Below are positions 1-64,000 of a stretch of DNA of 64,000 nt, piece by piece. Every line of letters starts with the position of its first letter. Position 1 is the first letter of the stretch. A model generated the notes under the pieces. It ran no database searches, was not told the origin of the DNA, and saw only the letters and a program-made list of their open reading frames with translations. This DNA is from Geovibrio thiophilus (GTDB taxonomy: Bacteria > Chrysiogenota > Deferribacteres > Deferribacterales > Geovibrionaceae). The DNA is taken from assembly GCF_004087915.1 (NCBI RefSeq), contig NZ_CP035108.1, forward strand, positions 310,001 through 374,000, in the 5' to 3' direction. Made by a program: the position numbers and the translations under genes.

Positions 1-1422
1 CCAGCGCAGAACAGTCCATGGTTTTGAAACCAGTACTGCGTCCACGCCGTATTCATCCTTCATCCTGTACTGAAGAACCTCAAACTGAAGAGGACCGACA
101 GCGCCAAGAAGCGGTGTAGCGCTTGTGGAGCCGGCGAGCTCGAAAGACTGCACAAGGTCTTCCGCCAGCAGGTGGTCTACACCCTTCCTGAAAGCCTTAT
201 AGTTGGATACAGTGTTGCTTTCCATATAGGCGAATACTTCGGGAGCGAAGCGGGGGATTTCATTGTAAACAATTTTAGGATCAGTGGTGAGGGTATCACC
301 TATACGAAGGTCTGCGTTGGTGATGAAGCCGATGATGTCTCCCGCGTAGCCCTCCTCCCTGATCTCCCTCTCCTGCCCGAAGACACTTTGCGAGTTGGAG
401 AGACGCACCTCACGTCCGGTGCGGGTGTTGTAGGCGGTCATGTCTCTCGTAAATTTACCGGAGCAGGCACGGATGAAAACTACCCGATCTCTGTGCTTAG
501 GGTTCATGTTGGTCTGTATCTTGAAAACGAAGCCTGTGAAGCCCGGTTTATCCAGAGGAACAGGAGTTCCGTTCGCGTTTCTGGACACGGGTTCGCCGGA
601 ATACTCAAGGAAGCCTTTCAAAAGAAGCTCCACGCCGAAGTTATTGGCGGCGCTGCCGAAGAAAACGGGTGTGGTTTTTCCTGAGAGCACTTCATCTATA
701 TCAAGCCCATTGTGGGCAAATTCCAGCATCTCAAGTTCTTCCGCTATCTCTTCGTATGCCTTTTCGCTGAGTTTCTCCTTCACGCTGTCGTCAGAGAAAT
801 CGTGCACGGAGACCGGAGCCTTGTAAGCGCCGCCCGGAACCTTCTCAAACATGTGAACCTGCTTCTTAACACGATCGTAAACCCCTTTGAAAAACGGACC
901 GCTTTCCAGAGGCCAGTTCACGGGGAAGGTCTGTATATTCAGCTCTTTTTCGACCTGATCAATCAGCTCAAGCGGTGATTTGGCGGGTCTGTCCAGCTTG
1001 TTCATGAAGGTGAATATAGGCACGCCCCGTTTCCTGCACACTTCAAAAAGCTTAAGTGTCTGGTTTTCGATACCCTTACCGGCGTCTATTACCATTATGG
1101 CAGCGTCAACCGCCAGAAGAACTCGGTAAGTGTCCTCGGAGAAATCCTTGTGACCGGGGGTGTCCAGCAGGTTGAACTGGTAGCCGCTGTACTCAAACTG
1201 AAGAACAGTTGAGGATATGGAGATTCCGCGTTTTTTCTCAAGCTCCATCCAGTCGGAGGAGGTTTCACGCTGCTTCTTCTTTGCAGTGACCGAACCAGCA
1301 AGCTCCAGAGCACCGCCGTAAAGGAGCAGTTTCTCTGTCAGAGTGGTTTTACCCGCATCAGGGTGGGAGATGATGGCGAATGTGCGTCTTTTCGATATTT
1401 CGTTATTTATGTTTGTACTCAC
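1..1422 (-). CDS. prfC: Peptide chain release factor 3, partial (3' end outside window)
   Basis: Translational GTPase that recycles RF1/RF2 from the ribosome after termination. Reading the minus strand from a GTG at 1422 gives 474 uninterrupted codons down to base 1. The G-domain motifs are clear: HPDAGKTT (P-loop), DTPGHKDF (G3) and NKLDRP (G4), followed by the beta-barrel domain II. RF3 proteins are usually a little over 520 residues, so about the last 50 are cut off by the window edge. The GTG start is preceded by GGGGAA and a good sigma70-like promoter. No in-frame ATG lies near the expected N-terminus. The gene is divergent from the respiratory operon. Identification is firm. Confidence 0.95.
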   Translation of the reverse strand, partial: MSTNINNEISKRRTFAIISHPDAGKTTLTEKLLLYGGALELAGSVTAKKKQRETSSDWMELEKKRGISISSTVLQFEYSGYQFNLLDTPGHKDFSEDTYRVLLAVDAAIMVIDAGKGIENQTLKLFEVCRKRGVPIFTFMNKLDRPAKSPLELIDQVEKELNIQTFPVNWPLESGPFFKGVYDRVKKQVHMFEKVPGGAYKAPVSVHDFSDDSVKEKLSEKAYEEIAEELEMLEFAHNGLDIDEVLSGKTTPVFFGSAANNFGVELLLKGFLEYSGEPVSRNANGTPVPLDKPGFTGFVFKIQTNMNPKHRDRVVFIRACSGKFTRDMTAYNTRTGREVRLSNSQSVFGQEREIREEGYAGDIIGFITNADLRIGDTLTTDPKIVYNEIPRFAPEVFAYMESNTVSNYKAFRKGVDHLLAEDLVQSFELAGSTSATPLLGAVGPLQFEVLQYRMKDEYGVDAVLVSKPWTVLRW

Positions 1423-1456
1423 AGCAGGCGTTCCCCGAAGTTATTTTAAGGCGGAA

Positions 1457-1485
1457 ATAATAACCCGAATGCTTGTTTATGTAAA
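1457..1485 (-). promoter_or_regulatory. sigma70-like promoter of prfC
   Basis: On the minus strand TTTACA (1480-1485) is followed after exactly 17 bp by TATTAT (1457-1462), 35 bp upstream of the prfC GTG. The match to consensus and the spacing are good. The rest of the 1423-1742 gap is AT-rich, with an imperfect inverted repeat (ACTAAG...CTTAGT) near 1532-1562. I see no gene there. Confidence 0.55.
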
Positions 1486-1742
1486 TATATTCCGTTGCCG
1501 GAAACACTGCATCCGTATGTTCATGATGATTAAGACTAAGTTTAGCAGAGCTTAAATCTTAGTATTGAGTATTTATTTCATGCTAATATAAATTATTGTT
1601 AATAGGGTAATTGTTTATAGTTATGTTACCCGTTTAATACCCGCTTTTTTACAGGTTATTCACTGTTACTTCATTTCTCAAAAAGTCTATTCTGTTTAGA
1701 ACATCGTTTACGGTGTTAATTTATTCAATTTCTGGAGGAAGT

Positions 1743-3213
1743 ATGCGCTATCTGATTATGTGCATTTCCTTCTGTTTTTTATTGTCAGTTACGGCAATGA
1801 AGGCGGAAGCATTTGAGAACGGCGCTTCAAACACGCCGGACAGCCGGACGCAGCAGGTCTCTCCCGGACAGTTCAAGGAGAGCTACGAGGGTATAGGTCT
1901 TACAGAGGACACCAAGATCTACCTTACGCTGACGTCCCGCTACAGACTGCGTACGAACGACTACGCAGACGATCAGGATTTCTACCAGTATCTCCGTGTC
2001 CACACGGACGCAGTGAAGCTCGGTGACGGAACGGTGAGATTCGCCGCGTTCGCCAGATTCGCGGATGATATTGACGGAGACCACAAGAAGAGCTGCGGAT
2101 GATATTGACGGAGACCACAAGAAGAGCTGGGGAGATAACTACTACTATTATCACCGTGACGCTCTTGACACCCAGCTCGGCTACGATGACTGGGCTCCGA
2201 GACTGTACAACGGCTACGCTCAGTTTGACGGCGTAATCAAGAACACAGTCCTGAATGTGGGACGCTTCTATCTTTCCCATCAGAACACCTTCCAGCTTGA
2301 CGGAGCGGACGCTTCAGTGAAGCTCGGCGAGATGGTAGAGGTATACGCTTTCGGGGGCAAACCCGTGAGCTACTACTATGATGTTGATGACGACACGCTG
2401 TTCGGCGGCGGAATCAATGTTAAGGTGATGGAGCAGACCAAGGTAGGAGCAGAGTATGTCCGTCTCGATGTAACGGACATAGATGACGACTACACCAAGT
2501 TCAGGCTCGATCAGGCTATCCCTAACGGTAACCTTGTTCTCGCCTACACTCTTCTGAATGACGCGGCTACAGTTAACGCCGAAGGCACCTATGAGATAGT
2601 CTCCACGGGAACTATCCTCACGCTGAAATATGAAGGTCTTACTGATGAGGTCGACTATGAGAACTCATACGTGGTGAACCCCCTGACGAATACCCTTCTC
2701 GCGGAGAGCAAGTACAGCAAGTACGAAGCGGGCGTATATCAGGCATTCCTTAAGAACTTCGCCGCTGGACTCACCTATGAGACCAAGGCAGTGAGCGGCA
2801 CGGAGAACTTCGACAACCGTGATTATTCCAGAATCAAGGGTAAATTCGACATTTACGGACTCCCCTCCGAGAACACATATGTATCGTTCAGCGTAGACTA
2901 CTGGGATGTAAAGAACACCCCCGACTCAGACGACAACGAGCGTCTTCAGTACGGAGTTCAGGTCAGCCAGAAGGTCGGACGCACTATGGACGTATGGGCA
3001 GGCACGTCCTTCAGCCGTTATGAGTATGACTACATAAACGACAGAAGGAAGGACTCTGTAAGAAGCTACTACATAGGCGGTCAGTATCAGCCGACGAAGA
3101 TCCTCAGCCTTATGGCGGATCTGAGCATGGAGGATACGGAGTTCTATGATGATGTTGATACGAGCCTTGACAAGAACTACACGGCAGAGCTGTGGGCTAA
3201 CATCATTTTTTAG
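1743..3213 (+). pseudogene. Outer-membrane beta-barrel (porin-like) protein, frameshifted by a 34-bp tandem duplication
   Basis: First gene of the respiratory operon. The ATG at 1743 follows a GGAGGA box and begins a signal peptide (MRYLIMCISFCFLL...AEA). The reading frame stops at 2102 because a 34-bp unit is present twice (2061-2094 and 2095-2128). Removing one copy restores a single 478-residue protein ending in aromatic-rich strands and a terminal Phe (...WANIIF), the usual outer-membrane barrel signature. Tyr/Asp-rich alternating strands fill the whole length and there are no heme motifs. It probably lets substrate reach the periplasmic reductase, or serves as the barrel of a porin-cytochrome conduit. 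That role is inferred from the neighbours only. The break may be a real mutation, a phase-variable state or an assembly error. Without the duplication it would be a normal CDS. Confidence 0.8.
2061..2128 (+). repeat. 34-bp perfect tandem duplication inside the barrel gene
   Basis: Two adjacent identical 34-bp units, starting gcggatgata and ending agaagagct, at 2061-2094 and 2095-2128. Because 34 is not a multiple of three, the second copy shifts the frame and creates a TGA at 2100-2102. With one copy the protein reads FADDIDGDHKKSWGDN without interruption. Confidence 0.97.
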
Positions 3214-3224
3214 GGAGGAGATTT

Positions 3225-3689
3225 ATGAAAGCGAAGATAACTGTACTCTCTATGGTAATGGCTATGCTGCTTGTTGCTGTGTATGCCTTTGCCGTGGAAT
3301 CGAATAAACCCTCCAGTCACGATATTTCATGGATGGACAGACACGGCTCGGCAAGCAGAGTGAACAAGCAGGAATGCCTTGAGTGCCATACCGATCAGGT
3401 GAGCTGTATCCAGTGCCATCAGGAAGTATCGCCGAGAAGCCATACCCCTTCATGGACGAAGAGGGGTCACGGACTTGAGGCGAGATGGGACAGAAGCTCC
3501 TGTACGACCTGCCATAAGGAAGACAGCTGCATAGAGTGTCACAGCGTGACTCCCCCTTCCAGCCACAGACCGGGCTGGGGCGGCTCCGGAGCCAGCCTGA
3601 ACAGACACTGCAACAACTGCCACTACCCTGTGCAGGACAATTCATGCTTTGTATGCCACAAAACGGCGCACGCGCCTAATGCGTACTAG
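3225..3689 (+). CDS. Periplasmic hexaheme c-type cytochrome
   Basis: A 154-residue exported cytochrome. It has a clear signal peptide (MKAKITVLSMVMAMLLVAVYAFA) and six CxxCH heme-attachment motifs: CLECH, CIQCH, CTTCH, CIECH, CNNCH and CFVCH. The motifs come in close pairs, and SH-x-x-W-containing spacers recur three times, as if the protein arose by duplication of a diheme unit. It starts 11 bp after the barrel gene behind GGAGGAG and is followed 16 bp later by the catalytic subunit, so co-transcription is likely. By position it should carry electrons between the quinone pool or another cytochrome and the iron-sulfur subunit. The exact partner cannot be read from sequence. Confidence 0.9.
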   Translation: MKAKITVLSMVMAMLLVAVYAFAVESNKPSSHDISWMDRHGSASRVNKQECLECHTDQVSCIQCHQEVSPRSHTPSWTKRGHGLEARWDRSSCTTCHKEDSCIECHSVTPPSSHRPGWGGSGASLNRHCNNCHYPVQDNSCFVCHKTAHAPNAY

Positions 3690-3705
3690 ATGTTAGGAGG
3701 ATATT

Positions 3706-6582
3706 ATGAGTCTTAAAGATAAACTTAATCAGGTAACCCGCCGAGACTTCCTTAAGGGAGTGAGCGCAGTGGGCGCCACCGCTGCTGTATACGGCTGCGG
3801 CGGTTCCGGTGACGGCGGCAAAACATACATGGAAGAGGACGAGGAAAACCGTCTCACGCCTCCTGCAATCACGGAAACCACAATTATGGGCGGAACTCCT
3901 CACAACTGCGGCGGACGCTGCGTGAGCAAATACTACGTCAAAGACGGTGTGGTAAAAAGAATCACCACTGACGAACGTGAGGACAAAAGCATTTCCGAGG
4001 GCGACAATCCGCAGTATCGTTCATGCGTTCGCTGCCACTCAAGAAAACAGTGGTTCTACCGCAACGACCGTATCCTTTACCCTCTGAAACAAACAGGTGA
4101 AAGAGGCGATGTCAACGGTTTCGTGAGAATCTCATGGGAACAGGCATTCACTGAAATCTCCGCAAAAATGCAGAATGTAATTGGCAGATACGGAGCAAAA
4201 GGCATACATTCGATCTATTCTTCCGGAGACCAGACTGGCTGGGCGAGAAACTCCCTGCACAGGCTTCTGAATATTCTCGGCGGTTATACTTACTACTATA
4301 CCGATTACAGTTTCCCTGCCCTTGAACATGTGGCGCCTTTTGTGGAAGGTAAATCAAATTATCTGCCCAGCGGTAACTCTTATCAGGATGCCTTGAGATC
4401 GGACAGGGTTGTTATGTGGGGATTTAACCCCAGCGAAATGATACAGGCATGCAACGCAAGCTATTATCTTACCCAGATTAAGGAGCGCGGTGTACCCTTC
4501 ACCTTCGTAGACACCCGTGTTTCCAAAACATCGGCTCTGCTTGCAGACGAATATATCAGTATAATGCCCTGCACGGATGCTGCGCTTATTATGGCAATGC
4601 TTTATCATCTGCTGAAGAATCACCTTACTTCTCTTGACGTGCCTTTCATCACAACTTACATGTACGGATTCTTCGACACAGGCAACACATTTGTGACCGG
4701 TCGTGCTGCAAACGCCGCTTACACTGTTCCTGACGGAGGCTCACTCTCCGCCTTTATCATGGGTGATGACACATATCTCGTGGATCAGGGTTTCAATTCA
4801 GGACTTTCGATTTATCCGGATTCCATCGGCTACAACGTAAATACTGATGATGATCTTTACGGCAAGGCTGTCCGCATTTGGGGACAGGATGCCAAAACTC
4901 CCGAATGGGCTGAGAAAATTACGGGTGTTCCCGCTGCGAAAATCCGTGAATTTGCAGAAATGTATCTGAATGAAAGAGTAAACACTTTCATCGGCGGCGG
5001 ATACCAGAGGCATACGGAATCTGAACAGGCGATTTGGCTGCACAGAGTTCTTTCTGTTGTGACCAAAAATTTCGGTGCGGAAGGAAGAGGTTCAGGCTAC
5101 CCCGTGAGCAATACTTCGGTTTCTGCTCCGAGCCAGCTTCTCTCTAATTCAAACAGTGTGGTTCTCACTGATCTTTACGATCCGTCCAAGGTTACATCTC
5201 TTGACTATGTACCCACTGCACAGAGGTATAACATGCCTGTATTTGTGATTCCAGATGCGGTGGATAACGCGGGAACAGGCAAATCAAGATGGAACGACGG
5301 GCAGGTTAAAGCAATCCATGAAGGCTTCGGTAAGATTATATTTGCTCCCGGCGGCAACATCATGGTTAACCAGTCGGGCGATGTTAACTACAACTGGGAA
5401 ATTTTCTCAGACAGAACCAAATGTGAGATGATTGTGACGCTTGATCATTTCATGACTGCTTCAGCTTCTATTTCTGACTATATACTTCCCGCGACAATGC
5501 AGGGAGAAAAGCCCGGCGCACTGACTTCCACCGAAGGTGTTCTGCGAGTGAACAAAGTTCATGATATTCCCGGAGAAGTTATGGATGAATATTCCATAAT
5601 GGCAGGTATAGCTGAAAAACTCGGCGTTCAGGCGCAGTTCCTTGACGGTTACCCCGCAGGGCAGGAAGGCATGGAAGCCAGACTTCAAGCCGGTTGGGAA
5701 GCTGCGAACCTCACTACAAAATACGGAATGACTTACGATGAGTGGGTTGAACAGGGAATCGCGACCCTTCACGGCACTTATGATGCTTCAAGCTATAAAA
5801 TAACACACCTCGCCTTCCGTAACGATCCCGTTGCCAGCCCTCTCAACAGCGCATCAGGCAAATTTGAGGCTTTCTGCGGCAATATGGTTGAGGATTATGA
5901 AGCAAGGCATCACGACAATATAGATACTTCAACCACTGACTCCGGCGGAGCGGCGACTCTCTATAATCTCGGAGAGATTTACACCGCAGGAACAGGAAGC
6001 AGCACAGGGAGAAGATACCTTTATCCGATCCCCATGTATATTCCTGCTGTTGAAGGTAAACATGCGGTGGATATAACTAATGCCACAGATGAAATGTGCC
6101 ATGACGACCCGCTCGGTCTTAAAGCTAAAGGGTATACCTATACTCTTCACACATGGCACATGATGTACAGATCACACTCTACCCTGAACAACATTGCGTA
6201 TCTGAACGAGTGCTACAAACAGGACGCAGACGGCAACGCCGCTTTCCTTGATCCTGAACGTGACTGGACAGAGGGAGTATGGGACGACGGTGTTTATGAA
6301 TCCATATGGATGAGCCCGTCGGATGCTGTCAGCATCGGTGTCCAGACCGGCGACAGAGTTCTTATCAGTAACGACAGAGGCAAAATGTATGCTTCCGTTA
6401 TTGTTACTAACCGAGTTCGCCCTACCATTATTCATATTGGTCAGGGTGCATGGTTTAAGAAAAACTCATCCGGAATTGATGTGGGCGGCTGCGCCAACAC
6501 TGTTGTTACCGCAAGACCGTCCAGAATCTGCAAAGGCATGACTTCTGCAAACGACACTCGTGTCAAAATCGAAAAGGCGTAG
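3706..6582 (+). CDS. Tat-exported molybdopterin oxidoreductase, DMSO reductase family catalytic subunit
   Basis: A 958-residue catalytic subunit with a twin-arginine signal (TRRDFLKG, residues 11-18), followed by a Cys at 31 that could be a lipobox Cys. The FeS segment reads HNCGGRC (Cys68, Cys72) and then CVRCH (Cys107/110). The position equivalent to the first Cys of DmsA is Thr64. The molybdenum ligand is probably Ser202 in TDYSF, aligned with the DYS serine of DmsA. A molydopterin dinucleotide-binding domain occupies the C-terminus. The closest architecture I recognise is DmsA/YnfE-like. The substrate could be DMSO, selenate, tetrathionate, an arsenic oxyanion or another, and is not decidable here. 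It follows GGAGG at good spacing. The iron-sulfur subunit follows at 13 bp, and no anchor subunit gene is present. Confidence 0.92.
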   Translation: MSLKDKLNQVTRRDFLKGVSAVGATAAVYGCGGSGDGGKTYMEEDEENRLTPPAITETTIMGGTPHNCGGRCVSKYYVKDGVVKRITTDEREDKSISEGDNPQYRSCVRCHSRKQWFYRNDRILYPLKQTGERGDVNGFVRISWEQAFTEISAKMQNVIGRYGAKGIHSIYSSGDQTGWARNSLHRLLNILGGYTYYYTDYSFPALEHVAPFVEGKSNYLPSGNSYQDALRSDRVVMWGFNPSEMIQACNASYYLTQIKERGVPFTFVDTRVSKTSALLADEYISIMPCTDAALIMAMLYHLLKNHLTSLDVPFITTYMYGFFDTGNTFVTGRAANAAYTVPDGGSLSAFIMGDDTYLVDQGFNSGLSIYPDSIGYNVNTDDDLYGKAVRIWGQDAKTPEWAEKITGVPAAKIREFAEMYLNERVNTFIGGGYQRHTESEQAIWLHRVLSVVTKNFGAEGRGSGYPVSNTSVSAPSQLLSNSNSVVLTDLYDPSKVTSLDYVPTAQRYNMPVFVIPDAVDNAGTGKSRWNDGQVKAIHEGFGKIIFAPGGNIMVNQSGDVNYNWEIFSDRTKCEMIVTLDHFMTASASISDYILPATMQGEKPGALTSTEGVLRVNKVHDIPGEVMDEYSIMAGIAEKLGVQAQFLDGYPAGQEGMEARLQAGWEAANLTTKYGMTYDEWVEQGIATLHGTYDASSYKITHLAFRNDPVASPLNSASGKFEAFCGNMVEDYEARHHDNIDTSTTDSGGAATLYNLGEIYTAGTGSSTGRRYLYPIPMYIPAVEGKHAVDITNATDEMCHDDPLGLKAKGYTYTLHTWHMMYRSHSTLNNIAYLNECYKQDADGNAAFLDPERDWTEGVWDDGVYESIWMSPSDAVSIGVQTGDRVLISNDRGKMYASVIVTNRVRPTIIHIGQGAWFKKNSSGIDVGGCANTVVTARPSRICKGMTSANDTRVKIEKA

Positions 6583-6595
6583 GGAGGATTGAATC

Positions 6596-7213
6596 ATGGC
6601 TAAACAGATGGCATTTTACTTTGACCAGAATAGATGTATGGGCTGCCACGCCTGCGTTGTTGCCTGCAAAGACTGGAACGACGTTAAACCCGGCAAGGCA
6701 AGCTGGAGAAACTTAAGTGTTACGGAAAGCGGCGCTTTCCCTGATGTAAAGGTTTTTAATCTAGTGCTTGCCTGCAACCATTGCGCAAACCCCGCATGTA
6801 CTGCGGCCTGCCCCGTGGGAGCGATCTATAAAAGAAAAGAGGACGGCATAGTCATAGTAGACCGTGACAAGTGCCAGAACATCCGTTCCTGCGCTGTTGC
6901 GTGCCCTTACGGCGCTCCTCAGTTCGGAGACGACAAGTCCGAACCTGTTAAGAAAGCAAGCTGGGCAGTTGCTCACCCCGTGCAGAAATGTACCTTCTGC
7001 TGGGACAGGCTTGACGACGGTCTTGCTCCTTCGTGCGTGGCAGCCTGCCCGCAGAGAGCGCTTGACTTCGGCACAGTTGAAGAGATCAGCGCGAAATATC
7101 CCACAGCACAGAGAACCGCTGTAGGTATGCCCGATTCAGCTAAAGACTCCAACGGTAACACTCTTACCTCCGGAGACACAGTACCCTCAATTTTCTTTAA
7201 ACCGAAAAACTAG
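6596..7213 (+). CDS. Four-cluster ferredoxin-type electron-transfer subunit (DmsB-like)
   Basis: A 205-residue beta subunit that would pass electrons to the molybdopterin subunit. Four Cys groups are visible: CMGCHACVVAC (14-24), CNHCANPACTAAC (60-72), CQNIRSCAVAC (93-103) and CTFC...CVAAC. The third group has Ile96 where DmsB has the second Cys (Cys102 in E. coli), so this cluster has only three group Cys ligands. In NarH a Trp sits there and a [3Fe-4S] cluster forms, and DmsB Cys102 mutants behave likewise, so a high-potential [3Fe-4S] centre is plausible here. There is no own signal peptide; it is presumably co-exported with the Tat-bearing subunit. RBS GGGAGG precedes the ATG. Confidence 0.93.
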   Translation: MAKQMAFYFDQNRCMGCHACVVACKDWNDVKPGKASWRNLSVTESGAFPDVKVFNLVLACNHCANPACTAACPVGAIYKRKEDGIVIVDRDKCQNIRSCAVACPYGAPQFGDDKSEPVKKASWAVAHPVQKCTFCWDRLDDGLAPSCVAACPQRALDFGTVEEISAKYPTAQRTAVGMPDSAKDSNGNTLTSGDTVPSIFFKPKN

Positions 7214-7223
7214 AGGGGATACA

Positions 7224-7249
7224 GACTGTCATGTTCCTCTTTGACAGTC
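7224..7249 (+). other. Hairpin after the respiratory operon
   Basis: GACTGTCA (7224-7231) pairs perfectly with TGACAGTC (7242-7249) 11 bp after the stop of the iron-sulfur subunit. No T-run follows, so it may protect the 3' end rather than terminate. Confidence 0.5.
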
Positions 7250-7277
7250 CATCCGCAAGATGATTTACCAAGTGTAT

Positions 7278-7316
7278 CTGCCGGAGCGGCTTATTTCCGC
7301 TCCGGCAGTATTTCTT
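7278..7316 (+). terminator. Bidirectional terminator-like hairpin between convergent operons
   Basis: A 12-bp perfect stem, CTGCCGGAGCGG (7278-7289) with CCGCTCCGGCAG (7297-7308), separated by a 7-nt loop and followed on the plus strand by TATTTCTTT. The last codons and stop of the minus-strand HDOD gene lie inside the stem. Confidence 0.7.
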
Positions 7317-8496
7317 TCAGCATTTCAGCCGTTTTCCCGACAGTTTCCGGGCTTATCAGCCCGCTGCCGCATGATTCATAGAAGCTTGTGTCCGTATCCC
7401 GTTGATGCTCCAGTGCCGCAGTTATGCGTGAAACAGCCAGTAGAGCGGCGGCAATAAGCCTGTTTTCAGGAGAAGCATCTTCCGGTTTCTGCTGATAGAT
7501 CAAAACCTCAAGAGTGTCGAAGGGGATGTTGTACAATTCAAGAAAGTAACCCGTTATATGGGTGCTGAGATCTGTTTTGATATTGAGCAGCTCCTCCGCT
7601 TCTGCAAAAGAGCACGCATGTTCGGCAGCTGTTTTTAGTGTCTGTTCGTATCTTTCGGGTCTGAAGCAGAGAAGTATTATCTCCCCTATGCAGGAGAGCA
7701 GTCCGGCAGTGGATGCTATGCTTTTGTTATATTCCTGCCCGCTCTGGCGGAGGCAGAAGTCAACGCCTTTATTAAGTATCAGTCCTTTTCTGAATACGGC
7801 GGCAAGCTTTGCTTCACTCACGCAGCAGTTTATCTGCTCTGCCATTTTATACATAAGGACAATTTCCCGTACTGCGTTGAGACCTATCATAAGCACTGTC
7901 TGCTCAATAGTCGTGTAAGCTTTGCCGCCGTAAAACACCGAGTTGCCTATCTGCATGATTTTTGCCGTGAGAGAGACATCCTCTTTGAAAATATTCGTTA
8001 AGACATCCACAGACGCGCCGCTTTCTATCGCCTTGTCCAGCCTCAGATAAATATCAGGGAGACTGGGGAGTTTTTCTATCCGGCTGAAAACGGTTATGAG
8101 CTCTCTGTCCTTTATGCGCTGCATGGTGGATATTATGTGGACAAGCCTTTCCGGAAGGTTGTAGGCGTTCCAAGGTTTTTTGAAATATGCCATGGCAATG
8201 CCTTTCCCTATGGCGTGTGTTATTGCGTCTGTTTCCACATAGCCGCTGAGTATGGCCCTGAAAGTGTACGGATACTGCTCTTTGATCTGCGTAAGAAGCT
8301 GGATGCCGTTAACATCGGGCATTTTGTAATCGCTCAGGATCAGATCCACCTTGTGCTCTGACATTATCTTCAGCGCCTCAGCAGCACCGCAGGCAGTCAG
8401 CACTTTGACCCTGCTTCCGAAGAACCGTCTTTTAAGGGAATTGAGTATATTCTGCTCGTCGTCTACGATAAGAATTGTTCCTGCTTCATGTTCCAT
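7291..8496 (-). CDS. Response regulator with HDOD output domain
   Basis: Receiver plus HDOD protein of about 401 residues. The REC domain is N-terminal (TILIVDDEQN, phospho-acceptor Asp in LILSDYKMP, conserved Lys in FKKPW). An HDOD domain follows (SRIEKLPSLPDIYLRL...KEDVSLTAKIMQIGNSVFYG), a catalytically inactive HD relative common in signalling scaffolds. I chose the ATG at 8496, which has CAGG just upstream and overlaps the stop of the kinase gene by 11 bp. The frame is open to 8517 but lacks a Shine-Dalgarno there. It is the last gene of the five-gene signalling operon and probably receives phosphate from one of its two kinases. The output is unknown, since there is no DNA-binding domain. 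Confidence 0.88.
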   Translation of the reverse strand: MEHEAGTILIVDDEQNILNSLKRRFFGSRVKVLTACGAAEALKIMSEHKVDLILSDYKMPDVNGIQLLTQIKEQYPYTFRAILSGYVETDAITHAIGKGIAMAYFKKPWNAYNLPERLVHIISTMQRIKDRELITVFSRIEKLPSLPDIYLRLDKAIESGASVDVLTNIFKEDVSLTAKIMQIGNSVFYGGKAYTTIEQTVLMIGLNAVREIVLMYKMAEQINCCVSEAKLAAVFRKGLILNKGVDFCLRQSGQEYNKSIASTAGLLSCIGEIILLCFRPERYEQTLKTAAEHACSFAEAEELLNIKTDLSTHITGYFLELYNIPFDTLEVLIYQQKPEDASPENRLIAAALLAVSRITAALEHQRDTDTSFYESCGSGLISPETVGKTAEMLKEILPERK

Positions 8497-9643
8497 CTGA
8501 ACCTGCCGTTTCATCAATCATGGGGATACGGAATGAGAACACCGCACCGCCGTTCGGATTATTTTCTGCGCTTATACTGCCCTTGTGTTTATTGACTATT
8601 ATATCATATGAGACATTAAGACCGAGACCGGTTCCTTCTCCGATCGGTTTTGTGGTAAAAAAGGGTTCAAAAACTCTGTCCGCGCTTTCAGGCTTTATCC
8701 CCGGACCGTCGTCTTTGATTGAGCAGCAGGCGAAACCGTCTTCCTCCCACGTTTTTATTACAATCAGCCCCATTGCCGCTTTTTTCTGCTGTTTTATTGC
8801 CTGCACAGCGTTAAGGAGAATATTGAGGAGCACCTGACTTATCTCGCCCGTATTGAATATGAATTCAGGCAGATCGCCTGCCTCTGTTATAACCTCTGCC
8901 GTAAACTTAAATTCGCTTTTCGCTATTGATACAGTGTTTGCCACTGCGTTATTGAAGCTTCCGCGTTTAAGCCTGTTGGCATCAGAGCGGGCAAATGCAA
9001 GAAGATTTGCCACAATTCCTGTGATCCTCCTGAAACCTTCTTCAGATTCTGTGAAAATATCCTCAGTGTCAGAGATGATCTCATCAATTCTGTGGGCAGA
9101 CTTTGCTTTTTCAAATGCTGCGGAGTCTGATATTCTGCCCGCCTCTGAGATAAAAGCGCGTATTTCCGAGGCGTAGTTTTTAAGAACATCAAAATTACAT
9201 GAAATAAAGCCTATGGGGTTGTTAAGCTCATGGGCTATACCGGCTGAAAGCTGACCTATAGCTGCCAGTTTTTCCTGACGGAAAAGAGCCGCCTGCGGAA
9301 TTTTTATCTGGCTGCATGTGCATAATTTGTTGCGGTGAATAAGCTCTTTCAGCTCTGTGATCTCCTGTCTGTATTTTCTTTCCCTTATCTCAAGCTCCAT
9401 TATCCGTGCAAAAATTTCTGCGTCTTTAAGAGAGAAGTTTTCGGATATTTCGGTAATTTTTAAGAGCCTCTCATCTATACATATGTATATTGCGCCTGAG
9501 CCGGTTTTTCCTGCTTCTGCCCTGTCTATAACTTCCGCTTTGCAGCCGGCTGTTTCCATAAAATGGTTCAGCGCGTCCTTGATGTATTCGTCAGTGCGGT
9601 TTTCTGCTGTACTGATATTTTGTATCATCCATATATCAGACAT
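8486..9643 (-). CDS. Soluble sensor histidine kinase
   Basis: A 385-residue kinase without membrane segments. The N-terminal 110 residues resemble no domain I recognise. The DHp region carries the phospho-acceptor His138 in AGIAHELNNPIGF, and the HATPase domain has N-box, DDGPGI, FFTTK and GEGTGLGL motifs. The start at 9643 follows GGAGGA and overlaps the stop of the upstream kinase by 8 bp, so translation is coupled. The DHp/ATPase half is very similar to that of the upstream membrane kinase (shared QEKLA-IGQL-AG-AHELNNPIGFIS), suggesting duplication. With no transmembrane part it may sense cytoplasmic cues or modulate the upstream kinase. Confidence 0.9.
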   Translation of the reverse strand: MSDIWMIQNISTAENRTDEYIKDALNHFMETAGCKAEVIDRAEAGKTGSGAIYICIDERLLKITEISENFSLKDAEIFARIMELEIRERKYRQEITELKELIHRNKLCTCSQIKIPQAALFRQEKLAAIGQLSAGIAHELNNPIGFISCNFDVLKNYASEIRAFISEAGRISDSAAFEKAKSAHRIDEIISDTEDIFTESEEGFRRITGIVANLLAFARSDANRLKRGSFNNAVANTVSIAKSEFKFTAEVITEAGDLPEFIFNTGEISQVLLNILLNAVQAIKQQKKAAMGLIVIKTWEEDGFACCSIKDDGPGIKPESADRVFEPFFTTKPIGEGTGLGLNVSYDIIVNKHKGSISAENNPNGGAVFSFRIPMIDETAGSDGT

Positions 9644-11771
9644 GTTCTCCTCCGGTTTTGCTTTCTGCTCCCGTTACAGGCAGCATTAGTGTAAATTTGG
9701 CGCCGTTTTCATTTTCGGCGGCGAGAATCCCTTTATGTTTATTGGCAATAATATCGTATGAAATGCTGAGTCCGAGCCCGGTGCCCTTGCCCGGTGCCTT
9801 TGTGGTAAAGAACGGATCAAAGATCCTGTTCAGAAGTTTTTCCGGTATGCCCCCGCCGTTATCTTTTATCGTGCAGACAACATAGTCCTCTTCCAGAGCT
9901 GTTTTTATCTCAATACGTCCGTCCGCTGTGCTTTTTCCTTCGGAAGCCAGAGACTGAGCGGCGTTTACTATAATATTCAGAAGCACCTGATTTATTTCCC
10001 CGCCGTTTACAACAAGAAGAGGAAGATCTTCGGACAGATCGGTTATGACTTCTGCGACATACTTAATTTCGTTTCTGGCTACTTTCAGAGTATTTATAAC
10101 ACCTTCATTAAGATTGTAGCCTGCGCTGGCACTGTCTGTGTCTATTCTTGAGAAATCCCTGAGGCTGTTTATAATTGACGTCACTCTGGAGAAGCCGTGG
10201 TCGGACTCTCGGAAGATCTCCTTCGCGTCGTTTATTATGTACTCCATCTGGTACTCCTCCCTGATATGTCCGATCCTTTCCGAAAGCCGTTCTGTGATCT
10301 CGCCCGGATACTGCCTTCCCTCAGAGTCTTTAACGGTTCGTATTATTTCGGCTATATAGAGGGTTGTTGCTTCATAGTAACTTTTCAGCACATCAAAATT
10401 GCTTGAGATAAAGCCTATGGGATTATTGAGTTCATGTGCAACTCCGGCGGCAAGCTGACCTATGGAGGCGAGTTTTTCCTGCTGGAGCATTCTTGTCTGA
10501 GTCATGGTGAGCATCTTGTTGAGCTTTTCGGACTCCTCATAAAGCTTCTGCAATTCAATGTGCGATTCAAAAAGCTCCTTAGTGCGCTCCTGAACAAGGG
10601 TTTCCAGATGTTCTCTGTGAAGCTCAAGCTCCTCTTTAAGTTCATATATCCGTGTGATGTCGTACCAGATGTCTATGAACTCCACTACCTCACCGTTTGT
10701 ATCGCAGATTGGGTTGACAGTGGCGTTTACATAGTATTTTCTGCCGTCTTTGGACACATTTTCTATTACATCATTCCATATGAAACGGTTAAGAAGTGTT
10801 TCCCAGTAGTCAATAATATCCTCTGTGTTCATTTTGTAGCTTCGCAGATTGTTGATCGGCTGACCAATGATCTCTTCATGAGAGTAGCCGGACATTTCGT
10901 AAAACTTTTTATTGGCGTAAGTCACCCTGCCGCTTATGGAGGAGCGTATAACAATAACGCTTTCGTCTATCGCCTTGAGGTATTCCTCAAGGTTTTTGTT
11001 AATGCGCTTCAGTTCATCATTTTTGCGGGAAATTTCAAAGGACATGGTATTCAGCCCTTCGGCAAAGCTGCCCAGTTCGTCATGACGGATGATTTCAATG
11101 TTTACTCCGTAGCTGCCGCGGGATATCATGTCTATGGCGTTTTGATATTTTTTCAGCGGTTTAAGTATCATACTGTTTATGAGAAAAAACAGACAGAGAG
11201 TGACAAGAACAGACACTATCACGTACTGAGTAATGAAAAACTCCATATACTCTTTGTAGGTCCTGCCAATAAATGCCTTGTCGACCTGAAGGTACAGCAC
11301 AGCCTGAGTAATGCTTCCTGAATCTTTGTCATAGGATGGACCGGTTACAGGTATGGCAGCCTCAAAAACACCTTCGGAAGAGAACCCTTTTTCTATAAGG
11401 CTGTTTTCCTCAAGTATCTTGCCGACTATGCCTGTGCCGCACTCCGCTCCGACTTCCGGCGGGTTGCTGCTGGCTATTACGATGTTTTTGCCGGAGCATA
11501 TTCTCAGCACGTTTATAAATCGGTTTGAGCCTGTATTCTCGACAAGCCTCTGGAGTGATCTGTAATCCTCATTTCTCAGCAGAGACGCCACTGACCAGTC
11601 AAGGCTGGTCAGGCTTAGTACCGCGGTTTCCGCTGTCCGTGTTTCCGCTTTTTTCATTATGCTGCCCTGAAGAAAATACACAGAGGAGGCGCCCACAGCA
11701 AATATCATGAGCACAGTGAAAAAAGGAAGTTTTATGAAAAGCGAGTATCTCCGTCTGAACATTTTTGTCAT
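9636..11771 (-). CDS. Membrane sensor histidine kinase (HAMP-PAS-HisKA-HATPase)
   Basis: A 711-residue inner-membrane kinase. Transmembrane segment 1 is at about residues 13-35, a periplasmic sensor domain at 36-178, TM2 at about 179-201, HAMP at 200-252 and PAS at about 260-380 (VTYANKKFYEMSGYSHEEIIG). A coiled region runs over 380-430, then DHp with His446 in GVAHELNNPIGF, then HATPase with N-box, DNGGGI, FFTTK and GKGTGLGL. The ATG at 11771 follows GAGGAA. It lies 17 bp downstream of a gene for a periplasmic solute-binding lipoprotein and in the same operon as an NtrC-type regulator. The ligand may therefore be presented to its periplasmic domain by that lipoprotein. That is an inference from order; the kinase identity is certain. 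Confidence 0.94.
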   Translation of the reverse strand: MTKMFRRRYSLFIKLPFFTVLMIFAVGASSVYFLQGSIMKKAETRTAETAVLSLTSLDWSVASLLRNEDYRSLQRLVENTGSNRFINVLRICSGKNIVIASSNPPEVGAECGTGIVGKILEENSLIEKGFSSEGVFEAAIPVTGPSYDKDSGSITQAVLYLQVDKAFIGRTYKEYMEFFITQYVIVSVLVTLCLFFLINSMILKPLKKYQNAIDMISRGSYGVNIEIIRHDELGSFAEGLNTMSFEISRKNDELKRINKNLEEYLKAIDESVIVIRSSISGRVTYANKKFYEMSGYSHEEIIGQPINNLRSYKMNTEDIIDYWETLLNRFIWNDVIENVSKDGRKYYVNATVNPICDTNGEVVEFIDIWYDITRIYELKEELELHREHLETLVQERTKELFESHIELQKLYEESEKLNKMLTMTQTRMLQQEKLASIGQLAAGVAHELNNPIGFISSNFDVLKSYYEATTLYIAEIIRTVKDSEGRQYPGEITERLSERIGHIREEYQMEYIINDAKEIFRESDHGFSRVTSIINSLRDFSRIDTDSASAGYNLNEGVINTLKVARNEIKYVAEVITDLSEDLPLLVVNGGEINQVLLNIIVNAAQSLASEGKSTADGRIEIKTALEEDYVVCTIKDNGGGIPEKLLNRIFDPFFTTKAPGKGTGLGLSISYDIIANKHKGILAAENENGAKFTLMLPVTGAESKTGGEHV

Positions 11772-11788
11772 ATACTTTCCTCATTCCC

Positions 11789-12709
11789 TCAGGGGAGAAA
11801 ATCTGTTACCGCTATGTTTTCATAATCGGTATGTTTGATTCCCAGAAAGTCTGCTATTTCGGTTACCACTTCCACAAAGTTTTCAGACGAGGGAATGCTT
11901 CTGTTTTCCTCAGCGGTGAAAAAACGGAAGCTCCGGTAAAATGCGGCAAAATCTTCGGGAGTCATTTTTTCATTGGCTGCCATGAGCCCGAAAGATTCTT
12001 CCGGATTGGCAAGGATATATGCCTGTGCTTTATACCATGCCGTTATTATTGTCTTTATTTCTTCCGGTCTGTCGTTAATAAGCTTTTGGGAAGCCATGAG
12101 AGTGTCCGTCATATACCCGGGCAGTTCCTTTGCTGTTGAGATTATTTTCCCTCCGCCGTTTGAAGCAGCCTGAGAAAGATAAGGCTCATATGTGTACACT
12201 GCGTCAGCCTCATTATTTATGAAATGGTCACGTCCGTCCGCAGCGGAGGAGTTCAGCAGGTTTACATCCGAAAGACTTATCCCTGCCTGTTTGAGTGTTT
12301 TATACAGAAGAAAGTGTTCATCCGTGTTGATCTCAACGGCGATTGTTTTGCCGCGCAGCTCACTGACTGAGGATATGCCGTTTTTCACTGTCAGTCCGTC
12401 ACCGCCGTCTATGGTATCAGAGGAGAGAACTATCTTCGCCTGTTCGCCTTTGTCCAGAAAGTACAGGGCATTAAAATAAGTTGCGTGGGTGATGTCTGTA
12501 TTGCCGAGATACAGGGACTTCATGTTGTCTGTCCATGCGGAAAACCGCACAATCTGAACCGGCACATCGCCGAAATAGCCCTGCTGCTGTGCAACGTACC
12601 AAATCTCGCACGGGGGCCATCCGTTTACACCTATTCTGACAGGAGTATCATCCTTTTTACAGCTTGTTAACAGAATTAAAGTAATAGTGATTATTATTGG
12701 ATATTTCAT
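11789..12709 (-). CDS. NMT1/SsuA-like solute-binding lipoprotein, no transporter partner
   Basis: A periplasmic binding protein of the NMT1/THI5/SsuA type, about 306 residues. The ATG at 12709 follows GGAGAT and starts a lipoprotein signal (MKYPIIITITLILLTSC, lipobox Cys17). The body has the family pattern: IGVNGWPPCEIWYVAQQQGYFG, a ligand-binding segment DITHATYFNAL, and LRGKTIAVEINTDEHFLL between lobes. Related proteins bind nitrate, sulfonates, taurine or thiamine precursors for ABC import. No permease or ATPase gene is nearby. Instead the gene sits between the NtrC-type regulator and the membrane kinase, so it is more likely a sensory ligand-binder than a transporter part. The frame is also open to an upstream ATG at 12736, which lacks the lipobox spacing. 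Confidence 0.87.
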   Translation of the reverse strand: MKYPIIITITLILLTSCKKDDTPVRIGVNGWPPCEIWYVAQQQGYFGDVPVQIVRFSAWTDNMKSLYLGNTDITHATYFNALYFLDKGEQAKIVLSSDTIDGGDGLTVKNGISSVSELRGKTIAVEINTDEHFLLYKTLKQAGISLSDVNLLNSSAADGRDHFINNEADAVYTYEPYLSQAASNGGGKIISTAKELPGYMTDTLMASQKLINDRPEEIKTIITAWYKAQAYILANPEESFGLMAANEKMTPEDFAAFYRSFRFFTAEENRSIPSSENFVEVVTEIADFLGIKHTDYENIAVTDFLP

Positions 12710-12749
12710 ATTATCTCCTTGCATTCTGATATGCAAGGACTGTGCCAGT

Positions 12750-14126
12750 TTATTCTTTTTTCTGCATATTCAGTCTTCTGTTAAATGCCTGCCTGCTGAG
12801 CCCTACAATCGCTGCGGCATCTTTCTGGCTGCCTTTTGTTTCTTCCAGAGCTTCGTTAACCAGAGCGTCTGTCACTTGTTTTATAGTGGGCAGAAAACCA
12901 AAGACATCGGTTAATTTAAGCCGGGCTTTCTTTTCACCTGAAACCTCTTTTATATTAAGTCTTTCGGTTATGGTATCAAAAAGGGTTCTGCCGATTTTCT
13001 GCTGCAATGCGGCGTCTTCCATTATGCTTTTCAGTTCCCTGACATTTCCGGGGAACCGGTAGGCTAAAAGCAGTTCGAGAGCTCTTTCGTCAGGTCTGTC
13101 GGGGATCTTAAGCTCTTTTGCCGCGCCGGAGTAAAAAAAGCGTGCCAGAAGGGGTATGTCCTTCTTCCGCTCCCGCAGCGGCGGAACATCTATCCTGTAT
13201 GTGCTGAGCCTGTAGTAGAGGTCATTCCTGAAACCTTTGTCCAGCAAGGCTTCCGGTGTTCTGTTCATCGCGGTTACTATCCGTGCGCTGCTTTTTTTCG
13301 CAGCATCACTGCCCAGCGGGTAGTATTCACCCGTCTGCAAAAGCCGCAGAAGCTTTATCTGGCTGGCTTCCTGAAGGTCGCCTATCTCATCGAGAAATAT
13401 TGTTCCTCCGGACGCAGTTTCGATCAGCCCGCTTCGTGCCTTATCCGCTCCGGTAAAGGCTCCTTTCGTATGACCGAAAAGCGTGTCGGAGAAGACCGAG
13501 TCATCAATGCCTGACACATCAACGGAAACATATTTTCCCTCCCGCCCGCTGCATAAATGAAGCGATTCAGCCATCAGTTCTTTGCCTGTTCCGGTTTCAC
13601 CGCATATGAGCACCGGTTTTGATGTAGGGGCTATTGCCTCCGTATAGCGGAAGTTCTTCTTCATGGTTTCGTCGAGGGTGAGTATCTTTTCAAAGCAGTA
13701 CGGTTTTTCAAGCTCGTTTTTGAGCAGGTGCCGAGTTATGGAGTCCAGCTCCTCTTCCAGCGACTTGAGGCGGAAGAGGTTTTCAAGGGTTGCATTCAGC
13801 CTGTTGCGATCAATCGGTTTGGTAAGATAGTCATAGGCGCCCATACGGAGATACTCAACGGCGGTTTCTGTGCTGTTTTCCCCTGTTACTATTATTACAG
13901 GAACCGACGGGGCGGACGCTTTAACAGCCATAAGGCATTCTCTGCCATCCGGCTTGGGCATGTTGAGATCAAGCATTACAAGATCATATTCCCGTATTTC
14001 CTGACTTCTGAAAGCTATGCTTCCGTCGGCTGAAATATCCGCAGAATAGTCCCCCAGCGTGGTGAGCATCCTTTTGAGAGCCTTAAGGAAGAATATATCA
14101 TCATCTATTATGAGAATTTTACGCAT
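12750..14126 (-). CDS. NtrC-family sigma54-dependent response regulator
   Basis: A 458-residue regulator. The REC domain has Asp53 in LVMLDLNMP. The AAA+ domain carries Walker A GETGTGKE, the sigma54-contacting GAFTGA loop, Walker B GGTIFLDEIGDL and the R-finger region. A Fis-type helix-turn-helix lies at the C-terminus (DAAAIVGLSRQAFNRRL). It should activate sigma54 promoters after phosphorylation, presumably by one of the two kinases of this operon. It is the first gene of the five-gene minus-strand unit. The start at 14126 follows GGGGTG. I did not find a convincing -24/-12 element in the nearby intergenic regions, so the target promoter is not known from this window. Confidence 0.94.
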   Translation of the reverse strand: MRKILIIDDDIFFLKALKRMLTTLGDYSADISADGSIAFRSQEIREYDLVMLDLNMPKPDGRECLMAVKASAPSVPVIIVTGENSTETAVEYLRMGAYDYLTKPIDRNRLNATLENLFRLKSLEEELDSITRHLLKNELEKPYCFEKILTLDETMKKNFRYTEAIAPTSKPVLICGETGTGKELMAESLHLCSGREGKYVSVDVSGIDDSVFSDTLFGHTKGAFTGADKARSGLIETASGGTIFLDEIGDLQEASQIKLLRLLQTGEYYPLGSDAAKKSSARIVTAMNRTPEALLDKGFRNDLYYRLSTYRIDVPPLRERKKDIPLLARFFYSGAAKELKIPDRPDERALELLLAYRFPGNVRELKSIMEDAALQQKIGRTLFDTITERLNIKEVSGEKKARLKLTDVFGFLPTIKQVTDALVNEALEETKGSQKDAAAIVGLSRQAFNRRLNMQKKE

Positions 14127-14187
14127 ATATCACCCCTGCTTAATTATAAGCTATGTTCAGCAAAAAATTAAGCTGAACCGGGCATAA

Positions 14188-14213
14188 AAAAAGACGGCTC
14201 AGCACCGTCTTTC
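14188..14213 (-). terminator. Rho-independent terminator of the EAL gene
   Basis: On the minus strand AAGACGG, a 7-nt loop and CCGTCTT are followed by a run of seven T. The hairpin lies 26 bp beyond the EAL gene stop and before the start of the signalling operon. Confidence 0.8.
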
Positions 14214-14238
14214 TTTTAATTCTGTCTGAAAAGATATT

Positions 14239-14868
14239 TTATACAGCCGCAGTTGCCGCTCTGCTCACGTTTTTCAGTTTTTTTGAAGGCATGTAGAAAC
14301 CCTGAAAAAAATCCGCGCCCAGTTCTTTCATCAACGCGAAATCGTCTTCATTCTCAACCTTTTCAGCGATTATCACTGAAACGTAATTCCTCAGCTCGCT
14401 TATAAGTGATTTCAGATATGCTGCTGAACTGCCGAAGAATGTTTTATCAATTTTGACTCCGTGTGGTTTCAGCTTATACACTGCTTCCATATTTGCGTAG
14501 CCTGTGCCGAAATCATCAAGAATAAGCATATGCGAAAAGGGCTTGGCACAATCTATAAAGTCCTCGGAATAACGTCCTTTCTCAGTTATTTCTATGAAAA
14601 AATTGGAAGGAAGAAAGGGGAGCTCATTACAGATTTTCTCTATGGCAGCGGGTGAGAGGTTCATAGTCCAGAAAAAATTGTTTGAGTGCACATATGAAGT
14701 ATGCAGCCTTTGCTTATTCATCATTGTGTGGAACAGGAAGCATTCCAGCTCGGTATTTTCCGAAGCAAAAAGAATCTGATTCGGTATTCCTGTATCTGCC
14801 AGAATCTCACATCCGGATACTTTCAGTGACGAACCGCTGAGAGAGTAGATTTTTTCAGATTTAAACAT
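14239..14868 (-). CDS. EAL-domain protein (c-di-GMP phosphodiesterase-like)
   Basis: A stand-alone EAL domain of about 209 residues. The ATG at 14868 follows a strong AAGGAGGT. Visible EAL-family motifs: EIL at the position of EAL (GCEILAD), NLSP for the Asn ligand, EITEKG for the second Glu, DDFGTGYANM, VKIDKTFF for the catalytic Lys region, AEKVE and QGFYMP. Most metal and catalytic residues appear kept, so weak phosphodiesterase activity is possible. The domain is shorter than usual between the first motif and NLSP, so a role as a c-di-GMP receptor is also possible. No signal-receiving domain is attached. It has its own terminator and is separate from the downstream signalling operon. Confidence 0.8.
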   Translation of the reverse strand: MFKSEKIYSLSGSSLKVSGCEILADTGIPNQILFASENTELECFLFHTMMNKQRLHTSYVHSNNFFWTMNLSPAAIEKICNELPFLPSNFFIEITEKGRYSEDFIDCAKPFSHMLILDDFGTGYANMEAVYKLKPHGVKIDKTFFGSSAAYLKSLISELRNYVSVIIAEKVENEDDFALMKELGADFFQGFYMPSKKLKNVSRAATAAV

Positions 14869-15087
14869 AAAGACCTCCTTAATACGGGTATGGTTTATTG
14901 TGTATGTATCTTTACAAACAAGAAGCATGCCAAAATTGAGACAGTTTTTGTATTATTAAAAAAGTTAACAGAGAGGAGCGCGTTGTTCAGTTTAAAATTG
15001 TTTTATCCCTAAGATTAAGTATAATGCCTAAAACTTTCGGAATCCCGCCATGAGGCATACCAGAGGATCTTTTGTGAGGCTTCATCC

Positions 15088-15981
15088 ATGTTCAGATATG
15101 CTTTCTTGGCGCTGTTTCTGTTTGTTTCTTCCGCCCTTGCGGGGTCTGCTCCGTACAGTTTTGAAACCCTGAAATTCTCATCTGCCGATGGGGAGAGAAA
15201 CTATCGTGTCATAGTGGGTGTTCCGTCCTCCGTTGCTCCCTCGGAAGGCTATCCTGTCCTGTATGCTCTTGACGGCAATGCCGCGTTTGCGGATTTCAGT
15301 GAGGGTATTCAGAAGAGGCTTGCGGAGGAAGGGGCGCCTGTGGTTGTGTTCATAGGCTATGAGACTGAGGAGCGCTTTGATGTGGATTCGAGAGCATATG
15401 ACTACACCCCGCCCGCAGATGACGGCAGACCGTTTCCCGATGCTCTCAAAAAAAGCCGCATGAACGGCGGTGCCGCACATTATTTTGAACTCATAGAAAA
15501 ACAGATAAAACCCTCAGTTGAAAAGCTTGCGTCCATAGATAAGACAAAACAGACGCTCTGGGGGCATTCGTACGGCGGGCTGTTTGTGCTTTATGTGCTT
15601 ACCTCGTCGCCCGCCAGTTTTCAGGCATATGCCTCTGCGGATCCCTCTCTCTGGTGGAACGGCGGAGCGGTGCTGAGGGAATCGGAAGCTTTCGCCGCCG
15701 CGCTGTATGAGTTTAAAGATCTTAAGCTGCTTATTATGAAAAGCGGGCTGGAGAGGAAGCGCCCCGAACGCTCGGAAGGGGAGCATGCCAAGGCGTATGA
15801 TGCCCGTGTGAAGGCGGTGAGTTCTGTCCCGGCGGATGCTGCGAAGACGGCGGCATACCGTTTCGCGTCAGTAAAAGGCATTTCTGTTCAATACAGGGAG
15901 TATCCGCAGTTATCCCACGGACCGCTGCTTCCTGTATCGTTTTACGCGGCGCTCAGGCTGGCTCAGGGTTATATGGATTAA
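15088..15981 (+). CDS. Exported esterase of the esterase-D / siderophore esterase (IroE-like) family
   Basis: A 297-residue secreted alpha/beta hydrolase with signal peptide MFRYAFLALFLFVSSALAG. The nucleophile is Ser161 in GHSYGG, the late His is in LSHGPLL, and the general shape (YALDGNAAF, ADPSLWW) is that of the putative-esterase family that includes Fes and IroE. Such enzymes open ferric siderophores or cleave simple esters. There is no siderophore gene next to it, although a TonB receptor lies elsewhere in the window. It converges with the SIMPL gene, whose stop codon overlaps by 4 bp. The exact substrate is unknown. Confidence 0.82.
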   Translation: MFRYAFLALFLFVSSALAGSAPYSFETLKFSSADGERNYRVIVGVPSSVAPSEGYPVLYALDGNAAFADFSEGIQKRLAEEGAPVVVFIGYETEERFDVDSRAYDYTPPADDGRPFPDALKKSRMNGGAAHYFELIEKQIKPSVEKLASIDKTKQTLWGHSYGGLFVLYVLTSSPASFQAYASADPSLWWNGGAVLRESEAFAAALYEFKDLKLLIMKSGLERKRPERSEGEHAKAYDARVKAVSSVPADAAKTAAYRFASVKGISVQYREYPQLSHGPLLPVSFYAALRLAQGYMD

Positions 15982-16697
15982 TCCGAGAGGTAATACTCCA
16001 CGGTGGAAACCACACGGAGGCTTTTTATGTGCGGGTTGTTGGTGTCACGGGCGCTTATCGTGAACTGCCCCTGAGAGGCGCTTTTTATCTTGCCAAGTCT
16101 GCTGCCCGAGTCTCCGGCAAACTTCTGGGCGACTTCCCGCGCCGCCTTGGTTGCTTCCTCTATCATCTGCGGCTTGACTTCGTTCAGGCGGGTGAATATG
16201 TATTCTGCGGGAGCTTCATATTCGTTTCCGGTGAGCACAAGCCCCTCCTTGCCCAGTTCGCCTGTCTGCGTCATGAGCGAGCGCACCGACTCAACCTTCG
16301 ATGAGTAAACCGTTACCGCCTGCCGTGACGTGTAGCGGTATTCAGGTCTGCGGTCTGTGCCGTACTGGTTTGCGTATACATCGGAAATGGCGGGAACAGA
16401 GACGCTTATTTCGCTTTCATTCAGTCCGTTGTTCAGAAGGAAGGCTTTTATTTTGGAGACATTCCTCTCCATCTCTATGTAAAGCTTGGTGATGTCGTTT
16501 TCCGCCACGCTGAATTTCAGTGTCCAGATTACAACATCAGCGGGGTATTCCCTTTCGGAAAGCCCTTTGACGGCGACTGTTCTTTCAAATGATTTATATT
16601 TTAAGGCGGCTGAAGCGAGCTGCCAGCCTAGTATGCCGAGCCCCAGCATTATGAATATGCCGAGGATGAATGCCGCTGAGTCAGTTTTTCCGTTCAT
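15978..16697 (-). CDS. SIMPL-domain (DUF541) membrane-anchored protein
   Basis: A 239-residue protein with one N-terminal membrane anchor (residues 8-30) and a periplasmic SIMPL domain: VAVKGLSEREYPADVVIW, a central VTVYSSKVESV segment, then ATKAAREVAQKFA and the closing SLRVVSTVEYYL. Members form multimeric rings or are linked to oxidative and envelope stress, but the precise role is unclear. The start at 16697 follows GGAGAT. It stands alone between a convergent esterase gene and a same-strand HAD hydrolase. Confidence 0.85.
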   Translation of the reverse strand: MNGKTDSAAFILGIFIMLGLGILGWQLASAALKYKSFERTVAVKGLSEREYPADVVIWTLKFSVAENDITKLYIEMERNVSKIKAFLLNNGLNESEISVSVPAISDVYANQYGTDRRPEYRYTSRQAVTVYSSKVESVRSLMTQTGELGKEGLVLTGNEYEAPAEYIFTRLNEVKPQMIEEATKAAREVAQKFAGDSGSRLGKIKSASQGQFTISARDTNNPHIKSLRVVSTVEYYLSD

Positions 16698-16740
16698 GAT
16701 AAATCTCCATGATGAAGTTTAGCACTCCGGGATGCGCTTT

Positions 16741-17583
16741 TCACGGTATTTTTCCCAGCGCTTTCAGGGCGGAATCGGCGGCTATTTTGTCTATTACCGC
16801 TTTCACCGTGATTTCTATTGATGAACCGGCGGAATAATCAGCAGCGCAGGCGAAATTCACTCTGCCTTCTGCGATAAGCTTGTCCGTTCGTGCTTTTGCG
16901 CCCTTTTTCTTCGGCGGGAAGACCGCTATGGAGTGCCCGTTCTGCTCCTTGACGAGACGGAAACATGGAATATCCGTCTCTCCGTCGCCGACGAAGATCA
17001 TGTTTTCAAACGGCACGGGGCGTTCATCCTGCGGGAGATACTCGTTTACCTTATGATCGTCATAAACGTTCAGCACGCCTTTATTTATGCGGAAGAGAAA
17101 CTGTGTCTTGGTGGTGTAGTTCACTGCGAGAGCAGGCCATACGGCGATTCCGTTATGATCGTAAACGAAGGATGAGGCGTAAATCGCTTTAAACTCATCC
17201 GCTATGGGTGTCCCCTCTATCATCTCCTTAATACCGGAGGAGATTATGTAATGCTCGACAATTATATTCTTTGATTTTCCGTAATCGTTTATCCGCCGGA
17301 ACCAGTCTGTGACTCCTGCAAAAAGCCGGACAGATCTGCCGTAGTCCACAAAATTCTCTCTGCGGACGGAGACCCGCGCCGCCTGCGCTTTGTCCAGCAT
17401 CTGCTTCATGTATATGAGGATTCTGTCTGCATTGTGTTTTACTGTCTCTGATGATGTTTCCTTCCAGAAATCAGCCGTGGTCATACCCACTTTCGGAACG
17501 AAGTCATATTCCTGCATATTTCCCGGGGCGAGGGTTCCGTCAAAGTCGTAGGCTATAGCCATTGTCACTGTCTTTTTTGCCAT
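16741..17583 (-). CDS. HAD-superfamily hydrolase
   Basis: A 280-residue cytoplasmic HAD phosphatase-like protein. Motif I is DFDGTLAPG (nucleophile and acid Asp), motif II is in HYIISSGI, and motif IV is FVGDGETDIPCF. The cap carries FWKETSSE and long helical stretches. The arrangement resembles phosphoserine-phosphatase-type HAD enzymes, but the substrate is not predictable. The last 40 residues are Lys/Ala-rich helical. It is a single gene with no convincing operon partner. The initiation site is not marked by a strong Shine-Dalgarno; an internal Met at residue 7 is possible. Confidence 0.82.
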   Translation of the reverse strand: MAKKTVTMAIAYDFDGTLAPGNMQEYDFVPKVGMTTADFWKETSSETVKHNADRILIYMKQMLDKAQAARVSVRRENFVDYGRSVRLFAGVTDWFRRINDYGKSKNIIVEHYIISSGIKEMIEGTPIADEFKAIYASSFVYDHNGIAVWPALAVNYTTKTQFLFRINKGVLNVYDDHKVNEYLPQDERPVPFENMIFVGDGETDIPCFRLVKEQNGHSIAVFPPKKKGAKARTDKLIAEGRVNFACAADYSAGSSIEITVKAVIDKIAADSALKALGKIP

Positions 17584-17659
17584 GCTGCACCGTAAGTTCC
17601 TTGATATTCAGTTTATACGATGAATGAAGGAAATGGAAGAGAGATGGCAGCTTTTGTAG

Positions 17660-18505
17660 TTAGCGCCTTTTTCCCGTAAGGATTATGGCGGCGGACACGA
17701 GAACCAAGCCGTAAAAATGTTTGGGCAGAAACGGCTCACCTAAGAAAACTACTCCCGTTAATGCCGCGCTGACGGGCATTACAGCGGTATATGCCGATGC
17801 GGCGGATGCCTGAACATACTTTATTCCCTCCAGCCAGAGCAGGTAGGCTGCGGCGGTTATGAATACTCCGTAGTAGCCGATCACCGCATATTCCCTCACT
17901 GTCAGCGCAGTCATTTCCCCCGCGGCGGGAAATGCGAAGAAGAACATTCCCGCAAGCGACAGATAAAGCGACAGGGAGGTTGTGGATATATCAGTCTTGA
18001 TCACTCGCCGCATTATCAGAAAAAGTGATTCAGAGAGCACCGCGGCGAACACGAAGAGCAGTCCCGCTGTGTCCGCTTCGATTTCCCCTGATTCCGCGCT
18101 GGCGATTATCACACCCGCCGCGGCTATGCAGGAGGCAGTGATTTTTACCCTGTCCGGCTTCTCCCTCAGCAGAACAAAGGATAAAACAGTCAGCATAACA
18201 GGCGTGAAGCCTGAGATTATGCCGGATGTCACAGCGGAGACGGTTTTAAGCCCTTTGAGCAGAAAAACATTAAACAGAACAGAACCGAGAAGCGCCTGCG
18301 AACAGACCAGAAACGCGGCTCCCGCTGACAGACGGGCGGGGCGCTCTTTTCTCATAACCATAAACAGGTACAGAACTGCGCTCCCCACGGCGAAGCGGAG
18401 AAACATGGAAAGGCTGACAGGTGTATTTACAGTTATGAATTTACCGGCAGTAACCGAACTGCCGACAATGAGCATCGCCGAAGCGAGATAAAGATGATAT
18501 TTCAC
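17660..18505 (-). CDS. EamA/DMT-superfamily permease
   Basis: A 281-residue inner-membrane protein with about ten hydrophobic segments in two EamA repeats (GSSVTAGKFITV...FLRFAVGSAVLYLF and SLYLSLAGMFFF...SAASAYTAVMPVSAAL-GVVFLGE). DMT family members export amino acids, metabolites or drugs. Translation appears to start at a GTG (18505) preceded by AGGGGG. It lies 39 bp downstream of the AraC-type regulator on the same strand, an arrangement typical of a regulator controlling its own exporter. The substrate is unknown. Confidence 0.88.
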   Translation of the reverse strand: MKYHLYLASAMLIVGSSVTAGKFITVNTPVSLSMFLRFAVGSAVLYLFMVMRKERPARLSAGAAFLVCSQALLGSVLFNVFLLKGLKTVSAVTSGIISGFTPVMLTVLSFVLLREKPDRVKITASCIAAAGVIIASAESGEIEADTAGLLFVFAAVLSESLFLIMRRVIKTDISTTSLSLYLSLAGMFFFAFPAAGEMTALTVREYAVIGYYGVFITAAAYLLWLEGIKYVQASAASAYTAVMPVSAALTGVVFLGEPFLPKHFYGLVLVSAAIILTGKRR

Positions 18506-18544
18506 GGGCTAACCCCCTCTTATGAGGGAGTATCCTCTTTATGC

Positions 18545-19381
18545 TCAGTAAGCTATAGTACGCAGTTGCTGAAAAGTTTTCGGAGTTGTGCCGAAGAAGC
18601 GGCGGAACCGTTTTGTCATGTGGCTCTGGTCGGCATATCCCGCTTCACTTGCTGCCTCAGCCGGAGTAAGTCCGTTCTCAAGGAGTTTTCGGGCGTATAT
18701 CGCCCTGCGCACAGAGGCGTATTCGTGAGGAGTGAGTCCCGTGTCCGCCTTGAAAGAGCGTATGAAGTGAAAAAGACTCAGACCTGCCGTGTCCGCCAGC
18801 TCCCGTCCAGTGATGTTTTCGGTTATGCGGTCGTTGATAAAGTCTTTTACGGTGCGGAGCCTGCTTCCGAGGCGGCAGGTTTTCACTCCCTGCGGCTTTT
18901 TATCGGTATGGGCGATTACCGAAGCCATAAGCGTACATGCTGCCGAGTCTTTCTCAAGGGCGCTGCTTTCAGGATCTGCTGTAATTTCAGTGTAGCGGAG
19001 TATCTCAGAGGCGAGGCTTCCGTCTTCAATCACTCCGTTTGTTATGTACGGTGTTCTGTTCTGTGCGGATATATCATGAAACGCATTGGAAAAAACCGAT
19101 TCGGCAAAATACAGCATGCGGTATGTCCAGCCGCTGCCTTCTGCGGGGCAGCCGTCATGGGGTTCATCGGGGTTTACCGTGTTGACAAGCCCCTTCCCCG
19201 CTATGAGCCTTTCACCTCTGTAATTGAATGAGAGAGTTCCGGAGGTGATTACTCCCACACCGAACCCCTCATGGAAGTGCTTGGCAAAGCGGGTGTTTAT
19301 CATCTGCGCCCTCATCACTTCGATTCGTCCGTAGGGGCTGTCTGTTCCGGTGAGTACAATATCTGCTGTTTCCATATCCAT
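18545..19381 (-). CDS. AraC-family transcriptional regulator
   Basis: A 278-residue regulator with an N-terminal cupin-like ligand domain (HFHEGFGVGVITSGTLSFNYRG...VNPDEPHDG) and a C-terminal double helix-turn-helix. The latter reads ITGRELADTAGLSLFHFIRSFKADTGLTPHEY and then LTPAEAASEAGYADQSHMTKRFRRFFGTTPKTF in two consecutive stretches. The pattern matches AraC regulators paired with amino-acid exporters. The EamA gene directly downstream is the likely target. Confidence 0.92.
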   Translation of the reverse strand: MDMETADIVLTGTDSPYGRIEVMRAQMINTRFAKHFHEGFGVGVITSGTLSFNYRGERLIAGKGLVNTVNPDEPHDGCPAEGSGWTYRMLYFAESVFSNAFHDISAQNRTPYITNGVIEDGSLASEILRYTEITADPESSALEKDSAACTLMASVIAHTDKKPQGVKTCRLGSRLRTVKDFINDRITENITGRELADTAGLSLFHFIRSFKADTGLTPHEYASVRRAIYARKLLENGLTPAEAASEAGYADQSHMTKRFRRFFGTTPKTFQQLRTIAY

Positions 19382-19430
19382 AAGCTTATCCCTGAGCGGA
19401 TCTCTTTTCTTGTACGGAATTGCTGTTATT

Positions 19431-20627
19431 TTAAACCAGCCTTGTTACCTCATACAGCGCGCTGAGGCGTTCCATGATCTGCTCTATGTGCTCAAAGCCT
19501 CTGGTTTCAAGGGATATGTTGACCCTGCTGCGGCTGAGGGGAATGTTGTGGTCATTGCGGATGTGGACTATTTCGTGAATATTCGCGTTCAGGCTGCTTA
19601 TTTCTCCCGAGAGCGCAGTCAGAGCGCCCGGAACATCGGGGAGGATGATTGCGACTGTCATAAAGCGTCCGGTTGCCGTCATCCCGCGGCTGATTATGCG
19701 GTTAATGGTGGTTACGTCTATATTGCCGCCGGAGACCACGAGCACGGTCTTTTTCCCCGCAATGTCAAGCTTGCCGGCAAGAAGCGCCGCCAAAGGAGCC
19801 GCCCCCGCACCCTCCACAACCAGTTTGGCTCTTTCGATATATTCAAGTACGGCAAGGGCTATTTCGTTTTCGGAGACGGTTATCATCTCGTCAACACAGT
19901 TCTGGCAGCAGCGGAAGGTGAGATCGCCGACCTTCTTAACGGCAATACCCTCTGCGAATGTGAAAGATGACGCGAGGCTTACCACACGTCCTTCGGAAAG
20001 GCTGCTGACCATTCCCGCCGCCTCTTCCGCCTGAACGCCGATTATCTTTATCTCCGGACGGGTGTTTTTAACATATTCCGCGATTCCCGAAATCAGCCCG
20101 CCGCCGCCCACAGGGACGACAATCTGGTCTATATCGCTTTTTTCGCTGAGTATCTCATAGGCTATAGTGCCCTGACCGGCTATAACATCCGGATCATCAA
20201 AGGGGTGTATGAACTGCAAACCTCTTTCTTTGGCTAGGGTCACCGCATGCTTGTAGGCGTCTTCAAACGAGCGCCCGAAAAGAATCACTTCTGCGCCGTA
20301 ACCGCGGGTATTGTTCACCTTTACCATGGGCGTGAACTCGGGCATTACAATAACAGCCTTGAGTCCGAGGCTTTTGGCGCTGAACGCCACGCCCTGAGCA
20401 TGGTTTCCGGCGGAGGCGGCTATCACGCCGTCTTTACATCGGTCTATGTTTTTCAGGATGCAGTTGAGCGCGCCGCGTATCTTGAATGAGCCTGTGCGCT
20501 GAAGGTTTTCCAGCTTGAAGTAGATGTCCGCTCCTGTCATTTCGGAGAAATTGTTGGAGTAATACAGCGGCAGGTGCTTGATATAGTTTTTGATTCGTCC
20601 GTAGGACTCGGTTATTTCATACAGCAT
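19431..20627 (-). CDS. ilvA: Threonine ammonia-lyase with C-terminal ACT domain
   Basis: A 398-residue PLP enzyme converting threonine to 2-oxobutanoate and ammonia, the first step of isoleucine synthesis. The PLP Lys is Lys49 in TGSFKIRGALN, the phosphate-binding loop is VPVGGGGLISG, and SAGNHAQGVAF is the substrate loop. A single ACT domain (about 326-398, TVAIILPDVPGALTAL) follows. This length and single-ACT form are those of the short biosynthetic/catabolic type (about 400 residues), not the roughly 510-residue E. coli IlvA. It is a lone gene upstream of the AraC/EamA pair on the same strand with a 49-bp gap, so EamA could export a related amino acid. That link is speculative. Confidence 0.92.
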   Translation of the reverse strand: MLYEITESYGRIKNYIKHLPLYYSNNFSEMTGADIYFKLENLQRTGSFKIRGALNCILKNIDRCKDGVIAASAGNHAQGVAFSAKSLGLKAVIVMPEFTPMVKVNNTRGYGAEVILFGRSFEDAYKHAVTLAKERGLQFIHPFDDPDVIAGQGTIAYEILSEKSDIDQIVVPVGGGGLISGIAEYVKNTRPEIKIIGVQAEEAAGMVSSLSEGRVVSLASSFTFAEGIAVKKVGDLTFRCCQNCVDEMITVSENEIALAVLEYIERAKLVVEGAGAAPLAALLAGKLDIAGKKTVLVVSGGNIDVTTINRIISRGMTATGRFMTVAIILPDVPGALTALSGEISSLNANIHEIVHIRNDHNIPLSRSRVNISLETRGFEHIEQIMERLSALYEVTRLV

Positions 20628-20782
20628 CCGAATATATTAGATTATCCCGCTTCTTTGACAAGAGAAAAATAAGCAAAGCCGTTTTCGTTTTAATTGACAG
20701 AAATGAAAATCAGTTGCTGTTTATTGATGAAACCGATGATTAACAGTGTTAAGATAATTTATTACGAGTTCTGGAGCGTAAG

Positions 20783-22897
20783 GTGTCAGGAATCTTCCGA
20801 CTTTTGGCACTTGTCCTCGTGATGGGCTTATACGGATGCGGCGGCGACAGCAGCAAGGAAACCGCTAATCCGTACAAAGGCTACTACGCCGGAGTTTATT
20901 CAAACTCTTCAGTATCAGGCGCGTGGAGCTTTACTGTTAATTCGGGCGGAAATATAACAGGTATAGCCGAGGACAATGTGTATTCTTATGCACTTACGGG
21001 CAGTGCGGAACCGGACGGAAAGGTATCAGTAACAGGAGCAGCGGGCGAGGCGGCAAATGCTGCCGTTCGGCGCTCATTTGTTTCAGATCTTGGGGATGTG
21101 GTTATCTCCTTTGATTTTGAAATAGACTCCGGCAGCATCACAGGAGTATGGGAAAGGAGCGATAATCAGTCGGGCTCTTCAAACGGACTGAAAATCGGCG
21201 GTGAAGGGACAGCACCGGCGAACAGCGCTCCGCAGATAAGCGGAACACCCATGACCGGAATTACGACAGGGGGCAGCTATTTCTTTGTTCCTAACAAATT
21301 TGACGCTGATAACGATACCCTCATTTTCAACATCTTAAACAAGCCTGACTGGGCGGAGTTTGACGACTCCACAGGCGCTCTCTCGGGCACGCCGGAATCT
21401 GCCGGCATCAGCAGCGGAATAACAATCACAGTGTCAGACGGTAACGGAGGCTTTGATTCTCTGCCCCCGTTCAGCATTACCGTTGAGGCTGCGAACACTC
21501 CGCCTGTAATTTTCGGGACACCCCAGACATCAATAACTGCGGGCAGTGCCTACTCTTTCACTCCCGCGGCATCCGATGCCGATATGGACTCTCTTGTCTT
21601 CGACATTGCAGGCAAACCTTCGTGGCTGGATTTCAGCACGGCCACGGGCAATCTTTCCGGCACACCCACAAACGCAGACACAGGGACAACAGGCAGCATC
21701 GTGATAAGCGTGACTGACGGCAGGAGTGATCCTGTCTCGCTTGCGCCGTTTACGGTCACGGTGAATTTTCTGAATTCGCCGCCGTCAATAAGCGGAACTC
21801 CGTCGGCTTCGGTTTCCGCTGTTGAGGCAGTCTACAGCTTTTTACCCGCGGCAAGCGATCCCGATGCGCATAACCTGACTTTCAGCATTCAGAATATGCC
21901 TGACTGGGCAAGCTTCAGCACCACCACAGGCGCGCTGACAGGTTCGCCGAAGAAAAACGATGCGGGAGTGTACGAGGGAGTAGTGATCAGTGTCAGTGAC
22001 GGTCACGGCGGAACGGATTCACTGGACGGATTCAGCATAACCGTCACTGCCAAAGTGATTAAGACGGGGCAGACTGCCGATTATGTCGATTATGATGATT
22101 CTTATTACTCAAAAGGCTTAGAAATGGGCTACAGCAGAACAGGGAATATCGTGACAGACAACATCACCGGTCTGATGTGGCAGGATGACGCTGAAGCAGT
22201 GTCGATAACCGAAGACTGGTTTACCGCACCTGCTTATTGTGAGGCTCTTGAGCTGGACAACCACACTGATTGGCGTCTGCCGAATATTCTTGAGCTTGAA
22301 AGTCTCGTCGACTTCGGAAGATACTCGCTCGCGCTGAATCCCGTGTTTCAGAATGCGGCTTCGGAGCCCTACTGGACAACCGGAGACAATGCAGTCGAAA
22401 ATAGCTTCGGCTGGAGCGTGAGGTTTCAGGATGGCGGAAGCAACTATAGTGTCAATGCTTCCGACAAATCAGCTCTGAAAAATATCCGTTGTGTCCGTGG
22501 GAAAGAGATGGGCAAAGGGGTTTTTACAAGGGATGCAGACAATGAAACTGTCACAGATTCCGTAACTCTGCTTATGTGGCAGGATGATGCTGAAGCGGGT
22601 TCGCTGACTTACGGCTGGAGCGCGGCTCTGATCTACTGCGAAGCTCTTGAGCTTGGCGGATACGCAGACTGGCGTATGCCGAACATAAAGGAGCTCAAGT
22701 CTATCGTTGACTATGAAAGAGGTGATCAGTCCATTGATCCAGCGTTTGAGCATACTGCAAATACCTATTACTGGTCATCGACAACCTTTGCCCTTGATTC
22801 ACAGGGCGCATGGTTCATAAACTTTTATGACGGCAACGACAGGAACTACGTTAAAACCCATATTTACAACATCCGCTGCGTAAGAGATGCGGATTAG
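20783..22897 (+). CDS. Large surface lipoprotein with Ig-like repeats and two DUF1566 domains
   Basis: A 704-residue lipoprotein starting at GTG 20783 behind GGAGCG, with lipobox LYGC and a Gly/Ser-rich linker. After an N-terminal beta domain come three Ig-fold repeats of the putative-Ig (He_PIG) type. Each carries the pattern P-I-S/F-GTP, DADxDxLxFxI, PxWxxFxxxTGxLxGTP and ISVxDGxGGxDSLxxFxITV. The C-terminal half holds two tandem DUF1566 domains (DNITGLMWQDD...WRLPNILELESLVD and LLMWQDD...WRMPNIKELKSIVD, each ending NIRCVR). DUF1566 occurs in many surface or secreted proteins of unknown function; an adhesin or carbohydrate-binding role is a guess. It is monocistronic with a strong terminator. 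Confidence 0.87.
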   Translation: MSGIFRLLALVLVMGLYGCGGDSSKETANPYKGYYAGVYSNSSVSGAWSFTVNSGGNITGIAEDNVYSYALTGSAEPDGKVSVTGAAGEAANAAVRRSFVSDLGDVVISFDFEIDSGSITGVWERSDNQSGSSNGLKIGGEGTAPANSAPQISGTPMTGITTGGSYFFVPNKFDADNDTLIFNILNKPDWAEFDDSTGALSGTPESAGISSGITITVSDGNGGFDSLPPFSITVEAANTPPVIFGTPQTSITAGSAYSFTPAASDADMDSLVFDIAGKPSWLDFSTATGNLSGTPTNADTGTTGSIVISVTDGRSDPVSLAPFTVTVNFLNSPPSISGTPSASVSAVEAVYSFLPAASDPDAHNLTFSIQNMPDWASFSTTTGALTGSPKKNDAGVYEGVVISVSDGHGGTDSLDGFSITVTAKVIKTGQTADYVDYDDSYYSKGLEMGYSRTGNIVTDNITGLMWQDDAEAVSITEDWFTAPAYCEALELDNHTDWRLPNILELESLVDFGRYSLALNPVFQNAASEPYWTTGDNAVENSFGWSVRFQDGGSNYSVNASDKSALKNIRCVRGKEMGKGVFTRDADNETVTDSVTLLMWQDDAEAGSLTYGWSAALIYCEALELGGYADWRMPNIKELKSIVDYERGDQSIDPAFEHTANTYYWSSTTFALDSQGAWFINFYDGNDRNYVKTHIYNIRCVRDAD

Positions 22898-22927
22898 TTA
22901 TCTGATAAGCACACTAAAAGCATCGAA

Positions 22928-22956
22928 GACCTGCTCATTCGGGCAGGTCTTTTTTT
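22928..22956 (+). terminator. Rho-independent terminator
   Basis: GACCTGC (22928-22934) pairs with GCAGGTC (22943-22949) and is followed by seven T. It is 31 bp past the stop of the lipoprotein gene. Confidence 0.9.
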
Positions 22957-23019
22957 GTACGCACAGACAAAAAGGTTTATATAATCAGCATCTTATCTTA
23001 CGGAGTTAAGTCAATACCC

Positions 23020-24153
23020 TTATTCCGCTGCCTGAGACTGTGAGGCGGCTTCCAGCCGCAGAAGGCGTCCGTTTTTGTTATCGGTAAGCAGATAAATCCG
23101 CCCGTCCGGTCCCTGACGAACATCCCTGATGCGTTCTCCCAGTTCCTTGAGCAGGCGTTCTTCTCCTGCAATTTTTCCCTCTGCCAAGGTCAGTCGTATC
23201 AGGGATTTTCCCGCGAGTGCTCCAGTGAACAGATTTCCTTTCCACGCCGGAAACATGTCCCCTGAGTAAAACATCAGTCCGCTGGGAGCTATTGAGGGAT
23301 TCCAGTAATAGAGCGGTTCACGGAAGCCGCGCGAGGCATGCGCATCCGGAATGGGTAAGCCCGTATAATGGGAACCGTAACTGGCTTCCGGCCAGCCGTA
23401 GTTGACTCCCGCTTCTGTGATGTTAACTTCATCGCCGCCTTTCGGACCGTGTTCGATTGTCCATAGCTTACCTGTGGCGGGATCCAGTGTTGCGCCCTGA
23501 ACATTGCGGTGTCCGTATGACCAGATCTCAGGTAAGGCGCCTGCACTGAGGATAAAGGGATTTCCTTGAGCGGGAGAGCCGTCCGTCTGGATACGTACAA
23601 CCTTGCCTAAATGACTGTTAAGCTCCTGTGCCTGTCTGCTGTGATCAAACCGTTCCCCCAGAGTGATAAAGAGTGTGCCGTCACGAGCCATTACCAGACG
23701 GGAACCCCAGTGATTGTTACCGGTAACCTTAGGCTGCTGACGGAAGATCACCCGAACATTTTCCAGTGACTCGCCCTTTAGTTCTGCTTCGGCAACCGCC
23801 GTGCCGATCAGACCGTTTCTTTCCTCTGAGAATGAGAAATAGATCAAAGGACGCCGGGCAAACTGCGGATCTGCAAGAACATCCAGCAATCCTCCCTGCC
23901 CCTGAACATAGATCGGCGGCAGACCGCGCAGAGGTGCGGAAAGAACCCCCTCACGGGAAACCAGCCGCAGCCTGCCGGATCGTTCAGTAATCAGAATTCT
24001 GCCGTCCGGCAGAAAAGCCAAGCCCCAAGGATGCTCCAATCCGGATACGACAGTCGAAACCCGCAGGGAACCGGCGCTGGATGGGAAGTTCTGAGCCTCT
24101 GTCCAAGATACGCTCCACAACAGGCAGGTGATTATTAAAAGAAAGTACCGCAT
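23020..24153 (-). CDS. PQQ-dependent aldose sugar dehydrogenase-like protein (YliI-like)
   Basis: A 377-residue periplasmic six-bladed propeller of the soluble glucose/sorbosone dehydrogenase family. The signal peptide is MRYFLLIITCLLWSVSWTEA. The family landmarks are LEHPWGLAFLPDGRILITER, NNHWGSRL with the catalytic His context, EIWSYGHRNVQG, EHGPKGGDEVN, YGWPEASYG and PSIAPSGLMFYSGD. It would oxidise aldoses with PQQ; whether this organism makes PQQ cannot be seen here. The start at 24153 follows AAGGAGG. It is monocistronic. Bases 24154-24456 beyond it hold no gene I can support apart from a possible remnant. Confidence 0.9.
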   Translation of the reverse strand: MRYFLLIITCLLWSVSWTEAQNFPSSAGSLRVSTVVSGLEHPWGLAFLPDGRILITERSGRLRLVSREGVLSAPLRGLPPIYVQGQGGLLDVLADPQFARRPLIYFSFSEERNGLIGTAVAEAELKGESLENVRVIFRQQPKVTGNNHWGSRLVMARDGTLFITLGERFDHSRQAQELNSHLGKVVRIQTDGSPAQGNPFILSAGALPEIWSYGHRNVQGATLDPATGKLWTIEHGPKGGDEVNITEAGVNYGWPEASYGSHYTGLPIPDAHASRGFREPLYYWNPSIAPSGLMFYSGDMFPAWKGNLFTGALAGKSLIRLTLAEGKIAGEERLLKELGERIRDVRQGPDGRIYLLTDNKNGRLLRLEAASQSQAAE

Positions 24154-24268
24154 AAAAACCTCCTTCCGTCAGTGCCGGTTTATACATGCCGACTCTTATA
24201 TAAAATCTAAGTACTGAAGCCCGGTATGTACACCTTAATTTTGGCGGCAGCAAATCGGAGGAGGTAAA

Positions 24269-24383
24269 GTGCGGCAAGCCGCTGCATCATTTCAGTCAAA
24301 AAACTGCGCGGAAAAAGGGAGCCGCTTCTCTATGGACTTGATAAGGAAGAAATCAACACTATTATTGCCATAACTGCCCATCT
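24269..24383 (+). pseudogene. Possible coding remnant or small ORF of unknown nature
   Basis: A very strong Shine-Dalgarno (GGAGGAGGT) lies 5 nt before a GTG at 24269 that opens a 33-codon ORF. In another frame of the same stretch a tail reads REPLLYGLDKEEINTIIAITA and then HL-stop at 24383, which looks like a real protein C-terminus. Together they suggest a degraded or frameshifted gene. I cannot name the family. Confidence 0.25.
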
Positions 24384-24456
24384 TTAGGGGCTGCCTGTTG
24401 TTTTTTATCTTGTGCCGATTTTTTTGACAGAGATTAATATAATGAAATGTGCCAAA

Positions 24457-24490
24457 AAGAAAGCCAACCACATATGTGGTTGGCTTTCTT
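24457..24490 (-). terminator. Terminator of the tRNA operon
   Basis: A perfect 34-bp palindrome whose right arm is GTGGTTGGCTTTCTT, centred on CATATG. On the minus strand it is followed by TTT. It starts 12 bp beyond tRNA-Asp. Confidence 0.85.
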
Positions 24491-24502
24491 AGGTTTTAAA
24501 AG

Positions 24503-24576
24503 CGGGGACGAAGGGGCTCGAACCCTCGACCTCTGGCGTGACAGGCCAGCGTTCTAACCAACTGAACTACGCCCCC
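24503..24576 (-). tRNA. tRNA-Asp (GTC)
   Basis: Cloverleaf on the minus strand: acceptor GGGGGCG with CGTCCCC (one G-U pair), anticodon stem-loop CTGGC-CTGTCAC-GCCAG, T-arm with GTTCGA. Discriminator G; CCA is not encoded. Last of four tRNAs. Confidence 0.97.
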
Positions 24577-24590
24577 ATTGGTTTGTGGAG

Positions 24591-24663
24591 TGGGCGGTGC
24601 AGGGATCGAACCTGCGACCCTCGGCTTGTAAGGCCGATGCTCTCCCAGCTGAGCTAACCGCCC
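24591..24663 (-). tRNA. tRNA-Val (TAC)
   Basis: Acceptor GGGCGGT with ACCGCCC, anticodon stem-loop TCGGC-CTTACAA-GCCGA, T-loop TTCGATC. Discriminator A; CCA is not encoded. Confidence 0.97.
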
Positions 24664-24684
24664 GGGAATTTTAATTTATCTAAG

Positions 24685-24759
24685 CGTCCCTTAGGGGATT
24701 CGAACCCCTGTCGCCGCCGTGAAAGGGCGGTGTCCTAGGCCGGGCTAGACGAAAGGGAC
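24685..24759 (-). tRNA. tRNA-Glu (TTC)
   Basis: Acceptor GTCCCTT with AAGGGAC, anticodon stem-loop CCGCC-CTTTCAC-GGCGG, T-loop TTCGAAT. Discriminator G; CCA is not encoded. Confidence 0.97.
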
Positions 24760-24763
24760 AAAA

Positions 24764-24836
24764 TGAGCCATGTTGGACTTGAACCAACGACCCACTGCTT
24801 AAAAGGCAGTTGCTCTACCGACTGAGCTAATGGCTC
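24764..24836 (-). tRNA. tRNA-Lys (TTT)
   Basis: Acceptor GAGCCAT with ATGGCTC, anticodon stem-loop ACTGC-CTTTTAA-GCAGT, T-loop TTCAAGT. Discriminator A; CCA is not encoded. First gene of the tRNA operon, 4 bp from tRNA-Glu. Confidence 0.97.
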
Positions 24837-24876
24837 TCTCTGCTCGCAAGTGCATTTTTCACAAGCGGGAATTGGG

Positions 24877-24905
24877 TTATAACAAAATCCGCTAATCTTT
24901 GTCAA
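24877..24905 (-). promoter_or_regulatory. sigma70 promoter of the tRNA operon
   Basis: Minus strand TTGACA (24900-24905), exactly 17 bp, then TTATAA (24877-24882). It lies 41 bp upstream of tRNA-Lys and is the best promoter in the window. Confidence 0.8.
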
Positions 24906-25055
24906 CGACTTTTTTTAAAAAATTTCAATTATTTTCGGGGGACTTTCTTCAGCTTTTGAAACCACCGAAAACACTGAACTTGAAGGACTAATCTACATTA
25001 AACTTCGGCTTCTGTCACGAAAAAAATGTGAAGAAAAAAAGTTATATTCAGAGGG

Positions 25056-25083
25056 AAAAAACCGTCTCCGGTTAGAGAGACGG
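25056..25083 (-). terminator. Second terminator downstream of purA
   Basis: Minus strand CCGTCTC, a loop and GGAGACGG, followed by TTTTTT. It shares the CCGTCTCCGGTT core with the hairpin next to purA. Confidence 0.65.
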
Positions 25084-25087
25084 CAGA

Positions 25088-25190
25088 GGTTGTTGACAAA
25101 GGCGCAAAAAGCTGAGACTGCCACGCCGCTTTGCTTCCAGCAGTAACATAACTTACTGTTATTACATGCGAAGTGAAGCAATCTCATCTG
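25088..25190. repeat. Palindromic intergenic repeat with GAGATTGCTTC-type arms
   Basis: GAGACTGCCACGCCGCTTTG...GCTTC on one side and GCGAAGTGAAGCAATCTC on the other form an imperfect inverted repeat. A central small hairpin, CAGTAA-CATAAC-TTACTG, lies between them. The arms look like a dispersed GAGATTGCTTC-type intergenic repeat. No gene is seen from 24906 to 25247. Confidence 0.45.
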
Positions 25191-25196
25191 TCTGAG

Positions 25197-25220
25197 CCGT
25201 CTCCGGTTCAGGAAACGGCG
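25197..25220 (-). other. Hairpin after purA
   Basis: Minus strand GCCGTTTCC, six-base loop, GGAGACGGC gives a 9-bp stem with one G-U pair, about 28 bp beyond the purA stop. It lacks a T-run, so it probably acts together with the 25056 terminator. Confidence 0.5.
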
Positions 25221-25247
25221 TCCATTTTATTTTATCAGGTTAAAAGG

Positions 25248-27669
<2,422 letters not shown>

Positions 27670-27673
<4 letters not shown>

Positions 27674-28821
27674 TTCCCGATGTAGTCTTCAAGGATCGTT
27701 TCGGCGGCTCTCACTCCGCTGCCGAGCTCAACTTCCACGCCGAATTTGCGCAGACCCATCTCAAGGGCGCTTATGCCTATTATGGTGTCGAATGCGTCAT
27801 GGTAGCCGAGGGTCGAGATGCGCATTATTTTGCCTTTCAGGTGATCCTGTCCGCCTGCGTAGGTTACGCCGACTTTCTCACGCATGAACTTGATGAACTT
27901 GCCTCCTTCAAACCCTTCGGGCAGATAGAAGCCGGTGGCGGAGTTGGCGGGCATGTCCTTGGCGAGAAGCCTGAAACCAAGCGCCTGAACTGCCGCTCTT
28001 GTCGCCTGTCCGTTTATTTCGTGCCTTGCGTACACATTTTCCAGCCCCTCCTCAAACATCATATCCAGAACTTTGTCCAGACCGATAATAAGAGAAATGG
28101 CGGGGGTGTATGCTGTGGTGGAGTCCTTATGCGCTTTAAGTTCTTTAGCGAGATTAAGGTAGTATCTGGGGTTTTTTACTTTCTGGGTTCTTGCCCACGC
28201 CTTCCGGCTGAGCGCTATAAGCGCAAGCCCGGGAGGGAGCATGAACGCTTTCTGCGAGCCTGTGACAAGAACATCTATTCCCCATTCATCCATGCGGGTG
28301 TCGTAAACGCCCACCGACGTGATGCCGTCTACTATGAAGAGGGTGTCGTCATATTTTCTTATAACTTCCGCCAGCTCCTTAATAGGGTGGCAGGCTGTAG
28401 TGGATGTTTCGCTCCCCTGTACAAAAACGCCTTTGGTATCAGGGTTTGCACGGAGGAATTCTTCCACAGCTTCGGGCTTGACGGAGGAACCCCACTCAAG
28501 CTCTATCTTGTGGACATCCATGCCGAAAGCCCTGCATATATCGCCCCAGCGCTGACCGAACTTGCCCGCGTCTATTATCAGAACCTTTTCGCCGATGTTT
28601 ACAGTATTGATTATAGCCGCTTCCATCGCTGCCGTACCGCTGCCCGCCAGCATGAGGACTTCCTCTTTTGTTCCGAATACTTCGGGAAGGCGTCTGCGGA
28701 CATTATCAAAAATTGCCGAGAATTCCGATGTCCTGTGGTGGATAATAGGACGTGCCATCTCAAGCAGAACAGTTTCAGGAACAGGTGTGGGACCCGGCGC
28801 AAGAAGATATTTTTTAAGCAT
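27670..28821 (-). CDS. Class V aminotransferase (alanine/serine-glyoxylate type)
   Basis: A 383-residue PLP aminotransferase. The N-terminus LLAPGPTPVPETVLLEMARP and HHRTSEF are the class V landmarks, the PLP Lys is in VTGSQKAFMLPPG, and GSGTAAMEAAI forms the cofactor loop. Related enzymes serve as alanine-glyoxylate or serine-pyruvate aminotransferase, or aspartate aminotransferase-like enzymes in serine metabolism; specificity is open. The ATG at 28821 (MLKKYLL) follows GAGG. The open frame continues 30 codons upstream to 28911, but that extension is made by an intergenic 79-bp repeat and is not convincing. It heads a probable operon with hisZ and purA. Confidence 0.88.
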
Positions 28822-28838
28822 GAAAACCTCGTATTTCA

Positions 28839-28917
28839 TTTCATCAATCCGCGCGTCCTGCCGGATTGATGTATACACTCGCGGCAGGGTAAACCTGCCT
28901 TCGTTTCGCACGGCGCA
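28839..28917. repeat. 79-bp direct repeat, copy 1
   Basis: Nearly identical to 28987-29065, with one mismatch. It contains two hairpins: ATCAATCCG...CGGATTGAT and GGCAGG-GTAAA-CCTGCC. It abuts the aminotransferase start region. Confidence 0.93.
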
Positions 28918-28986
28918 GCCCCATCCATGGGGCTGTATTTATGTTATCCGGTATTAACGCCGGAAGATTCCTGATAGTTTTCTTAT
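28918..28986. other. Spacer between repeats with a GCCCC/GGGGC hairpin
   Basis: Contains CAGCCCC-ATCCAT-GGGGCTG (about 28916-28935) and a CCGG...CCGG pair. The 13-mer CTGATAGTTTTCT at 28971 recurs at 29182. Confidence 0.6.
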
Positions 28987-29065
28987 TTTCATCAATCCGC
29001 GCGTCCTGCCGGATTGATGTATACACTCGCGGCAGGGTAAACCTGCCTTCGTTTCACACGGCGCA
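28987..29065. repeat. 79-bp direct repeat, copy 2
   Basis: Second copy, 148 bp from the first, with a single G-to-A difference near the end. It has the same two internal hairpins. Confidence 0.93.
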
Positions 29066-29070
29066 AATAC

Positions 29071-29174
29071 TTTTTAAATCTCCCCCCGCCCCTCTTTCAT
29101 AAAGAGGGGTGTTCTGCCTTTGTCCGCAGCAGCTTCCCCCTTAGCAAAGGGGGACAGGAGGGGGATTTTAAAAT
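29071..29174. repeat. MITE-like nested-hairpin element
   Basis: Imperfect terminal inverted repeats of about 38 bp (TTTTTAAATCTCCCCCC... and ...GGAGGGGGATTTTAAAA) enclose about 25 bp. Each arm folds on itself: CCCCTCTTT-CAT-AAAGAGGGG (29089-29109) and CCCCCTT-AGCA-AAGGGGG (29136-29153). It encodes no protein. From 29175 to 29422 I see only a CTGCGCT...AGCGCAG inverted repeat and no gene. Confidence 0.7.
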
Positions 29175-29422
29175 CAGATAACTGATAGTTTTCTGATTCC
29201 CCGCCAGTCCGGCAGTGTCAATCTGCGCTGTAAGCCGGAGAATCCCCGAGCAAGCGCAGAAATATTGCCTGACTTTCCAACACCCAACCATACTACAGCA
29301 TAACATAATAGTCAATCAGACGTGTCCGCAGACAGATTCACTTGGCAAACTGTATGAAGGGGATATATATTTATCATATGCCCGTTATAATGGGGTTTGG
29401 TTTAAAGCTCAGGGAGGATGCT

Positions 29423-29662
29423 ATGCTTATCGAAATATTCTATGACGGCGAAACCGATAAAAAGACGCCTGAACTCGCGGAAGATATAAGATACCGTTAC
29501 GGCGCAAAGGTTGAGGTGCGTCTCATTGACACCTCCGAAGAGCCTGTACCGCCGAAATACGGAATAATAAATCCTCCCGTTGTGGTTCTCGGCGGAGACA
29601 GAATTATAAAAATAGAAGGACCGAATTCTCTGGAAAATATCGTCACGAAGGCGATTTTTTAG
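29423..29662 (+). CDS. Small thioredoxin-like-fold protein of unknown function
   Basis: A 79-residue protein from the ATG at 29423, which follows GGGAGGA. The frame is open to 29342 but without a ribosome site. It begins with a beta strand (LIEIFYDG) and later has NPPVVVLGGDRIIKIEG, a pattern reminiscent of thioredoxin/glutaredoxin-fold proteins with a cis-Pro before the third strand. There is no CxxC active site, so no redox role can be claimed. The next gene is 67 bp downstream on the same strand. Confidence 0.65.
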   Translation: MLIEIFYDGETDKKTPELAEDIRYRYGAKVEVRLIDTSEEPVPPKYGIINPPVVVLGGDRIIKIEGPNSLENIVTKAIF

Positions 29663-29729
29663 GAACAGTTGAAATAGGGGTCTCAAGAATTATGAGTTTC
29701 GGACGATTGTCCATTAGAGAGGTTTGCTG

Positions 29730-30716
29730 ATGGACAGTCTGCGCATTGATATGTCAAACATAAATCTAACCGGTTCAAAGTCTGCCGGAGCACCTGAAAT
29801 TCGTATTACCGGAACTGAGCGGAAAGAGCAGAGCACAGCAGACAGAATTGATTTATCCGGTGTTGCAAAAAAACTTTCCTCAGAAATCAATGCAGTGCGT
29901 AAAAGTGACCCTGCGCAGACTGTGCAGGATTCTTCCTCAGTTATTGACGCTGATTATATCAACAGCCTTATCGAACTCGGCAAATCCGTCGACAAAAAGG
30001 ATGAAAATATTGATGACCTTTCGTGGGGACTGACTGTGAAGCTCGGCATGGAGATGGGCATCAATGATGCTGACGTGCTGCGTGAGCTGAAAGTTTCCGA
30101 TGTTGACGCTTATTTTTATGAAGCATCATACAAAAAAGCCGGACTTGAAGCCGGAATGAAGACCTACGGCGAAGACGGCGGGGTGAAGATTTACGATACC
30201 CCTTCTGATATTTGGAAAGATATGTTCCTTACCGATGAAAACGGCGGCTTTATCAAGGACGATGAAGGCAATGCCGTGAGGAATGAAAGCTTCACTCAGG
30301 CACGCCTGAAGGTGCAGGGATTGAACATCACCAGCCAGATCATTCAGGGAGACACATGGGAACTAGGCGATTACAAAGGCAGGCTGGCGGACGCTCCCGC
30401 CGGACTGACCCAGAACCTGCTTCTTGCAGTTAAGAATAATGACCCGTTTATGTATCGTTATGCCCGTGAACATGCCACAGACAGAATGCCTGTATGGTCT
30501 GCCGAGACGACTGCCGGGATGAGTGACAGCGAAAAAACAGACTTTTATACCAAACAATTATCGCACTCGTACAGTCTTTTGAAGTCCTCTATGGTTAATG
30601 CCCCGTCAGTGGACAAGCAGATGGCGGAAATAGGCGAGCTGCTTAAGGACGCTGTATGGGAAAATGTAAAACCTGAAAACGGGTATATAAACCATTTTGT
30701 AGGCAGCAGAGGGTGA
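29730..30716 (+). CDS. Hypothetical protein, 328 residues
   Basis: I do not recognise a family. The ATG at 29730 follows GAGAGG; two codons upstream is another ATG. The protein is hydrophilic and has no signal peptide or membrane segment. The N-terminal 60 residues are Ser/Thr-rich with IDLSGVAKKLSSEI, a segment somewhat like the N-terminus of FlgM-type anti-sigma factors, but the rest does not match that family. The middle and C-terminal parts look globular and helical (ILKSSMVNAPSVDKQMAEIGELLKDAVWENV). It stands beside the decayed toxin-antitoxin locus and may belong to the same accessory patch. Confidence 0.7.
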   Translation: MDSLRIDMSNINLTGSKSAGAPEIRITGTERKEQSTADRIDLSGVAKKLSSEINAVRKSDPAQTVQDSSSVIDADYINSLIELGKSVDKKDENIDDLSWGLTVKLGMEMGINDADVLRELKVSDVDAYFYEASYKKAGLEAGMKTYGEDGGVKIYDTPSDIWKDMFLTDENGGFIKDDEGNAVRNESFTQARLKVQGLNITSQIIQGDTWELGDYKGRLADAPAGLTQNLLLAVKNNDPFMYRYAREHATDRMPVWSAETTAGMSDSEKTDFYTKQLSHSYSLLKSSMVNAPSVDKQMAEIGELLKDAVWENVKPENGYINHFVGSRG

Positions 30717-30760
30717 GATTCTTTGCCGAAGTTTTATAATTCGATGTAATAGATTGTAGA

Positions 30761-31122
30761 TTAAAGTTTATCTTCTGTTGAAGTATAAAGTTCTCTGACT
30801 TTGCGTTTCAGTTCGGGGATGAATTTCTTGATTACGCTTTCAACAATTTTAAGATCCACTCCCAGCTAATCGTGTGCGATAAAATTTCTTCAACCGGAAG
30901 AGCCCTTGGTTTCTGTTGAAAGATCGAATCTGTCAATAAGCTCAGGGTTGATTTTGCTTAATGTTTCTCCAATCTGATGGAGAGACATAAGGATTGCGGG
31001 TCTGCCTTCAACTTCGTCATCAAGTGCTGATTCTGTGCTTCCGTGCCTGATTATAATCTCTTCATATTAGAGATCATTTTTAGTATAAACTCAGCCCTCG
31101 CCGCATCTCCCTTAGTCGACAT
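30761..31122 (-). pseudogene. Decayed HepT (HEPN/DUF86) toxin gene
   Basis: Minus-strand fragments add up to a HepT-like HEPN protein. MSTKGDAARAEFILKMISN comes first, a one-base shift near 31068 follows, then EEIIIRHGSTESALDD...AILMSLHQIGETLSKI, and finally RNFIAHD-stop-LGVDLKIVESVIKKF in the same frame. Two in-frame stops interrupt it: TGA at 30890-30892 and TAG at 30866-30868. The TAG sits exactly at the Tyr codon of the HEPN RX4HXY motif. Its ATG at 31122 overlaps the antitoxin gene by 11 bp, the usual HepT-MntA order. Identification rests on the motif and gene pairing; it cannot make an intact protein as read. Confidence 0.75.
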
Positions 31123-31428
31123 ATTTCATATCCTTCAGAATATATTTTCTGCCGATCTCGTTGAGTGAATTTCTTGCGATCAGATCTACTTTATTGTTGA
31201 GAGCATTTTCAAGCTCAGAGCGTATTTCCGCAATGCGGCTGAAAGCGCCGAAGCCTCCGTTGCGGGCGGTAAATTCTTTCGGGTTATCAATTTCATAAAC
31301 AAGGTCAATATCACTCGCATAAGTATCGTCACCTCTTGCTGTGCTGCCGGTGCAGCCTATTATCATGAAGCCTTCTTCCCTGTATTTTTACTAAGTGTTT
31401 TCAGCCTGTTTAATGTTGCGGAATTCAT
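31112..31428 (-). pseudogene. Frameshifted MntA-type nucleotidyltransferase antitoxin
   Basis: From ATG 31428 the frame reads MNSATLNRLKTLSKN and then ends at a TGA near 31363. After a one-base change in the A-run around 31388-31392 the frame continues as REEGFMIIGCTGSTARGDDT...SDIDLVYEI to the stop at 31112. GSTARGDDTYASDID is the minimal-nucleotidyltransferase motif GSX10DXD. Adding one A restores about 105 residues. An 84-residue product from the internal ATG at 31366 could still be made, but it would lack the N-terminal helix. MntA normally AMPylates HepT on Tyr and neutralises it. Confidence 0.75.
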
Positions 31429-31432
31429 CTCT

Positions 31433-32785
31433 CTATTCCCCCAGTATGTCCTTAGCGGCGATAAGCCCTGATACGGATGCCTGAATTATTCCTCTGGTCA
31501 GTCCCGCGCCGTCGCCCACGCAGTAGAGGTTTTCAAGGTTGGCAGATCTCATTTTTCCGTCCACCTTGAGCCTTACGGAATAAAACTTAACCTCCACGCC
31601 GTAAAGGAGTGTGTTGGGATCGCTCATGCCGGGCATTACGGTATTCAGGCGTTCGATGGTCTCCGTCAGGTCGCTTATGTAACGGTAGGGGAGAACAAAC
31701 GAAAGGTCGCCGGGCATAGCGTCCGGAAGCGTGGGGTGAACAAAGTTTTTCTCAATGCGCTTCTTCGTTGAGCGTCTGCCTCTGGTGAGGTCGCCGTAGC
31801 GTTGGATAATGATATTGTCGCCGCCCGCAAGCATATTTGCCAGACGTGCTATGTATTCGCCGTATTTCAACGGCTCATCAAAGGGTTCGGTGAACTTGGT
31901 GGAGACCAGCAGGGCGAAGTTGGTATTGTCGCTCTTGCGGTTTTTGTAGCTGTGCCCGTTGACGGTGAGCAGGTTGTCTTTGTTGCGCTCGATCGCCACA
32001 AAGCCGCCGGGGTTTACGCAGAATGTGCGCACTTCGTCCTCAAAACCGTTGGTGTAGTATTTTATCTTAAATTCGTAAAGCTGGTTGGTGAAGTGATCCG
32101 TAACCGAACGGGGAACTTCAACCCTTACTCCTATGTCAACAGGGTTAAGATCGTAGCCGAGAGAGTATTTGCGGACTATCCCCTGCATCCAGCTGTTGCC
32201 GCTCCTGCCCACTGCGGCGATTATTTTGTCATATTCACGTTCAACGGTTTCGCCGTTTTCAGTTGTGCGCAGCCCTGTGACCCTGTCACCGTCCACAATG
32301 AGGTCAACCACTTCACTGTTGCAGTGTATTTTTATATGAGGCGACTGCCCGAACATTTCATACATTTTGCGGATGAAGAGCAGGCAGTTTTCCGTTCCGA
32401 GATGGCGTATTTTGGCGGGGTAGAGCTTAAGATTCTGTCTGCTGCATGAATACTCAAGATCCTTCACGGCTTCGTAGTTGCTTTTGGAATCCAGCTCAAG
32501 AACGCCGCTGACGTTTTTCCATATGTCGTCGGCCTCTTCTATGAGAACTTCCAGTTCTCTTTCGCTCATGTAGTCGGTCAGCCAGCCGCCGTACTCAGTT
32601 GTGAGTGTCAGTTTGCCGTCGGAGTATGTACCTGCTCCGCCGAAGCCGGACATTACTTCGTTGCGCTGTCTGCTGTGTATATCGTTTCCTTTTTCGTAAA
32701 GGTCAACCTGAATGCCCGTTTCCTTAAGAAAATGATAGGCGGCGGTTATGCCCGCGCTGCCTGCGCCTATGATGGCTATGCGCAT
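31433..32785 (-). CDS. FAD-dependent dehydrogenase (COG2509-type)
   Basis: A 450-residue flavoprotein with N-terminal Rossmann loop GAGSAGITAAYHF, a FAD motif near SGFGGAGTYSDGKL and the closing GDGAGLTRGIIQASVSGL typical of HI0933/COG2509-like proteins. Such proteins are soluble and of unclear substrate. The N-terminus begins directly at the dinucleotide fold. It lies 11 bp downstream of the phosphoesterase gene on the same strand. The family is clear but the reaction is not. Confidence 0.87.
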   Translation of the reverse strand: MRIAIIGAGSAGITAAYHFLKETGIQVDLYEKGNDIHSRQRNEVMSGFGGAGTYSDGKLTLTTEYGGWLTDYMSERELEVLIEEADDIWKNVSGVLELDSKSNYEAVKDLEYSCSRQNLKLYPAKIRHLGTENCLLFIRKMYEMFGQSPHIKIHCNSEVVDLIVDGDRVTGLRTTENGETVEREYDKIIAAVGRSGNSWMQGIVRKYSLGYDLNPVDIGVRVEVPRSVTDHFTNQLYEFKIKYYTNGFEDEVRTFCVNPGGFVAIERNKDNLLTVNGHSYKNRKSDNTNFALLVSTKFTEPFDEPLKYGEYIARLANMLAGGDNIIIQRYGDLTRGRRSTKKRIEKNFVHPTLPDAMPGDLSFVLPYRYISDLTETIERLNTVMPGMSDPNTLLYGVEVKFYSVRLKVDGKMRSANLENLYCVGDGAGLTRGIIQASVSGLIAAKDILGE

Positions 32786-32796
32786 TGTGTCTGCTC

Positions 32797-33279
32797 CTAG
32801 ATCTGTTTTATCTCCGCCCTGAATCTGCCGTGTTCTATGAACAGGAGGGCGTATGTTCCCTGCGGCTGGTATCTGTTTGCCGTGGGGCTGCCGGGGTTGA
32901 GGAAATAGACATCGCCGATTTTACCCCAAAAAGGCTTATGGGTATGCCCGTATACTATTATATCAGCGCCGTCAAATTCGTAAAGGAGTCTGTTCTCAAG
33001 CCCGAAGGGGCTTCCCTCCCCGTGGATGAGCCCGATTGCCACCCCGTCGAACTGAAGCATCCTTTTAGAGGGCAGAAGCTCCTCCGTTACCATGGAGTCC
33101 ATGTTTCCGCGTACTGCGTATGTGGATGGATTTATGCCTCTCAGCTCTGATATGAGGGTAAGTCCGATTATGTCCCCTGCGTGCAGAACAGCATCTGCCG
33201 CCTTTGCTTCTGCCAGAACTGAGGCGGGGAGTTTTTCTATTGAATCGGAGTGGGTATCGGATATAATTAAAACTCTCAT
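32797..33279 (-). CDS. YfcE-like metallophosphodiesterase
   Basis: A 160-residue calcineurin-like phosphoesterase with the complete metal set: ISDTHSD, HAGDIIG, VRGNMD, LIHGEGS and YGHTHKPF. Length and motifs match YfcE/MJ0936-type cyclic or nucleotide phosphodiesterases; the natural substrate is unknown. ATG 33279 is followed 11 bp later by the FAD dehydrogenase on the same transcript. The plus-strand cca-like gene starts divergently 73 bp away. Confidence 0.92.
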   Translation of the reverse strand: MRVLIISDTHSDSIEKLPASVLAEAKAADAVLHAGDIIGLTLISELRGINPSTYAVRGNMDSMVTEELLPSKRMLQFDGVAIGLIHGEGSPFGLENRLLYEFDGADIIVYGHTHKPFWGKIGDVYFLNPGSPTANRYQPQGTYALLFIEHGRFRAEIKQI

Positions 33280-33352
33280 ACGGGTATAAGTTTATTTTAA
33301 TTATACCCCTTTCGTCAATAAATAACGGCTCCGTGCCGTTTGGGAAGGTATT

Positions 33353-34537
33353 TTGCTTTTAAAGCCCGATCTCAAAAAGATTCCGTTCATTGATAAAATT
33401 GCTCAGACCGCTTCCGAACAGGGGACAGAGATATTCTTCGTCGGCGGCTGCGTGCGTGACATGCTCCTTGAGAGGCATATTAAAGACATAGATATGGTTC
33501 CCTTCGGCACAGACTATGAGAAGTTCGCTTTTCGTCTGGCTAAGAGGCTGCGGGCGGCTGCGGTATCCTTCAAGGATAATGTGCGTCTCGCCCGGGGAGG
33601 ACTGGAGTTCGACGTTTCCGCACCCAGAGGAGCGGATATTTATGAAGATCTCTCAAAGAGAGACTTCACAGTAAATAATCTTGCTCTGTCAACAGGCGGA
33701 GAGGTGATAGGCGATGACGCGGACATACGTGCTGGATTGATCCGTATCGTGCATGAGAGTGCGTTTGATGATGATCCGCTTCGTGTTCTGCGTATGTACA
33801 GGTTCGCCTCACAGCTCGGGTTTGAGATAGACGGACACACGGCGGAGCTGGCGGCTGCTAAAGCACATATGCTGAATACTGTTGCCGCCGAACGCATATT
33901 CGCAGAGATGCAGAAGCTTGCCGAAGGAGCGCACGCAGCGTCTGTTCTCACTAAGCTTGTGAAGGACGGCGTTCTCCGCTTGTTCTCTGATACCTCAGCC
34001 GTTGAGGAAGCCCGCCTGCTTAAGGCTCTGGAAGGTATGGCGGCGGATGATCTGTTCGTAAAGACAAGCGCCTTCATATACGGCTTCCGGAATGAGGCTC
34101 TTAAGGTGATGGACAGACAGTGTTATCCGGTGAAGCTTGCCAAGCGTGCGGCAAATACGGCAAGCGCTTATTCAATGCTTGAATCTATGCAGGATTACAG
34201 CGTGGATAACCTTATGAAATACATCTATACTTATAAAGAGGACTGGATTTTAGGCGCTGATATGTTTACCGCAGTTAACGGCGGCAGCGGACTTAAGCCG
34301 AAGCTGAACACCGCCTTCGCCCTCATGCGGTTTGATAATGAGAGCCTCATAGACGGCAAAGCACTGTCGGAAATGGGTGTGCCCGCCGGAAAGCTGATGG
34401 GAGAGATAATAAGGGACGCTTCCTTCCGCCTCGTGAGCGGCAGGCTGAAAGACAAAGAAGATGCTGAGAATTATATAAAAAATACTTACGGAGAGCGGAT
34501 AGATGAAGCTGCTGAGATTCAGAACAGGAAAGGTTGA
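33353..34537 (+). CDS. cca: tRNA nucleotidyltransferase / poly(A) polymerase family protein
   Basis: A 394-residue class II enzyme. The head domain has GGCVRDMLLERHIKDIDMV (metal Asp pair DID), RRDFTVNN-like KRDFTVNNLAL and DDPLRVLRMYRFASQLGF. The neck and tail are helical. It adds C and A residues to tRNA 3' ends; it could be the full CCA enzyme or one half of a split CC-/A-adding pair. Translation probably starts at a TTG (33353) behind GGAAGG; I find no in-frame ATG nearby. It is the first gene of an overlapping cluster with FAH, cysteine-cluster and coaE genes. The four tRNAs in this window lack encoded CCA, so such an enzyme is needed. Confidence 0.87.
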   Translation: MLLKPDLKKIPFIDKIAQTASEQGTEIFFVGGCVRDMLLERHIKDIDMVPFGTDYEKFAFRLAKRLRAAAVSFKDNVRLARGGLEFDVSAPRGADIYEDLSKRDFTVNNLALSTGGEVIGDDADIRAGLIRIVHESAFDDDPLRVLRMYRFASQLGFEIDGHTAELAAAKAHMLNTVAAERIFAEMQKLAEGAHAASVLTKLVKDGVLRLFSDTSAVEEARLLKALEGMAADDLFVKTSAFIYGFRNEALKVMDRQCYPVKLAKRAANTASAYSMLESMQDYSVDNLMKYIYTYKEDWILGADMFTAVNGGSGLKPKLNTAFALMRFDNESLIDGKALSEMGVPAGKLMGEIIRDASFRLVSGRLKDKEDAENYIKNTYGERIDEAAEIQNRKG

Positions 34538-35261
34538 GAAAAAAGGAGCGCTTATCGACGGCAGAATCAGGCGCATTCAGGGTTCTATGTTTGAGGATTT
34601 CGTTGTGACCACTGAAACATATGAGCTTGGTGAGGTTGAGATCCTGCCTCCCGTGCTTCCCTCCAAGATTGTCTGCGTTGCGAGAAATTATGCCGCACAC
34701 GCAAAAGAGCTGGGGAACGATGTCCCTACGACTCCGCTGATATTCATAAAACCTTCCACCTGTCTCTCTGCGCATGAGGGGGACGTCATTTATCCTCCCT
34801 CTTCAAGGCAGGTGGATTATGAGGGTGAGCTTGCCGTGGTTATCGGCAGGCATTGTAAGAATGTAAAACCCGAAAAGGCGGAGGAGTATATCCTCGGTTA
34901 TACAATAATGAACGATTTCACCGCCAGAGATATTCAGAAGGAAGAAAACAAATTCACCCGTGCGAAATGCTTCGATACCTTCGCGCCCTTAGGTCCGGTT
35001 ATTGAGACCGATTTCAAATGGCGGGGAATCTCCGTGAAAACAAGGGTAAACGGCGAAACGAAGCAGGACGGGACAACGGACATGATGATATTTGATATTC
35101 CGACACTCATATCATTTATTTCGGGAGTGATGACCCTTCTCCCCGGCGATGTGATCGCCACGGGTACACCCCCGGGCGTGGGAGCTGTCAGGATCGGCGA
35201 CATTGTCGAGGTTGAGGTGGAAAACATAGGCATACTGCGTAATTATGTGCGGGAAGCCTGA
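34503..35261 (+). CDS. Fumarylacetoacetate hydrolase family protein (YcgM-like)
   Basis: A 252-residue metal-dependent hydrolase/isomerase. The metal site Glu and Asp cluster appears in DYEGELAVVIG, GYTIMNDFTARD, FAPLGPVI and GDVIATGTPPGVG. Members hydrolyse acylpyruvates or tautomerise oxaloacetate. The first ATG overlaps the cca-like gene by 35 bp, and the gene overlaps the next one by 17 bp, so translation is probably coupled. There is no aromatic degradation operon nearby, which favours a house-cleaning role such as oxaloacetate tautomerase. Confidence 0.9.
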   Translation: MKLLRFRTGKVEKKGALIDGRIRRIQGSMFEDFVVTTETYELGEVEILPPVLPSKIVCVARNYAAHAKELGNDVPTTPLIFIKPSTCLSAHEGDVIYPPSSRQVDYEGELAVVIGRHCKNVKPEKAEEYILGYTIMNDFTARDIQKEENKFTRAKCFDTFAPLGPVIETDFKWRGISVKTRVNGETKQDGTTDMMIFDIPTLISFISGVMTLLPGDVIATGTPPGVGAVRIGDIVEVEVENIGILRNYVREA

Positions 35262-35496
35262 TAACAAAATAGAGTGCGTAATGTGCGGCGCATGCTGCAT
35301 CGCCTTTGACATAAGCGTGCTGGGCAAAAAAGCGGGTGAGCCCTGTGCGCATCTCACGGCAGGCAGACAATGCGGCATATACGAAAACAGACCGTGGGGA
35401 TGCAGGGGCTATAGGCCGGACGAACTCTGCGTTCTGTTCTCCTCCCTTTCGGAGGAGGACAAGGTGCGCCTTCTGCGGAAAATATACGGAGTTTAA
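35245..35496 (+). CDS. YkgJ-type cysteine-cluster protein
   Basis: An 83-residue protein with CVMCGACC, PCAHLTAGRQCGIYENRPWGCRGY and a final Cys. This is the CxxCxxCC...C...C...C pattern of the zinc/iron-chelating YkgJ (CxxCxxCC) family, function unknown. It overlaps the FAH gene by 17 bp and ends 2 bp before coaE. Family assignment is by Cys pattern only. Confidence 0.8.
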   Translation: MCGKPDNKIECVMCGACCIAFDISVLGKKAGEPCAHLTAGRQCGIYENRPWGCRGYRPDELCVLFSSLSEEDKVRLLRKIYGV

Positions 35497-35498
35497 TT

Positions 35499-36119
35499 AT
35501 GTATCTTGGACTTACAGGAAACATAGCCGGCGGGAAAACCACAGTCGCCAAGATGTTCGAGCGTCTGGGCTGTTACACTGTTGATACGGATATACTCAGC
35601 CGCAGGGTGATGGCGCCGGGCGGGCTGGCTTATCCTATGGTGGTGGACGCTTTCGGTGTGGACGTTGTGGATAACGAAGGGAACATCGACAGAACGGCGC
35701 TGCGGAAGATTGTTTTTAATGATGATGCCGCCCGTAAAAGGTTGGAAGGAATAGTTCATCCGGCTATTCTGAAAACGGAAGCCAAGCTTGTGGGCGAAAT
35801 AAAAGGGAAGGATGACAGGGCGATCATCCTCACACAGGCGGCTCTCTGTGTGGAAACCGGGGCATACACCCGCTTTGACGGGCTGATTGTTGTTTACTGC
35901 GAGCCTGAGGAACAGCTCAGAAGGCTGATGAACCGTGATAATATCACAAGGGAAGAAGCGGAGAAAATTATCCGCACCCAGATGCCCATAGATGAAAAGC
36001 TGAAATACGCTGATTTTGTTGTGAATAATTCCGGTACTCAGGAAGAGACTGAAAAAGACGTTAAGCGGGTCTTTGATCTGATTATTTTAATGAAACAGGC
36101 AATGCGCCAGAAAAGCTGA
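35499..36119 (+). CDS. coaE: Dephospho-CoA kinase
   Basis: A 206-residue P-loop kinase for the last step of CoA synthesis. Walker A GNIAGGKTTVA, CoA-binding DTDILSRRVMAPG, IDRTALRKIVFND and HPAI are all seen. The ATG 35499 has GGAG upstream and directly follows the cysteine-cluster gene. Length is normal. A hairpin CAGCCCC-AAGGAA-GGGGCTG lies just after the stop (36121-36140) without a T-run. Confidence 0.95.
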   Translation: MYLGLTGNIAGGKTTVAKMFERLGCYTVDTDILSRRVMAPGGLAYPMVVDAFGVDVVDNEGNIDRTALRKIVFNDDAARKRLEGIVHPAILKTEAKLVGEIKGKDDRAIILTQAALCVETGAYTRFDGLIVVYCEPEEQLRRLMNRDNITREEAEKIIRTQMPIDEKLKYADFVVNNSGTQEETEKDVKRVFDLIILMKQAMRQKS

Positions 36120-36151
36120 ACAGCCCCAAGGAAGGGGCTGCGCCGTGCAAC

Positions 36152-36340
36152 CTAATCACATTCAACCGTAATTGCGTTGACTGGACAAACTGCAACACAT
36201 TTTTCACAGCATAAACAGTCATTCTCTGGAAAAGCAAAAGGAGAACCGCTACTGTTCATCTTAATGATCTCTTGAGGACACACAGGAACACATTTGCCGC
36301 ATCGCGTACATTTTACATAGTTAAAATTTACTCTTGGCAT
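36152..36340 (-). CDS. Ferredoxin, 2x[4Fe-4S]
   Basis: A 62-residue ferredoxin with CTRCGKCVPVCP and CLCCEKCVAVCP, each binding one [4Fe-4S] cluster. It starts 1 bp after the stop of the exported protein gene on the same strand, so the two share a message. This patch is more AT-rich than its neighbours. Confidence 0.9.
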   Translation of the reverse strand: MPRVNFNYVKCTRCGKCVPVCPQEIIKMNSSGSPFAFPENDCLCCEKCVAVCPVNAITVECD

Positions 36341-36341
36341 A

Positions 36342-36818
36342 TCAGAACTTTAAATCAAGATTAGAGTTATCATCGGTTTCACTCACTACTGATGAGTAAT
36401 CAACTTTTGTTCTGTCGTATCTTAATTTTCCTTCAAACATTTCCACATATTTTTCACTGCCCGGACCGAACGGCTCTTTCACAGAGACGCTGAATCTATA
36501 ATGCAGATAATCACCGTAAATGTAGGAGCCGATGAAAAACCATGTTTTGTATTTTCCGTCAGCATCTTTCTGATGGTCATCGCCTATTTGTCCGCTGATG
36601 ATTATTCGGGCATCCTCAGGATATTTCTTGGCAATTTCCATTATTATGTCGGCAAAAAGCATGTCCTGAATGAGCCTTTTGCTTGTGTTATTATCGATAT
36701 TTTCAAGCATGTTAGTGCTGTTCGGCTTCATGCCCATTTTTTTTACGAAGCTCAAATCCTCGGCAGTAGCAGGGAGGGCGATGTATACAAATAAAAGTAA
36801 AGTAAAAAAGAATCTCAT
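36342..36818 (-). CDS. Exported hypothetical protein
   Basis: A 158-residue protein with a clear signal peptide (MRFFFTLLLFVYIALPATA) and a mixed alpha/beta mature part including ARIIISGQIGDD and TWFFIGSYIYGDY. I do not recognise the family. The start at 36818 follows GGAGG. It is cotranscribed with the downstream ferredoxin. Confidence 0.7.
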   Translation of the reverse strand: MRFFFTLLLFVYIALPATAEDLSFVKKMGMKPNSTNMLENIDNNTSKRLIQDMLFADIIMEIAKKYPEDARIIISGQIGDDHQKDADGKYKTWFFIGSYIYGDYLHYRFSVSVKEPFGPGSEKYVEMFEGKLRYDRTKVDYSSVVSETDDNSNLDLKF

Positions 36819-36913
36819 TTTAACCTCCGCTCAATATGCAATTGTAAATGATTATCTTTTCGGTGTCAATGGATGGAAGAGATATTGTTTTATGGTTCTA
36901 ATAGAGTTTGTTT

Positions 36914-38536
36914 TTAATCCGTGATTATCAGCACCTTGCCCGGAAGGATCTGAGAGCCTGAGAGCTTGTTGGTTCTTTTGATGGCGTTTACGGTTGTCCC
37001 GTATTTCTGTGCTATCGCCCAGAGAGACTCGCCGCTTTTAACCACATGACGTTTTTTCTTGGCTGCTGCTGTGTTGTATTTCTTGTATGTGGTTTTCTGA
37101 GCCACATATCTTTTGTCGCTTCTTTTGTAGTCCACTGAAACTATGATGTTCTGCCCGGGGCGTATTTTGCTGGGCTTAATTCCTTTGTTCATAGCCACGA
37201 CTTCGTTTAGTCCGAGACCGTACTTGCGGGCGATGGTTGAAAGGTTTTCACCCTTTCTGACCACATGCACCTTAGGGTTGTAAGGCTTGAGAACCTTCGC
37301 AAATTCCCTGTCAAGGGCAGGGTCGTGGTATTTTTTTACCGGTATGAATATAGGTGTGTCTGTGTAAAGCTTAGTGTGGAGCAGACCGTTGGATGATTTT
37401 ATATCGTTTACGCTGACGCTGTATTTCTTGGCGATACTGTCGAGTTTTTCGCCTCTTTTGGCGTTGTAGATTTTATACATCAGAAGCTCATCCTGAGACA
37501 TGGAAGCTATCTGTGTGCCTGCACTTTCCGCAGTTCCGTAGGGGATTCTGATGGTGTATGAACCCACAGGAGGAGTAACGGGAGTTTTGAGCTCGGGATT
37601 AAGTTCTTTCAGGGCGCTGTAGCTTGTGCCTGTGAGTTTGGCGATTACGTAGAGGTTCACCTGCCTGTCAACCGTGAGGCGGTCGAATATGAGAGGTGTC
37701 TCCACGGGGGTTTCAAAGCCGAACTCCTGATAGTTGCAGAATATATGACGCAGTGCCAGATATTTGGGAACATAGTCCTTGGTTTCCTGCTTGAGGTAGC
37801 TGTATTTCGCGAGAGTGTAGAAGTCTCTGGATTCGTACATCCTGATAGCGCGTATGATTTTACCCATTCCGGCGTTGTAGGCGGCAAGAGCCAGATGCCA
37901 GTCGCCGAGGTCTTCATAGAGATCACGAAGGTGTCTGGCGGCGGCGGTTGTCGCTTTCTCAAAGTCTCTGCGTTCGTCGACCCAGAAGTTGTCATTAAGA
38001 TCGTAGCTTTTGCCTGTGCCCCTCATGAACTGCCACATGCCGCTTGCTCCCGCACGGGAGATAGCAGTGGCGTTGAAGCCGCTTTCAGTGAAGGGAAGAT
38101 AAGCCAGTTCGTCCGGCACTCCTTCCCTGCGGAGGATGTCTTTAACTATGTAGAGATATTTATTTGAGCGGTTAAGCCAGTTCTGAAAAACGTTGGGGAT
38201 GTCCTGCGTGAAGCGTTTGACGTAGTACTCGTACCTGTCCTCTTCCACCAGAGGGATAACATCGTAAACGTAGCGGGTTTCGCCTATGTCGTCAAAGTGG
38301 AACTGAGGCTTGGAGGGGAGCAGCCCGTAGTTAAGCTCTCTCTTCGATATTTCGTCCGTGAGGAATATCGGAGAGAAGGCTTCAAGCTGCACTGTGCCCT
38401 CAGTGTCCAGCTCTTCGGGCTCTTCCACAGCGGCAGGCTCCTGCACGAGGGAAGAGTACTTGGGACCTGCGGGCTTGCTGCCTGCGCATGATACAACAAA
38501 AAAAATTGCGGGTATAATTGCTAAATATTTTTTCAT
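36914..38536 (-). CDS. mltD: Membrane-bound lytic murein transglycosylase D-like lipoprotein with LysM repeats
   Basis: A 540-residue lipoprotein (lipobox FVVSC, Cys17) that cleaves peptidoglycan. The SLT domain has the catalytic Glu151 in FTESGFNATAIS plus GMWQFM and ALAAYNAG. One degenerate and three good LysM repeats follow (YKIYNAKRGEKLDSIAKKY, HVVRKGENLSTIARKYG, HVVKSGESLWAIAQKYG), ending near the C-terminus. Gene order around it gives no operon partner. The initiation site has only a weak Shine-Dalgarno. Confidence 0.92.
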   Translation of the reverse strand: MKKYLAIIPAIFFVVSCAGSKPAGPKYSSLVQEPAAVEEPEELDTEGTVQLEAFSPIFLTDEISKRELNYGLLPSKPQFHFDDIGETRYVYDVIPLVEEDRYEYYVKRFTQDIPNVFQNWLNRSNKYLYIVKDILRREGVPDELAYLPFTESGFNATAISRAGASGMWQFMRGTGKSYDLNDNFWVDERRDFEKATTAAARHLRDLYEDLGDWHLALAAYNAGMGKIIRAIRMYESRDFYTLAKYSYLKQETKDYVPKYLALRHIFCNYQEFGFETPVETPLIFDRLTVDRQVNLYVIAKLTGTSYSALKELNPELKTPVTPPVGSYTIRIPYGTAESAGTQIASMSQDELLMYKIYNAKRGEKLDSIAKKYSVSVNDIKSSNGLLHTKLYTDTPIFIPVKKYHDPALDREFAKVLKPYNPKVHVVRKGENLSTIARKYGLGLNEVVAMNKGIKPSKIRPGQNIIVSVDYKRSDKRYVAQKTTYKKYNTAAAKKKRHVVKSGESLWAIAQKYGTTVNAIKRTNKLSGSQILPGKVLIITD

Positions 38537-38633
38537 AAGATTTCAGTTTATATTTTGATGATAAAGTTATCGTCTTCTTTAGCTTTTTATACAGATTTAA
38601 TTTAAAATAGCAAGAAATTACTTCAATGCCCGC

Positions 38634-39407
38634 TTATCTCTTTATTAAGCCTGATTTAACAATCTGTTCCTTTCTGTTTATCTCCGCCAGTGCGGCGCTC
38701 AGGTATTCTTTGGGTAAGTTATTGAAAGTACAGATGAAATTGCGGAGCGAATCCAGCCGTACCGATTCTATATGGCTTATTGCCGCGCTTAACTGATCGT
38801 TTGTCACCGATCTTTTTATGATACATTTTTTTTCGCTGTAGCTCACTTCATACAGCGCCGCGACGCGCAGAAACAGGTCATAGTCCTCACATACGCGCAT
38901 GCCTTCGTCAAACATTCCGGTGCGCGCGAATACTTCCTTCGCTATGATAACTGAGGAGTCGCTTATTCTGCATATGTCCAGAATCTGCGGAAAGATGTAT
39001 CCGCCGCAGCGGGCGTGTTTTTTACTCTGGTTTATGAATTTTCCCTGCCTGTACCAGAATTCGTTGGTGTGGCAGATCTTTGTCTGTTCCTGTTCCAGCA
39101 TTTCCATCTGATGGCTTATCTTAAACGGGAGCCATACATCATCCGAATCCAGAAACGATATAAAATCACCCCGAGCGGCTTTTATCCCCTCGTTGCGGGC
39201 GCGGCTCACGCCGGAGTTTTTTTCCAGCCGGATGAAACGGATCATATTCATGTAAGGCTTGAGGGGAACGGTAAGATCGGTTTCGGAGCCGTCATCAACA
39301 ACTATGATTTCAATGTCGGAATAATCCTGAAACAGAACGGATTCCACAGCGTCTTTAAGGGTTTCCGTTCTGTTGTAAACAGGTATTACGGCGCTGACTT
39401 TTATCAA
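38634..39407 (-). CDS. Glycosyltransferase family 2
   Basis: A 257-residue GT-A glycosyltransferase: SAVIPVYNRTETLKDAVESV, the first Asp region VVDDGSET, DSDDVW (DXD) and a C-terminal helical part. There is no membrane segment. The sugar and acceptor are unknown; surface polysaccharide is likely. Its start overlaps the stop of the Lrp-type regulator by 4 bp (ATGA), an unusual regulator-transferase pairing. Confidence 0.9.
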   Translation of the reverse strand: MIKVSAVIPVYNRTETLKDAVESVLFQDYSDIEIIVVDDGSETDLTVPLKPYMNMIRFIRLEKNSGVSRARNEGIKAARGDFISFLDSDDVWLPFKISHQMEMLEQEQTKICHTNEFWYRQGKFINQSKKHARCGGYIFPQILDICRISDSSVIIAKEVFARTGMFDEGMRVCEDYDLFLRVAALYEVSYSEKKCIIKRSVTNDQLSAAISHIESVRLDSLRNFICTFNNLPKEYLSAALAEINRKEQIVKSGLIKR

Positions 39408-39859
39408 AGCATCCTTGAGCGGTCGAGTATGGTGGAGAAAACAAGTATGGTATTCGTCTTCGTTACTCCCGGGGTATTGCGGAGCTTTTTGATCAGCGTG
39501 CTGAGCGCTTCTGTATTTTTTACTATGACCTTGATAAGCATGGTGTATTCGCCTGTCACATGGTGGCAGCCTATTATCTCTTTGCCAAGCTTTTTCAGGT
39601 GGTGCTCAAAGTCCGCTATGTTGTCGGCGTTATCAATGAAAATACCGATGAAGGCGAGAATGTCATAGCCGAGTTTTTTATAGTTTATCTGCGTTGAGTA
39701 GCCAGTGATGATCCCTTCCGTCTCAAGCCATTTTATGCGCTCTATGACGGAGGGCGATTTCATCCCCACTGCTTTCGCTATGTCAGCATAGGAAATTCGC
39801 GAGTTTTCAACGAGAAGATTAAGTATCTGTACATCTGTTTCATCAATACGGTGCGCCAC
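39404..39859 (-). CDS. Lrp/AsnC-family transcriptional regulator
   Basis: A 151-residue regulator: N-terminal HTH (DETDVQILNLLVENSRISYADIAKAVGMKSPSVIERIKWLE, read in segments) and C-terminal RAM/ACT-like domain (GCHHVTGEYTMLIKVIVKNTEAL). The start is a GTG (39859) with GGAGG upstream. It lies 3 bp after nth and is translationally coupled to the glycosyltransferase gene. The effector and targets are unknown. Confidence 0.92.
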   Translation of the reverse strand: MAHRIDETDVQILNLLVENSRISYADIAKAVGMKSPSVIERIKWLETEGIITGYSTQINYKKLGYDILAFIGIFIDNADNIADFEHHLKKLGKEIIGCHHVTGEYTMLIKVIVKNTEALSTLIKKLRNTPGVTKTNTILVFSTILDRSRML

Positions 39860-39862
39860 GGC

Positions 39863-40525
39863 TTACCTCCTTGTGGTGACGCCGACTTTATCACAGCATT
39901 CAAAAAGCCTGCAAGCGGAACAAAAGGGGGAAACCGGGCGGCAGATATATTTGCCGTAGGTCACCATCATTTCGTTCAGCTTGATCCAGTATTTCTGCGG
40001 GAGCCTCTTGCGGAGCTCTGTCTCTGTTTTGTCGGGGTCTTTGGTGCTCAGGTATCCCAGCCTGTTGAAAATGCGGTGAACATGTATGTCCACACAGACT
40101 GCGGGTATCTGAAAACCTTCTACCAATACTAGGTTTGCTGTCTTTCTTCCCACTCCTTTGAGTTTGACGAGTTCATCAATATCGGCGGGAACTTTTCCTG
40201 CGTACTTTTCTATGAGTATAGCACTTATGTCCTTAATTGTTTTGGTTTTGTTGCGGTAGAAGCCTGCGGGGAATATGAGTTTCTCCATGATTTCCGTATC
40301 AAGTTCAAGGGTTTTCTGCGGCGTGTCCGCAACTGCGAAAAGGCGTTCGGAGGCGGCGACTGTTACCTCATCCTTCGTGCGCAGGGATATAATTGTGCTG
40401 ACCAGCACCCTGAAGGGATCTCGCTTCTTCTCCGCCAGAGCGGTTACGGAGGGTTTTTCCAGCCTTTCGTACTCGGCTTCCAGAACATCGTAGACAAAAT
40501 CTATGTTGAGCTTTTTATTTCCCAT
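39863..40525 (-). CDS. nth: Endonuclease III
   Basis: A 220-residue DNA glycosylase/AP lyase for oxidised pyrimidines. The HhH motif LKGVGRKTANLVL holds the catalytic Lys, VDIHVHRIFNRLG contains the conserved Asp, and a C-terminal [4Fe-4S] loop CX6CX2CX5C (CRPVSPFCSACRLFECC) is complete. ATG 40525; the small downstream-oriented gene at 40533 precedes it by 7 bp on the same transcript. Confidence 0.96.
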   Translation of the reverse strand: MGNKKLNIDFVYDVLEAEYERLEKPSVTALAEKKRDPFRVLVSTIISLRTKDEVTVAASERLFAVADTPQKTLELDTEIMEKLIFPAGFYRNKTKTIKDISAILIEKYAGKVPADIDELVKLKGVGRKTANLVLVEGFQIPAVCVDIHVHRIFNRLGYLSTKDPDKTETELRKRLPQKYWIKLNEMMVTYGKYICRPVSPFCSACRLFECCDKVGVTTRR

Positions 40526-40532
40526 TCTCTTC

Positions 40533-40784
40533 CTAGTCGGCGCTTTCTATTGCTTCCCGTGCCTTTGGGCTTATGTAAACATCCGCAAGGTCAAACTTTT
40601 TGACCGCCTCGGCTATGACGGCGGTTTTGTAATGGGGATCGGCGGATTTATCAATGATGATGAGAAACTGTTCCCCCTTTTTGCAGAGCCCGCCCCGAGC
40701 CTTGGTGCGTTCATAGCGCACCTTGATGTTCAGCTTGGCGGCTACTTCCTCAAGTTCCTTCAGCAGGGTGTTGGTTTTGCTCAT
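40533..40784 (-). CDS. Small hypothetical protein upstream of nth
   Basis: An 83-residue soluble protein, ATG 40784, with AAGGAGAA upstream. The conserved-looking segment KARGGLCKKGEQFLIIIDKSA recurs in my memory as part of a small uncharacterised family, but no function is known to me. Short spacing to nth suggests co-expression. Confidence 0.7.
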   Translation of the reverse strand: MSKTNTLLKELEEVAAKLNIKVRYERTKARGGLCKKGEQFLIIIDKSADPHYKTAVIAEAVKKFDLADVYISPKAREAIESAD

Positions 40785-40844
40785 CGCTTTTAAGTTCTCC
40801 TTAAAATCTCAGGACATTATATCCTATTCGGGATTTACTGCAAC

Positions 40845-41990
40845 TCATCTGTCGGTTTTCATGATCAGAAGGGGGAGCATTGAGAATGCGCACAGCGCTG
40901 CGGTTACTGCGAAAACCCCGGTGCTGCCGCTGAGGTCGTAGGCAATGCCCGAAATGAACGAACCGCCCACGGAGCCCAGCCCGAAGCCAAGCCCTGAATA
41001 GATGCTCTGCGCTTTAAGCTGCCTGTCCGCCCCGAAAACACGTCGGAAGTAAGTGAGCGCCGCCACGTGAAACGAGCCGTATGTGAAGCCGTGGAGCATG
41101 TTGGCAAGGAAAAGCACTGCCAGAGAGCCGGTAAGCGCTGTCAGAGTGTAGCGGATCACCGCCATAAACACTGAGAAAAACATCACCTGCCTTGCGCTGA
41201 ACCTCTTCAGCAGGCTGTCTGTGAAGTAAAGAAGCAGGATTTCGCAGAGCACTCCAGCCGCCCACATGTATCCCGCCAGTGTCTGAGAACCGCCCGCCTC
41301 GCTGACCTTTATGTTGAAAAAGTTGCCGTGAAACGCGTTTGAGGAGAGGTAAACAATGAGCATCACGGTCATAACCACCGTGTTTCGGTCAAAGAGTATA
41401 CTCTCCGCCCTTCGGTGAAGCCTTGTCCAGTGCTCAAGGCGGATCAGTCCCACGGGGATGGTGCAGAGAAGACCCATCCCCGTAAACTGTATGATGAACG
41501 CGGAGGCGCCGAACATGTCTATGACGATGCCGGAAACAACCGCTGATACAGTGAAGCCCAGCGAACCGTACAGGCGCATTCTGCCGTAGGCTGTACCGTG
41601 TTCTTCGGCGAAGCCCATGGCTGCGTTGTCCATAACGGGGATTATCCCTACTCTGAAAAGCGAGAACAGGGTGAGGCAGACAAGAGCAGCGGTAAAGCTG
41701 TTCATGAAAAAGAGCGGCAGCATTGAGACGGAGGACATAACCGCCGCAGCCCGCACGAAGAGGGTCTTGCTGTGCGCTCTGCTGTATATTTCAGTCCAGA
41801 GAGAGGTGGCAAGAAACTTCATAACAGGAAATACCGCAAGGAGAATGCCTATTTCCGTTCCTGAGAACTCCCGTGATTTGAAGAAATAGCCCGCATAGGG
41901 AAAGATTGCCCCAAGGGTGGAGAAGTGGAGAAAGTAGAAGGTTATTAAGCCGGCGCGGATTCCGAACCGGCTTTCAGCCTTTTTATTCAC
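40845..41990 (-). CDS. MFS transporter (LacY/HcaT-like family)
   Basis: A 381-residue protein with twelve hydrophobic segments. The N-terminal FYFLHFSTLGAIFPYAGYFFKSREFSGTEIG, read in parts, resembles the MFS_1-like / 3-phenylpropionate-type transporters. The start is a GTG at 41990. It follows iscS by 4 bp on the same strand and may be the last gene of the cysE operon. The substrate is unknown. Confidence 0.85.
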   Translation of the reverse strand: MNKKAESRFGIRAGLITFYFLHFSTLGAIFPYAGYFFKSREFSGTEIGILLAVFPVMKFLATSLWTEIYSRAHSKTLFVRAAAVMSSVSMLPLFFMNSFTAALVCLTLFSLFRVGIIPVMDNAAMGFAEEHGTAYGRMRLYGSLGFTVSAVVSGIVIDMFGASAFIIQFTGMGLLCTIPVGLIRLEHWTRLHRRAESILFDRNTVVMTVMLIVYLSSNAFHGNFFNIKVSEAGGSQTLAGYMWAAGVLCEILLLYFTDSLLKRFSARQVMFFSVFMAVIRYTLTALTGSLAVLFLANMLHGFTYGSFHVAALTYFRRVFGADRQLKAQSIYSGLGFGLGSVGGSFISGIAYDLSGSTGVFAVTAALCAFSMLPLLIMKTDR

Positions 41991-41994
41991 ATTG

Positions 41995-43146
41995 TCAGCC
42001 CAAAGGCGACATAGCTCTGAGTTTGTTTGCGCTGGTGCAGATCATCTCAACGGCTGCTTTCACTTCCTCTTCGGTGGTGAACCTGCCGAAGCTGAAGCGG
42101 AGTGAGCCGTGCATATCCACGGGGTCGGCATTCATGGCGTAAAGCACGTGAGATGCGTCCACGCTGTCGGATGTGCATGCGCTGCCTGTTGAGCAGCATA
42201 CTTCGCTGGCGTAAACCATCAGGGCTTCGCCCTCTATGTATCTGAAGGCTATGTTCGATACGCTGCACACTCTGTCAGCGCCTGCGCCGTTTATGTATGT
42301 ATCAGGCACACGGGCAAGGATTTCCTGCTCGAACATATCACGGAACCTGCGTACTCTTTTTACTTCCTCTTCCCCTTCCGCCGCAAGTATCTCAAGGGCT
42401 TTTGCCACGGCGGCTATGTTCGCCACGTTTTCAGTGCCCGCGCGAAGCCCGTATTCCTGACTTCCGCCACATACTATGGGGATTATGAGGTCTTTTAAGT
42501 TTTCATCTATGTAGAGGATGCCTATTCCCTTGGGAGCGTTGAACTTATGTCCGGAGAAGCTCATGAGCTGAACTCCGAGCTCGCTTACGTCGGTGGAAAG
42601 TTTGCCCACAGCCTGCACAGCGTCTGTGTGGACAATTATCCCTCTTTCTCTGGCGATGGAGGCTATCTCCTTAACTGGCTGGACAGTACCGACTTCGTTG
42701 TTTACGAGCATAACGGAAACAAGTATTGTGTCCGGTCTGAGGGCTTTTCTGAAATCATCCACAGAGATAACGCCGCTTTTGCTCACAGGCAGATATGTCA
42801 CTTCAAACCCAGCCTTCTGGAGGGATTTGCAGGTTTCAAGAACCGCCTTGTGTTCTATAGAGGTGGTGATGATGTGCTTGCCTTTATGTTTCAGCGCCTC
42901 AGCCATGCCTTTGATGGCAAGGTTGTCGGATGATGTTCCGCTGGCGGTGAACACTATTTCGTGCGGTTCGCATTTGATATAGGAGGCAACAACGGCTCTG
43001 GCGTTTTCAACGTCTTCCCGCACTTCTCTGCCGAGAATGTGGATGCTGGAGGGGTTGGCGTATTTTTCCGTCAGAAACGGAATCATAGCCTCATAAACCC
43101 GCCTGTCCACAGGGGTCGTTGCGCTATAATCCAGATAAATTGGCAT
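41995..43146 (-). CDS. iscS: Cysteine desulfurase (IscS/NifS type)
   Basis: A 383-residue PLP enzyme that supplies sulfur from cysteine for Fe-S clusters. [21 protein letters not shown], the PLP Lys in SFSGHKFNAPKGIG and the sulfur-carrying Cys loop SEVCCSTGSACTS are all present. It overlaps the Rrf2 regulator gene by 23 bp. With cysE upstream the operon couples cysteine synthesis to sulfur mobilisation. No iscU is found here. Confidence 0.93.
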   Translation of the reverse strand: MPIYLDYSATTPVDRRVYEAMIPFLTEKYANPSSIHILGREVREDVENARAVVASYIKCEPHEIVFTASGTSSDNLAIKGMAEALKHKGKHIITTSIEHKAVLETCKSLQKAGFEVTYLPVSKSGVISVDDFRKALRPDTILVSVMLVNNEVGTVQPVKEIASIARERGIIVHTDAVQAVGKLSTDVSELGVQLMSFSGHKFNAPKGIGILYIDENLKDLIIPIVCGGSQEYGLRAGTENVANIAAVAKALEILAAEGEEEVKRVRRFRDMFEQEILARVPDTYINGAGADRVCSVSNIAFRYIEGEALMVYASEVCCSTGSACTSDSVDASHVLYAMNADPVDMHGSLRFSFGRFTTEEEVKAAVEMICTSANKLRAMSPLG

Positions 43147-43561
43147 TTTTTCCTCCGAGAGCGTGCTTCTTCAAGTCTTCTATAGTAATATTTTCAAGGT
43201 AATTATCAACATTTTTTTTCAATCCCAGCCACAGCCAGTTGATGGCGCAGGTGCTGAATTTGGAGCAGTCTTCTCCGTCAGTGCAGTCTACGGGGCTGAT
43301 GGGTCCGTCCATTGCGATCACAACATCCTTCACCGTGATCACTGATGCGTCCTTGGAGAGCATGTAGCCGCCGCCGGCTCCCCTTGAGCCGATGACTATA
43401 TTATATTTTTTGAGCTGAATGAAGATCTGCTCAAGATATTTTCTGGAAATGGTCTCCATCTGGGCTATCTGGGTAAGCGCAACAGGGTCTCTGTCACCGC
43501 CGAGAACTACAAGAGCGTAAATCGCTCTTATGGCATATCTGCTTTTAGTTGTAATTTTCAT
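43124..43561 (-). CDS. Rrf2-family regulator with IscR-type Fe-S ligands
   Basis: A 145-residue winged-helix regulator. [19 protein letters not shown] and [20 protein letters not shown]. The segment [13 protein letters not shown] has CX5CX5C spacing like E. coli IscR, so it probably binds a [2Fe-2S] cluster and controls this cysE-iscS operon. A CymR-like cysteine sensor is the alternative, but CymR lacks these Cys. It overlaps cysE by 4 bp and iscS by 23 bp. Confidence 0.92.
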
Positions 43562-44214
43562 GTTCTTTCAGCCTTTTTTCGTAGCTCCTGAATCTCTTTC
43601 TCAAGCTCCACAACCCTTGCGACCACGCAGCTAATCGCTTTTGCGACAGGGTCAGGCAGCTTATCATGATCCAGAGCGCTGATGTTATCATCTTTCTGCT
43701 GACCTACGGCTCTGCCCGGGACTCCCACCACAGTGGCGTTGGGGGGGACTTCCTTCACAACTACGGAATTTGAGCCTATTTTGGCGTTTTCACCCACCGT
43801 AAAAGGACCCAGAACCTTTGAACCTGAACCAACTATAACATTATTTTTTAAAGTAGGGTGCCTTTTTTCTTTCTTAAGACTAACTCCGCCTAAAGTCACG
43901 CCCTGATATATGGTTACATCATCCCCTATTTCGGCTGTCTCCCCTATTACCACACCCATTCCGTGGTCAATGAAGAAGCGCTTGCCTATTGTGGCGCCGG
44001 GGTGAATTTCTATCCCTGTGAAAAATCTGCCGATGTGAGAGGTGAACCTGCCTAAGAAGTAGAGCTTATTGCGCCAGAACCAGTTTGCCACACGGTAAAA
44101 AAGCATTGCGTGGAAACCCGGATAACAAAAAATAATTTCCGCCACGCTGCGGACAGCGGGGTCACGCTGGTAAATTGTATTTATTTCTTCTTTTAGATAT
44201 TTGAATACGTTCAT
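43558..44214 (-). CDS. cysE: Serine O-acetyltransferase
   Basis: A 218-residue enzyme that makes O-acetylserine, the first step of cysteine synthesis. An N-terminal helical domain is followed by the left-handed beta-helix: [53 protein letters not shown] and [12 protein letters not shown] (short segments quoted). The His in IDHGMG and catalytic residues are in place. ATG 44214 follows GGAG. It is the first gene of the cysE-rrf2-iscS operon. Confidence 0.95.
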
Positions 44215-44252
44215 ATCCTACTCCGGGTGTAGTATTCTATGTTAAAATAAAA

Positions 44253-44269
44253 GCCCCGGAATGCGGGGC
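44253..44269 (-). terminator. Terminator of the ferredoxin gene
   Basis: Minus strand GCCCCG-CATTC-CGGGGC stem-loop followed by TTTTATTTT, 20 bp beyond the ferredoxin stop. Confidence 0.75.
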
Positions 44270-44288
44270 AATTATCAGCAATGGTTAA

Positions 44289-44468
<180 letters not shown>

Positions 44469-44648
44469 TTAATATTTTCCGAACATATGATCTTGCCCTG
44501 AGGCTGTCAATACAAAAATGCGTGTTAGAAATGCCTTACTTTCAGGCGTTTCAGGGGAAGTTGGAAAACACATTGAATTATTGCGCAAAAGACTATAGAA
44601 AATATGCAGGACAGACATGGAAAATAAGTCGAAAGGTATGGTGCTGAA

Positions 44649-44990
44649 ATGGAAAATATTAAATTTGTCAAATTAGTGAGCGGCGATACATGTATAGGAG
44701 TAAAAGACGATGAACAGAACGTGCTTAAGGATGTTGCGGTTGTTCAGGCTGTTCCCATGGGCGGTTCAGGCATTCAGATAGCGATTCTCCCCTTCGGCTT
44801 TCCTTACGAGGACGAAATCGGCGGTGAAATCGGCTGGGACAAGGTTATGTACGTTTACGCCGAGTTCCCCGAGGACATAAAAAACAAATACATCGAAGCC
44901 AAAAGCGGAATCCGCATGGCGGGCGGCGGAATGGGCGGTCTCGGCGGGGCTGCTCCCAAGGGCAGAAGCGACAGCGGGATTATCCTTTAG
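44649..44990 (+). CDS. Small hypothetical protein, Sm-like fold possible
   Basis: A 113-residue protein, ATG 44649. The first 60 residues show short beta strands (IKFVKLVSGDTCIGVKDD, VLKDVAVVQAVPM) in an order reminiscent of Sm-like small beta barrels. The C-terminal tail is Gly-rich (MAGGGMGGLGGAAPKG). I do not recognise a named family. The stop is followed directly by the NUDIX gene start, so the two are co-translated. Confidence 0.7.
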   Translation: MENIKFVKLVSGDTCIGVKDDEQNVLKDVAVVQAVPMGGSGIQIAILPFGFPYEDEIGGEIGWDKVMYVYAEFPEDIKNKYIEAKSGIRMAGGGMGGLGGAAPKGRSDSGIIL

Positions 44991-45530
44991 ATGAAAAGCC
45001 GCTGGCGGTTTTTAAGAACAGAGAAAAAATTCGCCGACCGTGTTCTCTCTGTGGAGCACAGGCATTATCATTTTGACGGTGCGGGGGCTTCCATGCCCTT
45101 CACTGTCGTGAATATCAAAAACTGGGTGATAACGGTTCCCGTTACGGCTGAGGGGAAGCTTGTGCTTGTCCGCCAGTTCCGCATCGGTACTGACAGCGTA
45201 ACCTATGAATTTCCCGGCGGTGCTGTGGATGACGGCGAAATTACGGCGGATGCCGCACTGCGCGAGCTTGCGGAGGAGACGGGCTACAAGTCCGAATCCG
45301 CCCGCAGTCTGGGGCTTATGCACCCCAACCCTGCCTTCATGACCAACTCCTGCCACTGCTTTCTCGTGGAAAACTGCACAAACGGCGGGGTGATGCACCA
45401 CGATCTCTTTGAAGAGACCGAGCCTGTGGAATTTACGAGGGAAGAGCTTCTCGCAATGGTGAAACGGGGAGAGATAACCCACAGCATAACCATTGCCGCC
45501 GTGGGGCTCTGGCTGGTGGATCAGGAGTAG
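44991..45530 (+). CDS. NUDIX hydrolase, ADP-ribose pyrophosphatase-like
   Basis: A 179-residue NUDIX enzyme. The NUDIX box GGAVDDGEITADAALRELAEETG is complete (GX5EX7REUXEEXGU), preceded by strands typical of ADP-ribose pyrophosphatases (VPVTAEGKLVLVRQFRIG). The substrate is probably ADP-ribose or a similar nucleoside diphosphate. It begins at the base after the stop of the small protein gene. Its 3' end overlaps the stop of the convergent HD gene by 10 bp. Confidence 0.9.
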   Translation: MKSRWRFLRTEKKFADRVLSVEHRHYHFDGAGASMPFTVVNIKNWVITVPVTAEGKLVLVRQFRIGTDSVTYEFPGGAVDDGEITADAALRELAEETGYKSESARSLGLMHPNPAFMTNSCHCFLVENCTNGGVMHHDLFEETEPVEFTREELLAMVKRGEITHSITIAAVGLWLVDQE

Positions 45531-46921
45531 AGAGAAGTATTTAGTTTTTGTAAAATATTTTCTAGTTTATCTTGTATCATTTTGGTATGGCTTTTGTGCG
45601 GTGAGAAAATCCAAATGATTGGCGTAGCTTCTTTTGTCTCAGATGTATCAAATCCTAAAAATTTAGCAATCGAGGTGTCGTTTTCTATGACTTTAATCTC
45701 GTTTTGTACATCATTAGAAAGTACTGGTGGAATGGTCTGGACATAAACAATAAAGTTAAAGTTGCAGTTTTGCTTTTCTAATTCTTTTTGAATTTTTTTC
45801 ACTTCTAAAATTATTGTAGGGATACTTTTTTTATTACATAGGTTTTCATAGGTAATTAAATCAATTGAGAAGTCTCTTTTATATAGACTTCTTTGTTTGA
45901 AATTCTCAATTTTTCCTTGTATTCCAGGACTTCCTAAGTCATAGAGTATTTTTATAAAATTGTCGTCAGTCCAAAAAGTGAATTTTGTCAAAAGATTTTC
46001 ATTAGAAACATCACCGTTACTGCTCACAGGTATTAAGTCTTGGTATGTTCTTTTTTCTATTACATCAGAAATTATTTCAATCAATAGAGCATCTGTTATA
46101 TTTCTGATATGATGTTTATAAACATTTTGGTGCATTTTATATCTACATAGCAGTAAAGACCATGCCTCAATTGCACTTTTGTGATTTGGTGCTAATTCAT
46201 AATTGTCATTTAGTGCGATGTGTCTCCATAATCGTTCTATATCGTATACCCCATATGGTGTACCGCAATGATATGAGTCTCTGATAACATAGTCACCTTT
46301 ATCAACATCAATTTTTCCATCAATAAGCTTACGTAAGATTTGTTCAACAGGGGATATGTCTCCCGATGAATATTCTAATTTTTTATTGAGCACTTTAATG
46401 GTTTTTTTAACAAATATTTCGTTTTTAAGTGAGTCGGAGTGTTGAATTATTTTCTGAGCAACAAATAGAGAAGTAGTTTCGTGGTCATAAAAAAAACTAC
46501 TGCTACCAGCTACATACTTACAAGCTTCTTCAAGCGTATGGCTGAAAGGTGCGTGACCAATGTCATGTAGCAGACCGCATGCTCCTGCTGACAATATAAA
46601 GTTAAGATTAGCATTTTGTGATGACAAGCCTTTAAAATCGCTATCTTCTCGCATAGCAAGTTCTAGTTTTTCTTTTGAAAATTGAATTAAGCTTGTCGCA
46701 GCCATCATTGCAAGATACATTGAGCCTAGACTATGTTCAAATCTTGAGTGTACAGCAGATGGGTAGACTAATTGCTCAAGAGGGAGCTGATTTATCCATC
46801 TTAATCTTTGAAAAAGCTTATGATCAATTATTGGTAAGAATTTTTTTGGTAACTCTATTGTTTGGTATATAGGATCTCGTATAAACTTTGTATCTAAACA
46901 ATATCCGTTAAATAAATGCAC
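45521..46921 (-). CDS. HD-superfamily phosphohydrolase (SAMHD1/dGTPase/YwfO-like)
   Basis: A 466-residue HD enzyme. The signature HSRFEHSLGSMYLA, then GLLHDIGHAPFSHTLE (HD) and a later Asp in VDKGDYVIRDS are the metal ligands of the dNTP triphosphohydrolase / YwfO group. Its C-terminal 200 residues are Lys/Asn-rich and not recognised. The coding region is plainly more AT-rich than the genes on both sides, a sign of transfer. The start is a GTG at 46921. It lies 8 bp downstream of the YwgA-like gene. Related HD dNTPases can deplete nucleotides in phage defence, which is only a possibility here. Confidence 0.85.
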   Translation of the reverse strand: MHLFNGYCLDTKFIRDPIYQTIELPKKFLPIIDHKLFQRLRWINQLPLEQLVYPSAVHSRFEHSLGSMYLAMMAATSLIQFSKEKLELAMREDSDFKGLSSQNANLNFILSAGACGLLHDIGHAPFSHTLEEACKYVAGSSSFFYDHETTSLFVAQKIIQHSDSLKNEIFVKKTIKVLNKKLEYSSGDISPVEQILRKLIDGKIDVDKGDYVIRDSYHCGTPYGVYDIERLWRHIALNDNYELAPNHKSAIEAWSLLLCRYKMHQNVYKHHIRNITDALLIEIISDVIEKRTYQDLIPVSSNGDVSNENLLTKFTFWTDDNFIKILYDLGSPGIQGKIENFKQRSLYKRDFSIDLITYENLCNKKSIPTIILEVKKIQKELEKQNCNFNFIVYVQTIPPVLSNDVQNEIKVIENDTSIAKFLGFDTSETKEATPIIWIFSPHKSHTKMIQDKLENILQKLNTSLYS

Positions 46922-46929
46922 TTATCGCC

Positions 46930-47433
46930 CTATTGTAAAACAGCATCCAATTCTTTTGCCATTGTGATATAACGTTTCAGTTCAGATTCTGTTTTTTGTG
47001 ACACTTCCGGCCACATGAATTTTGATAATGTTTTAATCATTGCGACCAACTCTGTATCGTTTTTTGCGCTATTCTTTTTATAGAAGAAGAATACTTTTGC
47101 GAGTAAAGCAATTTTATTAACTGAGTCTTTGAGCCCCTTACTCTCTAAAAACGAAATAGTTGCTTTAATGTTTGTGTTATAAGTACTTTCTTTGTGTTGG
47201 TTCGTCTGATACCCCTTGTCTCCGTAATCTATTATTTCTTTATACTGAAGGCTGTGAATAGTTGTTTGAATATCTTCACTGTATGGACCGTAGTGGTAAG
47301 GTACAAAATATTCATCCCTAGTCTTAGTAAAAGAAAAAAAAGCTATTTTCTGAATATTTGTTCTGCCAGTATTAAATCCTTTTTGGCCTAGTTCATGGAC
47401 AATATTTAATACAATTTCAGCTAAATTTTCCAT
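46930..47433 (-). CDS. YwgA / Panacea-like protein
   Basis: A 167-residue helical protein. The N-terminal segment GRTNIQKIAFFSF...YVPYHYGPYSEDIQTTI follows the pattern GRxxLQKxxFF...HYGPYS of the YwgA and SocA/Panacea-type proteins; here I quote it in segments (FVPYHYGPYSEDI). In Bacillus ywgA lies beside ywfO, an HD phosphohydrolase, and the same pairing occurs here. It is as AT-rich as its partner. ATG 47433; transcription may start from the TTGACA element at 47484. It may act as regulator or antitoxin of the HD enzyme. No known function is proven to me. Confidence 0.72.
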   Translation of the reverse strand: MENLAEIVLNIVHELGQKGFNTGRTNIQKIAFFSFTKTRDEYFVPYHYGPYSEDIQTTIHSLQYKEIIDYGDKGYQTNQHKESTYNTNIKATISFLESKGLKDSVNKIALLAKVFFFYKKNSAKNDTELVAMIKTLSKFMWPEVSQKTESELKRYITMAKELDAVLQ

Positions 47434-47460
47434 TATAAACCCCGAGATAATTTATACAAA

Positions 47461-47489
47461 AGTTAAACATAATGTATGGATCCTGTCAA
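47461..47489 (-). promoter_or_regulatory. Possible promoter of the HD/YwgA pair
   Basis: Minus strand TTGACA (47484-47489), 17 bp, TTAACT (47461-47466), 27 bp before the YwgA-like start. The -10 match is weak. Confidence 0.35.
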
Positions 47490-47563
47490 CGAGCATCTCT
47501 AGACCACTTATCGACCAAATACTGCACATTATTGAGTGAAAGTGATGAATCCGATAAAAATAT

Positions 47564-47926
47564 CTACCTGTTCAGGATATTCGCCGAGACCTTATGGCAC
47601 TCGGAACATTTATCAAGGGGGGCGTGCCAGCCGTCCGCAGGCCACTGGTTGTGGCAGTCAAAGCAGCGGGTTCCGCATCCGTCCGCAGAGGCTGCGGGGA
47701 GGAAGGTCTTCTTCTCGGAGGGTTCGTGGCACTGGATGCAGGTTTTGAGAGGCTGATGCTCTTTGCTGTTTGCAAGGTTCTGGTGGCATGTCATGCAGTC
47801 ACCGGCGCAGCCTGCGTCGGCTTGGTTAAAGGGGGTCAGCGCTGTGAGGGCTACCATAAAAACTCCGATACAGAATCCCCAAGCAATTCCCCTTTTTCCG
47901 TTAACGCGATTTTCCCTTTTTTCCAT
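47564..47926 (-). CDS. Small tetraheme c-type cytochrome
   Basis: A 120-residue exported or membrane-tethered cytochrome from the ATG at 47926, which has GAGGG upstream; the frame is also open to 47947. A hydrophobic N-terminal segment (GIAWGFCIGVFMVALTAL) acts as signal or anchor. Four CxxCH motifs follow: CMTCH, CIQCH, CFDCH and CSECH, in pairs as in NapC/cytochrome c3-like minis. It overlaps the end of the HemW-like gene by 76 bp, an unusually long same-strand overlap. Electron transfer in the periplasm is likely; the partner is not visible. Confidence 0.85.
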   Translation of the reverse strand: MEKRENRVNGKRGIAWGFCIGVFMVALTALTPFNQADAGCAGDCMTCHQNLANSKEHQPLKTCIQCHEPSEKKTFLPAASADGCGTRCFDCHNQWPADGWHAPLDKCSECHKVSANILNR

Positions 47927-48930
47927 TCCAAAAGACCCTCGCCGCACAGGCGGCTTATTTTTTCTTCAAGCTCAAAATCCCTGAGGTTATAAAATGCTGA
48001 AAGAGCGGTTATGTCAACCCCTTCCGTCATTCTCAATCCGAAAACCACGGCTTCCTTGACCAGATCAGCCTGCTCCGTGACTGATATTTCATCATAGGAT
48101 GACGGCTCGGCAAGGTAAATGTTCACATCTTTCGTTTTACCTCTGTGGATTCGCTTGTCCGGATGGTTTTGAAGGGACCACGCCGAAGCTCCTATGCCTG
48201 TGAAATCCCCAAGCTCCCAATAGTTTATGTTGTGCCCGCTCTCATGCCCTTTCTGCGAGAAGTTGGATATTTCGTATTTGGCGTAGCCCCTTGAACCGAG
48301 GAAATACTTTACTTCAAGGAACATGCTGTCTGTCACCTCACCTTTTTCGCTCAGATAACCCGTGTCGAAGGAGTATGAGTAGGCGGATATATGCTCGGGC
48401 TTGAGGGCACATATCTCTTCCATGCTTCTGCGTGCCGCTTCCGGCGGTGCTTGGGGTATATCGAATATCAGGTCAAGATTGATGTCCGCATCGGGTAGAT
48501 GCTTTCTTGTGAGATCGTATGCGGAAAAAACTGCCCTGCGGTCATGCAGCCTGCCAAGAAGCCTCAGCACATCATCGTCCGTGCTCTGGCAGCCCATGCT
48601 CAGCCTGTTTGTGCCGTGGGTTTTTATTGCTTTCAGAAAATCGGCGGACAGTGATTCGGGGTTAGCCTCAACAGTGAACTCCCCCGCTATGCTGACGGAT
48701 CTGAAGAGGCTTTCCAGAAATTTGTCCAGAAGTCCGGCGGGAACGGCGCTAGGTGTGCCGCCGCCGATGTACATCGTGTCAAAGGCGGTTTTGCCTGTAT
48801 GCGCCAGATCCGCAAGGAGCGCGTCAAAGTACCTGCCGATCAGAGCTTCATCATATACGTCAAGAGACATGAATCCGCAGTAGAGGCACTTTCTGCGGCA
48901 GAAGGGCAGATGTATGTAAAGTCCGCTCAT
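47851..48930 (-). CDS. hemW: HemW-like radical SAM protein
   Basis: A 359-residue radical SAM protein. The SAM cluster motif is CRRKCLYCGF (CX3CX2C), followed by MYIGGGTPSAV, VEANPES, NRLSMGCQS and the C-terminal HemW domain (INYWELGDFTGIGASAWS). HemW is a heme chaperone related to coproporphyrinogen III dehydrogenase HemN; CX3CX2C alone without the extra HemN Cys favours HemW. It overlaps the glycosyltransferase stop by 4 bp. Confidence 0.88.
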   Translation of the reverse strand: MSGLYIHLPFCRRKCLYCGFMSLDVYDEALIGRYFDALLADLAHTGKTAFDTMYIGGGTPSAVPAGLLDKFLESLFRSVSIAGEFTVEANPESLSADFLKAIKTHGTNRLSMGCQSTDDDVLRLLGRLHDRRAVFSAYDLTRKHLPDADINLDLIFDIPQAPPEAARRSMEEICALKPEHISAYSYSFDTGYLSEKGEVTDSMFLEVKYFLGSRGYAKYEISNFSQKGHESGHNINYWELGDFTGIGASAWSLQNHPDKRIHRGKTKDVNIYLAEPSSYDEISVTEQADLVKEAVVFGLRMTEGVDITALSAFYNLRDFELEEKISRLCGEGLLEWKKGKIALTEKGELLGDSVSEFLW

Positions 48931-49991
48931 TTCAGGAGGTTTTTGTACAGGTCTATATATGAGAGAACCATTTTTTCGGCTGAAAAGTCATAAGCCCGTC
49001 CGAATGCGTTTTCTGCCATGGTGCTCCGCAGGCTTTCATTATCCAGAAGTCTGCCGTATGCCGCTGCCAGCGCCGCATCATCCCCTATGCCGCAGAGATA
49101 GCCCGTTTCGCCGTCACTCACAAGCTCCGGTATTCCTCCTGCTCTTGTCGCCACAGTGGGCAGAGAGGCGTTCATGGCATCAATTATAGAGGTGCAGAGT
49201 CCTTCAGTCTTTGAGGTCATGGTGAATATATCCATGATGGAGAGCATCTCCGGTACGTCTGGACAGAAACCCGTGAAGACTATGTTTTCTCTGCATTTCA
49301 GTGTATCCGCAAGCGCTTTTATCTCCCCGAACATCGGACCGTCACCAACGGGGAGGAGGAGCACATCCTGTCGCTGCCCGCAGAGCCTGTCGAAAGCCCT
49401 GAGAAGTGTCGGATAATCCTTGTGATCGGAGAAGTTCGCCACGGTTCCGATCACCGTTTTTCCCTGCGGATTCAGCCTTGACCGAATCTCCGCCGCAAGC
49501 GCCGTGTTAAAAGCTTTGGGCTTGTCTGAGCCGCTGTAGATCAGGCTTATGCGCTCCTGCGGGATGCCGCTGTCTGCCATTATATTTTTTATGGCTTTGC
49601 TTATGGCGACAAGGTTTACACGGCTGCTTCTGTATTTATTGAAGAGTTTTTTCTTAAGCGTAAAGTCAACCCTGCGGGTGTGGACAAGCTTAAAGGAGTC
49701 GTTCAGCCATGACGCGGCAATGCAGGGAGTGAGTGAATGGCTGTCGTGTGAATGGACAATATCGGGTTTAAACCGCCTGATTATTTTCAGCAGACGGAAA
49801 ATGTAGGTTGGATCAGCCTCACTGCGGAAGCATAGAGACTCCGTATTTTCCGCACGCTTTATCAGCTCCCCTTCGGGGCTGCAAACCATAAGACTTTCAT
49901 GCCCGTGCTCTATCAACCCGTGGTGGAGGAAGAGAGCCTGTCGTTGCCCGCCTCTCCATTCCTTTCCTGTGTCTACATGAAGTATTCTCAA
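48927..49991 (-). CDS. Glycosyltransferase family 4
   Basis: A 354-residue GT-B transferase. The N-terminal acceptor domain starts ILHVDTGKEWRGGQRQA. The C-terminal nucleotide-sugar domain has IGTVANFSDHKDYPTLL, PVGDGPM, VFTGFCPDVPEML and the retaining EX7E motif (EGLCTSIIDAM). The start is a TTG overlapping the MscS stop (TTGA). It probably builds a surface glycan; sugar unknown. Confidence 0.88.
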   Translation of the reverse strand: MRILHVDTGKEWRGGQRQALFLHHGLIEHGHESLMVCSPEGELIKRAENTESLCFRSEADPTYIFRLLKIIRRFKPDIVHSHDSHSLTPCIAASWLNDSFKLVHTRRVDFTLKKKLFNKYRSSRVNLVAISKAIKNIMADSGIPQERISLIYSGSDKPKAFNTALAAEIRSRLNPQGKTVIGTVANFSDHKDYPTLLRAFDRLCGQRQDVLLLPVGDGPMFGEIKALADTLKCRENIVFTGFCPDVPEMLSIMDIFTMTSKTEGLCTSIIDAMNASLPTVATRAGGIPELVSDGETGYLCGIGDDAALAAAYGRLLDNESLRSTMAENAFGRAYDFSAEKMVLSYIDLYKNLLK

Positions 49992-50815
49992 GCTTCTTCT
50001 TCCGGTTTATGAATGTATATGTCCATCTGCGGATAGGGGATGCTGATGCCGCCTTTTGTGAGGTTTATCTTAATATCTTCAAGCAGATCAGCCTTAACAT
50101 TCCACCAGTCTCCTGTCTCCACCCATGAACGGGCAAACAGATTCACGGAGCTGTCCGCCAGTTCAAGAACCCCTGCTGAGGGCGCCGGATCTTTGAGAAC
50201 TTTTTCATGGGCGCTCATTGTTTCAAGCATTATGTCCTTGGCTTTTTTGATGTCGTTGCCGTAGCTTATGCCTATAACAAGGGGTATCATTCTTGTGCCC
50301 TGAAGCGAGAAGTTTATTATTTCGCCGTTCATGACATTTGAGTTTGGGATCATTATCGTAAGGTTGTCGAAGGTTTTGAGTATGGTCTGAAAGACCTGAA
50401 TCGTCAGCACAGAGCCTGTCTGTCCGGCTGTGGTCACTATATCGCCGACTTTGAAGGGGCGGAGCATCACGATGAGCACCCCCGCGCCGAAGTTAGCCAC
50501 CTGATCTTTTAATGAGAGACCCACAGCGAGTCCGGCGGCGCCCATAACTGCGACGAGAGATGTCGTCTGCACTCCGAGGGAGTTGAGGGAGGCTATGATA
50601 ACCACGGCGAAAAGCATGGCGTATATGACGTTTTTGAGGAAGCCGGCAAGGGTTTCGTCCATGTGGGTTTTCTTCATGCCTCTGTGAGCGACCCTTGAGA
50701 GAAACTTCGCTATGTATTTCCCGAAGTAGAATATAAGGATTGCGGCAACAATTCTCAGAGCGTAATCCGCGGCATGAGCGGTAATCTGCTCCAGTATTTT
50801 TTCGTAATTAGTCAC
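49988..50815 (-). CDS. MscS-family mechanosensitive channel
   Basis: A 275-residue small-conductance channel. There are three N-terminal membrane segments, the pore helix GAAGLAVGLSLKDQVANFGAGVLIV, and the beta domain FKVGDIVTTAGQTGSV with MIPNSNVMNGEIINFS (quoted in parts). It releases solutes on osmotic downshock. I place the start at a GTG (50815) that overlaps the polyphosphate kinase stop (GTGA) and has GGAGG upstream, rather than the ATG at 50839. Confidence 0.92.
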   Translation of the reverse strand: MTNYEKILEQITAHAADYALRIVAAILIFYFGKYIAKFLSRVAHRGMKKTHMDETLAGFLKNVIYAMLFAVVIIASLNSLGVQTTSLVAVMGAAGLAVGLSLKDQVANFGAGVLIVMLRPFKVGDIVTTAGQTGSVLTIQVFQTILKTFDNLTIMIPNSNVMNGEIINFSLQGTRMIPLVIGISYGNDIKKAKDIMLETMSAHEKVLKDPAPSAGVLELADSSVNLFARSWVETGDWWNVKADLLEDIKINLTKGGISIPYPQMDIYIHKPEEEA

Positions 50816-52272
50816 AGTTTTTCCTCCATTGCTCTGCACATGGTTTCCAGTATCTTAAGGCGGGCGTATTTTTTATCGTTTCCCGCGATAAGATTCCACG
50901 GCGCATGCCCTGTGCTTGTGCGGGTTATCGTCTCATTCGCCGCCTGCTCATACATATCCCATTTTTCTCTGTTGCGCCAGTCCTCATCGGTGATTTTATA
51001 CTGTTTCCACGGAAGATTCTCCCGTTCCTTGAAGCGCTTAAGCTGCTCTTCCATATCTATGTGCACCCAGAACTTGACGAGAATTATCCCGCTTTCCGTG
51101 AGATGCTCCTCAAAGTCGTTTATCTCCTCAAATGAGCGTGACCATTCGTTCTCGGCGGCGAATTTCTCAACACGCTCCACAAGCACCCGCCCGTACCATG
51201 AGCGGTCGTATACCGTGATGAAGCCTGCGGAGGGGATGTGCCGCCAGAACCGCCAGAGGTAATGATGCGCCTTTTCCTCATCCGTTGGCGCGGCAATGGA
51301 GATTACGCTGGCGAGGCGTATATCCGTGCCCTGCACAATCCTGCGGATGGCGCTCCCCTTCCCTGCCGCGTCCCAGCCTTCAAACACCGCTATGGTCGAA
51401 CGCTTTTTTTCGTATGCCTTCCACGCCAGCGAGTTCAGCCGCTCCTGCATTTCAGGCAGACGTTTTTTATATTCCTCATACTCGGCTGTCAAAGATAAAT
51501 CCACCTTGGAGAGAACAGGGGGCGCAAGGCTCACTGTTTTCTTGTCCGTCTTCTGCTTTGCGCCAATGGAGGCTACAGCGGCTTCGAGAGTTTCCACGAT
51601 TATCCGGAGTGCCTTAAGCGTTCTGTGGCGTTTGTCGTCCGCTTCTATCAGGTGCCAGCGTGCCTTGGAATGGTCTGTGAGGCGTATTCCCCGTTCGGCT
51701 GCCTTCACTATGGCGTCATATTTTTCTCTGTGCCACATGGCACGTTCGAGTATTTCGCCCTTGCCGAATTTCTTTTTCAGATCGTCCGTCTTCTTCTTGG
51801 ATGTTTTCCTGCTCAGGTGAAACCAGAATTTGACAAACACCGCGCCGTCGTCCGCCAGCATGGACTCAAAGGTCGCCGCCCGCTTCATACGCCTTTCATA
51901 TTCTGCTGTCGATGTGTTCCCCTTGGCTGCCTCCAGCATCTCCCCCGCGTACCACGCGCCGAAGAAAAAGCCTATGTGTCCTCTGTAGGGGAGGCTCATC
52001 CAGTAGCGCCAGTAGAAAGGCTTGTTTTTTTCAGCCTCGTTCTCCTGCCAGAAGGTTTTTATGATAATGTTCCGCAGATCCATCAGCCCGCCCAGATAGT
52101 TCATCAGCTCGCCCTTGCCTGCGCCGTCCATTCCGTTGAGTATTATGATCAGAGGACCCGGATACTTAGCGAATGCTGTCTGCGCCTGTATCAGTCTTGT
52201 GCGCAGATCGGTCAGCGCTTCGTCAAATTCCTCTTTGCTCACTTTTTGTCCCAGCTCCACAGCTTCAAACAT
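50812..52272 (-). CDS. pap: Polyphosphate:AMP phosphotransferase (double PPK2 domain)
   Basis: A 486-residue enzyme that uses polyphosphate to make ADP from AMP, of the class II PPK2 type. Two PPK2 domains are fused. The first has Walker A GMDGAGKGE but a degenerate Walker B (FFFGAWYAG in place of a YDRSWYGR-like motif). The second has EGWDAAGKGS and VYDRSWYGRVLVERVE intact. This division of labour is usual in the PAP group. It is the first gene of a minus-strand unit continuing with MscS, glycosyltransferase and hemW. Confidence 0.93.
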   Translation of the reverse strand: MFEAVELGQKVSKEEFDEALTDLRTRLIQAQTAFAKYPGPLIIILNGMDGAGKGELMNYLGGLMDLRNIIIKTFWQENEAEKNKPFYWRYWMSLPYRGHIGFFFGAWYAGEMLEAAKGNTSTAEYERRMKRAATFESMLADDGAVFVKFWFHLSRKTSKKKTDDLKKKFGKGEILERAMWHREKYDAIVKAAERGIRLTDHSKARWHLIEADDKRHRTLKALRIIVETLEAAVASIGAKQKTDKKTVSLAPPVLSKVDLSLTAEYEEYKKRLPEMQERLNSLAWKAYEKKRSTIAVFEGWDAAGKGSAIRRIVQGTDIRLASVISIAAPTDEEKAHHYLWRFWRHIPSAGFITVYDRSWYGRVLVERVEKFAAENEWSRSFEEINDFEEHLTESGIILVKFWVHIDMEEQLKRFKERENLPWKQYKITDEDWRNREKWDMYEQAANETITRTSTGHAPWNLIAGNDKKYARLKILETMCRAMEEKL

Positions 52273-52356
52273 CTTCCGCCCCCTTTTTGATAGTATAATC
52301 CAAAAAGCTTCTGCTATTATTGAAAAATGAATATTTTGTCAAAAGTCAGGTGATGT

Positions 52357-53046
52357 ATGAAAACTGCGGGTCTCATAGGCGGCATGAGCTGGGAATCTAC
52401 GGCTCTTTACTACAAGTATATTAATGAGGGTGTCAAGAACACTCTCGGCGGTCTGCATTCGGCGAAGATGCTCATAAACAGCGTGGACTTCGGTGAGGTG
52501 GCGCTGCTTCAGTCAAAGGGTGAATGGGAAAAGGGCGCGGAGATGATGATTGATGAGGCTCAAAAGCTCCGGAGAGCGGGAGCGGACTTCATAATGATCT
52601 GCACAAACACCATGCACATTTCGGCGGATGAGGTGGAAGAATCGCTGGATATTCCTCTTCTGCGCATCACCGATGCGGCGGCGGAGGCTGCTCTCAGTGC
52701 TGGAGTGAAAAGGGCGGGGCTTCTGGGCACTGCCTTCACCATGGAGCGTGATTTCTACAGGGGACGGATGGAAAAACTCGGACTTGATGTAATCGTTCCG
52801 GATGCCGCAGACAGAAAATTCGTCCACGATGTGATATATAATGAGCTCTGCCTCGGTGATTTCAGGGATTCCTCAAGAAATAGGTTCACAGAGATAATAG
52901 AAAAACTCGGCGCAGACGGCGCTCAGGGCGTGATACTCGGCTGTACGGAGATTCCGCTCCTTGTGGAGCAGAAGGACAGCCCGCTGAGGCTCTTCGACAC
53001 AACAAGGCTCCACGCCGAAGCGGCAGTGAGGATGATGCTGGGGTGA
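52357..53046 (+). CDS. Aspartate/glutamate racemase family protein
   Basis: A 229-residue two-domain racemase: GLIGGMSWEST, catalytic Cys in ICTNTMH and in LGCTEIPLLVEQ. The two Cys are the acid/base pair of PLP-independent racemases. The length and MSWEST signature are those of the aspartate racemase type (YgeA/RacD-like). Monocistronic with a terminator shared with dapL. Confidence 0.93.
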   Translation: MKTAGLIGGMSWESTALYYKYINEGVKNTLGGLHSAKMLINSVDFGEVALLQSKGEWEKGAEMMIDEAQKLRRAGADFIMICTNTMHISADEVEESLDIPLLRITDAAAEAALSAGVKRAGLLGTAFTMERDFYRGRMEKLGLDVIVPDAADRKFVHDVIYNELCLGDFRDSSRNRFTEIIEKLGADGAQGVILGCTEIPLLVEQKDSPLRLFDTTRLHAEAAVRMMLG

Positions 53047-53047
53047 A

Positions 53048-53073
53048 AAAAGGCTCCCCGAAGGGAGCCTTTT
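53048..53073. terminator. Bidirectional terminator between racemase gene and dapL
   Basis: AAAAGGCTCCC (53048-53058), CGAA loop, GGGAGCCTTTT (53063-53073): a perfect 11-bp stem between convergent genes, with A/T runs on both sides. Confidence 0.9.
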
Positions 53074-53082
53074 GTGTTTGGT

Positions 53083-54312
53083 TTAGAATACGAACTTGTC
53101 TTCGCCTAAGCGTCTGTCGATTTCGTTTATTATTCTTGTTTCCTCTTCCGGCGTGTCGGCTATGAAGGTGACAGTGAAGCGGAGGAAGTTGCCTGCGTCA
53201 TCCCACGGAACGGAGCTGATGTATTTTTCTCTGATCATATAGTCGCAGAACTGCTCGCCGCTTTCAAATTTTTTGCCGGAGGCTGTTCCCTTGGGGATTT
53301 CAAAATACAGGTAGAAGGTTCCTTTGGGCTCGTTCACGAAGAAGCCGTGCCTGCGCAGAACAGCCGCCAGAGCCTTAAGCCTGCGTGAGTATTTCTCTGT
53401 GATTCTCTCTATGAGCGCAGTGTTTTCCAGAGCGTAGGCGGCTGCCTTCTGGATCGGGATAAACTGACCTGAGTCGTTGTTGTCCTTAACTGTGGCGAAT
53501 GCTTTTACAAGGTGTTCGTTGCCGCATACGAAAGCCATTCTCCAGCCTGTCATGTTGTATGATTTGCTGAGTGAGTGGATTTCGATGCCTACTTCTTTCG
53601 CTCCGGGAACGCTGAGGAAGGAGGGCTGTTTTTCACCGTATGTAAGCTCTATGTATGCGGCGTCGGAGATAACGGCTATATCGTTCTTCTTTGCGAACTC
53701 AACAACCTTCTCATAGAATGATAAGGGCGCGAGGGCTCCCGTGGGGTTGTTGGGGTAGTTCATATAAAGGAATTTCGCCCTTTTCAGGATGTCCGCGGGT
53801 ATGGAGTCCAGATCGGGGAGGAAGTTATTCTCTTTCGTAAGTTTGAGGTTGTAAACCTCACCGCCGAGGTACTTTGTGATTGTGCCTGAAACAGGGTAGC
53901 CGGGAACAGTCATAAGTGCCACGTCGCCGGGGTTGATAAGGCAGAGAGGAACGAAGGCAAGGGCAGGTTTGGAACCTATGCTGTGGTTTACTTCCGTACC
54001 CGGGTCTATGTCAACGCCGAAGCGGTTCTTCATATATTTAGCCGCAGCGTCCTTAAATTCCTGAATGCCGTTGTCGGAGTAGAATCTGTTCTCTCTCTTT
54101 TTCGCTTCGGTGCAAAGGGTTTCAACAACAGAGGCATCTGCCATTTCATCCGGCTCGCCCACGCCCATGTCGATAAGCTCGATGTTGGGGTTGGCTTCGA
54201 TTGCCGCCCTTTTAGCTCTTTTGATCTTCTCGAATTTGTAGATTGTAGTGTCCTTGCCGAACATCTTTCCGCCGAGGCGTTCAGCGATCATGTTTTCCAT
54301 GAAAATACTCAT
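53083..54312 (-). CDS. dapL: LL-diaminopimelate aminotransferase
   Basis: A 409-residue class I/II PLP aminotransferase that converts tetrahydrodipicolinate directly to LL-diaminopimelate in lysine and peptidoglycan synthesis. The PLP Lys is in HSLSKSYNMTGWR. GVGEPDE, YSDNGIQEF, YMNYPNNPTGA and SDAAYIEL are the family landmarks. DapL in place of the succinylase or acetylase route is found in Deferribacteres, some Deltaproteobacteria, Chlamydia and methanogens, which agrees with the guess about the organism. It follows the CDF transporter gene by 13 bp on the same strand. Confidence 0.93.
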   Translation of the reverse strand: MSIFMENMIAERLGGKMFGKDTTIYKFEKIKRAKRAAIEANPNIELIDMGVGEPDEMADASVVETLCTEAKKRENRFYSDNGIQEFKDAAAKYMKNRFGVDIDPGTEVNHSIGSKPALAFVPLCLINPGDVALMTVPGYPVSGTITKYLGGEVYNLKLTKENNFLPDLDSIPADILKRAKFLYMNYPNNPTGALAPLSFYEKVVEFAKKNDIAVISDAAYIELTYGEKQPSFLSVPGAKEVGIEIHSLSKSYNMTGWRMAFVCGNEHLVKAFATVKDNNDSGQFIPIQKAAAYALENTALIERITEKYSRRLKALAAVLRRHGFFVNEPKGTFYLYFEIPKGTASGKKFESGEQFCDYMIREKYISSVPWDDAGNFLRFTVTFIADTPEEETRIINEIDRRLGEDKFVF

Positions 54313-54325
54313 TAATACCCCCTGA

Positions 54326-55279
54326 TTATTTGCTTTTAAGCCTGTTTATTTCATTCCTGATTTCTGTGTCGCAGAGTGCGCAAGCCTTGTGCGCGCATTT
54401 GTCTTCGCATGGCTCAATGTGTATCTGAACATCGGCGCCGCCCAAAGTTTCTGAAATTTCGTTTTCAATCATATCCGCAATCATATGGGCGTCTTCCACG
54501 CTGAGGTGCCTGTTGACCTGAACATGCAGATCGGCGAATTTTTCCGCTCCCGCTTTGCGGGTGCGCAGCTTATGCCAACCGACTATAACACAATTGTACC
54601 GCTTTAGTACACCTCGGATTTTTGACAGATCCTCAACGTCCAGCGCCTTATCCACAAGGTCTTCCGACACTTCCTTGCCGAGAACAAGTGCGGAATAGAC
54701 AGTCTTTAAGGCTATCAGAACGGATATGAACGGGTCAACGGCATTTATGCCGGTGTATTTGACAACAACAAGCCCCAGCAGCACCCCCGCGCCGGTGAGA
54801 AGATCTATTTCGTAATGCAGCGACTCGGTTTTAAGTATAGAGGAGTTCTCACTCTTTGCGACCTTCCGCAGAAAGATAACAAGCGCGAAGGTAACAACCA
54901 GAGAGAACAGCATCACCCATATGCCGCCTTCCACGCTTTTGACGATTCTGCCGCTTTCAAAGCGCCTGTAGGCTTCGTATAGAATGTAGAGACCGGAGAG
55001 GGTGATCACCCCAGCCTGAATAAGTGAGGCAAGGGATTCAAACTTGGCGTGTCCGTAGCGGTGGTCGTTGTCCGGCGGCTGTTCGGACTGCCTGATGGCG
55101 AAGTAGTTTACCGTGGAGGAACCCACGTCCAGTATGGAGTCCACAGCGGAGGCGAGAACAGAGACCGAGCCGGTAGCCGCGCCGCCTATAAGCTTTACAA
55201 CGGCGAGCATAACAGCGGTGTTTACAGAAATAAGCGTGGCGTATTTCTTCCCGGGGAGCATATCAGGATCCCGTTTCAT
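54326..55279 (-). CDS. Cation diffusion facilitator (CDF) transporter
   Basis: A 317-residue metal/proton antiporter. Membrane segments occupy residues 15-200. The site-A metal residues are in ASAVDSILDVGSS and HYEIDLLTGAG. The C-terminal regulatory domain has HLHVQV-like DLHVQVNRHLSV and HIEPCE. A Cys/His-rich tail (CEDKCAHKACALC) is unusual and may bind metal. It exports Zn, Fe, Co or Mn; ion not known. It overlaps the DUF2232-like gene by 17 bp. Confidence 0.93.
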   Translation of the reverse strand: MKRDPDMLPGKKYATLISVNTAVMLAVVKLIGGAATGSVSVLASAVDSILDVGSSTVNYFAIRQSEQPPDNDHRYGHAKFESLASLIQAGVITLSGLYILYEAYRRFESGRIVKSVEGGIWVMLFSLVVTFALVIFLRKVAKSENSSILKTESLHYEIDLLTGAGVLLGLVVVKYTGINAVDPFISVLIALKTVYSALVLGKEVSEDLVDKALDVEDLSKIRGVLKRYNCVIVGWHKLRTRKAGAEKFADLHVQVNRHLSVEDAHMIADMIENEISETLGGADVQIHIEPCEDKCAHKACALCDTEIRNEINRLKSK

Positions 55280-56153
55280 CCTGTTTCGGTTTGCCGAAGA
55301 AGTTGAACCATATGCTGAACAGTCCCACTAGGGCAAGCGCCAGCATAAGGGGCGGCTCAGAGAATATGATGATGTAGATTACAGCCTTGAATATGCCAGC
55401 CAGCCTGAACCTGTGTACCCAGCGACGCAGAACCTCAAATCCCTGAATGAAGTACAGTCCGCCGAACACAAGCAGCGTATTGAACGCCACGGAGCGCATG
55501 TATACATCACCCATGAAGAAGAATGCAAGCCCCGCGAGCATAACCCACACAAGGTTGTCAGGCAGGCGGAAGACCTCATGCTCCTGCTTTTTTATCTTGT
55601 AAAAGAAGGTCTTGGTGAAATAAGCCACAAGCACGGAGGTGAGGAAGATTATCCCCGGGAAGATCAAAACGAGAGAAAGTGCCGCCAAGTCCATATTCTT
55701 CTCGACGACTGCGGCATAAGACGCCGCTCCGGTTTCGGGCGCTTTTTTAGCCGCCTCCACAAGGACTTTCAGAATCTCTGTCACATTCTCCGTGAGCGAG
55801 CTGCGCATGCTGTCCGTAAAGAAAACAAATACTGCGGAAAGAATGAACGCCGGAATGGGAGATGCGGCAACTGGCAGCCAGTTTGACTCCGGCTTGTTCT
55901 GCCAGCGGTAAATCATGAATGCGGTGAAGATAACGGTCATTGCGTAATAGGCGCTTATGAAAGGCTCAAAAGCGGCGCAAAGACCCACCAGCACCAGAAA
56001 AAGTATATCTGAAATTTTCTCTCTCGCCGGCTCCGCAAGATAAAGCAGCAGAAGCAGCGGCGAAAAAGGAATGAACAGCCCGCCGACTCTCGGGAAGAAC
56101 AGAACTGCTGCGAAAAGGGCTATGCTGGCGACAGGAAGATAAAAAACTCTCAT
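55263..56153 (-). CDS. DUF2232/YybS-like membrane protein
   Basis: A 296-residue protein with about eight membrane segments in the arrangement of the YybS/DUF2232 family (FSPLLLLLY...MTVIFTAFMIY...SAVFVFF...VLIFPGIIFL...NTLLVFGGLYFIQGFE). In many bacteria this gene sits in the rpsF-ssb-rpsR cluster; here it is about 6 kb from that cluster. The function is unknown. It is the first gene of a probable operon with the CDF transporter and dapL. Confidence 0.75.
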   Translation of the reverse strand: MRVFYLPVASIALFAAVLFFPRVGGLFIPFSPLLLLLYLAEPAREKISDILFLVLVGLCAAFEPFISAYYAMTVIFTAFMIYRWQNKPESNWLPVAASPIPAFILSAVFVFFTDSMRSSLTENVTEILKVLVEAAKKAPETGAASYAAVVEKNMDLAALSLVLIFPGIIFLTSVLVAYFTKTFFYKIKKQEHEVFRLPDNLVWVMLAGLAFFFMGDVYMRSVAFNTLLVFGGLYFIQGFEVLRRWVHRFRLAGIFKAVIYIIIFSEPPLMLALALVGLFSIWFNFFGKPKQDETGS

Positions 56154-56259
56154 ATATTTAATACTCTTTATGTTTATTATTGTCCGCCTAATGTTAGCCG
56201 TAAAAATGTTTAATGTCCATTAAATGATCCTTTTTATTACCCTGCCTTTGTATTTCGAT

Positions 56260-56341
56260 GTGCTACGAATTATTAGTATCGTGCTACTTGCTGTTGACTT
56301 TAATTTTGATTTGGTGTTATGAATTTTATTAATCGTGCTAT
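56260..56341 (+). promoter_or_regulatory. Promoter and GTGCTA repeats upstream of the TonB receptor
   Basis: TTGACT (56294-56299) and TTATGA (56317-56322) are 17 bp apart. GTGCTA occurs three times, at 56260, 56281 and 56335; the first two are 21 bp apart, two helical turns. The site may be bound by a regulator of the uptake gene. Confidence 0.45.
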
Positions 56342-56376
56342 TGATGGATTTACAGTTACTTTTTAGGGAGGTAGTT

Positions 56377-58572
56377 TTGAAAAAATTTCTTTTAAGCATG
56401 TGCGCTGTGTTGTTAACACTCTGTCCTGTTATGGCGGATGAAAACCTTATGCGTACAACAATTTATCTGGATGAAGTCTCGGTCACGGCGGATTCTGCGG
56501 CAGATTCCAACCTGAATATTTCAGAACAGAAGGTCGCAGAGAAGAACAGAAGCGGCAACATAGCCGATTTTCTTGTGAAGGATCCCGAGATCTCCTTCAA
56601 GCGCAAGACCGCCTTCGGAGACAGCGGTGACATTATCTCCATAAGAGGCATGGAGAGCAAAAGAATCATGCTTAACCTTGATGGCAGAAGCATAAGCTCC
56701 ACAGGAAATGTCGGAGGCAATTATATAGATTTTGGCACTATACCACTCGATAATATAGAAAGAATAGAGATTATTAAGGGCGGCAGCTCGGCGGAATACG
56801 GCAATAACGCCTTGGGCGGAGTGATCAACGCCTACACCAAGCGCCCGTCAAAGGATGCGTCAGCGTCCGTTTATGCAACTATGGGCGGCTGGGATGATGC
56901 CAGCGACTATCATAACGTACGGGGCAGCTTTGCCAAAAGGTTCGGCAGTCTGGGTGTGAGTCTGGGCGTGAGCCATCAGGAGGCGGAAGCTTATCTCAGA
57001 AACAACGATTATGAGTCCCTGCATATAAACCCTAAGTTTTATCTGAGCCTCCCTTGGCGGGGAGAAGTCATTCTCGGTTACAAATACAGCAAGACGACAA
57101 GAGGGCTTATACGCTCCAACAGGGACGACGGCGCACCAGCATCTGACTCGGATTCTTCCCTGCCCGGCTTCAATACCCCTATCGACAGCAACTACCCGAC
57201 AGCCAGCGGCGAATATTTCGCAGGCGGCTCACCCACACCCTCAATGAGCGTTATAGGTGACGGCGCCTACTGGGATAAGATAAGGCATATGCTGGACATC
57301 ACATATATTCAGCCCTTAAGCGACAACGTCTACATTGAGGCTATGGCGTATAAAAACTACGAAGACCGCTATGAGAAAAACTACGCAGATGTTGCTTCAA
57401 GGCTTCAGATACTGACCGCAAACCCCAATGATTTTGACCCCTCTCTCACCTCAGAGGGTGAGCTTGTTCTGGACAGAAAGATTGAGGTGGACAGAAGTTA
57501 CGGCTACAAGCTGAAAACCGTCGGGGAACTTGAAAAGCACACTCTCACAGCCGGAGCCGAGGCAAAGGCGCTGAGATCCGGCGGCATAGATGTCCGCTAT
57601 GTTGACACCAACTACAACAAAGCGGGAGCAAACCAGTGGACGGGAACCATGGCGGGAAGCAGCGGTTCGGAGGCGGATGTTTACGGCTTCTTCATATCTG
57701 ACAGCTACAGGGTTACAGACAGGCTTACGGCGGATTTCGGCATGCGCTACGATAGATATGATGCCAAAAGCGGTGACGTAAACTATGAGGACGGAAAAGC
57801 CACGCCTAAGGTCGGGCTTACATATGTCCTGACGCCAAATGACAAAGTGTCAGTGTTCGTTTACCAGAACTACAGAACCCCTACCCTGCCTGAGCTCTGG
57901 TGGAACTCTCAGGCGAGTTCTGACGACAGCACAGTGAACGTGCCTTATCTCATCGGCAGAGAACTGAAGCCGGAAACAGCCACAGGTATCGATGCCGCTT
58001 ACAGTCATACCTTTTCCGGAAAAGGCAGAGTTCAGTTTTCCGCCTTCTATTATGATATTGAGGACTATATACTGCACAAGGCTGTGTATGTTAACCGCTC
58101 TCAGAGTTATCAGGCTTGGGCGGCGTATAATACGGACGCTGAATTTTACGGAACGACTGCGGACGGTTCGTACGATATAACCCGCTCACTCAGCGGGCGG
58201 CTGAGCGGAACTTACCAGCAGACCAAGAAAAAGAACGATCCCTCTGATCCGGACGGAGTGCTTGAGGAAGTGGACTATATTCCTGATGTAAAGGCTTCAG
58301 CGGGAATCAGTTGGGATATTACGGAGAAAATTACTCTGGACATGGGGCTTAACTATACTGGCAAGAGGCTCTATACTGTAAATACGGCGACTCTCTCAAA
58401 AGGCGAACTCGGGGGCTACACCACGGTTGACGCCAGCTTCCGTTACAGGCTGGATGAACATACGGTGTTTGAAATATACGGTGAAAACCTCACTGACAAG
58501 GAATATGAGGAGACATGGGGTTATCCCGCCATGGGCTTCAATATGGGGGCAAGCATAAAATGGACTTTGTAA
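56377..58572 (+). CDS. TonB-dependent outer-membrane receptor
   Basis: A 731-residue receptor from a TTG (56377) preceded by GGGAGG; the frame is open to 56335 but the signal peptide starts at this TTG (MKKFLLSMCAVLLTLCPVMA). The plug domain shows DEVSVTADS, IISIRGMESKRIMLNLDGR, IERIEIIKGGSSAEYGNNALGGVI (quoted in parts). The barrel ends with MGASIKWTL, the usual TonB-receptor C-terminus. It should import a chelate such as a siderophore, a corrinoid or a metal complex. It heads an operon with a methyltransferase and a periplasmic binding protein. TonB/ExbBD are not here. Confidence 0.9.
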   Translation: MKKFLLSMCAVLLTLCPVMADENLMRTTIYLDEVSVTADSAADSNLNISEQKVAEKNRSGNIADFLVKDPEISFKRKTAFGDSGDIISIRGMESKRIMLNLDGRSISSTGNVGGNYIDFGTIPLDNIERIEIIKGGSSAEYGNNALGGVINAYTKRPSKDASASVYATMGGWDDASDYHNVRGSFAKRFGSLGVSLGVSHQEAEAYLRNNDYESLHINPKFYLSLPWRGEVILGYKYSKTTRGLIRSNRDDGAPASDSDSSLPGFNTPIDSNYPTASGEYFAGGSPTPSMSVIGDGAYWDKIRHMLDITYIQPLSDNVYIEAMAYKNYEDRYEKNYADVASRLQILTANPNDFDPSLTSEGELVLDRKIEVDRSYGYKLKTVGELEKHTLTAGAEAKALRSGGIDVRYVDTNYNKAGANQWTGTMAGSSGSEADVYGFFISDSYRVTDRLTADFGMRYDRYDAKSGDVNYEDGKATPKVGLTYVLTPNDKVSVFVYQNYRTPTLPELWWNSQASSDDSTVNVPYLIGRELKPETATGIDAAYSHTFSGKGRVQFSAFYYDIEDYILHKAVYVNRSQSYQAWAAYNTDAEFYGTTADGSYDITRSLSGRLSGTYQQTKKKNDPSDPDGVLEEVDYIPDVKASAGISWDITEKITLDMGLNYTGKRLYTVNTATLSKGELGGYTTVDASFRYRLDEHTVFEIYGENLTDKEYEETWGYPAMGFNMGASIKWTL

Positions 58573-59321
58573 AAACACGGGAGCAGCAGGAAAAGTTCTG
58601 GAATAATAAAGCGAAAACCTTCCCCAGATATGAGGAGAAGGAGGATAACTATGAAGCGGGTATGCTGAACAGAGCCCGTGAGCACGGAGTTGTGTTCAAG
58701 GATGCGGATATTCTCGATGTCGGCTGCGGAAGCGGCATGTACACCATCCGTCTGGGGAAGGATGCAAAGCATGTAACCGCAACGGACATATCAAGCGAGA
58801 TGCTGCGCATCCTTAAAGAGGACGCGTCAGCGCAGGGTATCAATAATATAGATACATTCCTTGGCGACTGGCTGGAGTTCAAGCCGGATAAAAAATATGA
58901 CGTTGTCTTCTGCTCAATGACTCCCGCTGTGCAGTCTGAGGAAGGCAGGGCTAAGGTTATGGAGCATGCCGGAGGCTGGGTTGTATACATGGGTTTTGCG
59001 GATCGCACAGAGATGAACATGACGGCAGGGCTGTACAGGCATTACGGCATAACCCCGAAGAAGTTTCATGACGCGCCCGGAATGCGTGCCTACCTTGAGG
59101 AAAGAGGAATAAAATACACCACCAGCCTTGTCAGCGGGGAATGGGCTGTTCCCCGAACCTATGAAGAGGCTGCCGCAAGCTGCCGTGACATGCTCTCTCT
59201 CTATAATATAGAACCGGATGAGGAGATACTTGCGGAGAACATCAAGCCTGCGATGGATGAGACGGGTAAATATATCGAGCGCACCGCTTACAGCATAGAG
59301 ATGATCGTATGGCACGTCTGA
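58560..59321 (+). CDS. Class I SAM-dependent methyltransferase
   Basis: A 253-residue methyltransferase from the ATG at 58560, which overlaps the receptor stop; the frame is open further upstream. Motif I is ILDVGCGSGMYTIRL, then ATDISSEML and VVFCSMTPAV. It lies between receptor and binding protein genes with overlaps at both ends (13 bp each). It is thus part of the uptake operon and may modify the imported ligand or release it from its chelator. The ligand is unknown. Confidence 0.88.
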   Translation: MDFVKTREQQEKFWNNKAKTFPRYEEKEDNYEAGMLNRAREHGVVFKDADILDVGCGSGMYTIRLGKDAKHVTATDISSEMLRILKEDASAQGINNIDTFLGDWLEFKPDKKYDVVFCSMTPAVQSEEGRAKVMEHAGGWVVYMGFADRTEMNMTAGLYRHYGITPKKFHDAPGMRAYLEERGIKYTTSLVSGEWAVPRTYEEAAASCRDMLSLYNIEPDEEILAENIKPAMDETGKYIERTAYSIEMIVWHV

Positions 59322-60367
59322 TAATCTGTCTTGTTGCCCTGCTGCTAGCTTCTCAGTCATGGGCTAAGACGGTGACAGACATATTCGGGCGTACCGTCAC
59401 TGTGCCGGACAATGTAGAAAGGATTATAGCCCTTGGCAGCAGCATGTCGTTTGTAACCTATCTTCATGCGCAGAAGCTTGCCGTGGGCGTTGAGGATGTG
59501 GAGAAAACGGCGGATTCCACCAAACCGTATGTTCAGGCTAATTTCGAGATGGTGAAGGATCTCCCTGTGATCGGTAAGGCGGGCGCAGTCCGCATTCCGA
59601 ACTACGAAAGGATAATCAGCCTTAAGCCCGATGTTGTGTTTATTGTTTCAACAGACAGGGGCGAACCCGACCTTATTCAGCGTAAGCTGAGTATCCCTGT
59701 TGTTGCCGTAAGTTACGGAATGCCGAACTTCGATCAGGATGTGTTCTTCCGCTCAATCGGGCTTACAGCCGAAGTTCTCGGCAGGCAGGAACGGGCTGAG
59801 GAGCTTATCTCCTATATAAAAAGCCTGCCCGCCAAGCTGAGCTATGCGCCCGGGAAAGACGCAGAAGCCTATCTCGGCGGCATATCCTTCAAAGGGAATC
59901 AGGGGCTTAACAGCACTGCGGCGGATTTTCTGCCCATGAAGCTGGCGCGGATAAAGAATATTACTGATGCGGAGAAAAAAAGAGGGCAGTTTTTCGTTAA
60001 CAGGGAATATGTTTTGGCGAAGAACCCCGAAATTATTTTCATAGACGGCAACGGGCTCTCTCTTATTGCTGATGACGTAAGGAAAAATCCTGAGTTTTAC
60101 GCAAGGCTGAGGGCTTTCCGAAACGGGCAGGTCTTCCTGCTTCTGCCGCATACAAGCTATTTCAGCAATCCTGAGATGCTGTATGTCAATGCCTTTCTCA
60201 TGGCGAAGTCGGCATACCCTGAAAAATACGGAAATATCGATCCTGAGGAAATCACTGACGAGATTCTCACTGCCTTCAACGGAAAAGGGATGTACGGCTT
60301 TCTCAGGAAAACAACAGGCGGCTACGGCGTTCTGGAATTAACTCCTGACGGTATAAAAATCAAATAA
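59309..60367 (+). CDS. Periplasmic binding protein of the FecB/BtuF type
   Basis: A 352-residue exported protein (signal MARLIICLVALLLASQSWA) of the iron-siderophore/cobalamin-binding class III family. TVTVPDNVERIIALGSSMSF, PNYERIISLKPDVVFI and the C-terminal lobe KNPEIIFIDGNG are the usual landmarks. It overlaps the methyltransferase by 13 bp. The receptor and this protein would pass the same chelate across the envelope. The inner-membrane permease and ATPase are not in this window. Confidence 0.88.
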   Translation: MARLIICLVALLLASQSWAKTVTDIFGRTVTVPDNVERIIALGSSMSFVTYLHAQKLAVGVEDVEKTADSTKPYVQANFEMVKDLPVIGKAGAVRIPNYERIISLKPDVVFIVSTDRGEPDLIQRKLSIPVVAVSYGMPNFDQDVFFRSIGLTAEVLGRQERAEELISYIKSLPAKLSYAPGKDAEAYLGGISFKGNQGLNSTAADFLPMKLARIKNITDAEKKRGQFFVNREYVLAKNPEIIFIDGNGLSLIADDVRKNPEFYARLRAFRNGQVFLLLPHTSYFSNPEMLYVNAFLMAKSAYPEKYGNIDPEEITDEILTAFNGKGMYGFLRKTTGGYGVLELTPDGIKIK

Positions 60368-60371
60368 AAAA

Positions 60372-60394
60372 GGGAGCCTTTTTGAGGGGCTCCC
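60372..60394 (-). terminator. Terminator (shared, convergent)
   Basis: GGGAGCC, a 9-nt loop and GGCTCCC. On the minus strand it is followed by six T, so it ends the MFS transporter transcript. It is almost identical to the copy at 61836. Confidence 0.8.
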
Positions 60395-60424
60395 TTAAAT
60401 CTGAAAATCTGAGACTGCCGCGGC

Positions 60425-61561
60425 TTAGTTTTTCATAGTTTTAACCAGAGAGGCGGCAGCAGCAAAAAGCATTACCGCCTGAAACAGAAGCACAACGCTG
60501 ATCAGATCCGCAGATCTGATCATACCTATTACAAACGGTACTGTAAAATACCCTATGCCCCAGAACATGAAGTAAACTCCGGACGAGGCTCCGGCGTGAG
60601 CCGAATCCGCTTTAATCTGGAGATAGAGCATGGAAGCTATACTGAATATTCCCAGCCCTGCAGTATAAGCAAGCAGCCCTATAAAAAGCAGAACACCGCT
60701 GTTGTAAATGATTACCAGCAAACCCGCACCAATGCAGGACATTCCGATCGGAAGGATTTGTTTAAGGTTGTGTGTTTTTACAATCTTCCCTGAAAAAATC
60801 TGAATTATTCCCAGAGTAAAAAAGCTGAGAGAGAAGGCTGTGTTCGTGAGGCTGTGATTCATATTTTTTACAGACAGCATGAATGCCGGAATAACGCTGA
60901 CAATCAGCCCGTATGCCGCGCCGTACATAACTATACCTGCCAGAACGGATTTATTGAGCGGTCTGACTATGCTCATTATACCGACCTTAGTTTCACTTTT
61001 TTTATGTGTCTGATGTTTTGGTGAAACCAGCGTCAATATGATGAATCCCCCTATTACTGATGCTGCGGAAAAACCGAGAAATGTTGTCTCTGCTCCGAAG
61101 AAATCTGCGATATATGTTCCGGCGAGCGGACCCGCCGTGAGCCCGAAATGGAAAGAAGCCGTGTACCAGCCCATTACCTGCGCCTTATTTTCCGGATAAA
61201 GCAGCGCCAGCAGTATAGGCGAAAGAGACCACAGCGGTGCTTCCCCCACTCCCTGAACAATGCGCCCGAGGATCAGTTCCCGCGCCGAATCTGCTGAATA
61301 ATAGATGAGTCCGGACAGACTGCACAGAAGGAAACCGGCGATAATAACCGATCTGAAACCGAAGCGGTCAGCAATTTTTCCGAGCGGGTATTGGGAAAGG
61401 ATATAAGTCAGACCGAAGGCTGATGCTAAAAATCCGCTCATAGTGACAGAACCGGATAAACGGGTCATTTTATCAGGCAGGTAAGTAAAGCAGATTCCCA
61501 GCCCGAACATAATGACGAATATACTGCTGTTCACCGCAGCCATATAGCGTATGGATGACAT
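60425..61561 (-). CDS. MFS transporter
   Basis: A 378-residue transporter with twelve membrane segments. SGFLASAFGLTYILSQYPLGKIADRFGFRS is the MFS motif A region, quoted partly, and GRIVQGVGEAPLWSL is motif B-like. The start at 61561 (MSSIRYM) follows AAGGAG; an ATG 14 codons upstream lacks a ribosome site. A possible 19-codon leader precedes it. The substrate is unknown. Confidence 0.88.
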   Translation of the reverse strand: MSSIRYMAAVNSSIFVIMFGLGICFTYLPDKMTRLSGSVTMSGFLASAFGLTYILSQYPLGKIADRFGFRSVIIAGFLLCSLSGLIYYSADSARELILGRIVQGVGEAPLWSLSPILLALLYPENKAQVMGWYTASFHFGLTAGPLAGTYIADFFGAETTFLGFSAASVIGGFIILTLVSPKHQTHKKSETKVGIMSIVRPLNKSVLAGIVMYGAAYGLIVSVIPAFMLSVKNMNHSLTNTAFSLSFFTLGIIQIFSGKIVKTHNLKQILPIGMSCIGAGLLVIIYNSGVLLFIGLLAYTAGLGIFSIASMLYLQIKADSAHAGASSGVYFMFWGIGYFTVPFVIGMIRSADLISVVLLFQAVMLFAAAASLVKTMKN

Positions 61562-61655
61562 GATAAGAACTCCTTTGATAAATGGACACAATCTCAGGAG
61601 CACGTTTTGTGTTGTGATGTTGAATTAAAACGGACTCCGAATGCCGGTTAATGAA

Positions 61656-61715
61656 TCAGGCAGCCGGAGGGGGAGGTGTAAGACCGAAGCGGTCATGGAA
61701 ATCTGAAGCAATCAT
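61656..61715 (-). CDS. Possible 19-codon leader peptide upstream of the MFS gene
   Basis: ATG 61715 follows GAGGAAACGAA, a good ribosome site. The peptide reads MIASDFHDRFGLTPPPPAA and stops at 61656. Four consecutive Pro codons (CCT CCC CCT CCG) near its end would be expected to stall ribosomes without EF-P. The MFS start is 94 nt downstream. It could be a regulatory leader or a remnant of a longer gene. Confidence 0.5.
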   Translation of the reverse strand: MIASDFHDRFGLTPPPPAA

Positions 61716-61737
61716 TTCGTTTCCTCTACTTTTTCTA

Positions 61738-61768
61738 AGTATTGCAGGGAGCTTGGCGTATTGTCAAT
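61738..61768 (-). promoter_or_regulatory. Possible promoter upstream of the leader peptide and MFS gene
   Basis: The minus strand has TTGACA about 50 bp upstream of the leader ATG, followed after 18 bp by AATACT. The -10 match is only partial. Confidence 0.4.
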
Positions 61769-61835
61769 AAATATATTGCGTTTGCTGTCAGGTGAGGATG
61801 CAGGGTGAGAACGCTCCCTGAGTTACACAAAAAAA

Positions 61836-61858
61836 GGGAGCCTTTTTGAGGGGCTCCC
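61836..61858 (-). terminator. Terminator of the rpsF-ssb-rpsR operon
   Basis: Same sequence as the 60372 hairpin: GGGAGCC, loop, GGCTCCC and, on the minus strand, a T-run. It is 30 bp beyond the rpsR stop. Confidence 0.85.
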
Positions 61859-61887
61859 GTTTATATTCCGTCGCTGTCTGTTTCAGC

Positions 61888-62118
61888 TTATCTGTCGAGG
61901 CTGAAGGGAAGAAGGATTATGGTACGTGCGGTTTTAACAGCAGAAGCGAGTGATCTCTGGTGTTTTGCGCATGTTCCCGTAAGCCTTCTGGGCATTATTT
62001 TACCTCTTTCGGTTACGAAACCTCTGAGGAGTTTAGCGTCTTTGTAGTCTATATCGATTTTTTCCGCGCAGAATCTGCATACTTTCTTTTTCTGAAATTT
62101 TCTTCTTAAAACAGCCAT
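61888..62118 (-). CDS. rpsR: 30S ribosomal protein S18
   Basis: A 76-residue ribosomal protein: [42 protein letters not shown] (quoted in parts) and the basic C-terminal. It binds 16S rRNA beside S6. Last gene of rpsF-ssb-rpsR, 28 bp after ssb. Confidence 0.97.
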
Positions 62119-62146
62119 TTTATATTGTCCTCCGTTTGTTCAGCGC

Positions 62147-62563
62147 CTAAAACGGTATATCGTCTTCGCTGAAATCGTCGCTGCTGCCGCTGCCGCCTGA
62201 AGAGAAGCCGCCGTCACTGCCTGATGAATAGTCCCCGCCTTTGTCTCTTCTTGAAGACACAAGCTGGATATTTTCGGCGATCACTTCATGCTTGCTGCGT
62301 TTTTGTCCTTCCTGCTCCCACACGTTTTGAGAGAGGCGTCCTTCCACCAGCACAGGGCTTCCTTTCGTGAGGTATTCCCCGCAGATTTCGCCGAGTTTTC
62401 CGAAGGCGACAATGTCAATGAACATTGTTTCTTCTTTGTCTTTCTGTTTTCGGTTAACGGCAAGACCAAACTTTGCCACTGCGAGATCCCTTCCGGGAAC
62501 ATATCTTACTTCGGGGTTGCGGGTACAGTTGCCAAGCAATACTACCTTATTGAAAAAGCCCAT
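62147..62563 (-). CDS. ssb: Single-stranded DNA-binding protein
   Basis: A 138-residue SSB. The OB fold starts FNKVVLLGNCTRNPEVRY and has FIDIVAFGKLGEICGEYL and VEGRLSQNVWEQEG. A Gly/Ser-rich linker leads to the acidic tip DFSEDDIPF, which recruits partner proteins. It is located between rpsF and rpsR as in many bacteria. Confidence 0.97.
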   Translation of the reverse strand: MGFFNKVVLLGNCTRNPEVRYVPGRDLAVAKFGLAVNRKQKDKEETMFIDIVAFGKLGEICGEYLTKGSPVLVEGRLSQNVWEQEGQKRSKHEVIAENIQLVSSRRDKGGDYSSGSDGGFSSGGSGSSDDFSEDDIPF

Positions 62564-62596
62564 GGTAAATTCCTTATCCGGTGGATATTTATGTTG

Positions 62597-63040
62597 TTAT
62601 TCGGAAATCTCTTCCGCGTCAGTCTCAGGTGCCGCCTCGTCCCCTTCTTCAAAGGGAGTCCTGCTGTCCTCTCTGGGTCTTCTGGGGTTAACCTTCTTGC
62701 CCTTTCTGTCGGGTCTGGGAGCGGGATCTTTTCTGGGTTTCAGTTTGAATTTCTTCTCGTCGATTTTAACGATGCAGAATCTGAGAACGTCTTCGCTGTA
62801 GCGGTAGCGTTTTTCAAGCTCTTCGTTGTAGTTGCCGCCGGCTTTGTACTGAATGAGGAAGTAGTAGCCGTCACGGTAGTCCTCAACTTCGTAGGCGAAA
62901 GAAAGTTTGCCCCAAGGCTCGACTTTAAGAATTTCGCCGCCGTTCTGCTCGATGTTCCCCTTGAAAAATTCAAGGTTTGTGTCAATCTCTTCCTGCGTGA
63001 GGTCGGGACGGACGATAAAAATAGTTTCGTAAGTAACCAA
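62597..63040 (-). CDS. rpsF: 30S ribosomal protein S6
   Basis: A 147-residue protein starting YETIFIVRPDLTQEEID, with the WGKLSFAYEVEDYRDGYYFL core and an extended acidic C-terminal tail (EEGDEAAPETDAEEISE). First gene of the operon; start 63040 follows AAGGAGG. Confidence 0.96.
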   Translation of the reverse strand: MVTYETIFIVRPDLTQEEIDTNLEFFKGNIEQNGGEILKVEPWGKLSFAYEVEDYRDGYYFLIQYKAGGNYNEELEKRYRYSEDVLRFCIVKIDEKKFKLKPRKDPAPRPDRKGKKVNPRRPREDSRTPFEEGDEAAPETDAEEISE

Positions 63041-63239
63041 TTTGTCCTCCTTTTGGTTAAAGCCGCAGATTCATTCGCTCTACAGCAAGGCAGAAGATCT
63101 TTTTATCAATACATATGCGTTAAGTCAACCGAAAAGATCCTTTTTTATGGTGGATTCTCCGCATCCGCCCAATATTGATTGTTAACCCCGTGCACCGATG
63201 TGTATTATGGGGTTGGGCAGGATTAACAGGAGGTTTCTC

Positions 63240-63968
63240 ATGAAGTACTTACTGGCAGTGATTATGTTTCTGATGACCGCTTCGGCTTATGCGGGGGATT
63301 ATGTCGTGTATAAGTCAGGAAGCGTCGAATATGAAGGGTTTTACTCGCCCGTTTCCGGCAAGGCTCCTCTGGTGCTTATCGTTCATGACTGGGACGGGTT
63401 GGGAGACTATGAGGTTGAAAGAGTCGAAATGCTTAACAAATTAGGTTATTCTGCATTTGCCGTGGATATGTTCGGCAAGGGTGTCCGCCCCGCTGAGACT
63501 GCCGAGAAACAGCGCCTGACCGGTGAGCTCTACGCGGACAGAGACAGGATGAGAAGAATCCTTCAGGCGGGTGTAGACAAGGCTAAAGCTCTGGGCGCCG
63601 ACACGGGCAATGCTGTGATCATCGGCTACTGCTTCGGGGGAGCCGTGGTTCTTGAATACGCGAGAAGCGGAGCTCCGCTGAAATCGTTCATCTCTTTCCA
63701 CGGCGGACTTGACACTCCGCAGGGGCAGGACTACTCAGGGGCAAAGGGTGAGGTGGCGGTCTTCCACGGAACAGCGGACGCGGCAGTCAGTATGGCAAGC
63801 TTCGCGAAGCTTGCCGCGGATCTCGAAAAAGCCGGAGTGAAGCACGAGATGCACACCTACAGCGGCGCTCCCCATGCCTTCACTGTTTTCGGCTCGCAGA
63901 GCTATCGCAGGGACGCGGATGAAAAATCGTGGAAACGCTTTACGGAATATCTGAAAGAAATTTTTTAA
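63240..63968 (+). CDS. Exported dienelactone hydrolase-like protein
   Basis: A 242-residue alpha/beta hydrolase from the ATG at 63240, preceded by AGGAGG; the frame is open further upstream without a ribosome site. Signal peptide MKYLLAVIMFLMTASAYAG. The nucleophile is Cys in GYCFGG, the Asp is in FHGTADAAVS and the His in APHAF, as in dienelactone hydrolases. Many relatives are not on an aromatic pathway and act on unknown esters. It faces away from rpsF. Confidence 0.9.
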   Translation: MKYLLAVIMFLMTASAYAGDYVVYKSGSVEYEGFYSPVSGKAPLVLIVHDWDGLGDYEVERVEMLNKLGYSAFAVDMFGKGVRPAETAEKQRLTGELYADRDRMRRILQAGVDKAKALGADTGNAVIIGYCFGGAVVLEYARSGAPLKSFISFHGGLDTPQGQDYSGAKGEVAVFHGTADAAVSMASFAKLAADLEKAGVKHEMHTYSGAPHAFTVFGSQSYRRDADEKSWKRFTEYLKEIF

Positions 63969-63977
63969 GAAGGATCA

Positions 63978-64000
63978 ATGAGATTTACAGACGAAACAGC
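63978..64000 (+). CDS. Start of a further gene, cut by window edge
   Basis: ATG 63978 follows AGAAGGA and reads MRFTDETA to the edge. It starts 10 bp beyond the hydrolase gene. Too short to identify. Confidence 0.4.

Follow-up and report, generated by a model that had tools for sequence, protein, structure and literature searches.

An AT-rich islet in the chromosome of Geovibrio thiophilus is a foreign, horizontally acquired insertion with two genes, one for a SAMHD1-type HD family protein with intact metal-binding residues and one for a small protein of the YwgA / DarG C-terminal-domain family. The window, that is, the whole stretch of DNA analysed, comprises 64,000 nucleotides. HD enzymes that deplete dNTPs are antiviral in animals (SAMHD1) and in bacteria (anti-phage dGTPases, Clover); how cells keep such enzymes safe is a current question. 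The chances are about even that the islet is a defence-related module, its HD effector depleting dNTPs and its small protein holding that effector in check or acting as its sensor.

Composition, borders and site of the islet

The features of the locus (window positions) are as follows:

44991–45530 (+): native NUDIX hydrolase gene, left border, outside the module; genus-conserved, 87–94% amino acid identity in the same-genus genomes G001 and G002.
45531–47560 (no strand): AT-rich insertion (islet) of about 2.03 kb, flanked by the convergent NUDIX and cytochrome c genes; ends accurate to within about 10 bp.
45521–46921 (−): putative effector, 466 aa, GTG start, a probable SAMHD1-type HD dNTP triphosphohydrolase; HD and HD_assoc_2 domains, SAMHD1 homology.
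46922–46932 (−): intergene (8 nt) and stop codon of the small gene; reverse strand TAGGGCGATAAGTG, read directly.
46930–47433 (−): small gene of the YwgA / DarG C-terminal-domain family, 167 aa; its product is a putative sensor or antitoxin-like restrainer, with matches to DarG models, 7yk3_B and Priestia YwgA.
47434–47560 (−): noncoding leader preceding the pair, part of the insertion; a GGGG ribosome-binding-like motif stands ahead of the small-gene ATG.
47564–47947 (−): native small multihaem-cytochrome-like gene, right border, outside the module; 88–89% amino acid identity in G001 and G002.

GC content of the islet was 32.4% (45531–47560), and every other 2040-bp stretch of the window gave 43.6% or more; the two genes stand at 32% against about 49% for the surrounding region. 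GC and GC3 were 0.323 and 0.248 (HD gene) and 0.325 and 0.304 (small gene); the 57 crudely called window genes, of which these two are the lowest, averaged 0.489 and 0.553. The small gene is transcribed first and is followed after 8 bases (between 46921 and 46930) by the HD gene, both on the reverse strand; an AGGG ribosome-binding-like motif, read directly in 46922–46932, overlaps the small-gene stop codon, so that translational coupling of the two genes is possible. A promoter search of the leader (47434–47560) gave no call above chance. The HD stop codon lies within the 3' end of the convergent NUDIX gene (44991–45530; overlap 10 bp), and the last HD codons are therefore written in DNA common to the relatives. 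A pair AT-richer than both sides, packed 8 bp apart and ending at the convergent NUDIX gene had been described in an earlier, sequence-only reading of this DNA, and all three points held; the AT-rich block that it had marked at the NUDIX gene is real, the insertion itself being slightly longer (about 45531–47560). The neighbours of the islet in the window are housekeeping genes and form no defence island. The next most AT-rich window gene (36342–36818, reverse strand, 158 aa) has a GC content of 0.386 and is without a PADLOC match.

Loci of relatives were located via the flanking hemW-like gene. Both flanks of the islet align with G001 and G002 at 76–87% DNA identity; G001 has an empty site, its NUDIX and cytochrome genes almost abutting (about 8 bp between the aligned blocks), and G002 carries at the identical point an unrelated 2.2-kb insert of normal GC with two ankyrin-repeat genes. 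Only about 0.1 kb is found at this site in G003, which belongs to another genus of the same family. Neither gene was found in any of 11 family relatives of the window genome; among 40 relatives, the HD protein had matches in two and the small protein in one, all outside the family. Since the site is empty in G001, bears other cargo in G002 and holds only about 0.1 kb in G003, the islet is a gain at a variable site and not an ancestral operon; the insertion point is a small variable-cargo site. The foreign or mobile islet supposed from the letters of the window is thereby supported, and a fixed, vertically inherited pair of normal base composition is excluded. The islet showed neither terminal repeats nor a tRNA or integrase. 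The adjacent ankyrin-repeat genes of the G002 insert (L027:4162–6311; repeats recognised by eye) encode proteins of 338 and 378 aa that carry signal-like segments at the N-terminus.

The two proteins

HD protein: Pfam HD and HD_assoc_2 both scored above cut-off. Sequence homologues of known structure were 2hek, fungal and animal SAMHD1 (E 7e-22 for SAMHD1) and the HD protein 2o6i. The AF2 model (pTM 0.80, mean pLDDT 76) matched SAMHD1 in Foldseek at about 1e-17 with a TM of about 0.73 across the chain, and homology to the SAMHD1/YwfO-type family in sequence and fold covers the catalytic core. On alignment, read by eye, H63, H119, D120 and D207 correspond to the SAMHD1 metal ligands His167, His206, Asp207 and Asp311, and D33, Q38 and R41 to the first allosteric-site residues D137, Q142 and R145 (SAMHD1 residues as named in PMC7045340); part of the allosteric site is thus kept. 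H63, H119, D120, D207, H128, E131 and H147 are invariant in two alignments (A3 and A6), the metal ligands and the catalytic His/Glu being present. Because the SAMHD1 fold, the metal ligands and the first allosteric-site residues are retained, the protein is likely to hydrolyse dNTPs, as judged from sequence and model. The HD dNTPase family was correctly named in the sequence-only reading. Assignment to the Dgt/CloA dGTPase family was rejected (dGTP_triPase model, 19.6 bits; cut-off 152 bits).

Small protein: DarG models of two libraries matched at 2e-6 to 2e-8, within the C-terminal part of DarG, and the PADLOC DarG model matched all 12 members of the small-protein family alignment. The family profile retrieved 7yk3 chain B from the PDB at 3.8e-5; the AF2 model (pLDDT 91) gave a single significant Foldseek PDB match, 7yk3_B (7e-4), which is the DarG chain of the M. 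tuberculosis DarTG complex. Priestia YwgA matched the small-family HMM at 1.4e-21. By profile and fold the protein thus belongs with the DarG C-terminal domain and YwgA. It had earlier been called SocA/Panacea-like, an assignment that is not sustained: the Panacea model (PF13274, SocA_Panacea) scored 14.2 bits against a Pfam gathering cut-off of 25.7 bits, and a PF13274 search of the window's genome, G013 and G015 gave nothing. Residues 49–51 are GPY in place of GPV, the Panacea signature motif according to PMC8832971. As an ssDNA mimic, the DarG C-terminal domain is reported to occlude the active site of DarT (Deep et al. 2023, cited in PMC11481870). For the window protein, DNA mimicry through an overall negative charge, which has been proposed for DarG, finds no support, since that protein is slightly basic (pI 8.6; family range 4.8 to 8.6).

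Related domains were seen in other contexts. Complete-looking DarT-DarG operons are present in two other Deferribacterota genomes, G034 and G013 (L170:1489–3183 and L172:255–2010); the DarG C-terminal domains of L170 and L172 match the small-family HMM at 1e-12 to 1e-13. In an archaeon (L182:928–1746) and a Sphingobacterium (L183:1432–2370) a related small domain is apparently fused to a DUF488-like domain, as read by eye; a similar downstream gene follows in both, and the layout resembles the PADLOC candidate PDC-M19A (294 aa).

Recurrence of the pair and competing explanations

Adjacent pairs, in either gene order, recur in Deferribacterota, Bacillota, Armatimonadota, Coatesbacteria, one archaeon and several phage contigs, and the earlier proposal of a mobile two-gene unit agrees with this distribution. 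Viral sample (30 viral-contig loci with SAMHD1-like genes): a small-family gene lies immediately downstream of the HD gene in L036, L061 and L064, and immediately upstream, as in the window, in L058, L059 and L060. Genome sample (best 80 of at least 595 candidate stretches, non-random): small gene adjacent downstream in L068, L076, L090, L093 and L125, adjacent upstream in the archaeal L096; in 74 of these best 80 loci the HD gene has no small-family neighbour, and solitary SAMHD1-like genes occur in Listeria, Aerococcus and Bacteroides. In the viral and genome loci together, all small-family matches with E of about 1e-8 or better adjoin the HD gene. A scan of 50 whole genomes, chosen as HD carriers, gave 17 small-family matches; the single-domain ones below 1e-20 adjoin the HD gene without exception (8 of 8), two of them (L185 and L186) being second loci that had no part in the choice of genomes, and the other matches were mostly DarG itself, fusions or weak. 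Within the window's phylum, strong HD matches were obtained in 3 of 51 genomes, each paired with a small gene. When plasmids, phages and viral contigs were queried for the small protein by single-sequence or narrow-alignment search, nothing was obtained, and the protein surfaced only as a neighbour of HD genes; a single-sequence HD scan of viral contigs likewise gave nothing.

The pair consists of adjacent, co-directional genes conserved as a unit, in the manner of type II toxin-antitoxin systems. The two families co-diverge: pairwise distances of HD and small proteins correlate with a Mantel r of 0.76 (p 1e-4 or below, n = 14 pairs), to which shared host descent could contribute. The phylogenies are poorly resolved and weakly supported, with very long window branches; in both trees the virus and archaeal pairs that have the small gene first form a group and the window copy, also small-first, falls outside it, which suggests independent changes of gene order. 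Searches for a close relative of either islet gene (clearly over 30% identity across the protein) found none. This would suit a chance co-transfer of two unrelated AT-rich genes without joint function, but such an event is very improbable, as the repeated adjacency of the families in distant lineages and their co-divergence already contradict chance.

Neighbourhoods of the other copies are mixed as regards defence genes. The G015 copy lies beside restriction-modification genes, namely a type II methyltransferase, a restriction enzyme and a type IIG-like fragment (L035:5230–8494); the window copy has no such neighbours. Upstream of the G013 copy is a PIN-domain (VapC-like) gene, recognised by eye from sequence and without a PADLOC match. 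The pairs of G013 (L034:2447–4305) and G015 (L035:2410–4336) are closely similar, although the two genomes are of different families and the genes around the pairs are not the same; this suggests a recent transfer within the order. In predicted phage genomes (gene names read from translations), the pair has HNH and terminase genes as neighbours in L036, is surrounded by tail-like genes in L061, and lies close to thyX in L058 and to an integrase in L064.

These phage contexts (among them L036, L061 and L058), together with the viral origin of the nearest HD relatives by path in the weakly supported tree, would favour genes of phage origin for nucleotide metabolism or superinfection exclusion, a moron pair that phage transfer left behind and that serves the phage rather than the host. 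Such an origin is rather improbable, given that no phage genes, integrase or att repeats were found in or near the islet and the relatives are only about 30% identical; since superinfection exclusion is itself a defence role, it also overlaps with the best explanation. Somewhat unlikely, yet more probable than this, is a pair for nucleotide-pool homeostasis, in which the HD protein trims dNTPs, the small protein is an allosteric subunit with no role in defence or toxicity, and the window copy arrived by transfer as a metabolic pair. The many HD genes without a partner and the conserved allosteric-site residues agree with it, as does the Priestia ywfO-ywgA pair (L146), which sits among ordinary chromosomal-type genes; for ywfO-ywgA of Bacillaceae it may hold. 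For a housekeeping pair, however, a sporadic presence (3 of 51 phylum genomes), copies on phage contigs, an insertion site with variable cargo and a small protein akin to an antitoxin domain would all be unusual.

In the restrained-effector module, the HD protein would drain the dNTP pool of the cell. The small gene, upstream on the same strand, is probably on the same transcript; its product, a stand-alone relative of the DarT-blocking DarG domain, would most likely bind the dNTPase directly and keep it quiet, or may alternatively couple it to a trigger. Phage infection or replication stress would lift the restraint, dNTPs would be depleted and replication of the phage (and the host) would stall. 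Toxicity, neutralisation and phage resistance of the pair are what we infer. Counted for the module were the foreign insertion, both families and folds, the metal-binding residues, the recurrent adjacency, the co-divergence, the restriction-modification neighbours in G015 and the phage-contig copies; counted against it were the solitary HD genes, the ordinary Priestia neighbourhood, the basic small protein and the housekeeping neighbours of the islet. Many SAMHD1-like genes stand alone, and the fold therefore does not in general need a restrainer; ywgA is not known to be an essential gene in B. subtilis, and this sits badly with a toxin that would be lethal there when unrestrained. The interpretation reached from the window alone was right in outline, the family of the small protein and the gene order being corrected.

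Tentatively, and with slightly less than even confidence, the pair may represent a widespread, undescribed toxin-antitoxin or phage-defence family, a SAMHD1-type dNTPase checked by a stand-alone DarG-type inhibitor domain. If so, dNTPases would be restrained in a new way, by a recurrent small partner that comes from an antitoxin-domain family, a function would be suggested for the uncharacterised ywgA, and the DarG inhibitor domain would extend beyond DarT, one inhibitor fold having been recruited separately against a DNA ADP-ribosyltransferase (DarT) and a dNTPase.

Comparison with known systems

A search of the open-access literature gave no description of an HD-Panacea or dNTPase-antitoxin pairing or of ywfO/ywgA, and no published function for the ywfO-ywgA pair; the sequence-only reading had likewise known of no description of the combination. 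ywfO-ywgA of Bacillaceae (Priestia L146) has both families, adjacent and on one strand, with YwfO matching the HD HMM at 1e-74, and to this extent the likeness noted earlier stood; the gene order is reversed, the HD gene being first in Priestia and the small gene first in the window, and the neighbourhood is ordinary in Priestia whereas the window copy is a foreign sporadic insert.

DarTG: in sequence and fold the small protein is related to the DarG domain that binds DarT, but the window locus lacks a macrodomain and DarT and has a SAMHD1-like dNTPase as partner of the small protein, which is not acidic. Identity with DarTG was rejected, the small protein being a single domain of 167 aa with an HD gene as its neighbour, without macrodomain or adjacent DarT. 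PanAT (Panacea/DUF4065), as described in PMC8832971 and PMC10440598: common to both are a small protein, mainly of helices, that has a beta hairpin and a conserved G-P motif, a putative toxic enzyme as partner and the occurrence of either gene order, but the window protein is below the Pfam Panacea cut-off and has GPY for GPV; the main text of these two papers names no HD phosphohydrolase. SAMHD1 and the bacterial anti-phage dGTPases: the HD fold, metal ligands and presumed dNTP depletion are shared, but those enzymes work alone or together with other partners.

A dNTP-depleting effector with a regulatory partner is already known as a kind from Clover, the pairing in the islet being undescribed in the literature searched. 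Clover consists of the CloA dGTPase and the CloB nucleotidyltransferase, and its dNTPase becomes toxic once the activity of the partner is lost (PMC12265719). Identity with it was rejected: the pair gave no nucleotidyltransferase match, and the HD protein, of SAMHD1/YwfO type, is far below dGTPase cut-offs (dGTP_triPase, 19.6 vs 152 bits). The likeness lies in the two-gene unit, in which an HD dNTPase is the effector and its toxicity would be curbed by the partner; Clover is the nearest experimental precedent for a restrained dNTPase.
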